NCBI RefSeq assembly: GCF_005047655.1
Contig: NZ_SUKF01000001.1
Coordinates: 484,745 to 548,744 of the forward strand
Direction: 5' to 3'
Source: Sinimarinibacterium arenosum
GTDB taxonomy: Bacteria > Pseudomonadota > Gammaproteobacteria > Nevskiales > Nevskiaceae
Length of the DNA: 64,000 nucleotides
Part shown: positions 1 to 64,000 of the stretch, piece after piece
Position numbering within the stretch: the first letter of the stretch is position 1
How the letters are laid out: every line of letters begins with the position of its first letter
The notes under the pieces: model-generated
The model's database searches: none
Seen by the model: the letters and a program-made list of their open reading frames with translations, nothing else
Told to the model about the DNA's origin: nothing
Translations under genes and position numbers: made by a program

Positions 1-79
1 TTCAAATGGGTACTTTCCCTATTGATTGTAAGCCTTGACTTACACTAAGCAAGTGTTGGATGCAGGTTGACGCGCGAAG

Positions 80-98
80 CGGCGCGGGTCAGGCGCCG
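80..98 (-). other. Short GC stem downstream of the DUF1302 gene
   Basis: A perfect 6-bp stem (CGGCGC at 80-85 with GCGCCG at 93-98, 7-base loop) lies about 20 bases past the stop codon at 119. There is no T-tract after it in the minus direction, so intrinsic termination is not shown. The rest of 1-118 shows nothing recognisable. Confidence 0.25.
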
Positions 99-118
99 TT
101 TCGCGACGTTTTTTGACC

Positions 119-2659
119 TCAGAACTGGTACTTCACGAAAGCCTGTGCGAAATCGCGATCGCTATACAGATTGTTTTCGCCGCCGCCAACGAACCAGCCG
201 TATCCGAGCGTGAGCGACAGCGCACTGCGGTAGCGGGTTTCGATGTTGAGCAGAGCCTGTTTACGGCCTTCCACGAAGTTTTCGCCAGGGCCGGGTGCGG
301 TGCCGCTGACATCCTGGGCCCAAACGATGAAGGGCTGCATGCTGATCGGTCCCCAGATGCCTTCGTACTTGACGATCGCAATCAGGCGATAGCCCCACGA
401 CAGCTTGTCGACAAAGGCGTCGAGATCAGCTTGATGCGGGTTAAAGCGAAGGCCGTCGCCGCCCACCGAGCAGGATGGATTGGTCGAGCAGGCCTGCTGC
501 GAGCCATCGGCGCCCGAGCCGTCCGCGCCGGCACTGGCGTGATAGAAGACGCCCGGCGACTCGATCTGCAGCTGGTCCAGCGCGGGCAGGCCGGGCACCC
601 AGGTTGCACCGAATTCACCAACGAGCTGGATCTGGTCGGCGCCGAAAGGCTGGTCGGTTGCCCCGAGGACGCGCGTGAAGCCGAAGTTGAACTGGTAGGT
701 GTCGAACTCTTCGTAGCCGCGGATGTATCCGGGATTCTTGGAGTTCAGCGGCTGGCTGAGGTCGGTCGGCGCATTCTCGCCGACGGTGCCGCCACGATAC
801 GGCACGATGAAGCTTGGGAACGAACGCGCGGAGCCCGGCACGTGGCCGACGAGCAGGTTGATCGTGTCCGTGTACGGGTTGTTGCCGTTGGCGTCGACGA
901 AATCGCTGCTGCCGTAGATCGTGCGGTCGCCGTTCTCATCGAAGCCGGAGCCCGCCGTGGTGCCGAAGCAACCAATGCTGGCGTCGTGGCAGCGGCTCAG
1001 CGTCGGGCCCAGTGCCGCGAAGGCCAGATCAGTGATCGCCACCTGCAGCGGTGCATTCGGGCGATAGGCGACCTCGCCCTGAATCGAATATTCACCCAGC
1101 GTCGTGTTGAAGCTGGCGCCGAACATGTGCAGATTTTCCGGATACTCGAACACCAGCATCGGGCCGTCGAGCTGCACTGCGTTGGAGTACGGCTCGTCCG
1201 GATTGCCGCCAAGCAGGCTTAGCAATCCGACGAGGTCGGTGCCGAGGTCGGCCAGGATTCCCGGACGCTGCAGGCCAAGCACCAGCGCGTCCTGCAACAA
1301 TTGCCCGCTGGCTGCGGTGTTGGCGAGGACCGGCAGGTTGGGGCAGGCGCGCAGATATTCGCTGGTGTTGCGTGCATCCAGTCCCAGTGAATTGCCCTCG
1401 CGGCGTGCGCATGACGCTTGCGCCGAGAAGAAGCTGATATACGGCAGCTTCGAGTGGTAGTTCATGTAGTACAGGCCGAACTCGGTGCCGTTGTTCAGCT
1501 CTTCGGCGTAGTACTTGAATGCCAGGCCGTACTGTCCTTGATCACTCGGTTCCCAGTCCTTCAAGCGCGTCAGCGTGCCGGAGGTTGGGGTGATCAGCGT
1601 CAGCGGATTGTCCAGATAGCCAATCTGGTCGCGCGGCAGCTCGGCGACGAAAGCGCGATCGGGGTCGTCAGGCGAGGCGCCGAAGCTGAGGTTGACACTG
1701 TTGCCGAGGTTGTTCGTGCCCAGATCCGCAAAGCCGAAGTAGGTGCCGGGTGTCGGCGCCTCGAGCGGCGCCCATTCGTACTGATAGTAGGCTTCAATCG
1801 TTGCGCCGTAGAACGGCTCGGAGCTCAGGAAAACCATGCCGACCGGCGTGAAGATTTCCTCGACCTGGAAGCCGACGCGGTAAAGATTATTCGCGTTGAC
1901 CGGGTTGGCCTGGTTGACCGAATTGACTGCCAGCAGCGTGGATTCACCCCAGTTCACTGTCTGACGGCCGATCTTGAAGCTCAGTTCGCGTTCACCGAGG
2001 AACGGCAGGCGGCCATAGATGTTGGCATCAAGCAGCTGCAGGTTGGTGCCCGCCTGACGCAGTGTCTCGCCGTCGGTACGCTGACTGCGTACGCGCGCGC
2101 CCGGTCCGTAGGTGCGCAAGCCATTGGTCCAGTAACGGTTCGCCACGGGATCGTCGGTAAAGCCGACCTGATTCACGTTGTCCGGCGTAATCAGGTTCGG
2201 GTGCGTCTCGGTGAAGTCGTTGTTGATGAAATCGTAGAAATACAGCCACTTCGCAAACAGGCCAAAGTCACCGTAGGTCACGGTGAAATCCTGCGTGATC
2301 TTGAACGGTGCCTGGAAAATATCGCCTTCGTTGTAGTTCAGATCACCGTCGTCGGCGCGCATGCTTGCCGCTCCGGGAGCGCTGGCCAAATGCTCCGTCG
2401 GATAGGTCTGTCCCCTAAAGAGGCCCTGACAGGACTGGTACTGGCGGGTGCAGACATCCGGATTGAGGTTTGCCTTGCCGATCAGCTCGGCTGATTGCTT
2501 TTCCATGCGCCAGCCGGCGCCGGCGGTCATCGTCGTATTCAGCACCCCGCTGATTTCGCCAGCGTCGTCGAACTCGAAACTGAGTGCGTGAACATTGGAG
2601 GCAGCGAGCGCGAGCAGTGCGCCGGTGGCGCAGGACAAGCGTAGACGGGTCCGGTACAT
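119..2659 (-). CDS. DUF1302 family outer-membrane protein
   Basis: Predicted 846-residue secreted protein of the DUF1302 family, whose members are large outer-membrane beta-barrel-like proteins often found with sterol, hydrocarbon or lipid-utilisation genes; the molecular role is not established. I start it at the ATG at 2659, not the in-frame ATG at 2689, because GGGGAAG sits just upstream of 2659 and the protein then opens with a clean signal peptide (positive MYRTR, hydrophobic core, cleavage near VHA at residue 25). The body has the many aromatic, alternating strands of a barrel and ends in Phe (VKYQF), as outer-membrane proteins do. The DUF1329 gene that commonly accompanies this family is not adjacent. 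Paired Cys near residues 70-80 and 715-725 may form disulfides. Confidence 0.85.
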   Translation of the reverse strand: MYRTRLRLSCATGALLALAASNVHALSFEFDDAGEISGVLNTTMTAGAGWRMEKQSAELIGKANLNPDVCTRQYQSCQGLFRGQTYPTEHLASAPGAASMRADDGDLNYNEGDIFQAPFKITQDFTVTYGDFGLFAKWLYFYDFINNDFTETHPNLITPDNVNQVGFTDDPVANRYWTNGLRTYGPGARVRSQRTDGETLRQAGTNLQLLDANIYGRLPFLGERELSFKIGRQTVNWGESTLLAVNSVNQANPVNANNLYRVGFQVEEIFTPVGMVFLSSEPFYGATIEAYYQYEWAPLEAPTPGTYFGFADLGTNNLGNSVNLSFGASPDDPDRAFVAELPRDQIGYLDNPLTLITPTSGTLTRLKDWEPSDQGQYGLAFKYYAEELNNGTEFGLYYMNYHSKLPYISFFSAQASCARREGNSLGLDARNTSEYLRACPNLPVLANTAASGQLLQDALVLGLQRPGILADLGTDLVGLLSLLGGNPDEPYSNAVQLDGPMLVFEYPENLHMFGASFNTTLGEYSIQGEVAYRPNAPLQVAITDLAFAALGPTLSRCHDASIGCFGTTAGSGFDENGDRTIYGSSDFVDANGNNPYTDTINLLVGHVPGSARSFPSFIVPYRGGTVGENAPTDLSQPLNSKNPGYIRGYEEFDTYQFNFGFTRVLGATDQPFGADQIQLVGEFGATWVPGLPALDQLQIESPGVFYHASAGADGSGADGSQQACSTNPSCSVGGDGLRFNPHQADLDAFVDKLSWGYRLIAIVKYEGIWGPISMQPFIVWAQDVSGTAPGPGENFVEGRKQALLNIETRYRSALSLTLGYGWFVGGGENNLYSDRDFAQAFVKYQF

Positions 2660-2879
2660 AACTTCCCCAGAAAAGGTCACAGAGATCAATGATTGTTTGC
2701 TTGAACCGGGCTGTTGTTACGGGCCGGTATTTGGCTTCAAAGATACCACGTTCGTCCCTTTTTTCGGACTGAACTGCACGTAGGAAAACGTCCGACCCGC
2801 CTTGGGTTCGGGCGTCAGTGCGGGTTGCAACGTGTCAGCGGGTGGGGATGAAGATCATTGCGGCCCCAGAGTCGCTGCG
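2660..2879. other. Intergenic region upstream of the DUF1302 gene
   Basis: 220 bases between two minus-strand genes, expected to hold the promoter of the DUF1302 gene. I see no clear -35/-10 pair and no conserved operator. A short plus frame at 2802 runs antisense into the PDZ gene and is not supported. Confidence 0.4.
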
Positions 2880-3851
2880 TCAGGGGGTGCGTGGTTTGAC
2901 GATGATGTGCTGGTGAGGTTGCGACGGCACAATCCCTTCGACCGTGATCATGTGGCCCGCGCGCACGACCTGCAGGTGGACGGTCTTCTGCGTTCCGATA
3001 TCGGACAGCGCGTCCCAGGCGGAGATCGGATCAGCGACCGCACGACCATTGATGTTGCGGATGACGTCGCCGTCCTTGAGTCCGAGTTTTCCGGTTTGGG
3101 GTGCGCTGACGACGAGAACACCGGCATCGGTCTTGAAATACGGCTGCAGGTCTTTGCTCAGCCGTGCCAACTGCAGGTCTCCCAGTGCGCTGATCGGGGC
3201 GGGCGGCGGCATCGGAGCCTGCGGTGGCATTGGCGCTTGCGGGGCGATCAGGACGTCGCAGTCCTTTTCGCAGTGCCAGCTGGCCACAGGTGTCTGCGGC
3301 GCGAACGCCAGCGCCGGGCGAGTTGCCACGACTTCCGCATGTCGCCGTTGTTGATCACGCTCATATTCGACGGTGACGGTATCGCCCGGCTTCAAGGTGG
3401 CCATGATGTCGTGCAGCTTGAGCGCAGGACTGATCTTGTCGGTGCTCGATGCCAGCGACTGCCCGTTTGCGCTGAGCAGCAGATCGCCGGACTTCAGGCC
3501 GGCCTTGTCCGCCCCGCTGCCCGGGGTGACGCCGATGATCGGGATGCCGCCGCGCTGATCCTGGGTTTCGTCATCGATCATCACGCCCAGCATTGCGCGG
3601 TTTGGATTACTCAGGAACTCGAAGGCATACGCGCTCGGGCTGTCGGCGTGGGCTTCGCGCACCGCGCGGCTCATTTCTTCGGCGGCGCGTTGCAGCTCAG
3701 CCTGGGCACGCTGCAGTTCGGCGGTTGCGCGCTCAAGTTCGGCGCGGGTCGCGGCGCTTTCGGCGTCTTGCCCCGCCCAGCTCGGAGGCACGCTCAAGCC
3801 GAGGGCGAGCGCCAGGGTCAGTGTCAGTGGGTGCATCAGGTTCACGGTCAT
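2880..3851 (-). CDS. Periplasmic double-PDZ protein with N-terminal coiled coil
   Basis: 323 residues with a signal peptide (hydrophobic run after MTVNLMHP, cleavage near SWA-GQ), then a heptad-like Ala/Glu/Leu/Arg coiled coil at about residues 25-65, then two PDZ domains. PDZ1 is near 85-165, with GSGADKAGLKSGDLLLSANG as the carboxylate-binding core; PDZ2 is near 235-315 (GKLGLKDGDVIRNINGR). A Met/Pro/Ala linker (APMPPQAPMPPPAP) separates them. No trypsin-like triad or membrane protease domain is present, so this is not DegP/RseP; a periplasmic scaffold or sensor role is inference. The start ATG (3849-3851) overlaps the TGA of the preceding gene as ATGA, giving translational coupling to the sigma/anchor pair. 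Confidence 0.75.
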   Translation of the reverse strand: MTVNLMHPLTLTLALALGLSVPPSWAGQDAESAATRAELERATAELQRAQAELQRAAEEMSRAVREAHADSPSAYAFEFLSNPNRAMLGVMIDDETQDQRGGIPIIGVTPGSGADKAGLKSGDLLLSANGQSLASSTDKISPALKLHDIMATLKPGDTVTVEYERDQQRRHAEVVATRPALAFAPQTPVASWHCEKDCDVLIAPQAPMPPQAPMPPPAPISALGDLQLARLSKDLQPYFKTDAGVLVVSAPQTGKLGLKDGDVIRNINGRAVADPISAWDALSDIGTQKTVHLQVVRAGHMITVEGIVPSQPHQHIIVKPRTP

Positions 3852-4354
3852 AGGGTCCACTCCGCAAGCGGTTTTTCAGCCGGCGTTGGCTGCAGTTCTG
3901 CGCCTTCATGCAGCTGCACCAGCCGTGACATCAGCGCAACGCGGCTGCGCCACAGCTGCTGTCGGGTATCGCCGGTCGAGGCGTAATTGAGTTGCAGATC
4001 AACCAGCGCAAGGTCCTGTTCGAGACGTTCTGAGCCTGCTGCCAGCGCGGCATTCCAGACCACGACCTGAGGTCGCAGTTGATCCAGGCGCTGTTCCAGC
4101 TGGTGCGATTCTGCGATCAGTGCGCGCACGTCCCGGGCTGTCTCGCCGCTTCCAGCTTGCGGCGGTGTCTGGTGCCAGACGCCGACGGCCAGCAGTAGCG
4201 AGGCGGCGAGTGCGACGCTTCCACCCCAGGTACGCCACCTTCGGCGGCTGCGCCGCGGAGCAGGCGGACGCAGCGCACGCTCAAGTCGTGTCCAGCCGTC
4301 GCTTGGTGGGTCGAATTCCGGCAGCTCGCGCAGCCGTTCACTCAGTTCAGTCAT
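3848..4354 (-). CDS. Single-pass membrane protein, putative anti-sigma factor
   Basis: 168 residues: a short cytoplasmic N-terminus (MTELSERLRELPEFDPP), a basic stop-transfer patch (PRRSRRRWR), one transmembrane helix at about residues 43-60, and a helical periplasmic part rich in Leu/Gln. Topology and position directly after an ECF sigma gene fit an anti-sigma factor, but no zinc-binding ZAS motif (HxxxCxxC) is visible, so the call rests on context. The start at 4354 overlaps the sigma stop as ATGA, and its own stop overlaps the PDZ start in the same way. An in-frame upstream ATG (4471) would place 39 residues inside the sigma gene and is rejected. Confidence 0.7.
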   Translation of the reverse strand: MTELSERLRELPEFDPPSDGWTRLERALRPPAPRRSRRRWRTWGGSVALAASLLLAVGVWHQTPPQAGSGETARDVRALIAESHQLEQRLDQLRPQVVVWNAALAAGSERLEQDLALVDLQLNYASTGDTRQQLWRSRVALMSRLVQLHEGAELQPTPAEKPLAEWTL

Positions 4355-4926
4355 GACACCTCCGGTGCCGTCGCCACTGCAGCCTGGCGAACATCGTTCT
4401 GCAGCAGCTCGCGCAGGCGCTGATGCGCACGCGAGAGCTGGGATTTGGAGAAGCTGGGCGTCCTGCCGCACATCTGTGCGATCTCGAAGTGGGTGTAGCC
4501 TTCAACGTGGTACAGCCACAGCACGGCGCGCGGAACCGGAGGCATCAGGGACAATGCCTTCTCGAGATCGAGTTGGCACAGATCTTCGATGGCAGGTTCA
4601 TCGCCGGCTTCGAGGTTGTCTGTCTCGAACAGCGACAGCGTTTTGCGACCGGCGCGCAAGTGCATCAGTGACTCGGTTGCGGCGATCGACCGGAGCCAGC
4701 GTCCGAACGGCGCGTCGCCACGGTATTGCGGCAGACAGCGGAACGCGCGCAGAAACGTGTTCTGCATGATGTCGGCGGCGGCGTCGGGACAATGCGTCAT
4801 GCGCCGCGCAAGGGTGAACACCGCGCGCGAGAAGCAACGATAGATCGCTTCCTGGCCGCGCCCGTCGCCGGTACGCGCCAGGGCGAGGGTTTGGTCGTCG
4901 ATCGGGCTGTCGAATGCGGAGCTCAT
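4351..4926 (-). CDS. ECF RNA polymerase sigma factor
   Basis: 191-residue sigma-70 family ECF factor. Sigma-2 lies at about residues 25-90 (ARRMTHCPDAAADIMQNTFL, then the promoter-melting helix RGDAPFGRWLRSIA). Sigma-4 lies at about 125-175, where LDLEKALSLMPPVPRAVLWL leads into the helix-turn-helix YTHFEIAQMCGRTPSFSKSQLSRAHQRLRE. It would direct transcription of an envelope or stress regulon, probably including its own operon. A TTG at 4932 is in frame, but ATG at 4926 is the more likely start; neither has a strong Shine-Dalgarno sequence. First gene of the coupled sigma/anchor/PDZ unit. Confidence 0.85.
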   Translation of the reverse strand: MSSAFDSPIDDQTLALARTGDGRGQEAIYRCFSRAVFTLARRMTHCPDAAADIMQNTFLRAFRCLPQYRGDAPFGRWLRSIAATESLMHLRAGRKTLSLFETDNLEAGDEPAIEDLCQLDLEKALSLMPPVPRAVLWLYHVEGYTHFEIAQMCGRTPSFSKSQLSRAHQRLRELLQNDVRQAAVATAPEVS

Positions 4927-4989
4927 CGCCAACTCAGATGCCGCAGGGACACAAATGGTCGCACGGCCGTTGACAGCGGGATCGACGGT

Positions 4990-5937
4990 TCAGGGGCGCG
5001 CGGTACCCGGGCTGAGGTCCTGTGCGGCCAGCCATTGCAGAACCAGCGTGGCCGAGGTGTCGGGGTGTTCCTGCATGAAGCAATGGCCACCGTCGACCTC
5101 GACCACGTCGATGGCGGGGTTGATTCCATGCGCACGCCGCGCCGAAACAGGAACGAAATCGTAGCTGCTGCGGCCGTAGACCAGCAGGACCGGACAATCG
5201 ATCTGTGCGAACGCCGGCCATGGGTACACCGGAGATTCGAAAATCTTCGCTTCGATCCGCGGCGGGCAGCACAACTCGCGCTTGCCGTCGAGATCGCGGG
5301 TGGCGTGCGCGGCAAAGCAGCGCAAGGCGTCGTCGCGCCAACCTGTGTAGATGCCACGGCCGTGCAGGCGCTGGAGTACTTCGTCGACCGATGACCAGCG
5401 GGTGCGCCGGCGCAATGCAGCGCGCGACATCGGATTGCGCCCGAATGCGCTCAGCAGCTTGATCCCGAACCAGGTCGCCGGCGGCATGACAATGGGGTCC
5501 AGCAGCACCAGGGCACGAAACAGACCCGGGTTGGCGGCGGCTGCGCGCAAGGTCAATGCCGCACCAAAGCTATGCCCGATGCCGATCAATGGCGCGGCGC
5601 GATCCAGCTGCTGCTCGCGGATAATCGGTTCTATCCGCCGGATCACGTTGCGCACGCCGGAGAACCGGGCGGGCGCGTCGCTGGCGCCGTGTCCCTCGAT
5701 GTCGTGACAGAACAGACCGTAGCGTGTGTTCAGCTGACGCAGAAACGGCCAGTACACGCCGCCGCAGAAGCCATTGCCGTGAACAAAGTGCAGCGTCGGT
5801 CCGGGGCGATCGAAGCGGCGCCCTCGCAGCGTGGGCCCGCCTCCGGCGTTCGAAGCCCAGCCAAGGCTCCGGGACAGGAATTCATCGGCCACTGCCGCGG
5901 GAGATTGCACCGCCGTCGTCTGTTCCGGGGCGTTCAT
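4990..5937 (-). CDS. Alpha/beta hydrolase
   Basis: 315 residues with the alpha/beta-hydrolase core: oxyanion-hole HGNGFCGG near residue 53, nucleophile elbow GHSFG with Ser123, and a late His in the C-terminal VDGGHCFMQEHP segment. The acid is probably the Asp in the strand that precedes it. Substrate unknown; esterase or lipase-like activity on small hydrophobic esters is a family-level guess. Its start overlaps the stop of the upstream hydrolase gene as ATGA, so the two are co-translated paralogous hydrolases. Confidence 0.8.
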   Translation of the reverse strand: MNAPEQTTAVQSPAAVADEFLSRSLGWASNAGGGPTLRGRRFDRPGPTLHFVHGNGFCGGVYWPFLRQLNTRYGLFCHDIEGHGASDAPARFSGVRNVIRRIEPIIREQQLDRAAPLIGIGHSFGAALTLRAAAANPGLFRALVLLDPIVMPPATWFGIKLLSAFGRNPMSRAALRRRTRWSSVDEVLQRLHGRGIYTGWRDDALRCFAAHATRDLDGKRELCCPPRIEAKIFESPVYPWPAFAQIDCPVLLVYGRSSYDFVPVSARRAHGINPAIDVVEVDGGHCFMQEHPDTSATLVLQWLAAQDLSPGTARP

Positions 5938-6818
5938 GGCATCGCTTTGGCCAGAAACGTGCGGATCACCGCGCCGGTCGCTTCAGGTGCATCAAAATGG
6001 AGCATGTGCCCCGCGTCAGCGATCGCGGTCTCCTCACGTTGTTGAAAGCAGCTGCGGCGCACGCTGCGCTCATCGACGCTGATCGCTTGGGCGAAACTGG
6101 AAGCAGCGGCATCCACGAACAATGTCGGTGCGGTGATCTGTCGCCAGATCGCCATCGACTCGGCCGATTTGTACAGGGTCGGCATGTCGAGGCGGTGTCG
6201 GGGGTCGGCTAGCAGACGGATGCGGCCCTTGCCGTCCTGCGCGCCCCAGCATCGGGCAATGAAGTTGGCCCGCTCCGGACTCAGGCGCGGATGTTGAATT
6301 CGAATGCGCTCGGCCAGGAATTCGAACGATGGATAGGTCTTGGAGCGGGTTTTGCCTTGCTGCTGATCGAGCCAGCGAGTGAATCGCCGCGGCGCCTGTT
6401 CGGCAGGCATGTCGGGCAGAAACAGTCCGTCCAGGCAGACCAGCCGGCTGATCCGCTGAGGTCGCAGTCCGGCGTACAGACTCATGATCTGGGCACCCAT
6501 GCTGTGCCCGGCCAGCCAAACCGGCTGCTGTGGGCTGTAGTGCTGCAACAGGGCGTCGAGGTCGGCGACGTAGTCCTGAAACCAGTAACCGTCCTGGGGC
6601 CATTGGGTGTGGCCGAATCCACGCCAGTCCGGCGCCAGAACCTGGCACAGGTCGAGCAGCGGCTGCACCAGCTCCTGAAATGTAGCCGATACATCGAGCC
6701 AACCATGCCCGAGAAACAGCATCGGACGCTGTGGATCGCCCCAGCGACGGACGTGATAACGCAACCCGCGAATGCGGACGAAATCCGGCCGGCTGGCGCG
6801 CGCGGCGGCAACGGTCAT
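5934..6818 (-). CDS. Alpha/beta hydrolase
   Basis: 294 residues. GHGWLDVSATF forms the oxyanion region, GHSMG with Ser106 the nucleophile elbow, and AIADAGHMLHFDAPEA carries the catalytic His near the C-terminus. The family includes esterases and C-C bond hydrolases; the substrate is unknown. I use ATG 6818 (MTVAAARAS), since an upstream in-frame start at 6935 would add 39 low-quality residues across the divergent promoter region of the transglutaminase gene. It precedes and overlaps the second hydrolase gene by ATGA. Confidence 0.8.
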   Translation of the reverse strand: MTVAAARASRPDFVRIRGLRYHVRRWGDPQRPMLFLGHGWLDVSATFQELVQPLLDLCQVLAPDWRGFGHTQWPQDGYWFQDYVADLDALLQHYSPQQPVWLAGHSMGAQIMSLYAGLRPQRISRLVCLDGLFLPDMPAEQAPRRFTRWLDQQQGKTRSKTYPSFEFLAERIRIQHPRLSPERANFIARCWGAQDGKGRIRLLADPRHRLDMPTLYKSAESMAIWRQITAPTLFVDAAASSFAQAISVDERSVRRSCFQQREETAIADAGHMLHFDAPEATGAVIRTFLAKAMP

Positions 6819-6933
6819 ATCTGAGTGATCCTTGGCAGGGGCTGTGGACAGAAATGGAGTATAGAGTGGCGTCCGCGCTTCGATGGCAAGCCTTTTGCCA
6901 GATGACGCACCACCACGCCGGTTATTGCTCCCC

Positions 6934-9900
6934 ATGTCGATCCACGTCGCACTGCATCACCTCACCTCCTACCGGTACGACCGGCGCGTGTCGATGTCGC
7001 CGCAGTTGATCCGGCTGCGGCCGGCACCGCATACGCGCACGCGAGTGCTCAGTTACGCGTTGCATATTTCGCCGGACCCCCATTTCATCAACTGGCAGCA
7101 GGATCCGTTCGGCAACTGGCAGGCACGCGTGGTGTTTCCGGAAAAAGTCACCGAGTTCAACGTGACGGTGGATCTGGTTGCCGATTTGGCGGTGATCAAC
7201 CCGTTCGACTTTTTCGTCGAGACGGATGCCACGCAGTTTCCGTTCAGTTATCCGGAAGGTTTGCGCGAGGATCTGGGGCCGTATCTGCGCGCGCAACCGA
7301 TCGGGCCACAACTGGCGGCGTTCATGCAGACTGTGCCGAAAAGCGCCGAGAGCACGGTCGATTTTCTGGTGGAACTGAATCTGCGCCTGCAGCAGCAGAT
7401 CAGTTATCTGATCCGCATGGAGCCGGGCGTGCAGACGCCCGAGGAAACGCTGACCAACGGCAGCGGCTCCTGTCGCGATACGGCCTGGCTGCTGGTGCAG
7501 GTGCTGCGCAATCTGGGCCTGGCGGCTCGCTTCGTGTCCGGCTACCTGATTCAGCTCAAGCCCGACGTCAAACCGCTCGAAGGCCCGGCCGGGGCCGAAT
7601 CCGACTTCACTGATCTGCATGCCTGGACCGAGGTCTATGTGCCCGGGGCCGGCTGGATTGGTCTGGATCCGACCTCGGGAATGTTTGCGGGCGAGGGGCA
7701 TATTCCGCTCAGTGCGACGCCGGATCCGACATCGGCTGCGCCGATCAGTGGAGCGGTCGAAGCCAGCGAGGTCACGTTCGGACATGAGATGTCGGTGCAA
7801 CGCATCGTCGAATCCGCACGTGTGACCAAACCCTACGACGATGCGCAGTGGGACGCCATCGATGTGCTGGGGCTGCAGGTTGATGAGCGTCTGCAGGCTG
7901 ACGATGTGCGCCTGACCATGGGTGGTGAGCCGACATTCATCTCCGCTGACGATATGCAGGGTGCGGAGTGGAACACCGCCGCGGTCGGTCCGGACAAATT
8001 GCAGCGCGCGCTGGAACTGCTGGTGCGGCTGCGTGACCACTATGCACCGAATGGTCTGCTGACCTACGGACAGGGCAAGTGGTACCCGGGAGAATCGCTG
8101 CCGCGCTGGGTCTACTCTCTGTACTGGCGCCGTGACCAGCAACCGCTGTGGCGCACGCCGCTAGTGATACCAGACCCGAAGAAGCCGGTGGGATTGCTGC
8201 ATGCCGACAAATTCATGCGGGGGTTGGTGGCGCGGCTGGATGTGGATCCGCGCAATGTTTGCGAGGCTTACGAAGACACGCTGCATTACCTGGTGCGCGA
8301 GCGCAAGCTGCCGATCAATCTGGATCCGAGCGACAGTCGGCTGGCGGATGCGGAAGAGCGCGCGCGCCTGCTGCAGGTGTTCGAGCGTGGCCTTGGGACG
8401 CCGCGTGGATATGTACTGCCGATTCAGCGCTGGCAGTCACAGGCGCGCTGGATGAGCGAGCGCTGGTTGCTGCGCACTGGCCGTTTGTTCCTGCTGCCGG
8501 GCGATTCTCCGATCGGCCTGCGCTTGCCAATGGAATCGCTGCCGAGCGTGCCGCCCGACGCGGTACCGGTGTCCTATCCGAGCGATCCGTCCGCCCTGCC
8601 GTCGTACCTGCCGGCTCCGGACCCTCGGCGTCAGCCCTATTTGCAGGTCCGAAGCGGCAACAGCGAGCCCGTCCAGACCAAGCATCAGATTCCCGAGGCG
8701 GGACAGACCAGGCCGCGCGAGCGGGGTGCCTATCTGAACGGACCCAACGTGCGCACGGCACTCACGGTCGAGCCACGCGAAGGCTGGATCAATGTCTTCA
8801 TGCCGCCGGTCGCGCGCACCGAGGATTTTCTCGATCTTGTTGCTGCGGTTGAGGATGTTGCTGCGGAAACCGGCTTGCCGGTGCGGATCGAGGGCTACTC
8901 TCCGCCGTCGGATCCGCGGCTGGAAGTGCTGAAGATCACGCCGGACCCCGGCGTCATTGAAGTCAATGTGCAGCCGTCGCGTTCGTGGAATGAATTGCGT
9001 GACAACACGCTGGCGGTCTACGAAATCGCTCGCCAAAGTCGCCTGACGACTGAGAAGTTTCTGGTCGACGGTCGTTCGGTGGGTACCGGTGGCGGCAACC
9101 ATGTGGTGTTGGGTGGGGCGACCCCTGAAGATTCGCCGTTCCTGCGGCGTCCCGATGTGCTGGGCAGTCTGCTGCGCTATTGGCAGAACCACCCAAGTCT
9201 GTCCTATCTGTTTTCGGGTCTGTTCATCGGGCCCACCTCGCAGCATCCGCGTGTCGATGAGGCGCGCGACAGCCAGATTTACGAACTCGAACTGGCCTTG
9301 GCGCAGCTGCCGGCCATGGGCCAGTCGATGCCGCCATGGATCGTCGATCGTGTGTTGCGCAACCTGCTGACCGATCTCACCGGCAACACCCATCGTGCCG
9401 AGTTCTGTATCGACAAGCTGTATTCGCCGGACTCGCCGACTGGCCGCCTCGGCCTGGTCGAATTGCGCGGTTTTGAAATGCCGCCGCATGCGCGCATGAG
9501 TCTGGTGCAGCAGTTGCTGGTGCGCGCATTGATCGCATGGTTCTGGCGTGCGCCTTACACAAGGCCGTTGGTGCGCTGGGGGACGCAGCTACATGATCGC
9601 TGGATGCTGCCCAATGACAACTGGCTGGATCTGAATGAGGTTGTTGCCGATTTGCAGCAGGCCGGGTTCGCGTTTCGCCCAGAGTGGTTTGCGCCTCATT
9701 TCGAGTTCCGTTTCCCGTGTCATGGCGTGCTGCGCCACGAGGGTATGGAATTGGAGCTGCGCCACGCGCTGGAGCCGTGGATCGTTCTCGGCGAGGAAGC
9801 TGGCGGTGGTGGCACCACCCGCTATGTTGATTCCTCAGTCGAGCGTCTGCAGGTCAAGGTCAGTGGTCTGACGCCGGATCGCCATAAGGTGACCTGCAAC

Positions 9901-10254
9901 GGTCGTTTGCTTCCCCTGCGGGCCACTGGAATTCAAGGCGAATACGTTGCAGGCATCCGCTTCCGCGCTTGGCAACCGCATTCGTGCCTGCATCCGACAA
10001 TTGGTGTGCATTCGCCGCTGGTGCTGGATCTGTACGACACCTGGAACGGACGTGCGCTGGCCGGATGTACCTATCACGTCGCCCACCCCGCGGGTCGCAA
10101 TTACGATACGTTCCCGGTCAATGCCTTCGAAGCCGAAGCGCGCCGGTTGACGCGGTTCGAACCGATCGGGCACACGCCGGGGCCGATGCCGGTGCAGCCT
10201 GAGCGCAGCAATCCGGACTTTCCATGCACCTTGGACTTGCGGCGACCACTGTGA
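6934..10254 (+). CDS. Transglutaminase-like / DUF2126 fusion protein of the Anbu cluster
   Basis: 1106 residues. The N-terminal part (about 1-290) is a bacterial transglutaminase-like module with its own N-terminal region ([24 protein letters not shown]) and a papain-like triad: Cys180 in [10 protein letters not shown], His229 in DLHAWTE, Asp245 in GLDPTSG. The long remainder is DUF2126, a domain nearly always attached to such transglutaminases. This type clusters with alpha-E proteins, circularly permuted ATP-grasp enzymes and the Anbu peptidase, as here; a role in making and cleaving a peptide-like product or tag has been proposed for the group on comparative grounds, but substrates are unknown. 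Start 6934 ([10 protein letters not shown]) gives the family N-terminus; ATG 6883 adds 17 unrelated residues. Confidence 0.88.
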
Positions 10255-10462
10255 AGCCGTGGCGTGACGTTGGTCGGCTGATTCAAAGGCCTGGTCTGCT
10301 GCCAGCTTGCGAATCAGCCCCCCGCGGCACAGCTTGTGCTTGGGCCACGGTGCGCGAATTGGTCGTGACGTTGCGGCCAAGCGACCCTACACTACGCGGC
10401 CGCGTATCCCGCCGGCCGCGCCGGTGGGGGTGTTTTAAGCCTTCCGTACGAGCAACCATCGC
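10255..10462. other. Intergenic region between the DUF2126 and Anbu genes
   Basis: 208 bases with no supported coding. It contains a candidate sigma-70 promoter, listed separately. A long minus-strand frame that crosses it is antisense to the Anbu gene and has no recognisable domain. Confidence 0.5.
10365..10393 (+). promoter_or_regulatory. Candidate sigma-70 promoter for the Anbu gene
   Basis: GTGACG at 10365-10370 and TACACT at 10388-10393, separated by 17 bases; each box matches the consensus at 4 of 6 positions. It is 69 bases before the Anbu ATG. Weak evidence. Confidence 0.3.
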
Positions 10463-11239
10463 ATGACTTACTGCGTCGCCATCAAGGTCAACGAAGGTCT
10501 GGTATTCGCCGCCGATACCCGCACCAGCGCGGGCGTCGATGATGTGCGCACCTATAACAAGCTGCACGTATTTGAATTTCCTGGCGAGCGCGTGTTTGTC
10601 GTGCTGTCGGCCGGCAACCTGGCGACGACGCAAACGGTGATTGCCCACCTGCGCCGTGATCTTGAAGATCCCAATGCCCTGACCAACCTGCGCAAGGTTC
10701 GGCATATGTTCGATGCGGCGGAATATCTCGGTTCGCTGTCGGTCAAGGCTCAGCGTGAAACCGTGGCGCAGATGCAGGTGGGCAGCACGCTCGATTTGCG
10801 TACCACGCTGATTCTGGGCGGCCAGATTCAGGGCGAAGAACCCTGTCTGTATCTGATCTATCCGGAAGGCAACTGCATCTCGACTTCGCCGGAAACGCCG
10901 TATCTGCAGATTGGCGAGAGCAAGTATGGCAAGCCGATTCTGGATCGTGTGATCCGGCCGCCGGTGTCGCTGGAAGATGCCGCGCGTTGCGCGTTGGTGT
11001 CGCTGGATTCGACGATGAAATCGAATATTTCGGTCGGTCCGCCGATCGATGTTGCGATTCTGCCTCGGGATGCCTTGCGCATCACCCATACTTTGCGGCT
11101 GGATCTGGATACGCCATTACTGGCGCAGCTGCGCGAAGCCTGGGGGCTGCAGCTGGTCAATGCCTTCCGCAATCTGCCGCGCTTCGAGTGGGAACTGCCG
11201 GAAGCGCAGCAAAGCCTGCTGGACGATCAATCCTACTGA
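10463..11239 (+). CDS. Anbu, proteasome-related Ntn peptidase
   Basis: 258-residue Anbu (ancestral beta subunit), an Ntn-hydrolase related to HslV and the 20S proteasome beta subunit. The protein begins MTYCVAIKVNEGLVFAADTR, so removing Met exposes Thr as the candidate N-terminal nucleophile, and the VFAADTRTSAG segment is the conserved proteasome-type strand. Family members assemble into open ring or lock-washer oligomers; natural substrates are unknown. Its neighbours (transglutaminase-DUF2126 upstream; alpha-E and ATP-grasp genes converging from the other side) are the typical Anbu partners. Confidence 0.92.
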   Translation: MTYCVAIKVNEGLVFAADTRTSAGVDDVRTYNKLHVFEFPGERVFVVLSAGNLATTQTVIAHLRRDLEDPNALTNLRKVRHMFDAAEYLGSLSVKAQRETVAQMQVGSTLDLRTTLILGGQIQGEEPCLYLIYPEGNCISTSPETPYLQIGESKYGKPILDRVIRPPVSLEDAARCALVSLDSTMKSNISVGPPIDVAILPRDALRITHTLRLDLDTPLLAQLREAWGLQLVNAFRNLPRFEWELPEAQQSLLDDQSY

Positions 11240-11241
11240 TT

Positions 11242-11279
11242 GCAGCTCCCGAGCTGCGCCGGCCGGGTTGCCCCGGCGC
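11242..11279. terminator. Convergent intergenic hairpins (Anbu / alpha-E 3' ends)
   Basis: Two overlapping perfect inverted repeats: GCAGCTC-CC-GAGCTGC (11242-11257) and GCGCCGG (11256-11262) with CCGGCGC (11273-11279). They share bases, so they are alternatives. They lie in the 53-base gap between convergent genes; no T-tract follows, so intrinsic termination is uncertain. Confidence 0.35.
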
Positions 11280-11292
11280 GGCGTGCTTGGGC

Positions 11293-12228
11293 TTAAGCCT
11301 TGAAGTAGCTGGCGCTGATCGCGTCGTTCAGCTTGGCCAGGCCGATCTGGATCTCGTCGATCCATTCGTGCAGGCCGGACTCGGCCAGTTTCTCCAGGTT
11401 GGCGTCGCTGACCAGCGCGCGCGTGCGCTGCAGTACGCGCTCCAGGGAGCGGTTCGGCGGCAGCGTCGGCAAGGTGCTGGCAATCATGTTCAGGCAGAAC
11501 ATCACCGAGCGCGGAAATTCGCGATCCTGTGACAGATAGCGCAAAACCGCGGCGCCGCGGACGCGTGCGCGCTCATGACGACGATACATCTGGTACGCCG
11601 CCAGAGAGTTGAGCACGCTCATCCACTGGATGTTCTGGAACGGCCGCAGCTGTTCATCGGCGGCTGTCGGTCGGATCAGGCCGGAGGTGCGCACATCAAC
11701 GATGCGCGTTGTCATGTCGGCTTGCTCCAGATTGGTGCCGATGCGCATGAACTGAAAACCAACGTCGTGGCTCATCCCGGCAGTCAGCACCCCATAGATG
11801 AACAGCGACATATCTTCGACCTTGCCGAGCAGTTCCAGGCGCTTGCTGCGGCCCAGGAATTTGTCGCCGCGATCCTGGACCAGAAGATGCAAGTCATTGA
11901 GATGCTCCCAGATGTCCCGCGGCATCGCTTCGCGCACCGTGCGCAGGATCTCGCGCGCGGACCTCAGCGAGTTAGCAATCGAACTGGGGTTTTCGGCGTC
12001 GATGATCAGGAAGCGGACGACATTGGTCTCGCTGTAGTCGTCGCCATAGCTGGCTTCGAACTGAGCATCAACGCCCAGGATCTGCACCAGAACGGACCAG
12101 CTGAAATCCACATTTCGGGGCAGATCCAGCAGTAGGTCGGAATGCACCGCGATCAGGCGGGCGGTGTTTTCGGCGCGTTGAATGTAACGACCGAACCAGT
12201 AAAGGTCTTCGGCAACGCGGGACAGCAT
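11293..12228 (-). CDS. Alpha-E domain protein
   Basis: 311-residue all-helical alpha-E domain protein, opening with the characteristic MLSRVAEDLYWFGRYIQRAENTAR. The family is found almost only next to circularly permuted ATP-grasp and transglutaminase genes and is thought to act with them, but the biochemical function is unknown. It follows the ATP-grasp gene with a TGATG start/stop overlap (12226-12230), so the two are translationally coupled. The protein is mostly amphipathic helices with no signal peptide. Confidence 0.88.
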   Translation of the reverse strand: MLSRVAEDLYWFGRYIQRAENTARLIAVHSDLLLDLPRNVDFSWSVLVQILGVDAQFEASYGDDYSETNVVRFLIIDAENPSSIANSLRSAREILRTVREAMPRDIWEHLNDLHLLVQDRGDKFLGRSKRLELLGKVEDMSLFIYGVLTAGMSHDVGFQFMRIGTNLEQADMTTRIVDVRTSGLIRPTAADEQLRPFQNIQWMSVLNSLAAYQMYRRHERARVRGAAVLRYLSQDREFPRSVMFCLNMIASTLPTLPPNRSLERVLQRTRALVSDANLEKLAESGLHEWIDEIQIGLAKLNDAISASYFKA

Positions 12229-13781
12229 CAGGCGGCCCTCCGTTTGCGCGCGCTGCGCGGTGTCTTGGCGACGGCCGGTGCGGTCTGGCTTTGTGCCTGC
12301 GACTGGGTGTTGACGGTCAATACTTCCGGCTCGCCGTCGAGATCGACGATCCAGGTGTCCTTGGCGCCGCCGCCCTGTGAGCTGTTGACCACCAGCGAGC
12401 CTTTGGTCATCGCCACGCGGGTCAGGCCGCCCGTCGTGACGTAGACCGAGTCGCCGCGCGACAGGATGAAGGGGCGCAGGTCCAGATGCCGCGGCTCGAT
12501 GGCGCCGTCGGCCAGAGTGGGCGCAGTTGAGAGCGAGAGTGTGGGCTGAGCCATGTAATTGCGCGGGTTGGCCTGGATCAGGTCGGCAAATTTTTCACGT
12601 TCCTTCTTGCTCGCACGCGGTCCAATCATCATGCCGTAGCCGCCCGACTCGTTGGCGGGTTTGACCACCAACTTGTCGAGATTGGCCAGCACATGATCGC
12701 GGTCCCGTTTGCGCATGCACAGATAACTCGGCACGTTGGGCAGGATCGCGTCTTCCCCCAGGTAATAACGGATCATCTCCGGGACGAAGGCGTAGACCAC
12801 CTTGTCGTCGGCGACGCCGGCGCCAGGCGCATTGACCAAAGCGACCTTGTTCTTCAGCCAGGCGCGCATCAGTCCGGCAACGCCGAGGATGGAGTCCTTG
12901 TGGAAGACCTCGGGATCGAGGAACAGGTCGTCGATGCGGCGATAAATCACGTCGACCCGCTTAGGGCCATAGATCGTGCGCATATAGACGATATCGTCAT
13001 CGCCGACGAATAGATCCGAACCCTGCACCAGCTCGATGCCCATCTGCTGTGCCAGCCAGGAGTGCTCGAAGTACGCTGAGTTGAAGATGCCGGGGGTCAG
13101 CAGCACGATGCTCGGGCGATTGCCAGGGCGCGGCGACATTGCGGCTAGCATGTCGTAAAGCTGAGCCGGGTAATCGTCGACCGGCAGGATCGTGCTGTTC
13201 TGAAACAGCTCGGGGAATACGCGCTTGGTTACCAGCCGGTTTTCCACCATGTAGCTGACGCCGGACGGTACGCGCAGATTGTCTTCAAGCACGTACAGGG
13301 TGCCGTCGCCATCGCGCACCAGATCGCTGCCGCAGATGTGGGCCCAAACACCGTTGCGGGGTTTCATGCCGATGCACTGCTTTCTGAAATTGGCCGATTC
13401 CTTCAGCAGGCTTCCCGGAAAAACCTTGTCGCGGACAATCTTCTGCGGGCCGTAAATATCCTGAATGAAATGATTCAGGGCCGTCGCGCGCTGCTGCAAT
13501 CCACGCTCGGTACGTTCCCATTCCGCCCGGCCAATGGTGCGTGGAATGATGTCGAACGGCCACGAACGATCGACGTTGCGGCCTTCGGAGTAGACCGTAA
13601 ACGTGACGCCCATGATCTTGATCGCCAGTTCGGCAGCGATGCGCCGCTCGGATAGTTCGGAAGCGGACATCTGTGCCAGATGTTCCACCAGCGTCCGTGC
13701 GGCCGGACGTGCAATTCCAGGGGCCTCGAACAGCTCGTCGAAATACCCTTTGCAGCGATACTGATGCCAGTCAATGGCCAT
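12228..13781 (-). CDS. Circularly permuted type 2 ATP-grasp enzyme
   Basis: 517 residues of the circularly permuted ATP-grasp type 2 family, predicted amidoligase-like enzymes that would join a carboxylate to an amine using ATP. Visible family blocks are DELFEAPGIARP at the N-terminus, the catalytic core around KRVDVIYRRIDDLFLDP and LVNAPGAGVADDKVVYAFVPEMI, and the nucleotide-binding stretch LVVKPANESGGYGM. The C-terminus ends in a basic Ala/Arg tail. Start 13781 (MAIDWHQYRCKG) fits the family; the longer frame to 13856 adds 25 non-conserved residues. Coupled by TGATG to the alpha-E gene. Confidence 0.9.
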   Translation of the reverse strand: MAIDWHQYRCKGYFDELFEAPGIARPAARTLVEHLAQMSASELSERRIAAELAIKIMGVTFTVYSEGRNVDRSWPFDIIPRTIGRAEWERTERGLQQRATALNHFIQDIYGPQKIVRDKVFPGSLLKESANFRKQCIGMKPRNGVWAHICGSDLVRDGDGTLYVLEDNLRVPSGVSYMVENRLVTKRVFPELFQNSTILPVDDYPAQLYDMLAAMSPRPGNRPSIVLLTPGIFNSAYFEHSWLAQQMGIELVQGSDLFVGDDDIVYMRTIYGPKRVDVIYRRIDDLFLDPEVFHKDSILGVAGLMRAWLKNKVALVNAPGAGVADDKVVYAFVPEMIRYYLGEDAILPNVPSYLCMRKRDRDHVLANLDKLVVKPANESGGYGMMIGPRASKKEREKFADLIQANPRNYMAQPTLSLSTAPTLADGAIEPRHLDLRPFILSRGDSVYVTTGGLTRVAMTKGSLVVNSSQGGGAKDTWIVDLDGEPEVLTVNTQSQAQSQTAPAVAKTPRSARKRRAA

Positions 13782-13953
13782 GGTTGCGGGCCTTTTTTCC
13801 CGATCTCGGTGGTCTTGTAAAACAGCGCGAAGCAAAACACGCGCCATGCGCGACAAGCTGACAGCACGCTACCACCAAAGTGGCAGGGTTGAAGTGCGAT
13901 TCACGAGCAATGGGTCAAAAGGATGTACAATCACACATCCACAAAACACCAAC

Positions 13954-14676
13954 ATGACGCCGAAAAAAGCGCTTGAATTCAAGGGTCGCATGCTGTCACT
14001 GACACGTGCGCGCATCCTTGACCCCGACGTCGCCGCGATCGGTGCACAGCTCCAGGATTTTGCGCGCCAGATGCCGCAGGCCGTGCGCGGCATGCCGGTG
14101 GTGCTGGAGTCCGAATACGCCTGCGAGCTGGGCGGCATTCTCGCCGCAATGCGCGAGGTCGGCATGCAGCCGATCGGTGTCGCCGACGGTCCGTTGGCCG
14201 AAGCGGCGAAAAGCTGGGGACTGGCCGTGGTGCCTGCAGAGTCCGGTGGACGCGGCAAGCGGGGTGCCGCAGCCGCTGCAGCCGCCGAAGCGACGGTTGT
14301 GGAGCCGGTGGCGGCAGTCGCCGTGCGCAAGCCGACGCGGATCATCACAGAGCCGGTGCGCTCCGGGCAGCAGATCTATGCCACCGATGGAGACCTGATC
14401 GTGTTGAGCATGGTCGGCGCTGGTGCCGAGGTGATCGCCGACGGATGTGTCCACGTCTACGGCCATCTGCGCGGCCGCGCGATCGCCGGCGCCCGGGGTG
14501 ACACCACCGCGCGCGTGTTTTGCAGCAAGCTGGAAGCTGATCTGGTCGCCGTGGCCGGCGTCTATGCCGTGGCCGAGCAGATGCAGGGCGAATTGCGTGG
14601 CAAGGCCGCGCAGGTTCTTCTGGTCGATGGCAAACTGAGAATTGAGCGGCTGCCGGGCTCGGGCCCGCAGCAGTAA
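13954..14676 (+). CDS. minC: Septum site-determining protein MinC
   Basis: 240-residue MinC, the FtsZ-assembly inhibitor recruited to the membrane by MinD so that division happens at mid-cell. The N-terminal FtsZ-acting domain covers about residues 1-100 (ALEFKGRMLSLTRARILD). An Ala/Val-rich linker follows (AAAAAAAEATVVEPVAAVAV), then the C-terminal beta-helix domain that binds MinD (RSGQQIYATDGDLIVLSMVGAGAEVIADGCVHVYGHLRGRA, in the family order). I start at ATG 13954 because it gives the usual length; the frame stays open upstream into the divergent promoter region. First gene of minCDE. Confidence 0.93.
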   Translation: MTPKKALEFKGRMLSLTRARILDPDVAAIGAQLQDFARQMPQAVRGMPVVLESEYACELGGILAAMREVGMQPIGVADGPLAEAAKSWGLAVVPAESGGRGKRGAAAAAAAEATVVEPVAAVAVRKPTRIITEPVRSGQQIYATDGDLIVLSMVGAGAEVIADGCVHVYGHLRGRAIAGARGDTTARVFCSKLEADLVAVAGVYAVAEQMQGELRGKAAQVLLVDGKLRIERLPGSGPQQ

Positions 14677-14723
14677 CGCATTTTGTGCTCCTGAGTGGGG
14701 CGAGCCGTTGAGGGGACAGTACC

Positions 14724-15533
14724 TTGGCAAAGATTGTGGTAGTCACTTCAGGCAAGGGTGGGGTTGGCAAGACCACCACGAGTGCCTCGTTTGCAACCGG
14801 ACTTGCGATGCGCGGACACAGGACCGCCGTCATCGATTTTGACGTCGGCTTGCGCAATCTCGATCTGATCATGGGGTGCGAGCGCCGCGTTGTGTTCGAC
14901 TTCGTCAACGTTCTCAATGGCGAAGCGACCTTGCGTCAGGCCTTGATCAAGGACAAGCAGCTCGACAATCTGTACATCCTTGCCGCCAGTCAGACGCGTG
15001 ACAAGGACGCGCTGACCGCTGAAGGTGTCGAGCGCGTGCTGGGCGAGTTGGGCAAGGAGTTCGATTACGTCGTCTGCGACTCTCCGGCCGGGATCGAGAA
15101 GGGTGCGCATCTGGCGATGTACTTTGCCGATGAAGCGTTGGTGGTGACCAACCCGGAAGTGTCCTCGGTGCGAGATTCCGATCGCGTGCTGGGGCTGCTG
15201 TCGAGCAAGACGCGCAAGGCCGAGGCGGGCGAGGGGCGGGTCAAGGAGCATCTGGTGCTGACGCGTTACAACCCGGTGCGCGTCGACAAGGGTGAGATGC
15301 TTTCGGTCGACGACGTCAAGGATATTCTGGCGATTCCGCTGCTCGGCGTGATTCCGGAGTCGCAGGCGGTGCTGACCTCGTCCAATGCTGGTGCGCCGGT
15401 GATTACCGCCAAGGAGACTGACGCGGCAGCAGCGTACGACGATCTGGTCTCGCGCTTCCTTGGCGAAGACCGGCCGCATCGGTTCCTGACCGCTGAAAAG
15501 AAGGGGCTCTTCGGTCGCCTCTTCGGGACCTGA
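14724..15533 (+). CDS. minD: Septum site-determining ATPase MinD
   Basis: 269-residue MinD with the deviant Walker A GKGGVGKTTT near the N-terminus, the Asp-rich DFDVGLRNLDL, and DYVVCDSPAGIEKGA as Walker B region. A C-terminal amphipathic membrane-targeting helix is present (EKKGLFGRLFGT). ATP-bound dimers recruit MinC to the membrane, and MinE triggers hydrolysis. The start codon is TTG, fixed by the family N-terminus MAKIVVVTSGKGG. It lies 47 bases after minC and 10 bases before minE. Confidence 0.96.
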   Translation: MAKIVVVTSGKGGVGKTTTSASFATGLAMRGHRTAVIDFDVGLRNLDLIMGCERRVVFDFVNVLNGEATLRQALIKDKQLDNLYILAASQTRDKDALTAEGVERVLGELGKEFDYVVCDSPAGIEKGAHLAMYFADEALVVTNPEVSSVRDSDRVLGLLSSKTRKAEAGEGRVKEHLVLTRYNPVRVDKGEMLSVDDVKDILAIPLLGVIPESQAVLTSSNAGAPVITAKETDAAAAYDDLVSRFLGEDRPHRFLTAEKKGLFGRLFGT

Positions 15534-15543
15534 GGAGGGCGCG

Positions 15544-15804
15544 ATGGACTGGCTCAAATTATTCCGCGCGCCGCCCACCAAGCAGACCGCGTCGATTGCC
15601 AAGGACCGGCTCAAGGTCGTCGTGGCGCACCAGCGCGAAGGTCGCGCCAACGGTCCGGTGTATCTGCCGAAGTTGCGCGAAGAGCTGCTGCTGGTGGTGC
15701 GTAAGTACGTCCAGGTTCCGGACAGCGCCGTGAATGTTCAGGTCCAGCGCGAGGACGGTCTCGAAGTGCTGGAAATGAATATCACGCTGCCTGACGCGAC
15801 CTGA
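15544..15804 (+). CDS. minE: Cell division topological specificity factor MinE
   Basis: 86-residue MinE. The N-terminal amphipathic segment MDWLKLFRAPP targets the membrane, followed by the anti-MinCD region (IAKDRLKVVVAHQRE) and the C-terminal dimerisation domain (LPKLREELLLVVRKYVQV). It stimulates MinD ATPase and drives pole-to-pole oscillation. A GGAGGG-type ribosome site (gaggagggcg) precedes the ATG. Last gene of the min operon. Confidence 0.95.
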   Translation: MDWLKLFRAPPTKQTASIAKDRLKVVVAHQREGRANGPVYLPKLREELLLVVRKYVQVPDSAVNVQVQREDGLEVLEMNITLPDAT

Positions 15805-15821
15805 TTTTATGCGCGCTACCT

Positions 15822-15848
15822 GATCGCTGCGCGTTTGCCGCAGCGATC
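15822..15848. terminator. Strong hairpin between convergent minE and guaD-like gene
   Basis: A perfect 10-bp stem, GATCGCTGCG (15822-15831) and CGCAGCGATC (15839-15848), with a 7-base loop. It fills the 49-base gap between two convergent genes and could act on both transcripts. No T-run follows on either side, so it may work as a 3'-end stabiliser or with Rho. Confidence 0.5.
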
Positions 15849-15853
15849 CGCGT

Positions 15854-16345
15854 TCAGTAAGGCTGATGCAGCGGGCTGTCGATCCAGGCGCTTAGCGCTG
15901 CGCGTGCTTCGGGCAGGTCGATCTGCTCGATCGCCATCGTCGCGCGCTTGCGTTGTTCGAACAGCGCGTACAGCTCGGCGTCGATGAAACCCGCGGCAGC
16001 CGCATCGTCGCGCGTCGCGGCAAAGTACACGCGTGGGATGTGCGCCCAATAGGCGGCTGACAGGCACATCGGGCAGGGCTCGCAGGAGCTGTACAGAATC
16101 GCCTGCGGTAGCTGGTGCCGTCCCAGCCGGGTGCAGGCCTGGCGCAGAGCCATGACTTCGGCATGCGCCGTCGGGTCATGCGTCTGCAGAACCTGATTGC
16201 GGCCTTCGCCGATGACCTGTCCATCCATCACGATCACGGCGCCGAACGGGCCGCCGTCGCCGCTGACCAGATTGCTGCGGCCCAGTTCGATCGCGCGGGT
16301 CAGCCAGGCGCGATGCGCATCCGCATCAGGCCTTGGCGGTGGCAT
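15854..16345 (-). CDS. guaD: Nucleoside/guanine deaminase (GuaD-like)
   Basis: 163-residue cytidine-deaminase-fold enzyme. The zinc-site motifs are [12 protein letters not shown] (His ligand and catalytic Glu) and SSCEPCPMC (two Cys ligands). Extended similarity around [12 protein letters not shown] and [12 protein letters not shown] is closest to Bacillus-type guanine deaminase, which converts guanine to xanthine and ammonia, rather than to TadA. A related specificity cannot be excluded. Start at 16345 ([14 protein letters not shown]) overlaps the end of fadD by 20 bases; an in-frame start at 16381 would overlap it further. Confidence 0.78.
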
Positions 16346-17999
16346 CGTCGCGCAGTTCCTTGCGCAGGATCTTGCCGACATTGCTCTTCGGCAGCTGATC
16401 GATGAAGACGATGTGGCGCGGCACCTTGTAGCCGGTGAGATTCTCGCGGCAATACGCCATCAGTGCTTCGGTGGTCAGCTGCGGGTCCTTCTTGACGACG
16501 AATACCTTGGCGGCTTCGCCTGACTTTTCGTCAGGGATGCCGACGCAGGCGCATTCGAGCACGCCGGGGTGCATCGCGACGACCGCCTCGATCTCGTTGG
16601 GGAAGACATTGAATCCCGAGACCAGGATCATGTCCTTCTTGCGGTCGACAATGGTGAAGTAGCCTTTGGCGTCCATGACGGCGATATCGCCGGTCTTGAG
16701 CCAGCCGTCAACACTGAAGGTGCTGCCATCGTTGGGTTTCTGCCAATAGCCCTGCATCACTTGCGGGCCCTTGACGCAGAGTTCGCCGGGCGTGCCGAGC
16801 GGCACTTCCTGATTGTTGTCGTCGCGCAGGCTGACCAGAGTCGACGGCACGGGAACGCCGATGCTGCCATTCCATTCCGGCTTGTCCAGCGGCGTGAAGC
16901 TGACCACCGGGGAGCATTCGGTCAGGCCATAGCCTTCACTGAGTGCGACGCCGGTGACCTGCTGCCACTTTTCTGCGACGGCGCGCTGAACCGCGGTGCC
17001 GCCGCCGATCGACAGCTGCATCGTTGAAAAATCGATGGTGTCGAATCCAGGCGTATGCAGCAGGCCGTTGAACAGGGTATTCACGCCCGTGATCGCGGTG
17101 AACGGATGGCGCTTGAGTTCGGCGACGAAGCCCGGCATGTCGCGCGGGTTGGTGATCAGTACGTTCTTGGCGCCGAGCTTTACGAACAGCAGGCAATTCA
17201 CCACCAGCGCAAAGATGTGATACAGCGGCAGTGCGGTGATGACGATCGCGTTGTCGCGCTGCATGAACGGATTCATCCAGGCGTAGATCTGCTCGAGATT
17301 CGCAACCACGTTGCCGTGCGAAAGCATTGCGCCCTTGGACAGTCCGGTGGTGCCGCCGGTGTACTGCAGAAATGCGAGATCCCGGTGGCTCAACTCGATC
17401 CGCATATAAGGCTGTGCCTTGCCGCGTGCCAGTGCCGTGCGCAGCGGGACCGCGCCCGGGATGTCCCACTTCGGGACCAGCTTCTTGACGTACTTGGCTG
17501 CTGCATTGATCAGCAGACTCTTGGGAAAGGACGCCAGATCGGCGACCTGCGTCGTGATGACCTTTTCGATCGGAGTCTTGCGGATGACCTGCTGCAGCGT
17601 GTGACAGAAATTCTCGACGATCACGATCGCGCGCGCGCCGCTGTCCTTCAGCTGATGCTCGAGCTCACGGGGCGTATATAGCGGATTGACGTTGACGACA
17701 GTCATGCCAGCGCGCAGCACGCCGAACAGCGCGACCGGGTACTGCAGCAGATTCGGCATCATCAGCGCGACGCGGTCGCCCTTGTGAAAGCCGAGCACGT
17801 TTTGAAGGTAGGACGCGAAATCCTGACTCAGGCGATCCAGGTCGTCATAACTCAGGGTTACTCCCATACACTCATAGGCGATCTGCCCGCGATGCTCGGC
17901 ACAGGTGCGCTCGAGCACTTCGGCGACCGATGCATAGGCGCCGGGATTGATGTCATGCGGGACCGCGGCCGGGTATTCGGCCAGCCAGACTCGTTCCAT
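16326..17999 (-). CDS. fadD: Long-chain acyl-CoA synthetase FadD
   Basis: 557 residues. Adenylate-forming enzyme that activates long-chain fatty acids to acyl-CoA via acyl-AMP, releasing PPi. Motifs are [17 protein letters not shown] (P-loop-like A3), GYGLTECSP (A5), [11 protein letters not shown] (A7) and the FadD linker/signature [20 protein letters not shown], with the C-terminal catalytic Lys in [15 protein letters not shown]. The N-terminus [17 protein letters not shown] is typical of FadD. Its 3' end overlaps the deaminase gene, so both are likely on one transcript. The pyrophosphate it makes could feed the PPi-type phosphofructokinase encoded at 53.8-55 kb, but that link is general. 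Confidence 0.92.
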
Positions 18000-18107
18000 T
18001 CGGACTCTCCTCCGATTGCAAAGATCGCGTCCGGCTGTTGGCCCGGATTCGCGATTGGACTTGGGAATGCGGCAATTATAGGCGTGCCACGCCTTGTGTC
18101 GGGCAGA

Positions 18108-19424
18108 TCAGGGTTTGGAATTCGCCTGCGTAAGCCAGCGGCGGAGGCTCATCGAGCCGGTTTGTGCCTCGAATGCCAGTTCGCTCTGGTCCAGCAGTTC
18201 GCTGACCTGGCTTGCGGCCGGCAGGCGGAGGCCCGGACGTCCGCCCAGACCGGCCCGAACCAGACGCCACAGCCGTGATAGTTCAATTGAGTCGAGATCG
18301 ATGCCCGGAATCAGCTGGGTGCGATCGTGGCCGGCTTCGGCGAGCAGACCGTGATAAACCAGAACGTCGACCACGCGCGCAACGTGTTCGGGTTCCGCGT
18401 CCAGTTTCAAGCTGAGCTGTTCCTGGGTCAGGCCGGACTCGCCGCGAATGAAGCGGGTGCCAACCAGGCTCATGATCGTCAGCGCAAGGAATTCGGTCTC
18501 CCTGGGTGACAGCAAAGCGGGAGTGCGTTGCGGTTTCAGGTGTTCGGGGTGCTGTACATAAAAGGCCAGCTGGCAACCGATCAGCAGGATCAGCCAGCCG
18601 ACGTGCAGCCAGATGAGCAGGAAAATCAGGATCGCGAAGCCCGAATAGATCGCGTTGTAGTTGGTTGCCGAACTGACGAAGGAGGCAAACGCCGCGCTTC
18701 CACTCTGCCACAGCAGGCCCGCGACCAGGCCGCCGGCCGCGGCGGCAGACCAACGCACGCGGGTATTCGGCATGAAGCCGTACAGAAAGGTGAATGCGCC
18801 AACAATCAGCACATAGGGCAGCAGTCGGGTTCCCATATAGATCAGCAGACCCAGGGGCTCGACCGCGGCGATGCGGGACATGATTTCGCTGTTCAACACG
18901 CTGGCGGTTGCGCCCAACGCCAGAAAGATCGCAACCGGGCCTACGGTCAGCACCGCAAAGTACTCGCCGAGGCGTTGCGATAGTGGGCGTGGACGCTCGA
19001 TACGCCAGATGTAGTTGAAGGCCGCCTCGACCTTCTGGATCAGGGAGATGGCTGCCCACATCAGCAACGCGACACCGACCGAGCCGAGCAGGCCGACGCG
19101 GATGTTTTCCACAAATCCGATGATATTGGCGGTCAGCGTTTCGGCCTGGGGGCCGAGTGGTCGCAGGAACTCCAGAAGCACTGGTTCGAGCGAATTGTGC
19201 GCGCCAAGTGCCTTGAGTACCGAGAACGACAGTGCCAGTAGCGGCACGATCGACAGCAGGGTGGTGTAGACCAGGCTCATCGCGCGCATGCTGAGCTGGC
19301 CTTCGAGCAGGTCGCGCAACAGCACAAACAGATAGCGCGCGACGGCAATCAGACGCTGCGGATAGCGGGTGATTGCCGCGCTGTCCCAGAGGTGTTCACG
19401 AATTCGCTGTAGCAAGTCGCCCAT
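18108..19424 (-). CDS. YihY/BrkB-family membrane protein with C-terminal winged-helix-like region
   Basis: 438 residues. The first ~290 form the YihY/BrkB integral membrane domain with about six helices (for example SLVYTTLLSIVPLLALSFSVL, then GLLGSVGVALLMWAAISLIQ, and a C-terminal pair around AILIFLLIWLHVGWLILLIG). The last ~130 are soluble and helical, resembling the winged-helix extension seen in longer members (FLALTIMSLVGTRFIRG, LSLKLDAEPEHVARVVDVLVYHGLL). The molecular function is not established; the family was once misassigned as RNase BN. Start ATG 19424 (MGDLLQRIREHLW) fits other members; ATG 19436 is close. Confidence 0.8.
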   Translation of the reverse strand: MGDLLQRIREHLWDSAAITRYPQRLIAVARYLFVLLRDLLEGQLSMRAMSLVYTTLLSIVPLLALSFSVLKALGAHNSLEPVLLEFLRPLGPQAETLTANIIGFVENIRVGLLGSVGVALLMWAAISLIQKVEAAFNYIWRIERPRPLSQRLGEYFAVLTVGPVAIFLALGATASVLNSEIMSRIAAVEPLGLLIYMGTRLLPYVLIVGAFTFLYGFMPNTRVRWSAAAAGGLVAGLLWQSGSAAFASFVSSATNYNAIYSGFAILIFLLIWLHVGWLILLIGCQLAFYVQHPEHLKPQRTPALLSPRETEFLALTIMSLVGTRFIRGESGLTQEQLSLKLDAEPEHVARVVDVLVYHGLLAEAGHDRTQLIPGIDLDSIELSRLWRLVRAGLGGRPGLRLPAASQVSELLDQSELAFEAQTGSMSLRRWLTQANSKP

Positions 19425-19539
19425 GGGCGCGAGCATACACAAACCGGTACAGATCGCTCGCCAGGGTGGCCTGAATGTGCACGCCGAATCGGACGTTGCG
19501 ATGCGCTGCGACCGTTTGTCGCCTGACCTGAGAACCGCG

Positions 19540-19568
19540 TTGACAGCTTCCAGACGCACGAATATGAT
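19540..19568 (+). promoter_or_regulatory. Near-consensus sigma-70 promoter of the phasin gene
   Basis: TTGACA (19540-19545, 6/6) and TATGAT (19563-19568, 5/6) with an optimal 17-base spacer. It lies about 75 bases upstream of the phasin ATG and is the best promoter by sequence in the window, fitting an abundant granule protein. Confidence 0.75.
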
Positions 19569-19580
19569 GCGATGCAGCAA

Positions 19581-19597
19581 ATGTTGCAACGCAACAT
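19581..19597 (+). promoter_or_regulatory. Palindrome downstream of the phasin promoter, candidate PhaR-type operator
   Basis: ATGTTGC-AAC-GCAACAT, perfect 7-bp arms with a 3-base spacer, beginning 13 bases after the -10 box. It contains TGC-N3-GCA, the core reported for PhaR-type phasin repressors that bind TGC-rich palindromes. Position and core fit a repressor site that would release when the polymer accumulates; the assignment is inference. Confidence 0.5.
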
Positions 19598-19642
19598 TCG
19601 GGGTTGAACGGGTTACATATCAGGTAGTTAACGGAGAGAATC

Positions 19643-20116
19643 ATGGATGTTCAGAGCATTGTCGGCGACGTGAAGTCGCGTACGGATCTGGTGGTCATGC
19701 GCGGCCAGGAAGTTCTGGAAACCGGCTTTGAGACGCTGAAGGCGGTTAACGCCATCGTTGTTGACGGCGTGCAGACCCTGGTCCAGACCCAGGTTGCGGC
19801 CGGCAAGGAACTGATCGATCTGGCCCAGGCCAGCTTCACCAAGGCCAAGACGGATGGTTTCAAGGCTGTTGCCGCCAACCCGATCGCGTATCTGCCGGAA
19901 GGCAAGACCACGGTCGTGGGCGCCTACACCGAGTCGCTGAGCGCAGTGACCAAGACCGGTGACCAGCTCGCCAAGACTGTCAAGGGCGGCTACAGCAGCA
20001 TCAGCTCGGTCATCGTCGGCAAGCCGACGGTGAAGGCCAAGGCCACCAAGGCCACCAAGGCTGCGAAGAAGACCGTGCGTAAGGCTGCAAAGAAAGTTGC
20101 CAAGGCCGCGGCCTAA
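19643..20116 (+). CDS. Phasin with Lys/Ala-rich C-terminal tail
   Basis: 157-residue phasin family protein. Residues 1-125 are amphipathic helices without charge clusters (DLVVMRGQEVLETGFETL, QTLVQTQVAAGKELIDLAQ), the type that coats polyhydroxyalkanoate granules. Residues ~130-157 are a repetitive KAKATKATKAAKKTV-like tail resembling the DNA-binding tail of Pseudomonas PhaF, which links granules to the nucleoid. GGAGAG precedes the ATG. Promoter and palindrome lie upstream and three hairpins lie downstream, fitting a highly expressed monocistronic gene. Confidence 0.88.
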   Translation: MDVQSIVGDVKSRTDLVVMRGQEVLETGFETLKAVNAIVVDGVQTLVQTQVAAGKELIDLAQASFTKAKTDGFKAVAANPIAYLPEGKTTVVGAYTESLSAVTKTGDQLAKTVKGGYSSISSVIVGKPTVKAKATKATKAAKKTVRKAAKKVAKAAA

Positions 20117-20130
20117 GCCACGACTGTTGG

Positions 20131-20168
20131 GGGAGTTGTGAACTCCCGCCGTCACTCGCGATGACGGC
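20131..20168 (+). other. Two tandem perfect hairpins after the phasin gene
   Basis: GGGAGTT-GTG-AACTCCC (20131-20147) is followed directly by GCCGTCA-CTCGCGA-TGACGGC (20148-20168). Both stems are 7 bp and perfect. They sit between the stop codon and the terminator and probably protect the 3' end of the transcript or aid termination. Confidence 0.55.
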
Positions 20169-20171
20169 TAC

Positions 20172-20204
20172 GGGGCTGGGGGAGGATTCCTTCAGCCCCT
20201 TTTT
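20172..20204 (+). terminator. Rho-independent terminator of the phasin gene
   Basis: GGGGCTG (20172-20178) pairs with CAGCCCC (20193-20199) across a 14-base loop, followed by TTTTT (20200-20204). Classic stem plus T-tract, about 55 bases after the phasin stop. Confidence 0.8.
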
Positions 20205-20219
20205 GTTGATGATTGGACT

Positions 20220-20525
20220 ATGAAGACTCGATTCCGCCCGGCGGCGCAGATCCGCCAGATACATCTCGACCGCGTGTTCGGTGGTGTCACCACACTGGCT
20301 TTGCATGAAGCGGATGCGGCACGCGGCCATGTCAACGAGCTGGGCGAACGCCTGCGCGTTGCCCGGCGTGCGCGCGGCGTCGGTGAACTGCTGCGCGATC
20401 AGCTGGATCTGTTTCCGGAATCGCGCAACCGCTTGCTGCGCGATCACGACGTGCGCCGACGTTTGTGGCGCGGGCTGATTCGCGATCTGTCGCAGCCGGC
20501 ACAGCTTCCCGATCAGGCGGCCTGA
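20220..20525 (+). CDS. Hypothetical small basic protein
   Basis: 101 residues, strongly charged and Arg-rich (RLRVARRARGVGELLRDQL, HDVRRRLWRGLIRDL), predicted helical. No domain recognised. Third codon positions are mostly G or C, as in neighbouring genes, which supports coding on this strand over the overlapping minus frame. It begins 15 bases after the phasin terminator with no clear Shine-Dalgarno sequence and converges on the DUF6489-like gene. Confidence 0.55.
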   Translation: MKTRFRPAAQIRQIHLDRVFGGVTTLALHEADAARGHVNELGERLRVARRARGVGELLRDQLDLFPESRNRLLRDHDVRRRLWRGLIRDLSQPAQLPDQAA

Positions 20526-20543
20526 GCGCCTTTCGCAGGCAGC

Positions 20544-20891
20544 TTACTCAGCAGTTTTCTTCGCACGTCGCCGGCTCGTTTTTGCGGTCTTGCGTGCCCG
20601 CGCCTTGCCCGGCGCGGCCTTGGGCGCTGATGTTGCAGCCATTGCTGCTGCGGCGACTTCGTCAACCGCCTCGACAATGCGTAGCTTGCCCACCAGTTTC
20701 TGCCAGGTCGGGTTACTGCGCAGGGTTTCGACGTTGTGCTTGACGAAATCTCCGGCGTCGAACTCGCCAGCGGCGCCAATCTTGTCGCGCAGGAATGCAA
20801 CGACGTCGTCCTGCAGGCCGGCCACATCCGGCAGGCCGAGGAAACGGCGCAATTCATCCGGGCGGACGTCGATCTCGATCTTGATCTGCAT
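20544..20891 (-). CDS. DUF6489-like protein with Lys/Arg/Ala tail
   Basis: 115 residues. The N-terminus MQIKIEIDVRPDELRRFLGLPD matches the pattern of DUF6489 proteins (beta strand, then the 'FLGLPD' helix). The last ~30 residues are a basic low-complexity tail (KARARKTAKTSRRRAKKTAE), similar in character to the phasin tail 400 bases away; a link to PHA granules is a guess from proximity. Start ATG 20891; the frame continues upstream to 20999 but overlaps the MAPEG gene end. Confidence 0.7.
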   Translation of the reverse strand: MQIKIEIDVRPDELRRFLGLPDVAGLQDDVVAFLRDKIGAAGEFDAGDFVKHNVETLRSNPTWQKLVGKLRIVEAVDEVAAAAMAATSAPKAAPGKARARKTAKTSRRRAKKTAE

Positions 20892-20902
20892 GTCGGGTGT
20901 CC

Positions 20903-21280
20903 TCAGGCAGTGGCAGCAACGATGAACAGGCCAACGCTGCAGCCCAGCGCCCCCATCCACATTAACGAGCGCAGTGTCGCCTGGTCTGCGACGTAGCATA
21001 CGCCGTAGGCCAGACGCAGCAGTACGAATGCAATGGCGAGGCCGTCGGCTGCGCGCTGCGGGCCCGCCACGATGTGCGCGGTCAGCACGGCGGCGGCAAA
21101 GACCGGAAACGCCTCGATCATGTTCAGCTGGCTCCAGTGCGCGCGTTTGCGCCAGCCGTCGAGCTGATCCATGTAATCACGCGGCCGCGCATTGTCGAAG
21201 CGACGACTCCATTTGGCTGCCAGCGTGAACGGCAGATGTAGCAGTGCGGCTACCAGGACGCACCACAGTGCAACGGTCAT
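20903..21280 (-). CDS. MAPEG-family membrane protein
   Basis: 125 residues, four predicted transmembrane helices (VALWCVLVAALLHLPFTL; MIEAFPVFAAAVLTAHIV; GLAIAFVLLRLAYGVCYV; MGALGCSVGLFIVAATA). It carries the MAPEG-type pattern N-MIEAFPVFAAAV and RLAYGVCYVAD. Eukaryotic MAPEG members are glutathione or eicosanoid enzymes; bacterial roles are mostly unknown. Start at 21280; upstream sequence in this frame is not conserved. Confidence 0.82.
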   Translation of the reverse strand: MTVALWCVLVAALLHLPFTLAAKWSRRFDNARPRDYMDQLDGWRKRAHWSQLNMIEAFPVFAAAVLTAHIVAGPQRAADGLAIAFVLLRLAYGVCYVADQATLRSLMWMGALGCSVGLFIVAATA

Positions 21281-21357
21281 GCGAACCCCCGTATTTTTAG
21301 CGGTATGCCGCAGCATAGCAGCGCGGCGAGTCGCGTCTCGTCCGAGGTGACTTGCGA

Positions 21358-21951
21358 TCAGCGGTGCAGCTGCCACCACTGCGAAACGCCGGTCATCAGC
21401 ATCTCGACAGCAATCGTGACCAGGATCAGTCCCATCAGGCGTTCGATCGCAGTCAGCCCACGCTGGCCGAGGCGCCGGCTCAGGCTGGTGGCCGACAGCA
21501 TGATCGGCAGGCACAGGATCCAGGCGGTCAGCACCGCGCCGGTCCACTCCATCCAGCGCTCCGGCTCGCGGCTCATCAGCAGCAGCACCGTGGCCATCGA
21601 TGACGGACCGGCAACGTAGGGGATCGCCAGCGGCACGATGAAAGGTTCGCTGGGAACGTCTTCCTCCAGTGAATGCTCGCGTGACGGGAACACCATGCGC
21701 AGCGCGATGATCATCAGGATTATGCCGCCGGCGGCGGACAGCGCGGGTTCTGACAAGCCCAGCAGGCGCAGCAGGCTGCCGCCGAGGAACAGGAAAAGCA
21801 TCAGGACCAGCAGGGCGATCAGCATTTCGCGCAGTACCACACGGCGCTGACGCTCCGGTGGCACTTGCTTCAACGCTGACAGGAACAGCGGCAGGTTGCC
21901 CAGCGGATCCATCACCAGGAACAGCAGCACCACCGCAGAGAAGAAGGTCAC
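21358..21951 (-). CDS. MarC/YhgN-family inner-membrane protein
   Basis: 197 residues, six predicted helices, close in pattern to E. coli YhgN: VLLFLVMDPLGNLPLFLSAL at the N-terminus, SAAGGIILMIIALRMVFPS, EPFIVPLAIPYVAGPSSMATVLLL, and TAIERLMGLILVTIAVEML. Function is unproven; a link to antibiotic resistance suggested for MarC was not upheld. The start is GTG with GGAG six bases upstream. Ten bases separate it from the end of purC, so it is the distal gene of a purC transcript. Confidence 0.85.
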   Translation of the reverse strand: MTFFSAVVLLFLVMDPLGNLPLFLSALKQVPPERQRRVVLREMLIALLVLMLFLFLGGSLLRLLGLSEPALSAAGGIILMIIALRMVFPSREHSLEEDVPSEPFIVPLAIPYVAGPSSMATVLLLMSREPERWMEWTGAVLTAWILCLPIMLSATSLSRRLGQRGLTAIERLMGLILVTIAVEMLMTGVSQWWQLHR

Positions 21952-21961
21952 AACTCCGAAC

Positions 21962-22846
21962 TCAGGCGCCGGTCAGCAGCCGCTGGGCCTCGCGATACTT
22001 CGCAGCGCTCTTGTCGATGATCTCCTGCGGCAGCGTCGGGCCGGGCGCTTTCTTGTCCCAGTCCAGCGTTTCCAGGTAGTCGCGGATGAACTGCTTGTCG
22101 AAGCTGGGTGGGCTGATGCCAGGCTGGTAGGTCTCGGCCGGCCAGAAGCGCGAAGAATCCGGGGTCAGTGCCTCGTCGATCAGGTGCAGGGTGCCCTTTT
22201 CGTCGACGCCGAACTCGAACTTGGTGTCGGCAATGATGATGCCGCGGGCCAGGGCGAATTCGGCGGCTTCGCGATACAGGCGCAGTGTTGTGTCACGAAC
22301 CTGCGCGGCCAGATCGGCGCCGATGCGGCGTTCGACTTCGGCGAAGTCGATGTTCTCGTCGTGCTGGCCGACCGGGGCCTTGTCGGCCGGCGTGAAGATC
22401 GGCGCCGGCAGCCGGTCGGCAAGGCGCAGGCCGGAGGGTAGTGCGATGCCGCAGACCGCGCCGGTCTTCTGGTAGTCCTTCCAGCCGCTGCCGATCAGGT
22501 AGCCGCGCGCGACCGCTTCGATCGGGAGCGCCTTGAGCTTGCGTACGACGTTGCTGCGGCCCGCGACCTGCTGCATCTCCGCCGGCGTCAGGTACTGCGC
22601 CAGATCGACTTCGGGTGCGAGGTGATTCGGCAGAATCCGGCTGAATCGCTCCATCCAGAAGTTGCTGACCGCGGTCAGGACCGCGCCCTTGCCGGGAATC
22701 GGCTGTGGCAGGATCACATCGAAGGCGGACAGGCGATCGCTGGTGACAATCAACATGTGGCGGTCGCCGAGCGCATAGATGTCGCGCACCTTGCCTTTGT
22801 GCAACAAGGGAACGCTGGTCAAGGTCGATTCAAAAAGGGCTTGCAT
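21962..22846 (-). CDS. purC: Phosphoribosylaminoimidazole-succinocarboxamide synthase
   Basis: 294 residues. SAICAR synthetase ligates aspartate to CAIR using ATP in purine synthesis. Motifs: [15 protein letters not shown] (ATP-binding start), [21 protein letters not shown], the PROSITE-type blocks [20 protein letters not shown] and [17 protein letters not shown]. The length matches the longer (about 295) class found in many proteobacteria rather than the ~237-residue E. coli form. ATG 22846; the frame upstream to 23290 is antisense to rpe. Confidence 0.95.
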
Positions 22847-22990
22847 GCACGGCTCCAGCGGCAGGACGCGCCGCGAAAGGCGGCATTGTGGACAAGCGGC
22901 CGGGGGTGGTAAAGGCCGGGGGTCGTATCGCAGCGAATCTGGAATAATGCACGCCGCCGCATCCTGGCTCGACCTGTGAAGACCCGACCG

Positions 22991-23668
22991 ATGGCCAAGC
23001 TCACGCCCCTGATTGCCCCCAGCATCCTTTCGGCGGATCTCGCCCGTCTGGGCGACGACGTCGCACGCGTGCTCGACGCGGGCGCCGATATCGTGCATTT
23101 CGACGTCATGGACAACCATTACGTGCCGAACCTGACCTTCGGGCCGGCGATCTGCAGCGCGCTGCGCAAGTACGGCATCCAGGCGCCGATCGACGTGCAT
23201 TTGATGGTCGAGCCGGTTGATGCACTGGCGGCCGAGTTCGCCGCCGCCGGCGCCAGCTACATTACCTTCCACCCGGAGGCGACGCGACACATCGACCGCA
23301 GCCTGCAGGCGATCAGGGACGCCGGCTGCAAGACCGGACTGGTGTTCAATCCGGCGACGCCGCTGGATTGCCTGAAATATGTGATGGACAAGATCGACAT
23401 GGTGCTGCTGATGTCGGTCAACCCGGGCTTCGGCGGGCAGAGCTTCCTGCCGTCCGCGCTGGCAAAGCTGCGCGAGGCGCGCGCCCTGATCGATGCCAGC
23501 GGCCGTGAGATCCGGCTCGAAATCGACGGTGGCGTCAAGGTCGACAACATCGGGGAAATTGCCGCAGCCGGAGCCGATACCTTCGTTGCCGGTTCGGCAA
23601 TCTTTGGCAAATCCGATTACGCGGCTACAATTGCAGCCATGCGCGAACAGATTGCCAAGGCGGATTGA
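22991..23668 (+). CDS. rpe: Ribulose-phosphate 3-epimerase
   Basis: 225-residue TIM-barrel enzyme interconverting ribulose 5-phosphate and xylulose 5-phosphate in the pentose phosphate pathway. Family blocks: [34 protein letters not shown] (metal-binding His/Asp), [35 protein letters not shown] and [18 protein letters not shown] 22991 is preferred over GTG 22976, which adds five residues. In Pseudomonas rpe is followed by gph and trpE; here gph is absent and a candidate trp leader follows 5 bases after the stop. Confidence 0.94.
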
Positions 23669-23673
23669 AGGTC

Positions 23674-23745
23674 ATGCAGGTCATGATCGAACCGTCCGCG
23701 TGCCCCAGCATCAGCCATATGGGGCGCGAAAACTGGCGATGGTGA
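23674..23745 (+). CDS. trpL: Candidate trp operon leader peptide
   Basis: A 23-codon frame begins at ATG 23674, just after a GAAGG ribosome-binding sequence that overlaps the end of rpe. It ends ...GRENWRW-TGA: two Trp codons within the last three sense codons. In-frame ATGs at 23683 and 23719 could also start it. A short frame with Trp codons at its end, directly upstream of trpE and overlapping inverted repeats, is the pattern of an attenuation leader. Pseudomonads are known to control trpE by attenuation, so the mechanism has precedent; this instance is my inference. Confidence 0.62.
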   Translation: MQVMIEPSACPSISHMGRENWRW

Positions 23746-23804
23746 ACCGGAACGCTGTCTAGCGTTTCCGCTGTATTTCGTTCACCTTTGCGCGCGCTGC
23801 GCGC
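23741..23804 (+). promoter_or_regulatory. Candidate trp attenuator region
   Basis: GGTGAAC (23741-23747), which carries part of the last Trp codon and the leader stop, pairs perfectly with GTTCACC (23780-23786). Nested inside is CGG-AACGCT (23748-23756) with AGCGTT-(T)-CCG (23761-23770), a 9-bp stem with one bulge and a GTCT loop. A third hairpin, GCGCGC-GCT-GCGCGC (23790-23804), lies 19 bases before the trpE ATG. A ribosome at the leader's end would cover the outer left arm. There is no strong T-tract, so whether control is by termination or by translation initiation is open. Confidence 0.45.
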
Positions 23805-23823
23805 CACAGATATCGCCACAATC

Positions 23824-25299
23824 ATGACCGCTGCCTACAACCGCATTGCGCTGACGCGCGAACTGCCCGGCGACCTCGATACGCCGGTCGGAGCCTACCT
23901 CAAGCTGTCCCGCGCCTCGGCGCCGGGCGCCGCCCCGAGACCGTTTTCGTTCCTGCTCGAATCGATGCAGGGCGGTGAACGCTGGGGGCGGTATTCCTTC
24001 ATTGGCCTGCCGTCGCGCGAGGTGTTGCGTGTCGTTGGCCACAACGTCGAACTCAGCCACGACGGTGAGATCGTCGAGCGCGCCGAAACGGCCGATCCGA
24101 TCGGATGGATTCGCGACTATGCCGCTCGCTATCGGGTGCGTCCGGAGCCTGGCCTGCCGCGTTTCTCTGGCGGTCTGGTCGGCTATTTCGGCTACGACTG
24201 CGTGCGCTATTTCGAGCCCAAGCTGGCCGGAACGCGCAAACCGGATGCACTTGGAACGCCGGATGTGTTGTTGATGCTGGCCGACGAGCTGGTGGTGTTC
24301 GATACCCTGCGCGCGACCCTGACCCTGGTAGTGCACGCGGACCCGGCGGATGACGCCGATCTGCGCCGCGCGCAGTCGCGTCTGGACCAGATCGAGTCCC
24401 TGCTGGCCGCGCCGTTGGTGGCCTCGCGCGCGCCGCTGGCGTCGGTCGATGCGGAGCTGCCATTCGTGTCGGGGCTGGGTGAAGCCGGCTACAAGGCGGC
24501 GGTCGAGCGCATCAAGGCGTACACGGCGGCGGGCGATGTCATGCAGGTGGTGCCGTCGCAGCGCCTGACCGCGCCGTTCTCGGCCGATCCGGTGCAGCTG
24601 TACCGCGCCATTCGCCGACTCAATCCATCGCCGTATCTGTATTACATGGATCTCGGTGACCACCACGTCGTCGGCTCGTCGCCGGAGATCCTGGTGAACA
24701 TGCAGGACAGTGAGATCAACGTGCGGCCCATCGCTGGCACGCGTCGGCGCGGAGCAACGCCGGAAGAAGATCAGGCGCTGGAGCGCGAACTGCTCGCGGA
24801 TCCCAAGGAGATTGCCGAGCATCTGATGCTGATCGACCTCGGTCGCAATGATGTCGGCCGCGTCTCCGAAATCGGCAGCGTGCGCCTGACCGAAAAGATG
24901 ACGGTCGAGCGCTACAGCCACGTCATGCACATCGTTTCCAACGTCACCGGTGCGCTGAAGCCGGGCCTCGATGCCCTGGATGCGCTGGCGGCGACGTTTC
25001 CCGCCGGCACGCTGTCAGGTGCGCCGAAGGTGCGGGCAATGGAGATCATCGACGAGCTTGAGCCGGTCAAACGCGGCATCTACGGCGGCGCGGTTGGTTA
25101 CCTGGGCTGGGACGGCAACATGGACATGGCCATTGCGATCCGCACGGCCGTGATCAAGGACGGAAAAATCCATGTGCAGGCCGGCGGCGGCATCGTCGCC
25201 GACTCCGATCCGCAGGCCGAGTGGGAAGAAACGATGAACAAAGCCAAGGCAATGCTTCGTGCGGCTGCGCAGGCGCAAGCCAGCGTGACGGAGGGCTAG
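23824..25299 (+). CDS. trpE: Anthranilate synthase component I
   Basis: 491 residues. Converts chorismate and ammonia/glutamine to anthranilate, first step of tryptophan synthesis, with TrpG. The N-terminal region carries the Trp feedback-site pattern (LLES at about residue 43), and the catalytic chorismate-binding domain has [51 protein letters not shown] and [16 protein letters not shown] 23824 gives the family N-terminus but has no obvious Shine-Dalgarno sequence; the upstream 150 bases hold the leader and hairpins. Confidence 0.96.
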
Positions 25300-25302
25300 G
25301 CC

Positions 25303-25884
25303 ATGCTGTTGATGATCGACAATTACGACAGCTTCACCTACAACCTGGTGCAGTATTTCGGCGAGCTGGGCGCGGACGTGCGCGTGTTCCGCAATGACCA
25401 GATCAGCGTCGATGAAGTTGCGGCATTGAAGCCGCGCCATATTGTGCTGTCGCCGGGGCCGTGCACACCCAACGAGGCCGGCATCTGCCTGGAACTGATC
25501 GATCGCCTGCAGGGACAGTTTCCGATTTTTGGCGTCTGTCTCGGCCATCAGTCGATCGGGCAGGCGTTCGGAGGCACCGTCAAGCGCGCGCGTGAAGTCA
25601 TGCACGGCAAGGTCAGTCAGGTACACCATCGTGGTGGTGGCGTGTTCCGCGGGCTGCCGTCGCCGTATACCGCGACGCGCTATCACTCGCTGATCGTGGC
25701 CAAGGAAGACTTGCCGGACTGCTTTGAAATCACGGCATGGACTGCCGATGCCGCCGGTGGTGTCGACGAGATCATGGGCATGCGTCACAAGACGCTGCCG
25801 ATCGAGGGCGTGCAGTTTCATCCGGAGTCGATCCTGACCGAGCATGGCCACGCGCTGCTGAAGAATTTTCTGGAGAGCTACTGA
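25303..25884 (+). CDS. trpG: Anthranilate synthase component II (glutamine amidotransferase)
   Basis: 193-residue class I glutamine amidotransferase subunit supplying ammonia to TrpE. The start [21 protein letters not shown] is diagnostic; the nucleophile Cys is in [11 protein letters not shown], and the His/Glu of the triad are in [10 protein letters not shown]. The same protein may also serve aminodeoxychorismate synthase (PabA role). It begins 3 bases after trpE and its stop overlaps the trpD start as TGATG. Confidence 0.95.
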
Positions 25885-26927
25885 TGCCGATCACGCCACA
25901 GGAAGCGCTGCAGCGCACGATTGATCATCGCGAGATTTTTCATGACGAGATGATCGAGCTGATGCGGCAGATCATGCGCGGCGAAGTGTCGCCGGTGATG
26001 ATGGCGGCCATCCTGACAGGTCTGCGCGTCAAGAAGGAAACCATCGGCGAGATCACCGGCGCAGCGCGGGTGATGCGCGAGTTTGCACGCAAGGTCACGC
26101 TGGCCGATGCCACGCGCGAGCATCTGGTTGACATCGTCGGCACTGGCGGCGACGGCACGCACAGCTTCAACATCTCGACCGCATCGATGTTCGTTGCCGC
26201 CGCCGCTGGCGCGCGCGTGGCCAAGCACGGCAACCGCAGCGTTTCGAGCAAGTCCGGCAGTGCCGATGTGCTGGAGGCCTTTGGCGCGCAGATCGATCTG
26301 CAGCCCGAACAGGTGGCCGCGTGCATTGAGGCCTGCGGCATCGGGTTCATGTTTGCGCCGAACCACCATCCGGCAATGAAGGCAGTCGCGCCGGTGCGTC
26401 GCGAGATGGGTGTGCGCACGATCTTCAACATTCTTGGTCCGCTGACCAATCCGGCCGATGCGCCGAACATTCTGATGGGGGTGTTCCATCTGGACCTGGT
26501 CGGCATCCAGATCCGCGTGCTGGAGCGTCTCGGCAGTCAGCGTGCGATGGTGGTCTGGGGCAAGGACGGCATGGACGAGATCACGCTGGGTGGCGCGACC
26601 ATGGTTGGTGAACTGCGCGACGGCCGGATCCTCGAATACGAGATCCATCCGGAGGATTTCGGTCTGTCGATGGCGGGTAGCCAGAACCTGCGCGTTGCCG
26701 ATGCGACGGAGTCGCGTCAGCGCGTGCTCGAGGCGCTGGACAACGTCAATGGCGTGGCGCGGGACATCGTGGCGCTCAATGCCGGCGCTGCCCTGTACGT
26801 CGCCGGCCTCGCGCCCATGATCGGTGAAGGTATCGAGCAGGCCCGTGCCGCTCTGGCCAGCGGTGCTGCGCGGCGCAAACTCGATGAGTACGTCGCCGCC
26901 ACCCGCAGCATGCAGGGAGTGGCGTGA
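25884..26927 (+). CDS. trpD: Anthranilate phosphoribosyltransferase
   Basis: 347 residues. Transfers phosphoribose from PRPP to anthranilate. Motifs: [20 protein letters not shown] (PRPP-binding loop), [42 protein letters not shown] in family order, and [13 protein letters not shown] overlaps couple it to trpG upstream and trpC downstream. Confidence 0.95.
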
Positions 26928-27727
26928 TGGCTGCCGATGTGCTTGAGAAGATTCTGCTGCGCAAGCGCGAGGAGATCGCACTGCTGAACCGGCGTTATTG
27001 CCGCAGCACGCTGGAGGAACTGGCGCGCGCGGCTGATCCGGTGCGGGGCTTCGTCGCGTCGATCAATGACAAGGTCGCGTCCGGTCGCGCCGGTGTCATC
27101 GCCGAGATCAAGCGCGCCTCGCCGAGCAAGGGGCTGATCCGTGCGGACTTCGATCCGGCGTGGATCGCGCGTGAATACGCGGCCGCAGGTGCCGCCTGCC
27201 TGTCGGTGCTGACCGATGAATCTTTTTTCCAGGGGCACAACGCTTTCCTGGTGCAGGCGCGTCTGGCCTGCGGTCTGCCGGCGATCCGCAAGGACTTCCT
27301 GATCGACGAAGCGCAGGTGGTCGAGGCGCGTGCGATCGGCGCCGACTGTGTGCTGTTGATTGCCGCGGCGCTGAGCACCGAGCAGCTGAAGACGCTCTAT
27401 GCCTGCGCGCGCGCGTGGCAGCTGGATGTCCTGGTCGAAGTTCACGACGCTGAGGAGCTGGACCAGGTGTTGTCCGCCGATCTCGGTGATGGCTGGCTGC
27501 TGGGCATCAACAACCGCAACCTGCGCACGTTCGAGACGCGGCTGGAAACCACGCTGGATCTGCTGGCGCGGATTCCAGAAGGTCTTGAGGTCGTGACGGA
27601 AAGCGGCATCGGCACGGCAGACGACATCGCGCGAATGCGCAGCGCCGGGGTGCACCGTTTCCTGATCGGCGAATCCTTGATGCGGCAGGACAGTCCGGGC
27701 GCAGCGCTGCGGACCCTGCTGCAGTAG
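26927..27727 (+). CDS. trpC: Indole-3-glycerol phosphate synthase
   Basis: 266-residue TIM-barrel enzyme converting CdRP to indole-3-glycerol phosphate. Conserved blocks: AEIKRASPSKGLIRADFDP (catalytic Lys/Glu), AACLSVLTDESFFQG, LPAIRKDFLID, ADCVLLIAAAL, LLGINNRNLRTF and VTESGI. It is a stand-alone trpC, not a trpC-trpF fusion; trpF and trpAB are not in the window. The start ATG overlaps the trpD stop. Confidence 0.95.
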   Translation: MAADVLEKILLRKREEIALLNRRYCRSTLEELARAADPVRGFVASINDKVASGRAGVIAEIKRASPSKGLIRADFDPAWIAREYAAAGAACLSVLTDESFFQGHNAFLVQARLACGLPAIRKDFLIDEAQVVEARAIGADCVLLIAAALSTEQLKTLYACARAWQLDVLVEVHDAEELDQVLSADLGDGWLLGINNRNLRTFETRLETTLDLLARIPEGLEVVTESGIGTADDIARMRSAGVHRFLIGESLMRQDSPGAALRTLLQ

Positions 27728-27767
27728 ATTGTCGACGGCGGCGGCGGGCGGAAGCTTGGGATGCGCG

Positions 27768-28403
27768 CTAGCGGCTCTTGCCGGCGGCGCCGAAGACCAG
27801 AATGCTGCGGCCCTGCGAATACAGCATGCCGTCCTCTTCGAGCTTCTTCAGCACGCGGCCGGCCATTTCACGCGAGCAACCGACCAGACGTGCCAGTTCT
27901 TGCCGACTGGTCTTGATCATCGTCCCGCGTGGATGGACCACGGCGTCAGGCTTGCTGATCAATTCAAGCAGGATGTGCGCCATGCGGCCGGCAACATCCA
28001 GAAACGCGAGGTCACCGAGGCGGCGCGTGGTATCGCGCAAGCGGGTGGCCAGCTGGCCGGCCAGCTCGAACATGATGTCCGGGTTGGAACGCGCGAAGCC
28101 GTGAAAGGCTTCGTAGCCGACTTCGGCAACCAGCGTGGGTTTGCGTGTGCGCACGATGGCGGTTCGCGTCTTCGGCGCCGGGAACAGGCACATTTCGCCG
28201 AAGAATTCGCCGGGCCCCAGATATGCCAGCACGATCTCCCGGCCGTCGTCGTCTTCGAGCAGGATGCTGACCGACCCCTCCAGAATCATGTACAGCGACT
28301 GCGGGTCGTCGCCTTCATGAATAATGGTGTGCTTGGGCGGATAGCTGCGTTTGTGGGCCAGTGCGATGTAATCGTGCACGGCCTGAGTCATCTGCATGGC
28401 CAT
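27768..28403 (-). CDS. crp: cAMP receptor protein (Crp/Vfr-type)
   Basis: 211-residue global regulator of the Crp/Vfr clade. The cyclic-nucleotide domain has IIHEGDDPQSLYMILEGSVSILLEDDDGREIVL and GPGEFFGEMCLFP...RTA, with the Glu and Arg/Thr of the phosphate-binding cassette. The long C-helix (FLDVAGRMAHILLELISKPDAV) precedes the DNA-binding HTH with recognition helix SREMAGRVLKKLEEDGML. E. coli has SRETVGRILK there, so similar operators are likely. Starts at 28403, 28397 or 28391 are all possible. Divergent from the OsmC-type gene, as crp and yhfA are in E. coli. Confidence 0.92.
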   Translation of the reverse strand: MAMQMTQAVHDYIALAHKRSYPPKHTIIHEGDDPQSLYMILEGSVSILLEDDDGREIVLAYLGPGEFFGEMCLFPAPKTRTAIVRTRKPTLVAEVGYEAFHGFARSNPDIMFELAGQLATRLRDTTRRLGDLAFLDVAGRMAHILLELISKPDAVVHPRGTMIKTSRQELARLVGCSREMAGRVLKKLEEDGMLYSQGRSILVFGAAGKSR

Positions 28404-28479
28404 AGTCGCCGAATTGGATTGGTTGACGATTTGGCCGAAAATAGCACATCCATCCTGTCGGCAAGCCCGGAGATACCCA

Positions 28480-28902
28480 GTGAAAGCGCGTGTGAAGTGG
28501 TCAGAAAATGCCAGCTTCGTCGCCGAGAGCGGCAGTGGCCATGCGCTGGTCGTCGACGGCCCCCCCGAAATCGGCGGTCGCAATCTCGGCCCGCGTCCGA
28601 TGGAACTGCTGCTGATGGGTGTCGGGGCCTGTTCGTCGGTCGATGTCACACTGATTCTGAAGAAGTCGCGCCAGCAGGTTGTCGACTGCTGGGTCGAACT
28701 CGAGGCCGACCGGGCCGAGACCGAGCCCAAGGTGTTCACCGAAATCCGCATGCATTTCGTCGTGATCGGACGCGATCTGGCGGAAAATCACGTACGCCGT
28801 GCGGTGGAGCTATCGGCCGAGAAATACTGCTCGGCGTCGATCATGCTGGGGCGCGGCGGCGTGAACATCCGGCACAGCTACGAGATCCGCGCGGCAGCCT
28901 GA
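28480..28902 (+). CDS. OsmC/YhfA-family protein
   Basis: 140-residue OsmC-fold protein with the two conserved Cys (MGVGACSSVDV and EKYCSAS), the redox pair used in thiol-dependent hydroperoxide reduction by OsmC/Ohr. The match is to the YhfA branch, whose activity is unproven. Start is GTG with GGAGA eight bases upstream; the in-frame upstream sequence would overlap the crp start. Its head-to-head arrangement with crp is conserved in enteric and pseudomonad genomes. Confidence 0.88.
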   Translation: MKARVKWSENASFVAESGSGHALVVDGPPEIGGRNLGPRPMELLLMGVGACSSVDVTLILKKSRQQVVDCWVELEADRAETEPKVFTEIRMHFVVIGRDLAENHVRRAVELSAEKYCSASIMLGRGGVNIRHSYEIRAAA

Positions 28903-29028
28903 GCTGCGACGGGAGCCGGCATGGCGGGGAATTCACCTGATCGTAATCGATTTATCGCATAATGCGCGGCTTGCTGACAGGGAATGCGCGCCTTCGGCGC
29001 GTCGATGAGTTTCTACCGGAGCACTGCA

Positions 29029-29841
29029 TTGGCCAAGGCCAAGCCCAAGCCCACAAATAATCCGAAGTTGAAGCTGCTGGGCTTCAACAATCTGACGAAG
29101 TCGCTGTCGTTCAATATCTATGACATCTGCTATGCGCGCTCGCGGGAGCACCAGCAGGAGTACATCGAGTACATCGACGAGGCTTACAACGCCGAGCGCC
29201 TGACCGCGATCCTGACGGAAGTGGCCCGTATCATCGGCGCCAACATCCTCAACGTTGCGCGCCAGGATTACGATCCGCAGGGCGCCTCGGTGACGATGCT
29301 GATCTCGGAAGGTCATCTCGATGGCCTGCCGACGCCGAAGCCGACGAAGAAGAAGGAATCGGTGGTTGCGCACCTCGACAAGTCGCACATCACGGTCCAC
29401 ACCTATCCGGAAACGCACCCCGATGCGGGAATTTCGACGTTCCGTGCGGACATCGATGTCTCCACCTGCGGCAAGATTTCGCCGCTGAACGCCTTGAACT
29501 ATCTGATCAAGTCATTCGAGTCGGACATTGTGGTGATGGACTATCGCGTGCGTGGCTTCACCCGCAATGTACGCGGCATGAAGCACTTCATCGATCATTC
29601 GGTCGAGTCGATCCAGGATTTCGTTTCGGCGGACTTCAAGGATCGGTATCAGATGATCGACGTCAACGTCTATCAGGAGTTCATGTTCCACACCAAGATG
29701 CGCCTGAAGGAACTGGACCTGGATACCTACCTGTTCGGTGAAGGTGCGTCCGAGCTGCCGCCGCGAGAGGCCAAGAAGATTCGGGAGCGCGTCAACCGCG
29801 AGATTCTCGAGATCTATTACGGCAAGAACATGCAGGGATAG
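29029..29841 (+). CDS. speD: S-adenosylmethionine decarboxylase proenzyme (E. coli type)
   Basis: 270 residues from the TTG at 29029. Pyruvoyl enzyme making decarboxylated AdoMet for spermidine synthesis. It matches E. coli SpeD strongly: [41 protein letters not shown], the self-cleavage site [12 protein letters not shown] (Ser119 becomes the pyruvoyl group), [20 protein letters not shown], and [22 protein letters not shown] 29029 has GGAG seven bases upstream; ATG 29005 or 28984 are alternatives with poorer sites. Speculative: the first codons encode a short Lys/Pro-rich leader before the conserved core. Confidence 0.9.
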
Positions 29842-29877
29842 TTTCGCTGCGCCGCCCCGGCATGTGAATTGCGGGCT

Positions 29878-29910
29878 GGAGCCGCGGTATCCTGCCGTTT
29901 CTGCGGCTCC
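29878..29910 (+). other. Hairpin between speD and the CDF exporter gene
   Basis: GGAGCCGC (29878-29885) pairs with GCGGCTCC (29903-29910), a perfect 8-bp stem with a 17-base loop, 20 bases before the exporter ATG. It could be the end of the speD transcript or part of the exporter leader; no T-tract. Confidence 0.35.
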
Positions 29911-29930
29911 GGCCGCCGCCAGACCGACGC

Positions 29931-30839
29931 ATGTCCACGCACCACCACGATCACGATCATTCCCATCACCATGCGCACGATGCGCATGGCAGTGCTGCGC
30001 GCCTGAAGGTTGCGCTGGCCCTGACGGCCGGGTTCATGGTGGTCGAGGTCGTTGGCGGACTGTGGTCCGGGTCGCTGGCGCTGCTGGCTGATGCAGGACA
30101 CATGCTGACGGACGCGGGGGCGCTGGCGCTGGCGGTCTGGGCCCAGGTACAGGCGGCGCGCCCGGCCGATGCGCGCCGCTCGTACGGCTACCACCGCGCC
30201 CAGGTGCTGGCGGCTTTCGTCAACGGCCTGGCGCTGCTGCTGATTGCGGCCTGGATCACGATCGAGGCGGCGCAGCGCCTGCTGGCACCGCCGCAGATTC
30301 AGGGGGGGCTGATGCTTGGCGTCGCCTGCGCCGGCCTGGCGGTCAATATCGCCGCGTTTTTCGTGTTGCAAGGCGGACACCATCACGACCTGAATGTGCG
30401 TGCGGCGTTCCTGCATGTGCTCGGCGATCTGCTGGGCTCGGCGGCCGCCATTGTCGCCGCCGGAGTGATCCTGCTGACCAACTGGACGCCGGTCGACCCG
30501 TTGCTGTCGGTGGTCGTCGCATTACTGATTCTGCGCACCGCGTGGCGTCTCGTCCGCGAGTCAGCCCATGTGTTGCTGGAAGGCAGTCCGGAAGGATTCG
30601 ACGCCGCGGCGTTGGCCAGCGGGCTTTCGGCTGACGTTGCCGGCGTGTCCGACGTGCACCACGTACATCACTGGATGCTGACGCCGGATCGCAAGGTCAT
30701 GACACTGCATGCGGTGCTGGCACCGGGTGCGGACGAGGACGCGGTGATCCGCGAGATCAACGTCTGGGTCAAGCAGCGCTATCAGGTGGGGCACGTCACG
30801 GTGCAGGCGGAACGCCACGCCTGTACCGGGCATTCCTGA
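29931..30839 (+). CDS. Cation diffusion facilitator, Zn/Co/Cd exporter
   Basis: 302-residue CDF transporter of the CzcD/ZitB type. It has a His-rich cytoplasmic N-terminus (HHHDHDHSHHHAH) and six helices, with the metal site HxxxD patterns in ADAGHMLTDAGALAL and HVLGDLLGSAAA. A second His cluster is GGHHHD in the loop, and the C-terminal ferredoxin-like domain carries VHHVHHWMLTPD. It would export zinc (or Co/Cd) in exchange for protons. It stands opposite in purpose to the zinc-uptake-like set at 42-45 kb. Confidence 0.9.
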   Translation: MSTHHHDHDHSHHHAHDAHGSAARLKVALALTAGFMVVEVVGGLWSGSLALLADAGHMLTDAGALALAVWAQVQAARPADARRSYGYHRAQVLAAFVNGLALLLIAAWITIEAAQRLLAPPQIQGGLMLGVACAGLAVNIAAFFVLQGGHHHDLNVRAAFLHVLGDLLGSAAAIVAAGVILLTNWTPVDPLLSVVVALLILRTAWRLVRESAHVLLEGSPEGFDAAALASGLSADVAGVSDVHHVHHWMLTPDRKVMTLHAVLAPGADEDAVIREINVWVKQRYQVGHVTVQAERHACTGHS

Positions 30840-30975
30840 GGCCCTGTCAGCTTCGCCCGCTGAAGCCGTCATGACCGTGCGGATGCCTCGCTACTCGGCA
30901 GTGGACTGGGGCAGCGTGGCTTCGTAACACGCGCCCGAGGGTTGATTGAGGACGAGTCCCGTCGGCCGCCCGCGC

Positions 30976-31620
30976 TCAGATGCGGTAGGCGCCGAACTTC
31001 ATCACCCGCGCCACCTGCCGCATCAGGCCCTTGACCGGTGCCGGCAGTGGCTGGCCGCCGGCTTCGCGCGCTTCGCGGCCATGGCGTTCTTCGTCGCGGC
31101 GCATCTGCTCCAGAATCGCGCGGCTGCGTTGATCCTGTTCCGGCAGCTGCTGCAGATGTTCCCCCAGATGTTCGGACACCTGACGCTCGGTCTCGTCGAT
31201 GAAGCCGAGGCTCCAGCGATCGCCGGCCAGGCCTGCCGCGGCGCCGATCGCAAACGAGCCGGCATACCACAGCGGTTGCAGCCGGCTTGGCGCGTCGTTG
31301 AGCTCGTGCAGACGTTCCTCGCACCAGCGCAGGTGATCGTGTTCCTCGCGCGCCGCAGCCAGCAGCTGTTGGCGTGTCTGCGGGTTGCGCGCGACCAGCG
31401 CCTGGCCGTGATACAGCGCCTGCGCCGCCACTTCGCCGGCGTGATTGATTCGCATCAGCCCGGCGATGTGGCGGCGGCTGGCGTCGTCGGCGTCGCCGGC
31501 TTCCGCCTGGGTTTTGCCGGGATTGCTGCGACCGGTGCCGCTACCGCGCTCGGCCAGCAGCGACAGGCCGCGATTGAGCGTGGACAGCAGACGGTCGGCG
31601 GGGGTGAGCTGGCGGTTCAT
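30976..31620 (-). CDS. coq7: Coq7-family 2-polyprenyl-3-methyl-6-methoxy-1,4-benzoquinone hydroxylase
   Basis: 214-residue di-iron monooxygenase adding the last hydroxyl in ubiquinone synthesis; it replaces flavin UbiF in many proteobacteria. Ferritin-like ligand motifs are visible: NHAGEVAAQALYHGQ, EEHDHLRWCEERL, DETERQVSEHLGEHL and RRDEERHGREA. ATG 31620 is chosen over 31626. It converges on the CDF gene across 136 bases in which I see nothing specific. Confidence 0.92.
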   Translation of the reverse strand: MNRQLTPADRLLSTLNRGLSLLAERGSGTGRSNPGKTQAEAGDADDASRRHIAGLMRINHAGEVAAQALYHGQALVARNPQTRQQLLAAAREEHDHLRWCEERLHELNDAPSRLQPLWYAGSFAIGAAAGLAGDRWSLGFIDETERQVSEHLGEHLQQLPEQDQRSRAILEQMRRDEERHGREAREAGGQPLPAPVKGLMRQVARVMKFGAYRI

Positions 31621-31701
31621 GGGCATACATTCTAGCCGCTACAATGCCGCGACCGCGGTGCCTTGACGCCTGCCCGCCGCCAACCGTCTCTTTCCGCCCC
31701 C

Positions 31702-32718
31702 GTGCCGATCAAGCCCGATCAAATTTCCAGCCGCCTGGCCAAGGGTATTGCTCCGATCTACCTGGTCGCGGGCGAAGAACCGCTGCTGATCCAGGAAACC
31801 CTCGATGCGATCCGCGCGGCTGCGCGCAAGGCCGGCTACGACGAGCGTGAAATTCTCGATGTCGAGCGCGGCTTCGAGTGGCAGCGCGTGATCGACAGCT
31901 GCGCGAGCATGTCGCTGTTCGCCAGTCGCCGTATCGTCGAGGTGCGGATGGCCGCCGGTCCCGACGACGCCGGCCGCAAGACCCTGCAGCAGCTGGCCGC
32001 ACATGCGCCGCAGGACGTGTTGCTGCTGGTGGTCTGCGGGGCGCTGGATTCGCGTCAGCGCGACGCCGCCTGGTTCAAGGCGCTCGAGTCCGCCGGTGAA
32101 TGCGTTTACGCCTGGCCGGTCAAATCCGCCGAGTTCCTGCCGTGGCTGCAGAAGCGCCTCGGCGCCGCGGGCGTCAGCGCCGATGCCGACGCGGTCAAGC
32201 TGCTGGCGGAACGGACCGAGGGCAATCTGCTCGCGGCGGCGCAGGACATCGCCAAGCTGGCCTTGCTGTTTCCGGGGCAGACCGTTTCGGTCGAGGCGTT
32301 GGCGCATGCGGTTGCGGACAGCGCGCGGTATGAAGCGTTCGATCTGAACGACCGCGTGCTCGACGGCGACGCGGCCGGTGCGGTCCGCAGTCTCGGCCGG
32401 CTGCGCGAGGAGGGCGTCGGCGTGCTCGAAATTCTGGGGGCGCTGATGTGGAGCCTGCGTCTGCTGGTCAAGGCGTCGATGAGCTATGTGCAGACGCGGG
32501 ATGCAGCCGCGGCCTGCGATGCGGCCGGCATCCGTCGTTTCCAGCAGGCCAAGTACCTGAAGGCGATTCCACGCACCCGGCCTGGTGCCGCGCTGGGCTG
32601 GCTGCAGCGTGCGGCGCAGATCGACCAGATGGTCAAGACCGGCCGGGAGGCGGCTGCCTGGGAAGAATTGCTAACATTGATTCTTGCCGCCAGCGGGGCG
32701 GCTTTGCGCAAGGGCTAA
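31702..32718 (+). CDS. holA: DNA polymerase III delta subunit
   Basis: 338-residue clamp-loader delta subunit, which opens the beta sliding clamp. The N-terminal AAA+-like region has IAPIYLVAGEEPLLIQETLDAIR and the clamp-binding SLFASRRIVEVRM; the C-terminal collar domain has QAKYLKAIP. The best start is GTG 31702 (PIKPDQISSRLAKG); a TTG at 31663 would add 13 residues that look unlike the family. Elsewhere in proteobacteria lptE and leuS commonly precede holA; they are absent here. It is followed 9 bases later by proA. Confidence 0.88.
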   Translation: MPIKPDQISSRLAKGIAPIYLVAGEEPLLIQETLDAIRAAARKAGYDEREILDVERGFEWQRVIDSCASMSLFASRRIVEVRMAAGPDDAGRKTLQQLAAHAPQDVLLLVVCGALDSRQRDAAWFKALESAGECVYAWPVKSAEFLPWLQKRLGAAGVSADADAVKLLAERTEGNLLAAAQDIAKLALLFPGQTVSVEALAHAVADSARYEAFDLNDRVLDGDAAGAVRSLGRLREEGVGVLEILGALMWSLRLLVKASMSYVQTRDAAAACDAAGIRRFQQAKYLKAIPRTRPGAALGWLQRAAQIDQMVKTGREAAAWEELLTLILAASGAALRKG

Positions 32719-32727
32719 AAGAGTTAG

Positions 32728-34035
32728 ATGAGTTCCAGTTCCAGCAACAAGGCGAGCAAGGCGAAGGCCACCGGCTCTGATGGATCGATTGCTGCCTACA
32801 TGCAGGATCGGGGTCGTCGCGCCCGCGCCGCAGCGCGCGCGATGGCACGAGCCGAAACCGGGCAGAAGAATGCCGCGCTGTTTGCGCTGGCGCAGATCCT
32901 GATCGATGCCTCCGACGCGATCCTTGAAGCCAACGCCGCGGACATGCGCGACGGCAGGTCCGGCAAGCTGGACGAGGCGCTGCTGGACCGGTTGGAACTG
33001 ACGCCGGATCGTATCGTCGCGATGGCCGACGGCGTGCGTCAGATCGCCGGCTTGCCCGACCCGGTCGGCGAGGTGTTCGAGCTGAAGCAGCGCCCCTCCG
33101 GCATCCAGGTCGGCCGCATGCGCGTGTCGATGGGTGTGGTCGGCATCATTTACGAATCCCGGCCCAACGTCACTGCCGATGCGGCGGCGCTGTGCCTGAA
33201 GTCCGGCAATGCCGCGATCCTGCGCGGAGGTTCAGAGGCGCTGCGTTCGAATCTGGCGATTGCACGCTGCATCGAGCGCGCGCTGACCGACGCCGGCCTG
33301 CCGCGCGATGCGGTGCAGGTGCTCGACATCACCGACCGCCGCGCTGTGGGCGAGCTGGTCGCGATGCCCGAATTCGTCGACGTCGTGATCCCGCGCGGCG
33401 GCAAGGGGCTGGTCGCGGCCGTGTCCGAAGCCGCGCGCGTGCCGGTGATCAAGCATCTGGATGGCATCTGTCATGTCTACATTGATGCCGCCGCGGACAT
33501 CGACAAGGCGGTGGCGATTGCGGTCAACGCCAAGACCCAGCGCTACGGCACCTGCAACACGATGGAAACGCTGCTGGTCGATCAGGCCATTGCCGACCGG
33601 GTGCTGCCGCAGCTGGGGCAGATCTACGTCGAAGCCGGCGTTGAGTTGCGGGGCTGTGAGCGCACCCGCAGGATTTTGCCGGATGCCCGCCAGGCGACCG
33701 AAGAAGACTGGCATACCGAATACCTGGCGCCGATTCTGGCGATCCGTGTGGTCGACGGGCTGGATCAGGCGATCGATCACATCGAAACCTACGGCTCGCA
33801 TCACACCGATGCGATCGTTACCGAAAACTACAGCACCCTGCGCCGCTTTCTGCGCGAAGTTGATTCGAGTTCGGTGATGGTCAATGCCTCGACGCGTTTC
33901 GCCGACGGCTATGAGTACGGCCTGGGCGCCGAAATCGGCATCAGCACCGACAAGTTCCACGCGCGTGGGCCAGTCGGTCTTGAAGGTCTGACCACGGTCA
34001 AATGGGTCGTGCTGGGTGACGGCAATGTGCGCTGA
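32728..34035 (+). CDS. proA: Gamma-glutamyl phosphate reductase
   Basis: 435 residues. NADPH-dependent reduction of gamma-glutamyl phosphate to the semialdehyde in proline synthesis. Motifs: [64 protein letters not shown], the catalytic Cys in [16 protein letters not shown], and [25 protein letters not shown] Ser/Lys-rich N-terminal stretch ([13 protein letters not shown]) of about 20 residues is not part of the conserved core. The gene is set between holA and nadD, an uncommon but not unique order. Confidence 0.94.
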
Positions 34036-34047
34036 TCTTTTGCGCGG

Positions 34048-34452
34048 ATGATCGACCATACCGGCGTCGTCGTCAGCGACTTTGAACGCAGCAAAGCGTT
34101 CTACCGCGCTGCGCTGGCGCCGCTGGGCATGGACCTGCTGATGGAACTGACGGCCGCAGTCAGCGGCACGCAGGACATGGCCGGCTTTGGTGTTCCGCCG
34201 AAGCCCGAGTTCTGGATCCATGCCGGCACACCCAACATTCCGCCGGTGCATGTCGCATTCCGCGCCGCCGATCACGCGCAGGTCGACGCCTTCCATCAGG
34301 CCGCGATCGCGGCGGGAGGGCGTGACAATGGCGCGCCGGGGCTGCGTCCGCACTATCACCGCAACTACTACGGCGCGTTCGTGCTCGACCCGGACGGCCA
34401 CAACATCGAAGCGGTCTGCCACGACCGGCCGCATTACGAGCCGACGCCTTGA
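34048..34452 (+). CDS. VOC-family (glyoxalase/dioxygenase-fold) protein
   Basis: 134-residue vicinal-oxygen-chelate fold protein: MIDHTGVVVSDFERSKAFYRAALAPLGM begins the first beta-alpha-beta unit, with His4 as the first metal ligand. VHVAFRAADHAQVDAFH holds the second-module His, and GAFVLDPDGHNIEAVCH ends with the Glu ligand. The family includes glyoxalase I, dioxygenases and resistance proteins; substrate unknown. It starts 12 bases after proA and precedes nadD by 29 bases, so it is co-transcribed. Confidence 0.85.
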   Translation: MIDHTGVVVSDFERSKAFYRAALAPLGMDLLMELTAAVSGTQDMAGFGVPPKPEFWIHAGTPNIPPVHVAFRAADHAQVDAFHQAAIAAGGRDNGAPGLRPHYHRNYYGAFVLDPDGHNIEAVCHDRPHYEPTP

Positions 34453-34481
34453 ATGCGCCTTGAACACGCCATGAATACCCC

Positions 34482-35144
34482 ATGAAAGCGATAGGCATCT
34501 TCGGCGGTGCGTTCGCACCGTTTCACAACGGCCATCTGCGCCTGGCGATCGAGGCGCGTGAGCGCCTGCAGTTGAATGAAGTCCACCTGATTCCGACCGC
34601 GCAGCCGGTGCATCGGCCAGACTCGCACGTAACGCCGTTGCGGCGGCTCGAATGGATCAAACAGGCGGTGCGCCGCGAGCGTGGCCTGATTGCCGACGAG
34701 CGCGAGATCATGCGCGACGGTCCTTCGTTTACGGTGGATACGCTGATCGAGCTGCGCGAGGAATACCCGCAGGTTGCGCTGCTGCTGCTGATGGGTGCGG
34801 ACGCTTTTGCGCATCTGCACACCTGGAGCCGCTGGGAGCAGCTGCTGGAACTGGGACACCTGGTGGTGTTTTCGCGCCCGGGTTCGACCCTGGAGCCGTC
34901 GCGCGAGACGCGCAAGCTGTTGGCGCGCCGTCGCGCCTACGATGTTTCCGAGCTGCACGCCGCGATTGCGGGGCACTGGTACCAGTTTGAACTGCCGCTG
35001 CTGGACATCTCGTCCACGCGTATCCGGCGTCTGCTCAAAAGCGGACACTCAGTGCGCGGGCTGGTGCCCGATGCGATACTCAACACCATGACCGCGGCAG
35101 ACGTCGCGGCACTGACCCAGGATGACGATGCCACGACACACTAA
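34482..35144 (+). CDS. nadD: Nicotinate-nucleotide adenylyltransferase
   Basis: 220 residues. Adenylates nicotinate mononucleotide to deamido-NAD, releasing PPi. Nucleotidyltransferase signature GGAFAPFHNGHLRLA (HNGH) at the N-terminus and LDISSTRIRRLL (SSTxIR) near the C-terminus; MGADAFAHLHTWSRWEQLL is the substrate region. Its 3' end overlaps the rsfS start by 17 bases, so the two are coupled. Confidence 0.94.
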   Translation: MKAIGIFGGAFAPFHNGHLRLAIEARERLQLNEVHLIPTAQPVHRPDSHVTPLRRLEWIKQAVRRERGLIADEREIMRDGPSFTVDTLIELREEYPQVALLLLMGADAFAHLHTWSRWEQLLELGHLVVFSRPGSTLEPSRETRKLLARRRAYDVSELHAAIAGHWYQFELPLLDISSTRIRRLLKSGHSVRGLVPDAILNTMTAADVAALTQDDDATTH

Positions 35145-35805
35145 GCTGACCAAGTTGGCACAGATTGCACTGACTGCGCTGGAAGACCTCAAGGGTCAGG
35201 ACATCAAGGTGCTCGATGTGCAGGAGCTGACCACCGTCACCGACACGATGATCGTCTGCACCGGCACCTCCAACCGCCATGTCAAAGCCCTGGCCCAGAA
35301 TGTGGTCGAAGATGCCAAGAAGGCGGGCTTCCGGCCGATGGGCATGGAAGGCACGGATGCCGGCGAGTGGGTCCTGGTGGACCTCGGCGGCGTCGTCGTG
35401 CATGTGATGCAGCTGCAGGCGCGCGCGTTCTACCAGCTCGAAAAGCTGTGGTCGCCGCGTGAGCCGATCGAGTCGGAAGCGCCGGTGCGCAAGCCGGCTT
35501 CCAGCAAGAAATCGTCCGCGATGGGCGGGGGGCTGTCCAAGCCTGCACCGCGCAAGGCGGCGTCGGCGAAAAAGCCTGCGGCAAAGAAGACTGCGGCCAG
35601 GAAGTCGCCGGCGGCCAAACCTGCGGCCAAACCTGCGGCCAAGCGTGCGCCCGCCAAGAAAACGGCCGGCCGCAGCACCACCGCTTCACGGCCTGCCGCC
35701 AAGAAGGCGGCCGTCAAAAAGGCTGCTGTCAGAAAGGCGCCGGCGAAGAAGACCGCTGCGCGTAGCGCGGCACCGCGTAAAGCGGCTGCGAAGAAGCCGC
35801 GCTGA
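35128..35805 (+). CDS. rsfS: Ribosomal silencing factor RsfS with long Lys/Ala-rich tail
   Basis: 225 residues. Residues ~1-108 are a complete RsfS (formerly YbeB/Iojap): LEDLKGQDIKVLDVQELT, DTMIVCTGTSNRHVKALAQNVVEDAK, WVLVDLGGVVVHVMQ, FYQLEKLW. It binds uL14 on the 50S subunit and blocks subunit joining in starvation. Residues ~115-225 are an extra low-complexity tail of AAKK/PAAK repeats like histone H1 or AlgP, roughly doubling the usual ~105-115 length. Start ATG 35128 has AGGA upstream at the right spacing; ATG 35122 does not. rlmH, its normal partner, lies 3.7 kb downstream. Confidence 0.92.
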   Translation: MPRHTKLTKLAQIALTALEDLKGQDIKVLDVQELTTVTDTMIVCTGTSNRHVKALAQNVVEDAKKAGFRPMGMEGTDAGEWVLVDLGGVVVHVMQLQARAFYQLEKLWSPREPIESEAPVRKPASSKKSSAMGGGLSKPAPRKAASAKKPAAKKTAARKSPAAKPAAKPAAKRAPAKKTAGRSTTASRPAAKKAAVKKAAVRKAPAKKTAARSAAPRKAAAKKPR

Positions 35806-35846
35806 TCTCAGCGCGGCTGCATCACTTCATCCCCTGAGTCGGCGCG

Positions 35847-36680
35847 CTATGCGCGCGCCGGTTTGTTTGCGGGAACCGTGCTGCTGCGGCCTTTCTCGGC
35901 GATCCCCGCATTGAGGCGTGACTGAAAGTCCGGGGTGAACGCCAGCATTGCCGGGCTGGCATCCTGCAGCCCGAGCGTGCGCAAGGTGGTCGCCATCGGG
36001 TGTTTCGAAGCCCCGATATGCAGGCGCACCGAACCCGGCAGCAGGCCGCGGGTGTGGCCGCGGGCGTTCACGCTGGTCCGCAAGTGCTTATCCCCGACGC
36101 TCGAAAACAGCAGCAGATCAAGTGTCGGCACAGGCATGCCGAGGCCTGGCTTGCCGAATAGCGTGACAATTTCCGAGCCGTCGCCTGGGTCGAGCACCGA
36201 GCTGTTGAAGTGGCTGCGGCTGCAGTTGAATGGAATCTCGGTGACGAATTTCGGCAGGCCCCACAGTTCGCGTCCGGCCGCGTTGGCGGCCTGCGTCGTC
36301 ACCGGCAGATGCAGGACATGGAAGGCCAGGTTGCGGTGTGGATCGGCAACGCTCGTCAGCGGTTCGCGCCAGGTCCAGACCGTGGCGTGATGCGGCTGCT
36401 GCAATACCGGAACGGCCAATCCGACTTCGTTATACGGTCCGATGCTGGTGTCCCGGTACTCGAAGAACACCAGGCCGACGACGGCTTTGCTGCCGATCAC
36501 CAGTCCCGGCGAGAGGCCGGTGCCTTTGAGTGTCTGCTCGACTTTATCGCGATCACACAGGAAGTACGCCTGCGCTTCGGTGGCGTCGAAATACAGGATC
36601 GGCAGCTTGGCCGGTCCCGCGCTGGTGGCCTGGCTCTGCTGTGGAACCTGAAAGAAAGGGTCGTTGTGTTTGGCGTTCAT
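35847..36680 (-). CDS. Acetoacetate decarboxylase family protein
   Basis: 277 residues of the ADC-like fold. Conserved features: YRDTSIGPYNEVGLAVPV (Tyr/Glu of the active-site rim) and AAGRELWGLPKFVTEI, where the Lys of WGLPK aligns with the Schiff-base Lys of acetoacetate decarboxylase family enzymes. It may be a decarboxylase or another Schiff-base lyase/hydratase of the superfamily; substrate unknown. It is last in a minus-strand group with two acyl-CoA dehydrogenase genes (44-base gap), suggesting a lipid or hydrocarbon breakdown unit. Confidence 0.8.
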   Translation of the reverse strand: MNAKHNDPFFQVPQQSQATSAGPAKLPILYFDATEAQAYFLCDRDKVEQTLKGTGLSPGLVIGSKAVVGLVFFEYRDTSIGPYNEVGLAVPVLQQPHHATVWTWREPLTSVADPHRNLAFHVLHLPVTTQAANAAGRELWGLPKFVTEIPFNCSRSHFNSSVLDPGDGSEIVTLFGKPGLGMPVPTLDLLLFSSVGDKHLRTSVNARGHTRGLLPGSVRLHIGASKHPMATTLRTLGLQDASPAMLAFTPDFQSRLNAGIAEKGRSSTVPANKPARA

Positions 36681-36724
36681 CGTGCTTCTCCTCTCAAGAG
36701 CGATTCTTGAATCCGGGGTTTGAA

Positions 36725-38113
36725 TCAGACGGTGGCCGGGTCGCTGGCGCGTGCCAGCAACGCGTCCTGAAAATCCTCGATCACCGCCAGGCGGTTGATC
36801 TGATTGGTGCCTTCGAAAATCTGCGTCAGGCGGGCATCACGAAAGACCTTTTCGGCACCGTTGGCATGCAGCAGGGCATGGTTGCCGAGCAGGTCCATCG
36901 CCATATCGGCGACCCGCACCGCGGTATCGGTTGCCTGGAACTTGCAGATCGACGATGTCGCCTGACGCGGAGTCCAGGCATTGGCGCTCTGCCAGATCAG
37001 TGCACGCGCGGTCGAGGTCTCGGCCAGCATCTGCGCCAGCTGCAGCTGAACCTCCTGAAACTGGATCAGCGCCTTGCCGCCCAGACGCGTGCGCGTGGCA
37101 AAGTCGAAGGCGATGTCGGTCGCACCCTGTGCGAAGCCGACTGCCAGGGCGCCAACCGGCATCCGCGACAGATTCAGCGTTGCCCGATTCAGTGCCCAGC
37201 CCTGCCGCAGACCGCCGACGATGTGATCGTCGGGAACGAAGACGTTGTCGAACTCCAGTTCGGACGCGGTCGACGCACGCATTCCCATCTTCAGCTCGTT
37301 ACGCACCGGACGGAAGCCGGGCATGCCGCGGCGGACCACGAAGCAGGTCCAGGACTCCATGCCTTCGCCTTCGAGCGCCGCGAAGACGGTCAGCGTATCG
37401 GCGACGTCGCCGCCGCTGATGAACACCTTGCGGCCCGACAGACGCCAGCCCCCGGTGTCGCGGCGTGCGACGACTCCCGGCCGGTAGTGACGTGCGCCGT
37501 GTCCGTCCTCGGCATCCGAGCCTGCGCCGGGCTCGGTAATCGCGAACGCAAACAGCTTGGCCTCGCCGCGTTGTTGCGCGCGGAACACCGGCAGCAGGAA
37601 ACGGCGGATCGCCGACGTGTCGCCGGATAGCAGAATCGGCATCGCGCCCAGCACGTTGGCCGACAGCAGTAGCATCAGGCCGCCGCAGACGCGTGACAGT
37701 TCCTCCACGCGGAGGCACTGCTGCAGCACGATCGGATGACGGAAGCGGGATGTTGCGCCGGACCCCAGTGGCGCCGGCAGCATGTCGCTGAGCAGGCCGG
37801 CCCGTCCGGTCCTCGAGATCAGCTGCTGCAGTTGCGGCGAGAGGTGTCCGGGTTCGGCGTGGGGCGCCAGGTCGGTCTCCAGCGCCAGCGGACGCAGCGC
37901 CTGCTCGGCGAACTGGCGCGCATTGCGGCGCAGTTTCTGCAGTGATGGTGGCAGACGTCGTGTTTCGACCTCCCACTGATCGACTGCGTCGTAACTCACC
38001 AGCCGGCGAGGCACTGCGCCGAGCGTGTGAAACGCGGCAAATGGCGACAGCGGATCGCTGCTGGCGAGATGGCCGTCCAGATGCGGCAATGCGGAATCGC
38101 GAAGTCCCGTCAT
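36725..38113 (-). CDS. Acyl-CoA dehydrogenase, catalytic-type subunit
   Basis: 462 residues. FAD-dependent alpha,beta-dehydrogenation of an acyl-CoA. Visible: LFAFAITEPGAGSDAED (FAD/substrate loop), GWRLSGRKVFISGGDVADTLTV, the core helices FQEVQLQLAQML, and near the C-terminus LTQIFEGTNQINRL. The Glu of FEGT is at the position of the catalytic base of MCAD-type enzymes (Glu376). An N-terminal ~60-residue extension precedes the fold. It overlaps the second dehydrogenase gene by ATGA (38110-38113), which implies stoichiometric synthesis. Confidence 0.87.
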   Translation of the reverse strand: MTGLRDSALPHLDGHLASSDPLSPFAAFHTLGAVPRRLVSYDAVDQWEVETRRLPPSLQKLRRNARQFAEQALRPLALETDLAPHAEPGHLSPQLQQLISRTGRAGLLSDMLPAPLGSGATSRFRHPIVLQQCLRVEELSRVCGGLMLLLSANVLGAMPILLSGDTSAIRRFLLPVFRAQQRGEAKLFAFAITEPGAGSDAEDGHGARHYRPGVVARRDTGGWRLSGRKVFISGGDVADTLTVFAALEGEGMESWTCFVVRRGMPGFRPVRNELKMGMRASTASELEFDNVFVPDDHIVGGLRQGWALNRATLNLSRMPVGALAVGFAQGATDIAFDFATRTRLGGKALIQFQEVQLQLAQMLAETSTARALIWQSANAWTPRQATSSICKFQATDTAVRVADMAMDLLGNHALLHANGAEKVFRDARLTQIFEGTNQINRLAVIEDFQDALLARASDPATV

Positions 38114-39291
38114 GGTGTGTCCTCCTCTAGTGCGGTCGCTGCCAGCTGCAGTTCGATCGGCGTGCCGTGAATGACGCGCAGCGTGTTCTGGTCACGCAGG
38201 ATTTTTTCCAGACCGGTGTCGCGCATGTAGCCCATGCCGCCGAACACCTGCAGCGCATCGCTGGTGGCGCGGCAGAGTTCGGGCTGCAGCGTTGCGCGGG
38301 TCTGATAGAGCATGGCCAATGTCTGCGCGGAGTCCGGGGCGCAGGCGCAGCACGCCTCCAGACTGTGTGACGTCAGCTGCTGAATCTGCCGTGCCCGGCT
38401 CAGCAGCAGCTGCACCGCCGCATGTCGGGCAATGACGCCACCCCCCTGGCGTCGCGTCGCGGCGTAGTCCGCCGCGAGCCGATGCGCATGGTCGAGCCCG
38501 CCCAGTCCAGTGGCGAGTTGGCCCATGGCATTGAGTGTCAGCAGTGTGGTCAGCAGCCTGCGGCTGGTCGCGATGTCGAGCTGCGTGCGGTGCGCGGCCT
38601 GAGCTTCACCGCGGCGGCACACCACGAAACTGCACAACTCATCCAGACCGTGACTGTGACGATGGGTCTCGACCACCAGGCGCTCGCGTGGCCACAGGCC
38701 CCACTGCAGTACCGATGCGCTATCGAGTTCCGGTAGCCAGACACCCGCCCAGTCCTCGGCGGCGTGCAGCAGCACGCCCGGCGCCGTGGTGGTGTCGAAA
38801 TAGTCGCGCAGCATGATCAGATCGTCGGGGCCGGCCGTGGCCGTCAGATACCGCGCCAGTGCATGACGCGCCAGACCGTAACGGCCTTGCAGCGCAACCA
38901 GATTCAGCGCGGTTGAGGCAAAACCCACATGGCGCTCGAAGTGTCCCGACAGCGCGAACTGGTGTAGCTGCCACGCGAAACCCATGTTGACCTGCGCGAG
39001 CATGCGCAAGGCCGCAGTCGACAGTCGCCGTCCATCGTTCCGCTCCACCGCCTCCCATAGCCCGAGTCCGCTGGCTTCGTCCGCGGAAGGACAGAGCAGT
39101 CCGAACTCGCTGGATGTCGTGCGCAGGGCAGTGAGGCGCTCGGGCCCCAGGCGATGTTCGTGGCGGGCGACGGCGGGCTCCAGCGCGTGACTGCCAAAGC
39201 GCCTGACCTCGTCCAGCACCGCTTCAATCGGCAGCGCATCCCCGTCGCCTGTTGAAGGCGACTCCTGCATCAGCGCATCTGCATTCGTCAT
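38110..39291 (-). CDS. Acyl-CoA dehydrogenase-like protein lacking the catalytic Glu
   Basis: 393 residues from ATG 39291, which has GAGGAG upstream; in-frame starts at 39318 and 39390 look less likely. The C-terminal helical half is ACAD-like (RARQIQQLTSHSLEACCA, ATSDALQVFGGMGYMRDTGLEKILRDQNTLRVIHGTPIEL in order). The equivalent of the catalytic Glu in FEGT is His (IHGT). The N-terminal and middle parts are divergent, without the usual TEPxAGSD loop. With the ATGA-coupled partner it looks like the non-catalytic half of a heteromeric acyl-CoA dehydrogenase, as in the FadE28-FadE29/ChsE-type pairs of steroid degradation. Confidence 0.8.
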   Translation of the reverse strand: MTNADALMQESPSTGDGDALPIEAVLDEVRRFGSHALEPAVARHEHRLGPERLTALRTTSSEFGLLCPSADEASGLGLWEAVERNDGRRLSTAALRMLAQVNMGFAWQLHQFALSGHFERHVGFASTALNLVALQGRYGLARHALARYLTATAGPDDLIMLRDYFDTTTAPGVLLHAAEDWAGVWLPELDSASVLQWGLWPRERLVVETHRHSHGLDELCSFVVCRRGEAQAAHRTQLDIATSRRLLTTLLTLNAMGQLATGLGGLDHAHRLAADYAATRRQGGGVIARHAAVQLLLSRARQIQQLTSHSLEACCACAPDSAQTLAMLYQTRATLQPELCRATSDALQVFGGMGYMRDTGLEKILRDQNTLRVIHGTPIELQLAATALEEDTP

Positions 39292-39523
39292 CGCAGGTCT
39301 CCTCGTCTGCGTCTTCATGCAGCGATGCTCCTCCCGTAATCCGGGTGTCACCATGCGCGAAACGGAAGCCAAGTTGATCGAAACGGACATCCGGGCGCCA
39401 TCCGCATCGACGCAATGATCTGGATCAATCAGTGACGATGTGCGGAGCTGCGTCAGTGCCGCGGCGCGCTTGCCTATACTCGGATTTCAGACACTGGGCG
39501 GAGCGGGGGCAGGTAGCAACACC

Positions 39524-39994
39524 ATGAAGATTCATCTGATCGCCGTCGGCACGCGGATGCCGGCCTGGGTGGAGACCGGCTACAAGGAGTACGCCGGGCG
39601 TCTGCCGCACGAATGCCGGCTGGAGCTGATCGAGATTGCGCCGGCGCAACGCGGCAAGAACACCGACATCGCCCGCGCCAAGCAGCAGGAAGGCGAGAAG
39701 ATCCTGAAAGCGCTACCGCGTGACAGCTTCGTCATCGCGCTGGACGAACACGGCCAGCAGCTCGACAGCACGCAGTGGGCGGGTGAACTGCAGAACTGGA
39801 TGCAGTCGGGGCGCGATACCTGTCTGCTGATCGGCGGCCCGGACGGTCACTCTGCAGAAGTGCTGCAGCGGGCCGATCGCAAGTGGGCGCTATCGAAGCT
39901 CACGCTGCCGCACGCGCTGGTGCGCGTGTTCGTCGCCGAGCAGTTGTTTCGCGCGTGGAGTCTGCTGGCAAATCATCCGTATCACAGGGCGTAA
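39524..39994 (+). CDS. rlmH: 23S rRNA pseudouridine-1915 N3-methyltransferase RlmH
   Basis: 156-residue SPOUT methyltransferase. MKIHLIAVGTRMPAWVETGYKEYA opens the protein; LIGGPDGHS is the AdoMet knot motif and SLLANHPYHRA is the conserved C-terminus. It modifies pseudouridine 1915 in helix 69 of 23S rRNA. In most relatives it follows rsfS directly; here a convergent three-gene minus-strand block separates the two. An odd palindrome, CACAG-A-CTGTG (39997-40007), lies immediately after the stop. Confidence 0.95.
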   Translation: MKIHLIAVGTRMPAWVETGYKEYAGRLPHECRLELIEIAPAQRGKNTDIARAKQQEGEKILKALPRDSFVIALDEHGQQLDSTQWAGELQNWMQSGRDTCLLIGGPDGHSAEVLQRADRKWALSKLTLPHALVRVFVAEQLFRAWSLLANHPYHRA

Positions 39995-40009
39995 GTCACA
40001 GACTGTGTT

Positions 40010-40612
40010 TCACGAGTTGCGTGGTTCGGGATGAAGATAACCATTGGCCATATATACTCGGCGCCTTTTCCGAGAAGGAAGCATGTCGACGTAGAAGTAC
40101 TGCATTGCTCTGGTCGGAATTGATTTGGCAACGCGACAGTCGATGTACCAATCTGCGCAAAGCTTCTTTCTTCTAGCGCGTTCCTCCACGCGATAGCAAT
40201 TTCCCATTGCATAGCTTGAGGCTTTAATTACAACACATCTTGCATGCTCATCTGCCGAATTTTCTGACGATGAGTCGTGGAGGTTCTTATCTGGAAACGT
40301 GCGCCCCTTGATACAGATTGCATAGGTTCGTCCAACCTTCAGATCGATTTTCTTCTTCAGTGCGGATATCTCATTTAGCGCACTTCGAGATGTCTGAGTG
40401 GACCTGTCCAAATGCGCAAGAAGCAAGGCTGAATCGTTCCAGCAGTACGCGTGAGAATGTAAGCGCATGCTCACCGCCATTTCTCTCTGCACTAAAGAAT
40501 GCAGCTTTCGCATCAGTGTCGTAGCACGAGCATTGCCCTCTTCGGCAATGCTTTTTGTATCGATAAGGTCGATCAGTGTGACGAGGCTATCCTTCCAGAT
40601 TCCGTTCGTCAT
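40010..40612 (-). CDS. Unknown protein with nucleotidyl-cyclase-like pattern
   Basis: 200 residues, no family I can name with certainty. The order of features resembles a class III nucleotidyl cyclase: VTLIDLID (Asp15 at the FxDI position), helix TTLMRKLHSLVQREM, strand AYCWNDSALLLA (Asp60 at the GD position). The 45-residue Asp-Asp spacing is close to the 44 in mycobacterial Rv1625c. Later come helix ALNEISALKKKI and GNCYRVEERARRKK where cyclases have an N-x3-R helix; the Asn/Arg spacing is off by one. Position 56, where adenylate cyclases carry the adenine-selecting Lys, is Tyr. A highly basic C-terminus (SRKRRRVY) follows. It is 94 bases downstream of the membrane-protein gene. Cyclase identity is inference. 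Confidence 0.6.
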   Translation of the reverse strand: MTNGIWKDSLVTLIDLIDTKSIAEEGNARATTLMRKLHSLVQREMAVSMRLHSHAYCWNDSALLLAHLDRSTQTSRSALNEISALKKKIDLKVGRTYAICIKGRTFPDKNLHDSSSENSADEHARCVVIKASSYAMGNCYRVEERARRKKLCADWYIDCRVAKSIPTRAMQYFYVDMLPSRKRRRVYMANGYLHPEPRNS

Positions 40613-40706
40613 GGGCAGTAACTAAGGATGTGAATTGTCCGGAGGGAGTTCTGCTAAAGCTTATATTCGGACGGCACAAGAACAGTTTAGCGGGGTGGGG
40701 CGTCGG

Positions 40707-41186
40707 TTAGACACGAAGTAAAGAAATGGCTGCTGTAACAATGCCGTTCAGGAACATTCCAGCAATTACCGCCAAGACGATGTAAAGCCATCCTCTCAGT
40801 GTTCCTAACATTGCCCCGTCACTGGCATAGCTAGCCATTTCGGAGGCTCGAACGCTGAAGATCAACACGATAGCGAAAATTGCGGCGATTACTGAGGAGA
40901 TCAGCAGAGGAATAAACGCTGCGATCTCTTGCCCAACTGATATCCATTTTCCGAAAGCAATCAGCGCTTCGAGAAGTAGCATTGATGCGGAAATAAGGAA
41001 GAATAGACGAGCTTCGTAGAAGCGCCGACGTGTTTTGGTTAGACAGGCAGCTGCAACGACTGTCAGACCTGCAAAGGACCAAATGATTGCGGGATTTTCT
41101 CCCTGTTCGATCAAGCCTTGGGAAGCACCGAACTGCAGAAATGCAGAAACCCACGCTGATAAGAGTCCAATTCTTCTAGTCGTCAT
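40707..41186 (-). CDS. Hypothetical multi-pass membrane protein
   Basis: 159 residues with four to five predicted transmembrane helices: LLSAWVSAFLQFGASQGLI; PAIIWSFAGLTVVAAACLT; ARLFFLISASMLLLEALIAF; IAAFIPLLISSVIAAIFAIV; and LRGWLYIVLAVIAGMFLNGI. Short loops only; no nucleotide-binding domain, signal peptide or enzymatic motif. First gene of the islet operon, followed by the cyclase-like gene on the same strand. If that neighbour makes a signal nucleotide, this would be the candidate membrane effector, but nothing in its own sequence shows that. Confidence 0.65.
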   Translation of the reverse strand: MTTRRIGLLSAWVSAFLQFGASQGLIEQGENPAIIWSFAGLTVVAAACLTKTRRRFYEARLFFLISASMLLLEALIAFGKWISVGQEIAAFIPLLISSVIAAIFAIVLIFSVRASEMASYASDGAMLGTLRGWLYIVLAVIAGMFLNGIVTAAISLLRV

Positions 41187-41221
41187 ATATCTGGTCTCCC
41201 TGGGTGACTTTTTTTGAGCAA

Positions 41222-41243
41222 GAACCTTTAGTGATTAAGGTTC
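41222..41243. other. Hairpin at the islet/nnrU boundary
   Basis: GAACCTT (41222-41228) and AAGGTTC (41237-41243), perfect 7-bp arms with an 8-base loop, lie 18 bases beyond the nnrU stop. In the minus direction the stem is followed by a run of A rather than T, so it is not a standard terminator for nnrU. Confidence 0.35.
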
Positions 41244-41260
41244 CACGCCCATATTATTTT

Positions 41261-41824
41261 CTATTTCATCAACGGCATCCCCGAAAAGTACGGATGCCCC
41301 CAGACCAGCGCGCCGGTCAGCACCAGACCAATGATCGCGGCGATGGCGGTCTTCAGTGCACCGACCGGTGCCGGCTTTTTCCATTCCGGGTTGCCGCGGT
41401 TGATGAAGATGACTTCCAGCACGCCCCAGGCGAGCAGTCCGGCGAACAGGATCACCGAGCGCATTTCACCGTTGGACAGCAGGTGCGCGAAGGCCCACAG
41501 CTTGACGCCGGTCAGCTGCGGGTGACGGATGAACTGCTTGATGTCGGTGGGTGCACGCGCGCTGATGAACAGGATCACCGCGAACGGCATCAACAGCATG
41601 GTGACGTGGCGCATCCACACTGGCGGATTCCACAGCGCGGTCGGCGGCGTGGACTTCCAGCCCATCACGATCAGGACCAGCGAGCCAATGATCAGTAATG
41701 CGAACAGGCCTTTGTACGGCCACTCGCCAATGCTGGCGATCACGCCCGCGCGAACGTTCGGCGTCACGGCCTTGCTCAGGTGAACAACGGCCCACAGCAA
41801 TAGACCCAGTGTCAGCAGCAGCAT
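41261..41824 (-). CDS. NnrU family membrane protein
   Basis: 187 residues, about five to six transmembrane helices, with conserved His in LLLWAVVHLSKAVTP, VWMRHVTMLLMPF, KQFIRHPQLTGVKLWAFAHLLSNG. NnrU was described near nitric-oxide reductase genes, and the plant relative Z-ISO is a haem-dependent carotene isomerase, so haem binding by the His is possible. No nitrogen-oxide genes are near here. It lies 133 bases downstream of the permease gene and may be a separate unit. Confidence 0.85.
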   Translation of the reverse strand: MLLLTLGLLLWAVVHLSKAVTPNVRAGVIASIGEWPYKGLFALLIIGSLVLIVMGWKSTPPTALWNPPVWMRHVTMLLMPFAVILFISARAPTDIKQFIRHPQLTGVKLWAFAHLLSNGEMRSVILFAGLLAWGVLEVIFINRGNPEWKKPAPVGALKTAIAAIIGLVLTGALVWGHPYFSGMPLMK

Positions 41825-41957
41825 CTCGATACCCCCTGTCGTTCTGATGCGTGGAGCTTAGCGCGCCGTGGGGCGTCCTGCGACTGTGCGCGATCTGGAG
41901 TCGGCCTGCGCCGCAGGCCGACTCGATCCGAAAGACACGAAGGGGATTGGGCGAGGA

Positions 41958-42722
41958 TCAGCCGCGCCTGCGGCGTAGCAGCAGACTCGCGACCGCCAGC
42001 GTCACCAGCATGCAGACGATCAGCGGACCAGCCGGCAGATCGAAGGGCACGGACAGCCACAGGCCCAGGCCGTAGCCGGCGGCGGCGACGAGGTAGCCGG
42101 TGGGCAATCCGCGTCGTTCGCTCATGCCGGAGGTGGCGATGGCCGGCAGGATCAGCGTGGCGAACACCAGATAGACGCCGACCAGCTGCACCGAGGCAGT
42201 GACGACAATGGCGAACAGGAAATAGAACACGCGCGGACGCTGGCGCGCCCACAGCAGCCACACCACCAGCACGCCGGCGTAGAGCAGGGCGACCGGCTGC
42301 AGTTGCGCGTAGCTGACCCACAGGATCTGTCCGGCCAGCAGTTCCTGCATGTGTTCGGCGCCGTGCGGGTTGTGCGAGAGCATCAGCAGCGCCACGCAGG
42401 CGGAGAACACGTAGAGGCTGCCAATCAGTGCTTCCTGCAGGCTGCGGAAATGATGCTCGGTCCAGGTCAGCAGCGCAGCGGCCACCAGCGCGGCGGCGCC
42501 GGCGGCGATCTGGGTGCTCCAGCTGGCGTGTTCGTCGCCGGCCAGCATGGTCGCGGCGATGGCGCCGAGCGCGGCGACCTGGGCGATGGTCAGGTCGATG
42601 AAGATGATGCCGCGTTCGAGCACGCGCCGACCCAGCAGCACGTGGGTGGAGGCGACCAACAGGCCCGCCAGCAGCGGCGGGCCCATCAGTGACCAGTCAA
42701 AAGCGAAGTCCGACAGACTCAC
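41958..42722 (-). CDS. znuB: Zinc/manganese-type ABC transporter permease (ZnuB-like)
   Basis: 254-residue ABC-3 family permease with eight or so helices. It has ERGIIFIDLTIAQVAALGAI (the family's conserved first coupling region), LYVFSACVALLML, FYFLFAIVVTASVQLVGVYLVFATLILPAI and GYGLGLWLSVPFDLPAGPLIV. It would move a divalent metal, probably zinc, across the inner membrane. The start overlaps the stop of the binding-protein gene as ATGA. No ATPase (ZnuC) gene is adjacent on either side. Confidence 0.85.
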   Translation of the reverse strand: MSLSDFAFDWSLMGPPLLAGLLVASTHVLLGRRVLERGIIFIDLTIAQVAALGAIAATMLAGDEHASWSTQIAAGAAALVAAALLTWTEHHFRSLQEALIGSLYVFSACVALLMLSHNPHGAEHMQELLAGQILWVSYAQLQPVALLYAGVLVVWLLWARQRPRVFYFLFAIVVTASVQLVGVYLVFATLILPAIATSGMSERRGLPTGYLVAAAGYGLGLWLSVPFDLPAGPLIVCMLVTLAVASLLLRRRRG

Positions 42723-43642
42723 GACTGCGGGCTCTGCTTGGCGGCGTCGAGCAGGCGCTGGACCGTGACGTCAAAGGTCGCGAACAGATCGTTGTCGGTG
42801 CCCTTGGCGCCCCCGGGCGAGAACGGCAGTTCCGCCGTGGGCAGTCCGCTGTGCTCGGCCATCCATTCGATCGGCTTGTGATCCTGGTAGGCGGCGTAGA
42901 CGATCATCTTTGCCGGCTGCGTCTTCAGGCCGCCGAGCAGTTCCTGCAGATGCGCGCCGCTGGGCGGAATGCCGGGCTTGGCTTCGAGCGTGGCGACCTC
43001 GCGGATGCCGAGCCAGTCATACAGATAGGCCCAGGCCTTGTGTCCGCTGATCACCGGCACGCCCTTCAGCGGCGCGGCCGCGGCGGTCCACTTGTCGACC
43101 GCGGCGGTCCAGCGCGTGTTGAAGTCCTGGTAGCGCCGGGCGTAGTCGGCGGCGTGCGCGGGGTCCAGCTCCGCGAGCTTGTCGGCCAGCGGCTTGGCGA
43201 CCTTGCCGATGTTGCGGGGATCGGTCTGGATATGCGGATTGCCGTAGGGGTGGACGTCGCCCTGGGCGCGATCGATCTTGGCCGGAATCTCCAGCATCGT
43301 GACGTAGCGGCTGGCCTCGAAGTTGCCCGGCGCTCCCGGATTGAGCTGGGCGTTGTTGCCCTTCTCGATCAGCTGCGGCAGCCAGCCAAGTTCCAGTTCG
43401 GCACCGGTGCAGACCAGCAGATCGGCCTTGCGGTACTTCGCGATCAGGCTCGGGCGTGGCTGGATCTTGTGCACGTCCTGCAGCGCGGTGGTGGCGGCAT
43501 AGACGTCGACGTTGTCGCCGCCGAGCGCGCTGGCCAGCGCGGCCCATTCGGCTTCACAGGCAAAGACCTTGAGCTGCGCCGCAGCTGGCTGCGTGAGCAG
43601 CAGCAGGACGGCGGCGAATGCACCTGAAATGGTTTTCATCAT
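42719..43642 (-). CDS. znuA: Periplasmic metal-binding protein (ZnuA-like)
   Basis: 307 residues with a signal peptide (MMKTISGAFAAVLLLLTQPAAA) and cluster A-I metal-binding fold. The three expected ligand His are in LQDVHKIQPRPS, GDVHPYGNPHIQTDP, and VISGHKAWAYLYDWLG, with a C-terminal acid near KGTDNDLF. The His-rich zinc loop of ZnuA is short or absent, as in many non-enteric members. It delivers metal to the permease encoded directly downstream (ATGA overlap) and follows the porin gene by 12 bases. Confidence 0.86.
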   Translation of the reverse strand: MMKTISGAFAAVLLLLTQPAAAQLKVFACEAEWAALASALGGDNVDVYAATTALQDVHKIQPRPSLIAKYRKADLLVCTGAELELGWLPQLIEKGNNAQLNPGAPGNFEASRYVTMLEIPAKIDRAQGDVHPYGNPHIQTDPRNIGKVAKPLADKLAELDPAHAADYARRYQDFNTRWTAAVDKWTAAAAPLKGVPVISGHKAWAYLYDWLGIREVATLEAKPGIPPSGAHLQELLGGLKTQPAKMIVYAAYQDHKPIEWMAEHSGLPTAELPFSPGGAKGTDNDLFATFDVTVQRLLDAAKQSPQS

Positions 43643-43654
43643 GGCGGGTCTTCC

Positions 43655-44860
43655 TTAGAACTGGTGCGCCGGATGGGCGCCCATGCTGACGATGTACTGC
43701 ACGATGAACTGGTTGTCCGCGTCCTCGCCGTCCGGCCGCGATTCGTCGCGGTTGTACTGGATACGGAAGCGCGAGAACTCGCTGTTGGAGAAGTCGACCA
43801 TTGCCGAGTAGCGCTGCGGGGTGCTGGCGTCGTCGGCCAGCAACGCCAGCGAGGTGTCCGCGACGGGATTGGCCACGCTGTTGCTGGCGCTCAGGCGGTC
43901 GTAGCGCAGACCCACGCGCCAGCGCGGCATGAACTGGTAGACGCCCTGCACGTACCAGCCGAACTGGTCGCCGTCGTAGGCGCTGGTGTCGCCGCTGCCG
44001 TCCGGGTCGTAGACCACGGTGCCCTTTTCGCTGCGGCGCATCGCCTCGGCCTGGAGCACCAGATTGCGCACCAGCGGATTGCCGTCCGGCGCCCATTTGT
44101 AGACCAGATCGATGCCGTCGATGCGGCTGTCACCGGTAAAGCCGGTTTCGACGTCCTCACCGCTGCGACGGTCGACGGCATTGCCGTCGAAGTGCCACAA
44201 GCCGACGCGCCAGGAGCCGCCGCTGCCGACGTCACCACCGATGTGGGTGAACGCGGTCCAGGCTTCGATGCCGTCGCGCTGGTCGCCGCCCGCGGGGAAG
44301 CCGTCGCCGCGCAGCAGCTCGGTGCCGAATTCGAGGAATACATCGGTCGGGGCCAGCCAGCGCACCTGCGCACCGTCGTCGCCGAGCTGGTTGGCCAGGA
44401 AGGTGCGATACACCAGTGGCGCATCGGCAAATTCCCAGGCATGCGGATGCTGGTGGTTCTGGTAGCCGACGTCCGAATAGAAACGGCCGAGTTTCACCGC
44501 CAGGCCGTAGGGCAGGGACAGCGTGTTGATGTACGCCTCTTCGACCGCCACCACGGTTTCGCCACCTTCGTTCTCGAAGGCGACCGTGGCCCAGCCATGA
44601 AAGCGGTCGTCAATGTTGGATTCCATCACCAGTTCGCTTTCGCCCAGCGAGAAGCCGCTGGTCTTGAACTCGGTTTCGGGGCCGAGCACCACGCCGGGCA
44701 TCTCGGCTTCGGCGTCGTTGCTGTAGTGGGCGTACTGCCCGCTGAGAATCAGGCTGATCTTGGGGTTGAAGACGTTGCCGGTTGCGGCCTGCGCCGGGAC
44801 ACACAGCGGCGCGAACACGGCAAGCGCCGCGCCACGCGCAAGAATGGATATGCGATCCAT
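43655..44860 (-). CDS. Outer-membrane porin-like protein of the metal-uptake set
   Basis: 401 residues: signal peptide (cleavage near AQA at ~25), then alternating beta strands such as KISLILSGQYAHYSND, RWRVGLRYDRL, RFRIQYNRDESRP, ending VQYIVSMGAHPAHQF with C-terminal Phe, the usual outer-membrane signal. A His cluster (GYQNHQHPHAWEF) sits in a predicted loop and could bind metal. Its place directly upstream of znuA-like and znuB-like genes suggests an outer-membrane zinc entry or capture protein; the specificity is inferred from context. Confidence 0.78.
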   Translation of the reverse strand: MDRISILARGAALAVFAPLCVPAQAATGNVFNPKISLILSGQYAHYSNDAEAEMPGVVLGPETEFKTSGFSLGESELVMESNIDDRFHGWATVAFENEGGETVVAVEEAYINTLSLPYGLAVKLGRFYSDVGYQNHQHPHAWEFADAPLVYRTFLANQLGDDGAQVRWLAPTDVFLEFGTELLRGDGFPAGGDQRDGIEAWTAFTHIGGDVGSGGSWRVGLWHFDGNAVDRRSGEDVETGFTGDSRIDGIDLVYKWAPDGNPLVRNLVLQAEAMRRSEKGTVVYDPDGSGDTSAYDGDQFGWYVQGVYQFMPRWRVGLRYDRLSASNSVANPVADTSLALLADDASTPQRYSAMVDFSNSEFSRFRIQYNRDESRPDGEDADNQFIVQYIVSMGAHPAHQF

Positions 44861-44932
44861 GAATAGGAAACCTCGTATGAAAAATGCACAGATGCCTACG
44901 CCTTCATGGCGCCGGCGGGTGGGTGCGAAAAA

Positions 44933-45217
44933 TCAGACGAAGGTGGCGGGCGGCCCGCGATTGTGGGGTGTAGTGCGCCGCAGGTTCTGCGGCAAAACGA
45001 ATTCCCCCGCGACCGGGGCTTCATGGGTCGCTGGCGGTGCCAGTGCGACCGGCCGGCTGCCCACTGCGCCACCGTCGATGCCGGGTGCGTGCATGCAGAT
45101 CTGGCAATGCACGTCGGTGGCCAGCGTCGGGTGCGTAACATCGTGCACAGCCTGCAGCCACTGGCCCATGAACAGGGCCAATGTCAGCAGCAGCAATTTC
45201 GGCAGCGTCCGGCGCAT
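44933..45217 (-). CDS. Small secreted His/Cys protein
   Basis: 94 residues: a signal peptide (KLLLLTLALFMGQWLQAVHD), then HPTLATDVHCQICMHAPGID, a His/Cys cluster (CxxC flanked by three His) that could hold a metal. It resembles small DUF2946-type proteins found with metal and redox genes. The rest is Pro/Ala-rich. It is 72 bases upstream of the porin gene on the same strand. Confidence 0.65.
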   Translation of the reverse strand: MRRTLPKLLLLTLALFMGQWLQAVHDVTHPTLATDVHCQICMHAPGIDGGAVGSRPVALAPPATHEAPVAGEFVLPQNLRRTTPHNRGPPATFV

Positions 45218-45277
45218 GACGGCCGGATTGTAACGGCGCTTGCCGGATTCGTCGTCCGGGGTTTCCCCCGGCTCGCG

Positions 45278-45823
45278 TCAGCCGACGCGCGGGCCGAGCA
45301 ACTGCTGTGCGGCGTCGATCATGCCGTGGTTGCGCAACCAGACCATCGATTCAGAGCCCTCCTGCGCGAACCACGCGGCGGCGCTGCCGAGTACGAAGCC
45401 GTAGCCCCAGGCATCCATGTCGATGAACAACTGCGCGCGCGAGTAACCGGCAATGCGGTCCGCCAGCAGCGCCTGCAGGCAGCACACGGCCATCTCCTCG
45501 TCCTGATCGCCGTTGGCGTCGGTATGCACTGACTGACGCCGCGCGGCGTCCATGCACAGCCAGTGGCAGCCTTCGTGCAACACAGAATGCACCGGCGTGT
45601 CGTCACGCACATACAGCGTGCTGCCGACCAGGCCTGCCTCGGTTTCACCCCAGTAGCTGCCAGGGATTTCTTCGTCGTCGGCGACCGTGTGCAGCGTCAG
45701 ACCGTGCTCGGCGAACATCGCCCGCAGCGCGTCGGTGCCGAGCGCATGGACGCGTACGACCACCGGCTCCGATTCCGGTTCTGGGGCCGGCTGGACTGGA
45801 TCAATGTTCACGATCGCGTTCAC
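45278..45823 (-). CDS. HExxH-containing protein, putative zincin-like
   Basis: About 181 residues from GTG 45823. The motif VLHEGCHWLCMD contains HExxH (His-Glu-Gly-Cys-His), the zinc-binding core of many metallopeptidases, followed by a Cys/Met-rich helix (EEMAVCCLQALLAD). No family is recognised and peptidase activity is not shown. Start is uncertain: GTG 45811, GTG 45823 and ATG 45871 are all in frame, none with a good ribosome site. The frame continues open for kilobases upstream, but that part is antisense to the acylase gene. First gene of the minus-strand metal set. Confidence 0.65.
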   Translation of the reverse strand: MNAIVNIDPVQPAPEPESEPVVVRVHALGTDALRAMFAEHGLTLHTVADDEEIPGSYWGETEAGLVGSTLYVRDDTPVHSVLHEGCHWLCMDAARRQSVHTDANGDQDEEMAVCCLQALLADRIAGYSRAQLFIDMDAWGYGFVLGSAAAWFAQEGSESMVWLRNHGMIDAAQQLLGPRVG

Positions 45824-45898
45824 AATGGCGCGAACTATATTGGCGTGGCGACAGCGACGCCATCCAGACATCCGGGCACGAGCCGGGGGAGAAAAGCA

Positions 45899-48800
45899 AT
45901 GGATGAGAAGCGTGGGTGGAGACTTGCGGGTCTGATTTTCGTGGCCGGCGCACTGTGCGCCTGCGGCAGCAGTACCGCTCCGGACGTCAGTGACGGCGGG
46001 GGTGGCGGCACGGTCGGTCCGGGGGACATCGCCGGCAATACCTTCATGGCGATCGTGCCACCGGGCTCGAACGGGAATTCCGCCGGCGGTCTTGGTGCGC
46101 CGGTGCCGGGCGTGCCGGTGGCCCGCTATCCGGCCAACTTCCGCGACCAGCTCGACATGTACGGCAATCTCGCCTACGCAAAGCAGGGTCTGAAGTCGGA
46201 TGCCTGCACGCCGCCGAAGAATATCGACGAGCACGAGAAGCAGTCGGATCAGGCCTGCAACTACTTCAAGGCGGCGCCGCTGACCTTGTCCGATGCCGAC
46301 GCGGTGTCCAAGCGCGAACTGACCGCGCCCAACGGCAAGACCGTGATCATCCGCCGCGACGGCTGGGGCGTGCCGTACGTGGACGGTGAGGACCGCACGG
46401 CCGCACAGTTCGGCCTCGGCTTCGCCGCTGCGCAGGATCGCCTGTGGCTGTTCGATCTGCTGCGCAAGGTGGGCCGTGGCCGTGCATCGGAAATGCTCGG
46501 ACCCTCTGACACGACTTATGAGTTGGACCTGGAATTTGGTGCGCCGGCCGGTTATAGCGAGGACGAGCTGACGCAGATCGTCCAGGCGGCCGTGGCGAAG
46601 ATGGGGCCAGTCCTCGGGCCGCTGTTCCTGAGCGACACGCAGACGTTCGTCGCGGGCATGAACGCCTACATCGACACTCTGCTCGGCGCCGGTGCGCTGG
46701 AGACGCCCCCGGAGTACGCGACCCTGGCGCTGGGGCTGGATCTGACCAAGTTCCCGCCCGCGCCGTTTACAGTCAACGACATCGTTGCCAACGCAGTGCT
46801 GATCCAGTCCGCGCTGGGCTTTGGCGGCGGTGGTGAAGCCGTCAATCTGAAGTTGCTGCAGAAGCTTGATCCCACACTGGGGCCGGGCTCGACGCAGATC
46901 GCTCAGGGAGCCTGCGAGCTGTGGCGTGATCTGCGCCATGCCACGACTGCCGATACGCCGGTGACGGCGTCCGGAAATTTCGCCACACAGTCGCCACCGT
47001 CGGTCGACGAAAGCTGTCCGCAGACTCTGCCGGCTGGCGTTGCGATCTGGGATGCCGGCAGCTTTACGGGCTTCACCCTGCAGACGCACGGGGCTGGCTT
47101 GCCGTTGGAAGCGCCGATTCCGGGAGAGCCGGGTGGCGGTCTGGGGGCTACTGCCAAGTCCGGGGGGCTGAATCTGCTTGGACGCCTGTCGTGGATCAGC
47201 GCGATGAACGAACCGGCCGACGCGACGGTGGTGCCGTTCAAGCGTGAGCAACCCAAGGCGCTGGTGCTGTCGGACAATCCCGGGGGCAGCCTGCATGCCT
47301 TGCTGAATCGTCTGGGCATGCCGCTGACGACATCGAACTTCATTGCTGCGGCCGCGGATCAGACGCAGTCGGGTCACCCGATCATTGTCGCGGGACCACA
47401 GACCGGCTACTTCAATCCGCAGTTGCTGTGGGAAGCGGCCGTGGTGTCGCGCGGCGATACCGAGTTTGAACTTGCCGCGCGCGGCATTTCGACCGTCAAT
47501 CTGCCGTACATCGTCATCGGGCATGGTCTCGACTTCGCCTGGAGTCCGACCTCCGCGGGCTCGGACTTCACCGATACCCGGGTGTCGACGATGTGCAACA
47601 TGGACGGCAGTCCGGCGTCGCGGCTGGATGGCAACGACGACGGTTTCCCCGACGCCGACGGCTATCTGTTCAAGGGGCACTGCGTGCGCTTCTACAGGCG
47701 CGTTGACGAATGGACCGCGCAACCAACCGTCGCCAGCGTGGCGCTCGGCGGCCAGCCTTTCCCGGAGACGGTCAAGCGTTACGTGCTGCGCACGCACTAC
47801 GGTCCGGTATTCGGCACCGCGACGGTCAACGGCGAGCCGGTTGCGATCTCGACGCAGCGTTCGACCTTCTTTGCCGATGTCGACACCGCAGCGCCGTTTG
47901 CGCTGCTGACGACGACGGGCGCGCCGATGACGCACACGCGCTTCAAGCAGCTGTTCAACAGCATGACCGCGACCTTCAATTGGCTGTATGCCGATCGCAA
48001 GGATATTGCCTACATCCAGTCCGGCCTCTATCCCAAGCGCAATCCGGGTCAGCATCCGGAACTGCCGGTCTGGGGTGATGGCAACTTCGAGTGGGTGGTG
48101 GATCAGAACCTGTCGACGGCGTTCTTCGACATCTATGGCGGTGACGGCAATGCCGACGGCAAGCCATTCCCCAGCCGCGCCTACCCGGAAGCGCAAAGCA
48201 GCTCGAATCCGGGCTACTTCGAATGGCCGGGCTTCCTGTCGCTGGCGTCGCACATTCAGGACACCAATCCGCCGCAGGGTTATCTGGCGAACTGGAACAA
48301 CAGCGGCGCGCGTGGTTGGTGGGCGGCCGACAGCAACGGCACCTATGGGCCGACGCATCGCGTGCGCATGCTGTCCGAGCGTCTGAAGGCATTCAAGGCG
48401 TCGGGTCGCAAGCACACGCTGGCGACGATGATCGAAATCATGGGTGACGCGGCCTACACCGATCTGCGCGGACAGGATCTGCTGCCGATGCTGATCGAGC
48501 TGATGGAGCAGGACAGCCTCACCGCGGATCAGGCCCAGGTCGTGGTGCTGATGACGCAGTGGATGGCGGCGGGTTCGAACAACTGGATCTCCGACACGCC
48601 GGGACTGGGCTCGATGCGCCGCGACCGTGATGCCGACGGCGTCTACGACTTCCGTGCGCAGGTAGTGCTGATGGATGCCTGGTATCAGCATCTGATGGAG
48701 ACGGTCACGCCGCAGCTGTCGGACATCGCGGCGTCCGGTGTCTCGACGCTGACGAGTCGCTATGACGCACCGCGTGCCCAGGGATCGGCGTTCCAGGAGG

Positions 48801-49150
48801 GTTGGTTCCAGCACATGATCCGCATGCTGCAGACCGTGCTCGACAAGCCTGATCACGAAACCTATCGCGCGCTCAAGTGCGCCGGCACCGGAGTTCTCGC
48901 TGACTGCCGCACGGCCGTGCTGACGGCGCTGGACGAGGCGTTGAGCGATCTTGGCGGCTTGTCCAACAGGGCCAACTGGGACGGCAGTCAGATTCCGAAC
49001 GCCAAGGGTTCCGATGGCGCCGTGGTCGAGGACTACGATGCGGTCGAGCACACCTCGTTCAGCTTGTTGCCGGTCCCGCCGATCCACTGGATTAATCGCC
49101 CGACGTTCCAGCAGGCGGTCGAGATCACGCAGGATCGCTACGGCGAGTAA
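45899..49150 (+). CDS. Penicillin acylase family lipoprotein
   Basis: 1083 residues, a large Ntn-hydrolase of the penicillin/acyl-homoserine-lactone acylase superfamily. A lipoprotein signal ends at LCAC-GSS, followed by a Gly-rich linker. The alpha-chain region has the expected GWGVPYVDGEDRTAAQFGLG and AQDRLWLFDLLRKVGRGR. The candidate nucleophile is Ser479 in MPLTTSNFIAAAADQTQSG, which would become the beta-chain N-terminus after self-cleavage; SGHPIIVAGPQTGYFNP and IVIGHGLDFAWSPT are the downstream family blocks. It is longer than typical (about 750-850). Substrate unknown; lactone or amide cleavage are options. GGGGGAGA precedes ATG 45899. Confidence 0.87.
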   Translation: MDEKRGWRLAGLIFVAGALCACGSSTAPDVSDGGGGGTVGPGDIAGNTFMAIVPPGSNGNSAGGLGAPVPGVPVARYPANFRDQLDMYGNLAYAKQGLKSDACTPPKNIDEHEKQSDQACNYFKAAPLTLSDADAVSKRELTAPNGKTVIIRRDGWGVPYVDGEDRTAAQFGLGFAAAQDRLWLFDLLRKVGRGRASEMLGPSDTTYELDLEFGAPAGYSEDELTQIVQAAVAKMGPVLGPLFLSDTQTFVAGMNAYIDTLLGAGALETPPEYATLALGLDLTKFPPAPFTVNDIVANAVLIQSALGFGGGGEAVNLKLLQKLDPTLGPGSTQIAQGACELWRDLRHATTADTPVTASGNFATQSPPSVDESCPQTLPAGVAIWDAGSFTGFTLQTHGAGLPLEAPIPGEPGGGLGATAKSGGLNLLGRLSWISAMNEPADATVVPFKREQPKALVLSDNPGGSLHALLNRLGMPLTTSNFIAAAADQTQSGHPIIVAGPQTGYFNPQLLWEAAVVSRGDTEFELAARGISTVNLPYIVIGHGLDFAWSPTSAGSDFTDTRVSTMCNMDGSPASRLDGNDDGFPDADGYLFKGHCVRFYRRVDEWTAQPTVASVALGGQPFPETVKRYVLRTHYGPVFGTATVNGEPVAISTQRSTFFADVDTAAPFALLTTTGAPMTHTRFKQLFNSMTATFNWLYADRKDIAYIQSGLYPKRNPGQHPELPVWGDGNFEWVVDQNLSTAFFDIYGGDGNADGKPFPSRAYPEAQSSSNPGYFEWPGFLSLASHIQDTNPPQGYLANWNNSGARGWWAADSNGTYGPTHRVRMLSERLKAFKASGRKHTLATMIEIMGDAAYTDLRGQDLLPMLIELMEQDSLTADQAQVVVLMTQWMAAGSNNWISDTPGLGSMRRDRDADGVYDFRAQVVLMDAWYQHLMETVTPQLSDIAASGVSTLTSRYDAPRAQGSAFQEGWFQHMIRMLQTVLDKPDHETYRALKCAGTGVLADCRTAVLTALDEALSDLGGLSNRANWDGSQIPNAKGSDGAVVEDYDAVEHTSFSLLPVPPIHWINRPTFQQAVEITQDRYGE

Positions 49151-49286
49151 GCGACGCGGGCGGCGGCATCGGGTGACCCGACCCGATGCCGCCGTCATTT
49201 GCCGTTCGCGGTGACCACGCTAAGCTCCCCAGGAATGCTGGCGCAGACCGTTTCTGCGTCGGTGAACGGCACGGGAATTCGGACAC

Positions 49287-50198
49287 ATGCGAATCGGAAT
49301 CGACCTCGGCGGCACCAAGATCGAAGGCGTGGTGTTGGATGCCGATTCGCAGATTCTGGCGCGACGCCGAGTGCCGACGCCGCCGGACGACTATCAGGCG
49401 GCGCTGTCGACGATCGTTGAGTTGGTGACGGCGCTGGAGCAGGACGTCGGCTGCACCGGGCTGACGGTTGGCGCCGGCACGCCGGGCGCGCGCTCCAAGG
49501 TCAACGGTCGCATGAAAAACTGCAATTCGACCTGCCTCAACGGGCAGCCGCTGCTGGAGGATCTGACCGCGCGTCTGGGTCCTCGGGTGCGCATTGCCAA
49601 TGATGCGGATTGTCTGACCCTGTCCGAAGCCAGTGATGGTGCCGCCGCCGGCGCACGTTGCGTGTTCGGCGCAATTCTCGGTACCGGGGTCGGCGGCGGT
49701 ATCGTCGTCGATGGGCGCCTGCTGTCCGGCCCGAACGCGATCGCGGGCGAGTGGGGTCACAATCCGATGCCGTGGCCGCGCCCGGAGTGGGACGAGGTGC
49801 CGGGGCCGCTGGGCTGGGACGGACGTCACGGCACGATCGAAGTGTATTGCTGCGGTCCGGGGCTGGCACTGGATCACCAGCGCGTGACCGGTGAACTGCT
49901 CAAGGGGGAGGACATCGTTGCGCGCGCCAGCGCCGGGGATGACGCCTGCGAAGCCAGCCTTCAGCGCTGGGAGGATCGCCTGGCGCGCGCGTTTTCAACG
50001 GTGATCAATCTGCTGGATCCGGATGTGATCGTCGTAGGCGGTGGTCTGTCGCGGGTGCAGCGCATTTATCGGAATGTGCCGCAGCGCTGGGCGCCGTGGG
50101 TGTTCTCCGATCGAATCGAAACGCGGCTGGTGCCGGCCATGCACGGCGACAGCAGCGGTGTGCGCGGTGCGGCGTGGCTGTGGCCTGAGGCGATCTGA
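49287..50198 (+). CDS. mak: ROK-family sugar kinase (Mak/fructokinase-like)
   Basis: 303 residues, strongly similar in pattern to E. coli Mak: MRIGIDLGGTKIEGVVLDA (phosphate 1), NSTCLNGQPLLEDL, RIANDADCLTLSEA, ILGTGVGGGIVVDGRLL, GEWGHNPMPWP (catalytic and ligand His), DPDVIVVGGGLSRVQRIY, and the C-terminus GDSSGVRGAAWLWP. The normal ROK zinc motif CxCGxxGCxE reads GWDGRHGTIE here: all three Cys are replaced. Likely phosphorylates fructose or another hexose with ATP, without the structural zinc. Downstream of the acylase by 136 bases. Confidence 0.86.
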   Translation: MRIGIDLGGTKIEGVVLDADSQILARRRVPTPPDDYQAALSTIVELVTALEQDVGCTGLTVGAGTPGARSKVNGRMKNCNSTCLNGQPLLEDLTARLGPRVRIANDADCLTLSEASDGAAAGARCVFGAILGTGVGGGIVVDGRLLSGPNAIAGEWGHNPMPWPRPEWDEVPGPLGWDGRHGTIEVYCCGPGLALDHQRVTGELLKGEDIVARASAGDDACEASLQRWEDRLARAFSTVINLLDPDVIVVGGGLSRVQRIYRNVPQRWAPWVFSDRIETRLVPAMHGDSSGVRGAAWLWPEAI

Positions 50199-50207
50199 CC
50201 AAGTCGG

Positions 50208-50768
50208 TCAGCGTTGCGGTGGCGTCGGATCGCGCTCGGCGCGAAACACCCAGAAGTTCAGCGTCAGATAGTTGAACACCAGCACCACGCCGGTCGCGAT
50301 GATCTGCGCGAGCAGGTAGTGCCATAGCCGCGGTGCCAGCCACCACACCAGCAGCGTGTTCAGCGTCCAGCCGATCGCGAACATGATTGCGAAGCGCGGC
50401 AGCCCCTGGCGATGCGCGCGTGCACTGTGGAATGTCAGGGAGCGATTCAGCAGATAGTTGACGATCGCGCCAGCGATGAAGCCAATGGCCGTGGCCGGCG
50501 TCGGCCACCAGCCGCCGAACTCGACCGCCGTCGTCAGCACCGCGTAATGCACCGCGGTGGAGGCCAGGCCGACGCCGATGAAGCGCGGAATCTGGGTCTG
50601 GTGACGTCGCGGCGCAGCGGGCTTCACGGCGGTGATATTGGTTTTGAGTGGAGGCGGGCGACCGTCATCAGGGTGAAGGCGACGGCTCGCAAGCCTGTGC
50701 AATTGCTCGATCAGCGTCAAATGGCTGCCGTGATCGAAGTGAGAGAACGGGCTTGCATTGCCGGCCAA
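50208..50768 (-). CDS. GtrA-family membrane protein
   Basis: Up to 186 residues; the conserved part is the last ~130, with four helices: RFIGVGLASTAVHYAVLTTAV, PATAIGFIAGAIVNYLLNRSLTF, RFAIMFAIGWTLNTLLVWWLA and AQIIATGVVLVFNYLTLNFWVF. The family helps flip lipid-linked sugars in cell-surface glycan synthesis. The start is unclear: TTG 50768 gives a His-containing N-terminal extension, GTG 50627 gives a typical 139-residue GtrA; neither has a ribosome site. It converges on the kinase gene. Confidence 0.8.
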   Translation of the reverse strand: MAGNASPFSHFDHGSHLTLIEQLHRLASRRLHPDDGRPPPLKTNITAVKPAAPRRHQTQIPRFIGVGLASTAVHYAVLTTAVEFGGWWPTPATAIGFIAGAIVNYLLNRSLTFHSARAHRQGLPRFAIMFAIGWTLNTLLVWWLAPRLWHYLLAQIIATGVVLVFNYLTLNFWVFRAERDPTPPQR

Positions 50769-50852
50769 AGAAAATAACTATACGCGTACGCTAAATTGAC
50801 TGGCCGGTCGTTCGCCGGACGTGGCGTGCGGATTCCGATGGGAGAGCAGGGA

Positions 50853-51470
50853 ATGGAGCAGCAGACTGCCGGGGTGCCGGCATTTTCCGAACTGGATGGC
50901 TGGGGACTGGCGCGGCGCCGCGTGGTGCGCGCACTCGCGCTGGTGCCGACTGCGGTGGGCGGCAGTTTTGCCTTGGGCGCCTGCAGCGCCCACGACGCAC
51001 CGGGGCCGGATGGCCGGCCACTGCTGGCGCTGTCGGCCGCGCAGGCGCGCACACTCGAAGCCGTGGCCGAAGCGGTGGCACCCACCGCCGGCGGATTTCC
51101 GAGCGCGCGCGAGGCTGAGGTGATGCGCCGTTTCGACGAGGAGCTGAGCTTTGTCTCGCCGTCGATTCGCGACGATCTGAAAGCGGCGCTGGGCGTGCTC
51201 GAATACCTGCCACCGTTGTACGGTCACTTCGGACGGTTCTCGCATCTGGACCGTTCCGCGCGCCAGGCGCTGCTGCAGCAGATGTGCAGCAGCCGCGTCG
51301 AGCTGCTGCGGGCGATCGGTGGCAACGTCAAGATCCTCGTGCAGTTCTTCTACTTCGCGCATCCGAAGACCTGGGCCGCGACCGGTTACGATGGGCCGTT
51401 CGGACGCTTGCCCGAGCGGATGGATGATCAGCGGCGCTGGTATGCCGAGCACACCGGAGCGTCGGCATGA
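50853..51470 (+). CDS. Gluconate 2-dehydrogenase subunit 3 family protein, Tat lipoprotein
   Basis: 205 residues. The N-terminus carries ARRRVVRALALVPTAVGGS, a twin-arginine signal with a hydrophobic stretch, ending in LGAC-S, a lipobox, so it is probably a Tat-exported lipoprotein. The rest is the helical subunit-3 domain (ARTLEAVAEAVAPTAGGFPSAREAEVMRRF; FFYFAHPKTWAATGYDGPFG). In known enzymes this subunit helps export the GMC subunit, which lacks its own signal. ATG 50853 is preferred; 50838 is possible. Its stop overlaps the GMC gene start (51467-51470). Confidence 0.8.
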   Translation: MEQQTAGVPAFSELDGWGLARRRVVRALALVPTAVGGSFALGACSAHDAPGPDGRPLLALSAAQARTLEAVAEAVAPTAGGFPSAREAEVMRRFDEELSFVSPSIRDDLKAALGVLEYLPPLYGHFGRFSHLDRSARQALLQQMCSSRVELLRAIGGNVKILVQFFYFAHPKTWAATGYDGPFGRLPERMDDQRRWYAEHTGASA

Positions 51471-53038
51471 GCGCGCCAACGCCGGGACGGATTTATCAGT
51501 GGACGGATCTGACGCAGATGCAGACGATCCGCGCCGAGGTCTGCGTCATCGGCTCGGGTTGCGGTGGCGCGACGCTGGCGCGGCAACTCGCGATGGCCGG
51601 GCACGATGTTGTCGTGCTGGAGCGCGGCGGGTATTACCCCGAGTCGACCTTCGATCAGAGCGAGCTGGGCATGAATGCCAAGCTATCGGCGGATCGCAGC
51701 ATGCGCGCCTCGGCCGATGGCGGCACCTTGCTGCTGTCTGGCAACAACGTTGGTGGCGCCTCGGTGCACTACTGGGCGGACAGCTACCGCACACCGGACG
51801 ATCGTCTGCAGCTGTGGGCCGATCGCTACGGTGTCACGGGGCATGATGCGGCGGCACTGGCGCCGGCCTGGGACGAGATCACCGCGACCCTGAACGTGCA
51901 TCCGGCGACCGAGGAATACCACAACCGCATGAACCAGCTGCTGCGTGCGGGCGCCGAACAGCTCGGCTGGGAAGGTCATCCGGTGCCGCAGGCGCGCAAG
52001 GGCTGCGTCAAGTCCGGTCACTGCATGCAGGGCTGCATGTACCGAGCCAAACAGTCGCAGCTGGTCACGCATATTCCGCAGGCAGTCGCGCATGGCGCGC
52101 GGGTTTACGCCGACGTCGAGGCGCGCGAGCTGGTGTGGGAAGGCGGCAAGGTCAAGGCACTGCATGCACGCGTTGTCCATCGTCCCAGCAACCGCGTCAG
52201 CGACATTGCGCTGACGATCGAGGCGAAGGCGTTTGTACTCGCCGCCGGGGGGTACTACAGCGCGCCTTTCCTGATGCGTCAGGACGGACTGCAATCGCAG
52301 TTGCCGATGCTGGGCAAGCAGTTCGGCATGAACCCGACGGCGATGGTGCATGGACTGTATGACGAGGACATCGTGCTGTGGCGGAACATTCCGGCCGCGT
52401 TTGGTGTTGAGCATTTCCGCCTGGCGAAGTTCGACGAGGCCGGGGCCTATGTCGAAGGCGGCTATCTGTTGATGGCGAACCAGATCCAGCCGGGTCTGCT
52501 CGGTTCGATGATGCCGGTGATGGGTGACGAACTCGGACAGTGGATGTCGCAGCTGCCGCGGATCGGCGGCACGATTGCCTGGATCGATGATCCCGCCGAC
52601 GAACTCGGCGAATTGCGTCTGGCCAAGGACGGCACGCCCAAGGTCCACTATCCGTACGGTCCGCTGACGCAGGCAATCCTGCGCGACACCATCAAGAAGC
52701 AGGCGCAGCTGCAATTCGCGGTTGGTGCACGCAAGCTGATGGTGGCCGGTGCCGATGCGCTGCAGCTGAATTCACCCGCGGATATCGACAAGATCGATCA
52801 GCTGGAAATCCGCGCCGGAGGCCTGTTCATGGCCGCGCCGCATCCGGCGGGGGGCTGTGTGATGGGACGCAGTGCCAAGGACTCGGTGACCGACTCCAGC
52901 CACCGCGTGCATGGTTTCGACAATCTGTTCGTGGCCGACAGCTCGGTGTTTCCGACTCCGGTATCGGTGGATCCGAGCTTCACCATCATGGCGTTCAGCT
53001 ATGTCGCCGCCGAGCACGTGCGTCAACATCTGGGCTGA
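51467..53038 (+). CDS. GMC-family FAD oxidoreductase
   Basis: 523 residues. Rossmann FAD motif VCVIGSGCGGATLARQLAMAGHDVVVLERG near residue 25, GMC signature LSGNNVGGASVHYWADSYR, a Cys cluster GCVKSGHCMQGCMYRAKQS typical of gluconate/sorbitol dehydrogenase and cholesterol-oxidase-like members, active-site His in APHPAGGCVMGRS, and PTPVSVDPSFTIMAFSY at the C-terminus. Many GMC enzymes have Asn in that last motif (V-N-P); here it is Asp. With subunit 3 it likely forms a periplasmic alcohol, sugar or sterol dehydrogenase. No cytochrome c subunit gene follows. Confidence 0.87.
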   Translation: MSAPTPGRIYQWTDLTQMQTIRAEVCVIGSGCGGATLARQLAMAGHDVVVLERGGYYPESTFDQSELGMNAKLSADRSMRASADGGTLLLSGNNVGGASVHYWADSYRTPDDRLQLWADRYGVTGHDAAALAPAWDEITATLNVHPATEEYHNRMNQLLRAGAEQLGWEGHPVPQARKGCVKSGHCMQGCMYRAKQSQLVTHIPQAVAHGARVYADVEARELVWEGGKVKALHARVVHRPSNRVSDIALTIEAKAFVLAAGGYYSAPFLMRQDGLQSQLPMLGKQFGMNPTAMVHGLYDEDIVLWRNIPAAFGVEHFRLAKFDEAGAYVEGGYLLMANQIQPGLLGSMMPVMGDELGQWMSQLPRIGGTIAWIDDPADELGELRLAKDGTPKVHYPYGPLTQAILRDTIKKQAQLQFAVGARKLMVAGADALQLNSPADIDKIDQLEIRAGGLFMAAPHPAGGCVMGRSAKDSVTDSSHRVHGFDNLFVADSSVFPTPVSVDPSFTIMAFSYVAAEHVRQHLG

Positions 53039-53048
53039 GCCGCAAACG

Positions 53049-53082
53049 ACGACGGCAGGCACCAGTGTGGGCCTGCCGTCGT
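53049..53082. terminator. Strong hairpin between convergent GMC and ppa genes
   Basis: ACGACGGCAGGC (53049-53060) and GCCTGCCGTCGT (53071-53082), a perfect 12-bp stem with a 10-base loop, lies in the 69-base gap between the genes. No T-run follows on either strand; a bidirectional 3'-end structure. Confidence 0.55.
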
Positions 53083-53107
53083 GCGGTACAGCGCGTGAAG
53101 CGGGGGA

Positions 53108-53638
53108 TCAGCCCTTGTAGGCCTTGATGCCGGCTTCGATTTCGCCGCGCGCGGCGGCGGCGTCGCGCCAGCCGGATACCTTGACCCACTTGCCCTTCTC
53201 GAGATCCTTGTAGCGCTCGTAGAAGTGGCGGATCTCGTTCTGCAGGCGCTCCGGCACGTCAGCCAGATCGCGCAGATGATCGTAGGCGCCGTTGCTGACC
53301 TTGTCGGTCGGCACGGCCAGCAGCTTGGCGTCGGTGCCGCCTTCGTCCTCAGTGTCGAGCACGGCCACGGCGCGGCACTTGATCACGGAACCCGCCACGA
53401 TCGGGTGCGGGGTCAGCACCAGCACGTCGACCGGATCGCCATCGCCGGCGAGGGTCTTGGGAATGTAGCCGTAGTTGGCCGGGTAGCACATCGACACGTT
53501 CATGAAACGGTCGACTGTCAGCAGACCGGTTTCCTTGTCGACTTCATATTTGACCGGCGGGCCATAGGCCGGAATTTCGATGACAACGATGAACTCGTTG
53601 GGGGCCTTGTCACCAGGGCCCAGTGCTTCGAATCCCAT
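53108..53638 (-). CDS. ppa: Inorganic pyrophosphatase (family I)
   Basis: 176-residue soluble Mg-dependent pyrophosphatase, hydrolysing PPi to two phosphates. Signature DGDPVDVLV with its three Asp, plus PANYGYIPKTLAGDG, EIPAYGPPVKYEVDKETG, and the Tyr/Lys of FYERYKDLEKGKWVKV. Length matches E. coli Ppa (175). It is 120 bases downstream of a PPi-type phosphofructokinase gene on the same strand, so two PPi-consuming enzymes are neighbours. Confidence 0.95.
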   Translation of the reverse strand: MGFEALGPGDKAPNEFIVVIEIPAYGPPVKYEVDKETGLLTVDRFMNVSMCYPANYGYIPKTLAGDGDPVDVLVLTPHPIVAGSVIKCRAVAVLDTEDEGGTDAKLLAVPTDKVSNGAYDHLRDLADVPERLQNEIRHFYERYKDLEKGKWVKVSGWRDAAAARGEIEAGIKAYKG

Positions 53639-53758
53639 GTTCTAGTCTCGATCCATGTGCGTGCGGGGCCGCGATTGTACCCCGACTGCGGTCCGTCTAC
53701 AGGTCTCCTTTGGTCTGTGCTTCCGAGCGGCTTCCGGATCCGGAAGTCGCCGGGTCGA

Positions 53759-55027
53759 TCAAAGGTCGGGGTTGTAAGTCGTGTCGGTCAGCTGCGGCGC
53801 CAGGACGCGGCGCAAATGGGCGTAGGCCGGAATGCCGTCGATGTATGGCGGGTGCTCTTCACCCTCGATCAGCGGTTGCAGGTAGCGGCGTGCGGCGTCG
53901 GTAATGTAGTAGCCGTCCTCGGTGATGTACTCGCGCGGCAGTTTGCGTTCCTTGCCGGCGACCTCGGCCACCGGCACCGTGCCGGTGCACCAGCGGTAGG
54001 GTGCTTCGCTGGTGCGTTCGATGGTGACCATCACGCCGGAATGGCCCTGCAGTGCCAGCTCGACCGCAGCCTTGCCGACGGCGTACGACTGTTCGACGTC
54101 AGTCTTCGACGCAATGTGCCGCGCAGACCGCATTAGATAATCGGCGACCGCGTAGTGCGTCTTGTAGCCGAGCAGGCTGCGCACCAGCGTTGCCAGTGCG
54201 GGCGCCAGCCCGCCGAGCTGCGGCCGGCCGTGGTCTGCGTGCAGCGGCCGGGTTTCCGACAGCAGACTGCCGTCGGGATTGCGCAGGCCTTCGCTGGCGA
54301 CCACGGTGCAGCAACCGCAGGTGTCGACGTAGTGGCGCACCTGGGCAAGGAATCCGTCACGATCGAAAGCGACTTCAGGAAACAGAATCAGGTGCGGTGC
54401 ATGGTCCTTGTCGCGGCTGGCGAGGCCCGACGCTGCAGCGATCCAGCCGGCGTTGCGCCCCATCACTTCGAGGATGAAGACCTTGGTCGAGGTCAGTGCC
54501 ATGCTGCGCAGATCCAGTCCGGCCTCTGCGATCGACACGGCCGCGTACTTTGCGGCCGAACCGAAACCCGGACAGCAGTCGGTCGCCGGCAGGTCGTTGT
54601 CGATGGTCTTGGGAATGTGGATCGCCTGGATTGGATAGCCCATGCGCTGGCCAAGCTCCGAAATCTGCGCGCATTGCACTGCAGAGCCGCCGCCACCGTT
54701 GTAGAAGAAGTAGCCGATGTTGTGTGCCTTGAAGACCTCGATCAGGCGCTCGTATTGCGCGGTGCTTTCTTCGTAGGGCTTGAGACCGTAGCGGCAGGAG
54801 CCGAAGGCGCCGCCGGGCGTATGACGCAGACTCGCGATCGTCTCTGGCAATTCCTGCGAGGTGTCGATCAGGCGTTCGTGCAGCGCACCGAGGATGCCGT
54901 TGTCGCCCGCGTAGACAGTGCCGATGTGATCGGAATACCGGCGTGCCGTTTCGATCACCCCCTGGGCGGAGGCATTGATGACCGCGGTAACACCGCCGGA
55001 CTGCGCATAGAAAGCGTTGCGTGGCAT
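53759..55027 (-). CDS. pfp: 6-phosphofructokinase, PPi-dependent type
   Basis: 422 residues of the PFK family. IHIPKTIDNDLPATDCCPGFGSAAKYAA contains the catalytic TIDND; the Lys before TIDND is the residue associated with PPi rather than ATP use. FILEVMGRNAGWIA is the fructose-6-phosphate MGR motif. The phosphate-donor loop, usually GGDG(S) in ATP enzymes and GGDD/GGND(S) in PPi enzymes, reads NGGGGS, with Gly in place of Asp or Asn. The reading frame is intact (GGT GGC GGC GGC TCT). It would interconvert F6P and FBP with PPi, if active. Start ATG 55027 gives the usual N-terminus (MPRNAFYAQSGGVTAVINAS). Confidence 0.88.
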   Translation of the reverse strand: MPRNAFYAQSGGVTAVINASAQGVIETARRYSDHIGTVYAGDNGILGALHERLIDTSQELPETIASLRHTPGGAFGSCRYGLKPYEESTAQYERLIEVFKAHNIGYFFYNGGGGSAVQCAQISELGQRMGYPIQAIHIPKTIDNDLPATDCCPGFGSAAKYAAVSIAEAGLDLRSMALTSTKVFILEVMGRNAGWIAAASGLASRDKDHAPHLILFPEVAFDRDGFLAQVRHYVDTCGCCTVVASEGLRNPDGSLLSETRPLHADHGRPQLGGLAPALATLVRSLLGYKTHYAVADYLMRSARHIASKTDVEQSYAVGKAAVELALQGHSGVMVTIERTSEAPYRWCTGTVPVAEVAGKERKLPREYITEDGYYITDAARRYLQPLIEGEEHPPYIDGIPAYAHLRRVLAPQLTDTTYNPDL

Positions 55028-55252
55028 GCGTCGACTAAAGCAAGGATCGTGCTGGCAGTGTAGGTGATCGATGCGACAGGATGACTGAGCTGGGTCAGCT
55101 GGCGCGCATCGTGAGCCCGCCGGCCCCGCTCGCATGGGCCCAAGGGCGAATTGACGCGCGCCTGCGGGCACGGTTACTTTTGCCGCTCGCGCGGCCTTGG
55201 GGAGGCTTTCGGTCGTCCGCGAAAATCTTTCGAATACAGAGGTTTACCCACG

Positions 55253-55816
55253 ATGAGAATGGTATTGCTGGGTGCGCCCGGCTCGGGCAAGGGCACGCAG
55301 GGCGAAAAGTTGGTCGCGCATTTCGGCATTCCCAAGATTTCTACGGGCGATGCGCTGCGCGCCGCCGTGGCTGCAGGGACTGAACTCGGTCGCAAGGCCA
55401 AGGCGACGATGGACGCAGGGGAACTGGTGGCCAATGACATCGTCATCGGCATCGTTGAAGAGCGCCTCGGTCAGCCGGATGCGCAGAAGGGCTTCGTGCT
55501 CGATGGTTTCCCGCGCAACACGGCGCAGGCACAGGTGCTGGATGCGATGCTGGAGCGTCTCGGCCAGCCGCCGATCGACCGTGCGATTCATCTGGCGGTT
55601 GATGATGAGGAGATCATTCATCGCCTGCTCGATCGCGCGCAGAAAGAAGGCCGCGCTGACGACAAGGAAGACGTGATTCGTAACCGGATTGCGGTCTACA
55701 ACGCCGAAACCCATCCGCTGCTGGCGTACTACGAGCAGCAGGGCAAGGCACGCACGGTGCAGGGCACCGGCGGTCTGGATGAGATTTTCAGCCGGATCAC
55801 GGCTGCGTTGAACTAA
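55253..55816 (+). CDS. adk: Adenylate kinase (short-LID type)
   Basis: 187 residues. P-loop MRMVLLGAPGSGKGTQGEKL, AMP-binding ISTGDALRAAV, and FVLDGFPRNTAQAQ. The LID is the short form, without the zinc-type Cys4 insert (AQKEGRADDKEDVIRNRI). It converts AMP and ATP to two ADP, recycling AMP made by ligases. ATG 55253; divergent from the phosphofructokinase gene across 225 bases. A strong terminator follows. Confidence 0.95.
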   Translation: MRMVLLGAPGSGKGTQGEKLVAHFGIPKISTGDALRAAVAAGTELGRKAKATMDAGELVANDIVIGIVEERLGQPDAQKGFVLDGFPRNTAQAQVLDAMLERLGQPPIDRAIHLAVDDEEIIHRLLDRAQKEGRADDKEDVIRNRIAVYNAETHPLLAYYEQQGKARTVQGTGGLDEIFSRITAALN

Positions 55817-55837
55817 AAAGCCAGAGCAGGTTGGAAT

Positions 55838-55867
55838 AAAAAAGCCCGCCATCCGGCGGGCTTTTTT
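55838..55867. terminator. Bidirectional Rho-independent terminator (adk / rnd)
   Basis: AAAAAAGCCCGCC (55838-55850), loop ATCC, GGCGGGCTTTTTT (55855-55867): a 7-bp GC stem flanked by A6 and T6, which extends to 13 bp. The T-tract serves adk on plus and the A-tract reads as T6 for the convergent rnd gene on minus. Confidence 0.92.
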
Positions 55868-55886
55868 GTGTCATCAAGGCAGCGGA

Positions 55887-56990
55887 TCACAGCGATGCCA
55901 GCAATTGCGTACCGCAGACTTCGCGACGCCAGCCGCTCAGAACGCCGGCATCGGCTTCGGTACCCAGACGCACCAGTCGCATCAGGTCGGCGCGCGGTGC
56001 CAGGAAGCTGGCCGGCACTTCCAGTTCGGCGGCGACCTGCTGTACTGCGCCCTGCAGATGCTTCAGCAGAGCCTTTTGCGTGGCATCCGGTTCGTCCTCG
56101 CGCTGGTACAGACGCTCCGGCAGTGCGCTGGCGTGGGCGATCAGTTCGATCAGGGCCTCACCGTGCCGTGCCAGTGACTTTGGCGGCAGCGCATTCAGCG
56201 CTTCGAGCTGCGCGAGGGTCTGCGGTCGACGCTGGGCCAGGATGTAAATGACGTCGTCGTCGACGATCCACTTGCGTGGGCGATTGCGTTGCTGCGCTTC
56301 GGCTTCGCGCCACGTCGCCAGTGCGGCTGCGACGGTCTGTTCGCGGGCGTTCAGCCGCGCGATGCCTTTGAGCCGCTGCCAGGCGTCATCCGGCCTCGTG
56401 ACGTACTGATCCGGATCGCACAGACGGGCGCAGTCCTCGGCCAGCCAGGCCAGGCGCCCCCGTTCAGCCAAAGCATCCTGCAGTGCCGGATAGATTTCAG
56501 CCAGATGAATCACGTCGGCTGCGGCGTAGGCCAGCTCGGCAGGGCGCAACGGGCGGCGCGCCCAGTCAGTGCGCGACAGACTCTTGTCCAGCGTGATGCC
56601 GAGCCGGCGCTCGATCAGCCCGGCATAGCCCAGCTGATCGCCGAAGCCGAGCAGGGTCGCAGCGATCTGCGTGTCGAACAGCGGCTGCGGGCAGGCCTTG
56701 CGCAGATGACTGAGGATTTCCAGATCCTGCCCGGGGGCATGAAAGACCTTGATCTGATCCGGCGCGTACAGAACGTCGAGCAGCGGACTCAGGTCGTCGA
56801 AGGCCGTGGTGTCGATCAGCGCGGTGGTTTCACCGGCCTGGACCTGGATCAGGCACAGACGGGCGTAGTAGGTGTCGACGCGGACGAACTCGGTGTCCAC
56901 GGCCAGAAACGGCGCTTGCGACCAGTTTTCGATCGTGCGCAGCAGTGTGTCGGTTTGAGTGATCAGGGGAATTGCAGGGGAATCAGGCAT
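55887..56990 (-). CDS. rnd: Ribonuclease D
   Basis: 367 residues. 3'-5' exoribonuclease of the DEDD-Y group that trims tRNA precursors. Exo I FLAVDTEFVRVDTYY (Asp/Glu), Exo II KVFHAPGQDLEIL (Asp), Exo III AYAAADVIHLAEIYPAL (Tyr/Asp). The HRDC domain lies at about 210-290 (GIARLNAREQTVAAALATWREAEAQQRN), and a second helical module follows. Length near E. coli RNase D (375). Ends just before the shared terminator. Confidence 0.94.
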   Translation of the reverse strand: MPDSPAIPLITQTDTLLRTIENWSQAPFLAVDTEFVRVDTYYARLCLIQVQAGETTALIDTTAFDDLSPLLDVLYAPDQIKVFHAPGQDLEILSHLRKACPQPLFDTQIAATLLGFGDQLGYAGLIERRLGITLDKSLSRTDWARRPLRPAELAYAAADVIHLAEIYPALQDALAERGRLAWLAEDCARLCDPDQYVTRPDDAWQRLKGIARLNAREQTVAAALATWREAEAQQRNRPRKWIVDDDVIYILAQRRPQTLAQLEALNALPPKSLARHGEALIELIAHASALPERLYQREDEPDATQKALLKHLQGAVQQVAAELEVPASFLAPRADLMRLVRLGTEADAGVLSGWRREVCGTQLLASL

Positions 56991-57065
56991 GAAGGTGTCC
57001 GTCGGGCCCCGTCGGTGGGTCCGGTAAAACGCCTAGAATAGCCGCTCACACCGAATCACGACCCC

Positions 57066-57641
57066 ATGTTCGCGCAGATATTCATTGCCGCACTGAGAAT
57101 TCTCAGCTTTCGCGCCGGCCCGCAAGACCTGCCCTTCGATCCCCGCCAGACCTGGCCGCTGATGCTGGCGGCTGCTGGCGCCAACGTCGCGGTCTTCGTG
57201 CAGGTGCTGCCGCTGTCCAGCGCGGTGGCCATGGCGGCGGCGATGGTTGCCGGTACCGCGCTGGTGACGCGCTCGGTCCTGCGTGCGCGGGGCGTGCCTG
57301 AGCGCTTCAGCCAGACCTTCCACGCGCTGCTGGCTACGGCGACAGTGCTAACGCTGCTGATGCTGCCGTTGTTTGCGCAGGTCGCGCCGATGCTGCGTCA
57401 GATTGCGGAACATCCGGAGCTGCTGGAGCAGCCGGACACCCTGAAGTTGCCGCAGTCCGTCGTGCTGCTGATGAACCTGCTGAATTTCTGGAATTTCGCG
57501 GTGACCGCGCACATCTTCCGTCACGCGGCCAACGTGCCGTTCTGGGTGGGCGTGATCGTGGCGCTGATCATCGCCTTCGTGGTGCTGTTCGTCGTGGCCT
57601 TCGCCGGCACGCTGGCCGGCACCCTCTTCGGCATGGGCTAA
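57066..57641 (+). CDS. Hypothetical inner-membrane protein
   Basis: 191 residues, four to five predicted helices: PLMLAAAGANVAVFVQVLPL; AVAMAAAMVAGTALVTRSVL; LLATATVLTLLMLPLFAQVA; SVVLLMNLLNFWNFAVTAHIF; FWVGVIVALIIAFVVLFVVA. No motif I recognise. It is 8 bases upstream of mpl and therefore co-transcribed, perhaps envelope-related. ATG 57066 follows the divergent rnd promoter region. Confidence 0.7.
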   Translation: MFAQIFIAALRILSFRAGPQDLPFDPRQTWPLMLAAAGANVAVFVQVLPLSSAVAMAAAMVAGTALVTRSVLRARGVPERFSQTFHALLATATVLTLLMLPLFAQVAPMLRQIAEHPELLEQPDTLKLPQSVVLLMNLLNFWNFAVTAHIFRHAANVPFWVGVIVALIIAFVVLFVVAFAGTLAGTLFGMG

Positions 57642-57649
57642 GGCGGACG

Positions 57650-59005
57650 ATGCACATCCATATTCTGGGGGTCTGTGGCACCTTCATGGCCGGTATTGCT
57701 GCGATTGCGCGCGAAGCCGGGCATCGCGTGACTGGCTCCGATGCTGCAGCGTGGCCGCCGATGTCGACCCAGCTCGAAGCCCTCGGCATCACCGTGATGC
57801 AGGGCTATCTGCCGGAGCACCTGCAGCCGGCGCCGGACATGGTCGTGGTCGGCAACGTCGTCAGCCGCGGCAATGCGGCGATGGAATACGTGCTCAATGC
57901 CGGTCTGCCGTACACCTCGGGTCCGCAGTGGCTGGCCGAGAACGTGTTGCGTGATCGTCACGTGCTGGCGGTGGCGGGCACGCATGGCAAGACCACGACG
58001 ACCTCGATTCTGGCGTGGCTGCTGGAGCATGCCGGGCTGGAACCGGGTTTTCTGGTCGGCGGCGTGCCACAGAACTTCGGCATCTCGGCGCGGCTCGGAA
58101 CATCGAAGTACTTCGTGATCGAGGCCGACGAGTACGACACCGCGTTCTTCGACAAGCGTTCAAAGTTCGTGCACTACCGGCCGCGGACGGCGATTCTGAA
58201 CAACCTCGAATACGACCACGCCGATATCTTTCCGGATCTGGCCGCAATCGAGCGCCAGTTCCATCATCTGATCCGTACCGTTCCGGGGCAGGGCCGCCTG
58301 ATCGTCAATGGCGCAGATGCCAATCTGGCGCGGGTGCTGGAGCAGGGCTGCTGGAGCGAGCAGTGCACTTTCGACGATACGCGCGGCTGGTCGGCGCTGC
58401 CAATCGACGACAGTGACGGCGCGACTTTTGAACTGTTGATCGAAGGTCGGCCACAGGGGCGGGTGCACTCGCCGCTGCTGGGTGCGCATAACCGCTCCAA
58501 CGTGCTGGCGGCGTTTGCCGCTGCGCATCACGTTGGCGTATCGATCCCGGCGTTGATCGAAGGGATCAAGGGTTTTCGCAATGTGCGCCGGCGTCTGGAG
58601 CAGGTCGGGCAGGCGCGCGGGATCACGGTCTATGACGACTTTGCGCATCATCCGACCGCGATTGCGGTGACGATCGATGCGCTGCGCGCCGCCGGTGATG
58701 GCCGCATCCTTGCGGTGCTGGAGCCGCGCTCCAACACCATGCGTCTGGGCACGCAGTCGGCCGAGCTGGCGCAAAGCCTGACGCATGCGCAGCAATGTTT
58801 CGTCTACGCGCGGCCGGATCTGAAGTGGGACGCGCACGCAGCGCTGTCCGGTGTCGGTCCGCGTCTGCAGGTGTTCGATGCGCTGGAACCTCTGATCGCG
58901 GCGGTGGCGGCAGAGGCACAGCCGGGCGATCGGGTGCTGGTGATGTCCAACGGCGATTTCGGCGGCATTCATCAACGTCTGCTCGGCGCGATCGAAAGCG
59001 ACTGA
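57650..59005 (+). CDS. mpl: UDP-N-acetylmuramate:L-alanyl-gamma-D-glutamyl-meso-DAP ligase (Mpl)
   Basis: 451-residue Mur-ligase-fold enzyme for murein recycling, which joins the tripeptide released from old peptidoglycan to UDP-MurNAc. HIHILGVCGTFMAGIAAIAREAGH at the N-terminus is Mpl-specific (versus MurC GIGGxGMSG). The ATP P-loop is AGTHGKTTTTSILAWLLE; EADEYDTAFFDKRSKFVHYRP and YDDFAHHPTAIAVTIDALR follow, the latter the C-terminal His-His-Pro motif. Confidence 0.95.
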   Translation: MHIHILGVCGTFMAGIAAIAREAGHRVTGSDAAAWPPMSTQLEALGITVMQGYLPEHLQPAPDMVVVGNVVSRGNAAMEYVLNAGLPYTSGPQWLAENVLRDRHVLAVAGTHGKTTTTSILAWLLEHAGLEPGFLVGGVPQNFGISARLGTSKYFVIEADEYDTAFFDKRSKFVHYRPRTAILNNLEYDHADIFPDLAAIERQFHHLIRTVPGQGRLIVNGADANLARVLEQGCWSEQCTFDDTRGWSALPIDDSDGATFELLIEGRPQGRVHSPLLGAHNRSNVLAAFAAAHHVGVSIPALIEGIKGFRNVRRRLEQVGQARGITVYDDFAHHPTAIAVTIDALRAAGDGRILAVLEPRSNTMRLGTQSAELAQSLTHAQQCFVYARPDLKWDAHAALSGVGPRLQVFDALEPLIAAVAAEAQPGDRVLVMSNGDFGGIHQRLLGAIESD

Positions 59006-59049
59006 GTCGAGTCCGTCGCAGCCGCCGTCTTCAGGGATGTCTCGAGGGC

Positions 59050-59514
59050 TCAGACCGTCTCGAAATATGCGCGCGTATTGGCGTGAACCTGCGGGTGTTC
59101 GCGCAGCTCCAGCGGCGTCATCCAGCGGAACTCGCTGTGCTGACTCCGTGGCAGTTCGAGCGCTGTGGTGATCTGCAGCGTATGTGCCAGGACCACGTAG
59201 TGGGTGCCGATGCCGGGCACGCCCATGAAGTTGTCGACATACAGATGATCGTAGACGCCGAGCAGGGCGGCGTCGCGCCGCGCGAACGACTGCCCGAGTT
59301 CGGTATGGGAGATGCGGGCGAAAGCATGATCCAGGGTTTCGCCCTTGCGGATCGCCCCGCCAGGGACGAACCAATAGCCTTTGGCTGGGGCGTTACGCCG
59401 CATCCCCACCAGTGTCCGGCCTCCGGTGTCGCGCACGATCAAGTCGATCGACACCAGCGGTGCGCGCGCGATCAGCTCCAGATATTCCGCAGCGGGGAGC
59501 GGGCCGTCGGCCAT
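59050..59514 (-). CDS. gmm: GDP-mannose mannosyl hydrolase-like Nudix protein
   Basis: 154 residues, matching the E. coli Gmm (NudD) pattern closely: APLVSIDLIVRDTGGRTLVGMR, KGYWFVPGGAIRKGETLDHAF, HTELGQSFARRDAALLGVYDHLYVDNF, GTHYVVLAH, and HANTRAYF at the end. The Nudix box is the modified Gmm form (GGAIRKGETLDHAFARISHTELG), lacking the canonical REUxEE Glu pair, as expected for enzymes that cleave the glycosyl bond of GDP-mannose or GDP-glucose. Converges on mpl. Confidence 0.85.
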   Translation of the reverse strand: MADGPLPAAEYLELIARAPLVSIDLIVRDTGGRTLVGMRRNAPAKGYWFVPGGAIRKGETLDHAFARISHTELGQSFARRDAALLGVYDHLYVDNFMGVPGIGTHYVVLAHTLQITTALELPRSQHSEFRWMTPLELREHPQVHANTRAYFETV

Positions 59515-59533
59515 TGAGCGTCGTGGTGGCGAC

Positions 59534-60556
59534 TCAGGCCTGCGCCAGCACGCCGTGAGCCTGCTGATCGGCGTGATAACTGGAGCGCACCATTGGCCCG
59601 CTGGCCACGTGCGAGAAGCCCATCTGTTCGCCCAGCACGCGCAGGCGCTCGAATTCCTCGGGCCGCACGTACCGCGAGACCGGCAGATGATGCTTGGACG
59701 GCTGCAGGTACTGTCCCAGAGTCAGCATGTTGACCTGGTGCGCGCGCAGATCGCGCATGACCTGCTCGATCTCCTCGATTTCCTCGCCCAGGCCCAGCAT
59801 CAGGCCGGACTTGGTCGGAACTTCGGGATGCATGCCCTTGAAGCGCTCCAGCAGGTCCAGACTCCATTCGTAATCCGAACCCGGCCGTGCCTGCTTGTAC
59901 AACCGCGGAACGGTTTCGAGATTGTGGTTGAACACGTCCGGCGGTGTGTCCTTGAAGATCGCCAAGGCCGGGTCCATGCGACCGCGGAAGTCCGGCACTA
60001 GCACTTCGATCGTCAGGTTCGGAGACAGCGCACGGGATTCGCGAATGCAGGCGGTGAAATGCGCGGCACCGCCGTCGGGCAGGTCGTCGCGATCGACTGA
60101 GGTGATGACGACGTAACGCAGCCGCATGTCGCGGATCGTGCGCGCGAGATTGACCGGTTCGTCGGCGTCCAGCGGATTGGGCCGGCCGTGGCCGACGTCG
60201 CAGAACGGACAGCGCCGGGTGCAGATGTCGCCCATGATCATGAACGTTGCGGTGCCCTTGCCGAAGCACTCTCCCAGATTGGGGCAGGCGGCTTCCTCGC
60301 ACACCGTATGCAGCTTGTTCTCGCGCAGCGCGGCCTTGATCCGGGCCACCTCCGGCGTCGCCGAGGACTTGGCGCGAATCCATTCCGGCTTGCGTAACGG
60401 CGTTACCGTCGGTTCGATCTTGATCGGGATGCGCGCCATCTTGTCGGCGCCGCGCAGTTTCTCGCCCTGGATCACGGGTTTGATCCCTGCGGGTTTGGTG
60501 GTTGCTGCGGGAGCAGGCGCAGGCGTGCTGGCGGGCTGGTCGGACGAGGTGCTCAT
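59534..60556 (-). CDS. lipA: Lipoyl synthase
   Basis: 340-residue radical SAM enzyme that inserts two sulfurs into the octanoyl group on lipoyl domains. The radical SAM cluster is [16 protein letters not shown]; the auxiliary sulfur-donor cluster is [14 protein letters not shown] (CxxxxCxxxxxC). [18 protein letters not shown] and the C-terminal [17 protein letters not shown] with SSYHADQQ are family blocks. The first ~50 residues are a Pro/Ala/Lys-rich extension. lipB is not adjacent. Confidence 0.95.
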
Positions 60557-60614
60557 GGGGGTTCCAGGTCGGTGCCCGGCTATTGTAACGCGCAGCGGAG
60601 TGTCACCTTCGCGG

Positions 60615-61181
60615 CTACTTGATCCGGCGTACTGGTGCCTGCGTGTTCAGACCGTCGATCTTGAGCCAGTATCCGCTGATGAACCCACGCCGGATCGTGA
60701 CTTCTGGATTCTGCTTCAGCAGGGAGACCGAGCGGCAGTTCACGCACTCCCAGACCTGTCCGTTCTCGAGCTCGAAGCGGGTTTTCGCCTCCCAGCCGCG
60801 AAACTCACCGAGGATGCGCGAGTGGATCTCGTCCGGAGGAGCCTTGTCCCTGTCCACGCCGGTCTTCGGCAGTGATTCGGCGCCGAAATCCGCGATGGGG
60901 GCGGCCGGAGCAGGCGCCGTCGCCGGGGGCGGCGCTGACGCAGGCTCCTGCGGTGTCGGACTGACGGTTTGCGCGATTGGCATTGGGGACGACGGCGTCA
61001 CCGGGACCGCAGCGGGTTCGCTCCAGGCCGCTGCGGCGTTGTCGTAGCAAATCAGGCGTTCGTCGTCGCCGGAGAGGCTGCGGCACTGGGTGAAGGGCTG
61101 TACTTCGGGGGGCGGCGCCGCGTGTGCCGGATGCAGTGCACACAGCGCCAGAGTCAGCAGGAAAGGGCGGTACGCGTTCAT
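60615..61181 (-). CDS. Hypothetical periplasmic protein with CYD motif
   Basis: 188 residues with a signal peptide ([15 protein letters not shown]). Then [21 protein letters not shown], a C-x15-C-Y-D motif common in small secreted proteobacterial proteins. A Pro/Ala-rich linker (~75-110) leads to a C-terminal domain of about 70 residues ([40 protein letters not shown]) with a CxxC. Function unknown. It is 58 bases upstream of lipA on the same strand. Confidence 0.7.
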
Positions 61182-61230
61182 GCTGTGACGTTAGCACAGC
61201 ATCTCGTTCGAATCGGTCTGCGATGGCGCT

Positions 61231-61998
61231 TCAGGCGGCGAGCCGGGTCGCGGTTTGTGCCGGGACGGAGTCTTCGGTGAGCCCTGGCTGCAGTGAATGC
61301 CTGATCTGCTGGCGCGCGACGCGGGCGAGTTCGTCGCGTTCCAGAGTCGCGCTGGCGATCGGGCCGCCGTAGATCAGCTCCGCATGCAGTTTCGGCTCGC
61401 GCAACAGGCGCAGGATGTGGCTGAACAGGTCATCGTCACCAATGAACGGGGCGATAGAGCGCCCGTCCGCGGTGGGCAGGTAGCGCAGGGCGACCGGTTG
61501 AACGTCGGTGCCGGATTCGACCGCTGCGGCGAACAGGCGCGCGTGGAACGGCAGAACGTCGGTGCCGGCCGTGGTCGTGCCTTCCGGAAACAGCACCACG
61601 CTGCCGCCGTTGATCAGATGTGGGACCAGACGTTCCAGCAGCGGGCGCGCACCGCCCTTGCCGCGGCGGATGTAGAAGGTCCCGGCCGCATCGGCGAGCC
61701 ATCCCGCGACCGGCCACGTGCGGATTTCAGATTTGGCGATGAAGCGGAAATCGCCGCCAGCGGCCAGCAACGGGATGTCCAGCCACGAGATGTGGTTGGC
61801 AACGGTCACGCGCGGCCCGTTGAGTGCCTGGCCGTGGATCGTCAGTTGCAGATTAAGGATGCGCAGCAGCTTGCGCGACCACCAACGTGCCACCGGCTCC
61901 GGATGCAGGCGCTGGGTCGGATCGATTCTGACCGCGGTCGCGGCGACCACTCCGGCCACGATGTGGCCGAGCAGTCTTGCGCTGCGTATCCAGACCAT
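61231..61998 (-). CDS. olsA: Lysophospholipid / lyso-ornithine-lipid acyltransferase (PlsC family)
   Basis: 255 residues from ATG 61998. PlsC motifs: ANHISWLDIPLLAAGG (H-x4-D catalytic), GTFYIRRGKGG, LFPEGTTTAG (FPEGTT), and VQPVALRYL. An N-terminal membrane helix (RLLGHIVAGVVAATAV) anchors it. Because it follows an OlsB-type gene by about 44 bases, it is probably OlsA, adding the second acyl chain to lyso-ornithine lipid; lysophosphatidate acyltransferase is the alternative. Starts at GTG 62013 and TTG 62040 are also open. Confidence 0.82.
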   Translation of the reverse strand: MVWIRSARLLGHIVAGVVAATAVRIDPTQRLHPEPVARWWSRKLLRILNLQLTIHGQALNGPRVTVANHISWLDIPLLAAGGDFRFIAKSEIRTWPVAGWLADAAGTFYIRRGKGGARPLLERLVPHLINGGSVVLFPEGTTTAGTDVLPFHARLFAAAVESGTDVQPVALRYLPTADGRSIAPFIGDDDLFSHILRLLREPKLHAELIYGGPIASATLERDELARVARQQIRHSLQPGLTEDSVPAQTATRLAA

Positions 61999-62042
61999 GA
62001 TGACCCGGGGCACGGCGTGCGTCCGCGTTGGCGCTGGCAAGC

Positions 62043-62831
62043 TCAGGCGTGACCTGCGGTTATCGCAGGAGCCGATTCGCCCTGGCGGCCGAGGAAGTGG
62101 CGCGCATACCGTGGGTGCAGATCACTTACGTTGAGCAGCATGAAAACGTCAGCGCAGTTGAATTCGCGATCCCAGTAGGCGTCACCGCAGGCCTTGGCGC
62201 CAAGGCTCAGGTAGGCCTTGAGCAGCGGCGGCATGCGCGGCTTCTCGGTCGGACGGCTGTCGGCGGCCGGCAGCGGAATGTACGGACGTACGCGCTGCGA
62301 ATCCGGCGCGAGATGCTTGCTGCGGATCTGCGCGAGGATCGCGTGAGCCGCTGCACCCCCGTCCTCCAGCCCGATGCTGGCGCAGCCGAACAGGTAGTCA
62401 AAGCCTTCGTTGATGATGAACGAAGCGATGCCCTGCCACAGCGTTGCGATCACCGCGCCGTTGCGGAATTCCGGATCGACACAGGTGCGGCCGATTTCCA
62501 TCAGGCGCCCCGGCAGTGAGTCGATCATCGCCAGATCGAACTCGCCAGACGAGTAGAAGCCGCCAACCTTGGGTGCACGCTCATCGGTCAGGATGCGGGT
62601 GCAGGCGACCACGCGGCCGCTGTCCGGCTCTGTCACCGTCAGGTGGCGGCAGTGCGGATCGTATTGATCGTGATCGATGCCCAGGATTCCGCCATCGATT
62701 TGCGCGCCGAGTTCGCCAGCGAAAATGCGGTAGCGCAGCTGCTGCGTTTGCAGGATTTGCTCGGGCGTTTGTGCCAGGCCGACTTCGAAACGCGGTCGAC
62801 GCGGCAGGTCACCATCCATCTGTGCGGACAT
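62043..62831 (-). CDS. olsB: L-ornithine N-alpha-acyltransferase (OlsB-type)
   Basis: 262-residue GNAT-related protein of the OlsB / hemolysin-like acyltransferase family: LRYRIFAGELGAQIDGG near the N-terminus, DEYD-like DQYDPHCRHLTV, RVVACTRIL, EIGRTCVDPEFRNGAVIATLWQGIASF, and LFGCASIGLEDGGAAAHAIL. It transfers a 3-hydroxyacyl group from ACP to ornithine to give lyso-ornithine lipid, a membrane lipid often made under phosphate limitation. The adjacent PlsC-type gene supplies the second step. Confidence 0.88.
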   Translation of the reverse strand: MSAQMDGDLPRRPRFEVGLAQTPEQILQTQQLRYRIFAGELGAQIDGGILGIDHDQYDPHCRHLTVTEPDSGRVVACTRILTDERAPKVGGFYSSGEFDLAMIDSLPGRLMEIGRTCVDPEFRNGAVIATLWQGIASFIINEGFDYLFGCASIGLEDGGAAAHAILAQIRSKHLAPDSQRVRPYIPLPAADSRPTEKPRMPPLLKAYLSLGAKACGDAYWDREFNCADVFMLLNVSDLHPRYARHFLGRQGESAPAITAGHA

Positions 62832-62958
62832 GAGAACACTCCAGTTCTGATGCCACGCACTCTATGAAGCCACTGTAAACACGACATGACGACAGCGTGT
62901 CGTTTGTGTGACACGCGCCTCCCAAGCTATCAGGGTTTTCGGCGACGCCGGGCGCTGT

Positions 62959-64000
62959 TTAGCGCGCGCGCCAGCCGGGATCGGCCAACGGATCGGTCCA
63001 GGCCCGCAGATGGAAACGCGCCATGCTGTGCGGGTCCGACAGTAGCCGGTTGCGTGAGATCTCATCAATCTCGCGCGGGGCCAGGCGAGCGGACTCGTCC
63101 ACGGTCCAGTTGCGCTGCGTCCGTGCCGCAGTCGAAAGGCGCGTGCGGTGATGCTCGGACAGGCACAGCAGGGCATTGATCGCCGGATCACCCACCGCGC
63201 TGTGGAACGCGGGCGGGGGGGCTGCGCGACGCAGGCCGGCGCGCAGCCAGCGCAGTTCCCGCGGTGGAATCGATTCTTCCGGAATCAGGAACAGGCGCGC
63301 ATCGCGGGTGCCGCGACCGAGCCTGACCCGTGAGCTCCAGACCGACAGCGGGATCGCCAATACCAAGCTGCCGGCTACGGGAAGCAGCCACCACAGGAAA
63401 TCCGGGTTGAGCCAGTAGATCGCGCCCAACCAGCACAAACCCAGCACGGTGCCGCCGCCGTGACGCCGCAGGGCGTCGCGCCACAAGGTCTGCGCGTCCT
63501 CGCGTGGAGGCGACTGCCATTTGACCGAGAACCCGGCCATTGCGCTCAGCACGTAGCGCGTATGGAACAGCATGCGGATCGGTGCCAGTGCAGCGGAGAA
63601 CAGCATTTCCAGCACGGTGCTGGCGGCGAGTTTGAAGACGCCACCGTAACCCCGCCACTGATCCGGCTTCAGCACGATCAGCAGCATTGCCAGCAGCTTG
63701 GGCAGCAGCAGCAAGGTCATGGTGCCGCCAAACAGGCGGATCGCCCATTCGGGATGCCAGCTCGGCCAGTTCGGAAACAGCTGGTTGGGTTCGGTGAAGT
63801 ATTGCGGTTCGCCGACCGCGAACACTGCAATCAGCGCGGTGGACAGCAGCAGGAACAGGAACCACAGCGGCGCCGACAGGTAGGCCATCACGCCGGTCAT
63901 GAACACGGCGCGATGTGCGGGGTGTAGGCCTTGGGCAAAGAACAGCCGGAAATTCTGCAGATTGCCCTGGCACCAGCGCTGGTCGCGCTTGAGTTCGTCG
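62959..64000 (-). CDS. opgH: Glucans biosynthesis glucosyltransferase OpgH, C-terminal part
   Basis: Incomplete: the frame runs off the right edge, so only the last ~347 codons are seen. The visible start, DELKRDQRWCQGNLQNFRLF, carries the QxxRW-type motif of processive glycosyltransferases. Next come transmembrane segments (MAYLSAPLWFLFLLLSTALIAV; MTLLLLPKLLAMLLIVL; GTVLGLCWLGAIYWL; FLWWLLPVAGSLVLAIPL) and the cytoplasmic C-terminus. OpgH builds the beta-1,2-glucan backbone of osmoregulated periplasmic glucans; opgG is presumably upstream, outside the window. Confidence 0.92.
   Translation of the reverse strand, partial: DELKRDQRWCQGNLQNFRLFFAQGLHPAHRAVFMTGVMAYLSAPLWFLFLLLSTALIAVFAVGEPQYFTEPNQLFPNWPSWHPEWAIRLFGGTMTLLLLPKLLAMLLIVLKPDQWRGYGGVFKLAASTVLEMLFSAALAPIRMLFHTRYVLSAMAGFSVKWQSPPREDAQTLWRDALRRHGGGTVLGLCWLGAIYWLNPDFLWWLLPVAGSLVLAIPLSVWSSRVRLGRGTRDARLFLIPEESIPPRELRWLRAGLRRAAPPPAFHSAVGDPAINALLCLSEHHRTRLSTAARTQRNWTVDESARLAPREIDEISRNRLLSDPHSMARFHLRAWTDPLADPGWRAR

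Follow-up and report, generated by a model that had tools for sequence, protein, structure and literature searches.

A low-GC islet beside rlmH encodes a divergent class III cyclase-fold candidate and a small membrane protein

Described cyclases and their partners

In class III nucleotidyl cyclases (Guanylate_cyc, PF00211; Rv1625c is one), which make cyclic NMPs as dimers, two metal-binding aspartates sit on beta1 and on the beta2–beta3 hairpin, and the transition-state asparagine and arginine are spaced N-x3-R. The motifs FIDILGFK and FSDSIVIS are carried by many divergent cyclase-like proteins. Pycsar pairs a cyclase, PycC (clades A–E), with PycTM or PycTIR, and the PycTM effector carries a cyclic-nucleotide-binding domain. 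In the portions of the Pycsar report used here (PMC11224242), such a domain is also given for PycTIR; the paired aspartates are Asp102 and Asp146 in EaPycC and Asp62 and Asp106 in AnPycC, and base-selecting residues occupy position −2 from the first aspartate in both enzymes and, relative to the second, at −4 and −2 in EaPycC and at −2 and +3 in AnPycC. Panoptes couples OptS (mCpol) to OptE (S-2TMbeta); the parts of its description drawn on here (PMC12657218) have the nucleotide product restraining the membrane effector, give Asp6 and Asp57 as the putative active site of KpOptS and place the membrane gene second in the Vibrio navarrensis operon. Earlier divergent soluble bacterial relatives of class III cyclases are represented by the DUF2652 nucleotide cyclase-like proteins (PMC4886424).

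The low-GC islet and its two genes

The window analysed, a stretch of 64,000 nucleotides from Sinimarinibacterium arenosum with a GC content of 0.637, reaches its lowest GC in an islet that encodes P0001 and P0002 (Table 1) and that all 15 of the lowest 1250-base windows listed (50-base steps) overlap. The drop against the flanks, which an earlier note on this DNA had pointed out, was borne out: 0.483 for the P0001 gene and 0.479 for the P0002 gene, against 0.643 for rlmH and 0.619 for the nnrU-like gene. By codon position the islet genes are flat (0.49/0.44/0.52 and 0.52/0.46/0.46) in comparison with rlmH (0.68/0.43/0.82) and nnrU (0.59/0.43/0.84), which fits a foreign origin. Elsewhere in the window, the next lowest 600-base stretches are 13401–14000, 2201–2800 and 29101–29700, with GC of 0.56–0.57.

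Table 1. Features of the islet and its flanks, in window coordinates
Feature	Coordinates	Strand	Description
rlmH (SPOUT_MTase)	39524..39994	(+)	left flank of islet
Low-GC islet	39995..41260	.	between rlmH and nnrU-like gene; no att-like repeat found at its ends
P0001	40010..40612	(-)	200 aa; divergent class III nucleotidyl-cyclase-fold candidate
P0001 proposed residues			Asp15 and Asp60, metal; Arg141, transition-state
Spacer P0002/P0001	40613..40706	.	94 nt, GC 0.53
P0002	40707..41186	(-)	159 aa; small membrane protein, four hydrophobic segments, without recognised soluble domain
NnrU-family membrane protein gene (nnrU-like)	41261..41824	(-)	right flank of islet

Both frames, judged without homologues, are probably genes, because none of 500 dinucleotide-preserving shuffles of the islet contained an ORF of at least 200 aa (largest 198, mean longest 87) or a second ORF of at least 159 aa. 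By eye, a Shine–Dalgarno-like AGGGAG precedes the ATG of P0002, and no clear sequence of this type was seen at the start of P0001. Scanning 39400–41900 for sigma-70-like promoters found 0 (1.3 expected), and Rfam gave no match over the same interval. The earlier note had called the two genes a minus-strand operon; the two ORFs lie on that strand as described, and the operon is suggested by their strand and distance.

All 11 genomes of the genus, this one counted, have rlmH. In the other 10, a GC-rich stretch of 1.5 kb (0.63–0.76) comes after rlmH; it lacks the islet and gives no convincing match to P0001, P0002 or nnrU. An NnrU-family gene occurs in 5 of the 11 (own genome counted), with 33–72% identity in the four others, and because it lies away from rlmH in all four, no clean empty site can be demonstrated. 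A search of the islet edges found no att-like repeat, including the SCC-like type at the end of rlmH, and the window holds no tRNA gene. Compared with plasmids, the islet DNA gave one 95-base match (E 0.1), mostly inside rlmH; E. coli genomes gave none. The islet is best read as a small unit of two genes, an orphan pair, acquired horizontally. An unrelated orphan insertion, for example mobile-element cargo devoid of signalling function, would agree with the finding that neither protein has a convincing homologue in the collections searched, but the two frames are intact and exceed chance length, the edges and the window lack the repeat and tRNA gene just mentioned, and P0001 contains the cyclase-like blocks described below; we regard this as very improbable.

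Of the eight neighbours scanned, seven have a named Pfam match at E 1e-5 (acetoacetate decarboxylase, two acyl-CoA dehydrogenases, RlmH, ABC-3 permease, ZnuA and penicillin amidase), and PADLOC matches none of nine neighbouring proteins at E 0.001. By these two scans the locus is not a defence island. Adjoining the znuA-like gene, at 43655–44860, is a 401-aa protein that Pfam does not match at E 1e-5.

P0001 and the class III cyclase fold

Direct searches with P0001 gave no meaningful match in the family libraries (Pfam, PADLOC, NCBIfam and PHROG). The sole Pfam match at E 10 is DUF928 (E 0.1), and at the same threshold PADLOC, PF00211 and PDB sequences gave no match. Genome contigs and viral contigs yielded no convincing homologue, nor did phages and plasmids by tblastn at E 0.01; relaxing this to E 10 brought in 7 phage records (best E 3) and no plasmids. 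No convincing homologue was found in its own genome, 58 genomes of the family, 369 of the class, 85 of the order, 269 of another family or 247 of another order, the last being the same listed genomes as the 247 searched with alignment A1 and so adding little. Weak matches appeared in 18 genomes beyond its own among 398 of the phylum (E 0.1; best E 0.008). Alignment A1 found no convincing homologue in viral contigs and one weak match each in sets of 244 and 247 genomes (E 0.003 and 0.005). The phylum search and these two A1 searches together gave 22 weak loci; five (L006, L019, L020, L042 and L043) were read as frames, and by eye none seemed related. Patterns of the type Y-x-W-N-D-S found two stretches of an unrelated frame in viral contigs, and then none; a DLLGTK-type pattern found 16 stretches, and in no case did the frame look cyclase-like. 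No literature was found that mentions the motif strings together with a cyclase. Empty P0001 searches say little where no positive is known.

A family for comparison came from viral contigs scanned for F-[hydrophobic]-D-I-[L/F]-G-F-K. The scan gave 39 stretches, 21 of which (within L044–L080; 19 distinct) we took as members of a family that we name DILGFK. Its HMM was built from 18 members, leaving out two duplicates and L072, which the pattern missed; alignment A2 has 18 rows, with P0001 in its profile, L072 included and the cut L049 left out, and alignment A3 holds 14 of the 19 members. Against PDB (E up to 10), the A3 profile has four matches, all class III cyclases by name, with the blocks in register in the two alignments shown, and PF00211 matches 2 of 14 members (best E 0.0019). 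These matches, each of them weak, make DILGFK a probable class III cyclase-like family. With P0001 included, the A2 profile returned 14 sequences from PDB (E up to 10): eight adenylate or guanylate cyclases, five C1 inhibitors and one named C2-Zn1-HEHE-2. PADLOC matched none of the three DILGFK proteins tested.

P0001 is missed by the DILGFK HMM (−1 bit; 1056 of 5000 shuffles rank higher), and local hhalign covers residues 1–27 only (P 0.055). An ordered five-block scan scores P0001 at 13.9, a value attained in 1 of 3000, 0 of 12,000 and 0 of 1500 shuffles; among 1065 ORF windows, 1 attained it. Unguided MAFFT sets Asp15, Lys20, Asp60 and Gly103 on columns invariant across all 19 sequences (A3 has eight invariant columns, four of which are these); the block and MAFFT figures overstate their independence, because DILGFK was chosen after its likeness to P0001 had been seen. 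The five-block z is 4.6, beside 3.9 and 7.2 for two solved class III cyclases, the former with blocks 1 and 2 out of register. When the family was halved at random, all five places were kept in 7 of 20 trials (block 1 in 20, block 2 in 15, block 3 in 19 and block 4 in 18). DILGFK proteins differ from P0001 in other respects: identity is 10–17%, G-F precedes the lysine where P0001 has D-T, and most members, by eye, lack an arginine at the Arg141 column.

The block positions coincide with motifs that the earlier note had named. Asp15 and Asp60 stand where it put them, 45 residues apart, and are in MAFFT register with DILGFK, which can itself be aligned to solved cyclases; their strand positions come from models. 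Tyr56 lies, as described, at Asp60 minus 4. GNCYRVEE (137–144), which the earlier note had put where the N-x3-R helix would lie, gives N-x2-R, and if Arg141 aligns with the arginine of class III RLE, Asn138 is off by one. P0001 resembles class III cyclases in its predicted element order, its aspartate spacing and an arginine before V-E (compare R-L-E of the solved enzymes), and departs from them in the shifted asparagine and in the want of a meaningful sequence match. Where class III cyclases usually have base-selecting residues, P0001 has Tyr56 and Trp58, close to Asp60. Transferring the PycC spacing, as given in those portions of PMC11224242, would make Leu13, Tyr56, Trp58 and Leu63 candidate base-selecting residues, an assignment drawn from spacing alone. 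P0001 has no DUF2652 match.

Modelling, which the earlier note had proposed as a check, addressed the fold indirectly. The single-sequence model of P0001 (pLDDT 35.9; element order starting E H E E H E) is unusable. A model built with chosen relatives has a predicted class III-like element order, and class III cyclases are both the majority and the top of the 50 structural matches listed; PycC structures are absent among these 50, an absence that excludes nothing. With a cut-off of E 1e-3, Foldseek matched neither model to PDB, nor the second to viral models. The likeness to class III cyclases that was originally proposed holds at a moderate level in the five-block, MAFFT and model comparisons, and a sequence-profile match does not accompany it.

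These comparisons, along with the two aspartates, make it reasonably probable that P0001 has a class III cyclase fold. P0001 could instead be a ferredoxin-like protein of another lineage, with a GGDEF- or mCpol-type palm or a non-enzymatic alpha-beta fold, whose cyclase motifs are partly coincidence. We consider this unlikely: P0001 has no GG pair and hence no GGDEF or GGDD motif, the order of its five blocks fits DILGFK beyond nearly all shuffles and ORF controls, and class III structures lead the listed matches. A cyclase-fold P0001 might also be inactive or a binding protein, with P0002 unrelated and carried along. The displaced Asn138, the lack of the usual base-selecting residues, the 94 nt between the genes and the lack of any homologue showing the pairing are in keeping with such a protein, and its standing is again that of an unlikely alternative; the retention of both Asp15 and Asp60, the arginine before V-E and the strand and foreign composition common to the two genes speak against it.

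P0002 and the proposed pair

P0002 has four hydrophobic segments (32–50, 61–79, 91–109 and 134–152; Kyte–Doolittle), in agreement with its first description as a multi-pass membrane protein; P0001 has none. The longest stretches outside these segments are 31 and 24 residues, too short for a nucleotide-binding domain, so P0002 lacks this feature of the known effectors; Pfam, NCBIfam and PADLOC at E 10 gave no match to a cyclic-nucleotide-binding domain. Its best family matches (YidC, E 0.026 in NCBIfam; a PHROG, E 0.028; TMEM164, E 0.086) are all far from cut-offs or without function, and no convincing homologue was found in plasmids, genome contigs, phages, viral contigs or PDB. The 58 genomes of the family gave one weak match (E 9.7e-4), rejected on reading its frame, which by eye resembles a cation ATPase.

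The islet shares with Pycsar its two genes, one cyclase-like and one (as with PycTM) for a membrane protein, and an aspartate spacing of 45 against the 44 of PycC (in the parts of PMC11224242 cited above). It differs in that PADLOC gives no match at E 10, P0002 has no recognised cyclic-nucleotide-binding domain and none of nine neighbours matches a PADLOC defence family at E 0.001; the Pycsar-like assignment first proposed is not supported. Like Panoptes, in the parts described, it combines a nucleotide-synthase-like protein with a membrane protein of small size, but the hydrophobic segments of P0002 number four instead of two, a soluble beta domain is not recognised in it, neither protein matches the Panoptes families in Pfam or PADLOC, and the membrane gene comes first here, whereas it is second in the Vibrio navarrensis operon (PMC12657218, as far as drawn on). 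A same-strand hydrophobic ORF lies close by in 1 of 19 DILGFK loci, several of them cut short, which gives no support for a general pairing. Because P0002 is without a recognised nucleotide-binding domain, no homologues show the pairing and DILGFK lends it no support, we file the pair under neither Pycsar nor Panoptes.

Our preferred explanation, held tentatively and as a whole somewhat short of an even chance, is that the islet arrived by horizontal transfer as a two-gene unit in which P0001, a very divergent class III cyclase fold keeping the Asp15/Asp60 metal pair and Arg141, would cyclise an NTP as a homodimer, an aromatic pocket of Tyr56 and Trp58 standing in for the residues that usually select the base. 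The gene just upstream, which has the same orientation, would provide P0001 with a membrane partner, P0002, and the product would either switch P0002 on, in the Pycsar layout, or hold it in check, in the Panoptes layout. The parts of this proposal differ in strength. The two ORFs, their composition and the hydrophobic segments are shown directly, and comparison supports the fold and the aspartates; catalysis, the dimer, the substrate, a functional tie to P0002 and a part in defence are inferences. P0001 may be an active cyclase, although we lean slightly against it, and it is doubtful that P0001 and P0002 form a functional pair. A defence role is weakly supported, and an anti-phage function seems decidedly improbable. 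Equally improbable, in our estimate, is a minimal two-gene nucleotide-signalling system comprising a class III-fold enzyme that lies outside Pfam, NCBIfam and PADLOC models, an aromatic base pocket and a four-segment effector that has no separate nucleotide-binding domain. If active, P0001 would bring into the class III fold a sequence missed by the library models used; if the two proteins work together, they would constitute a signalling unit of very small size in which no receptor domain is recognised. The DILGFK family on IMG/VR viral contigs represents a second, better-populated cyclase-like group.
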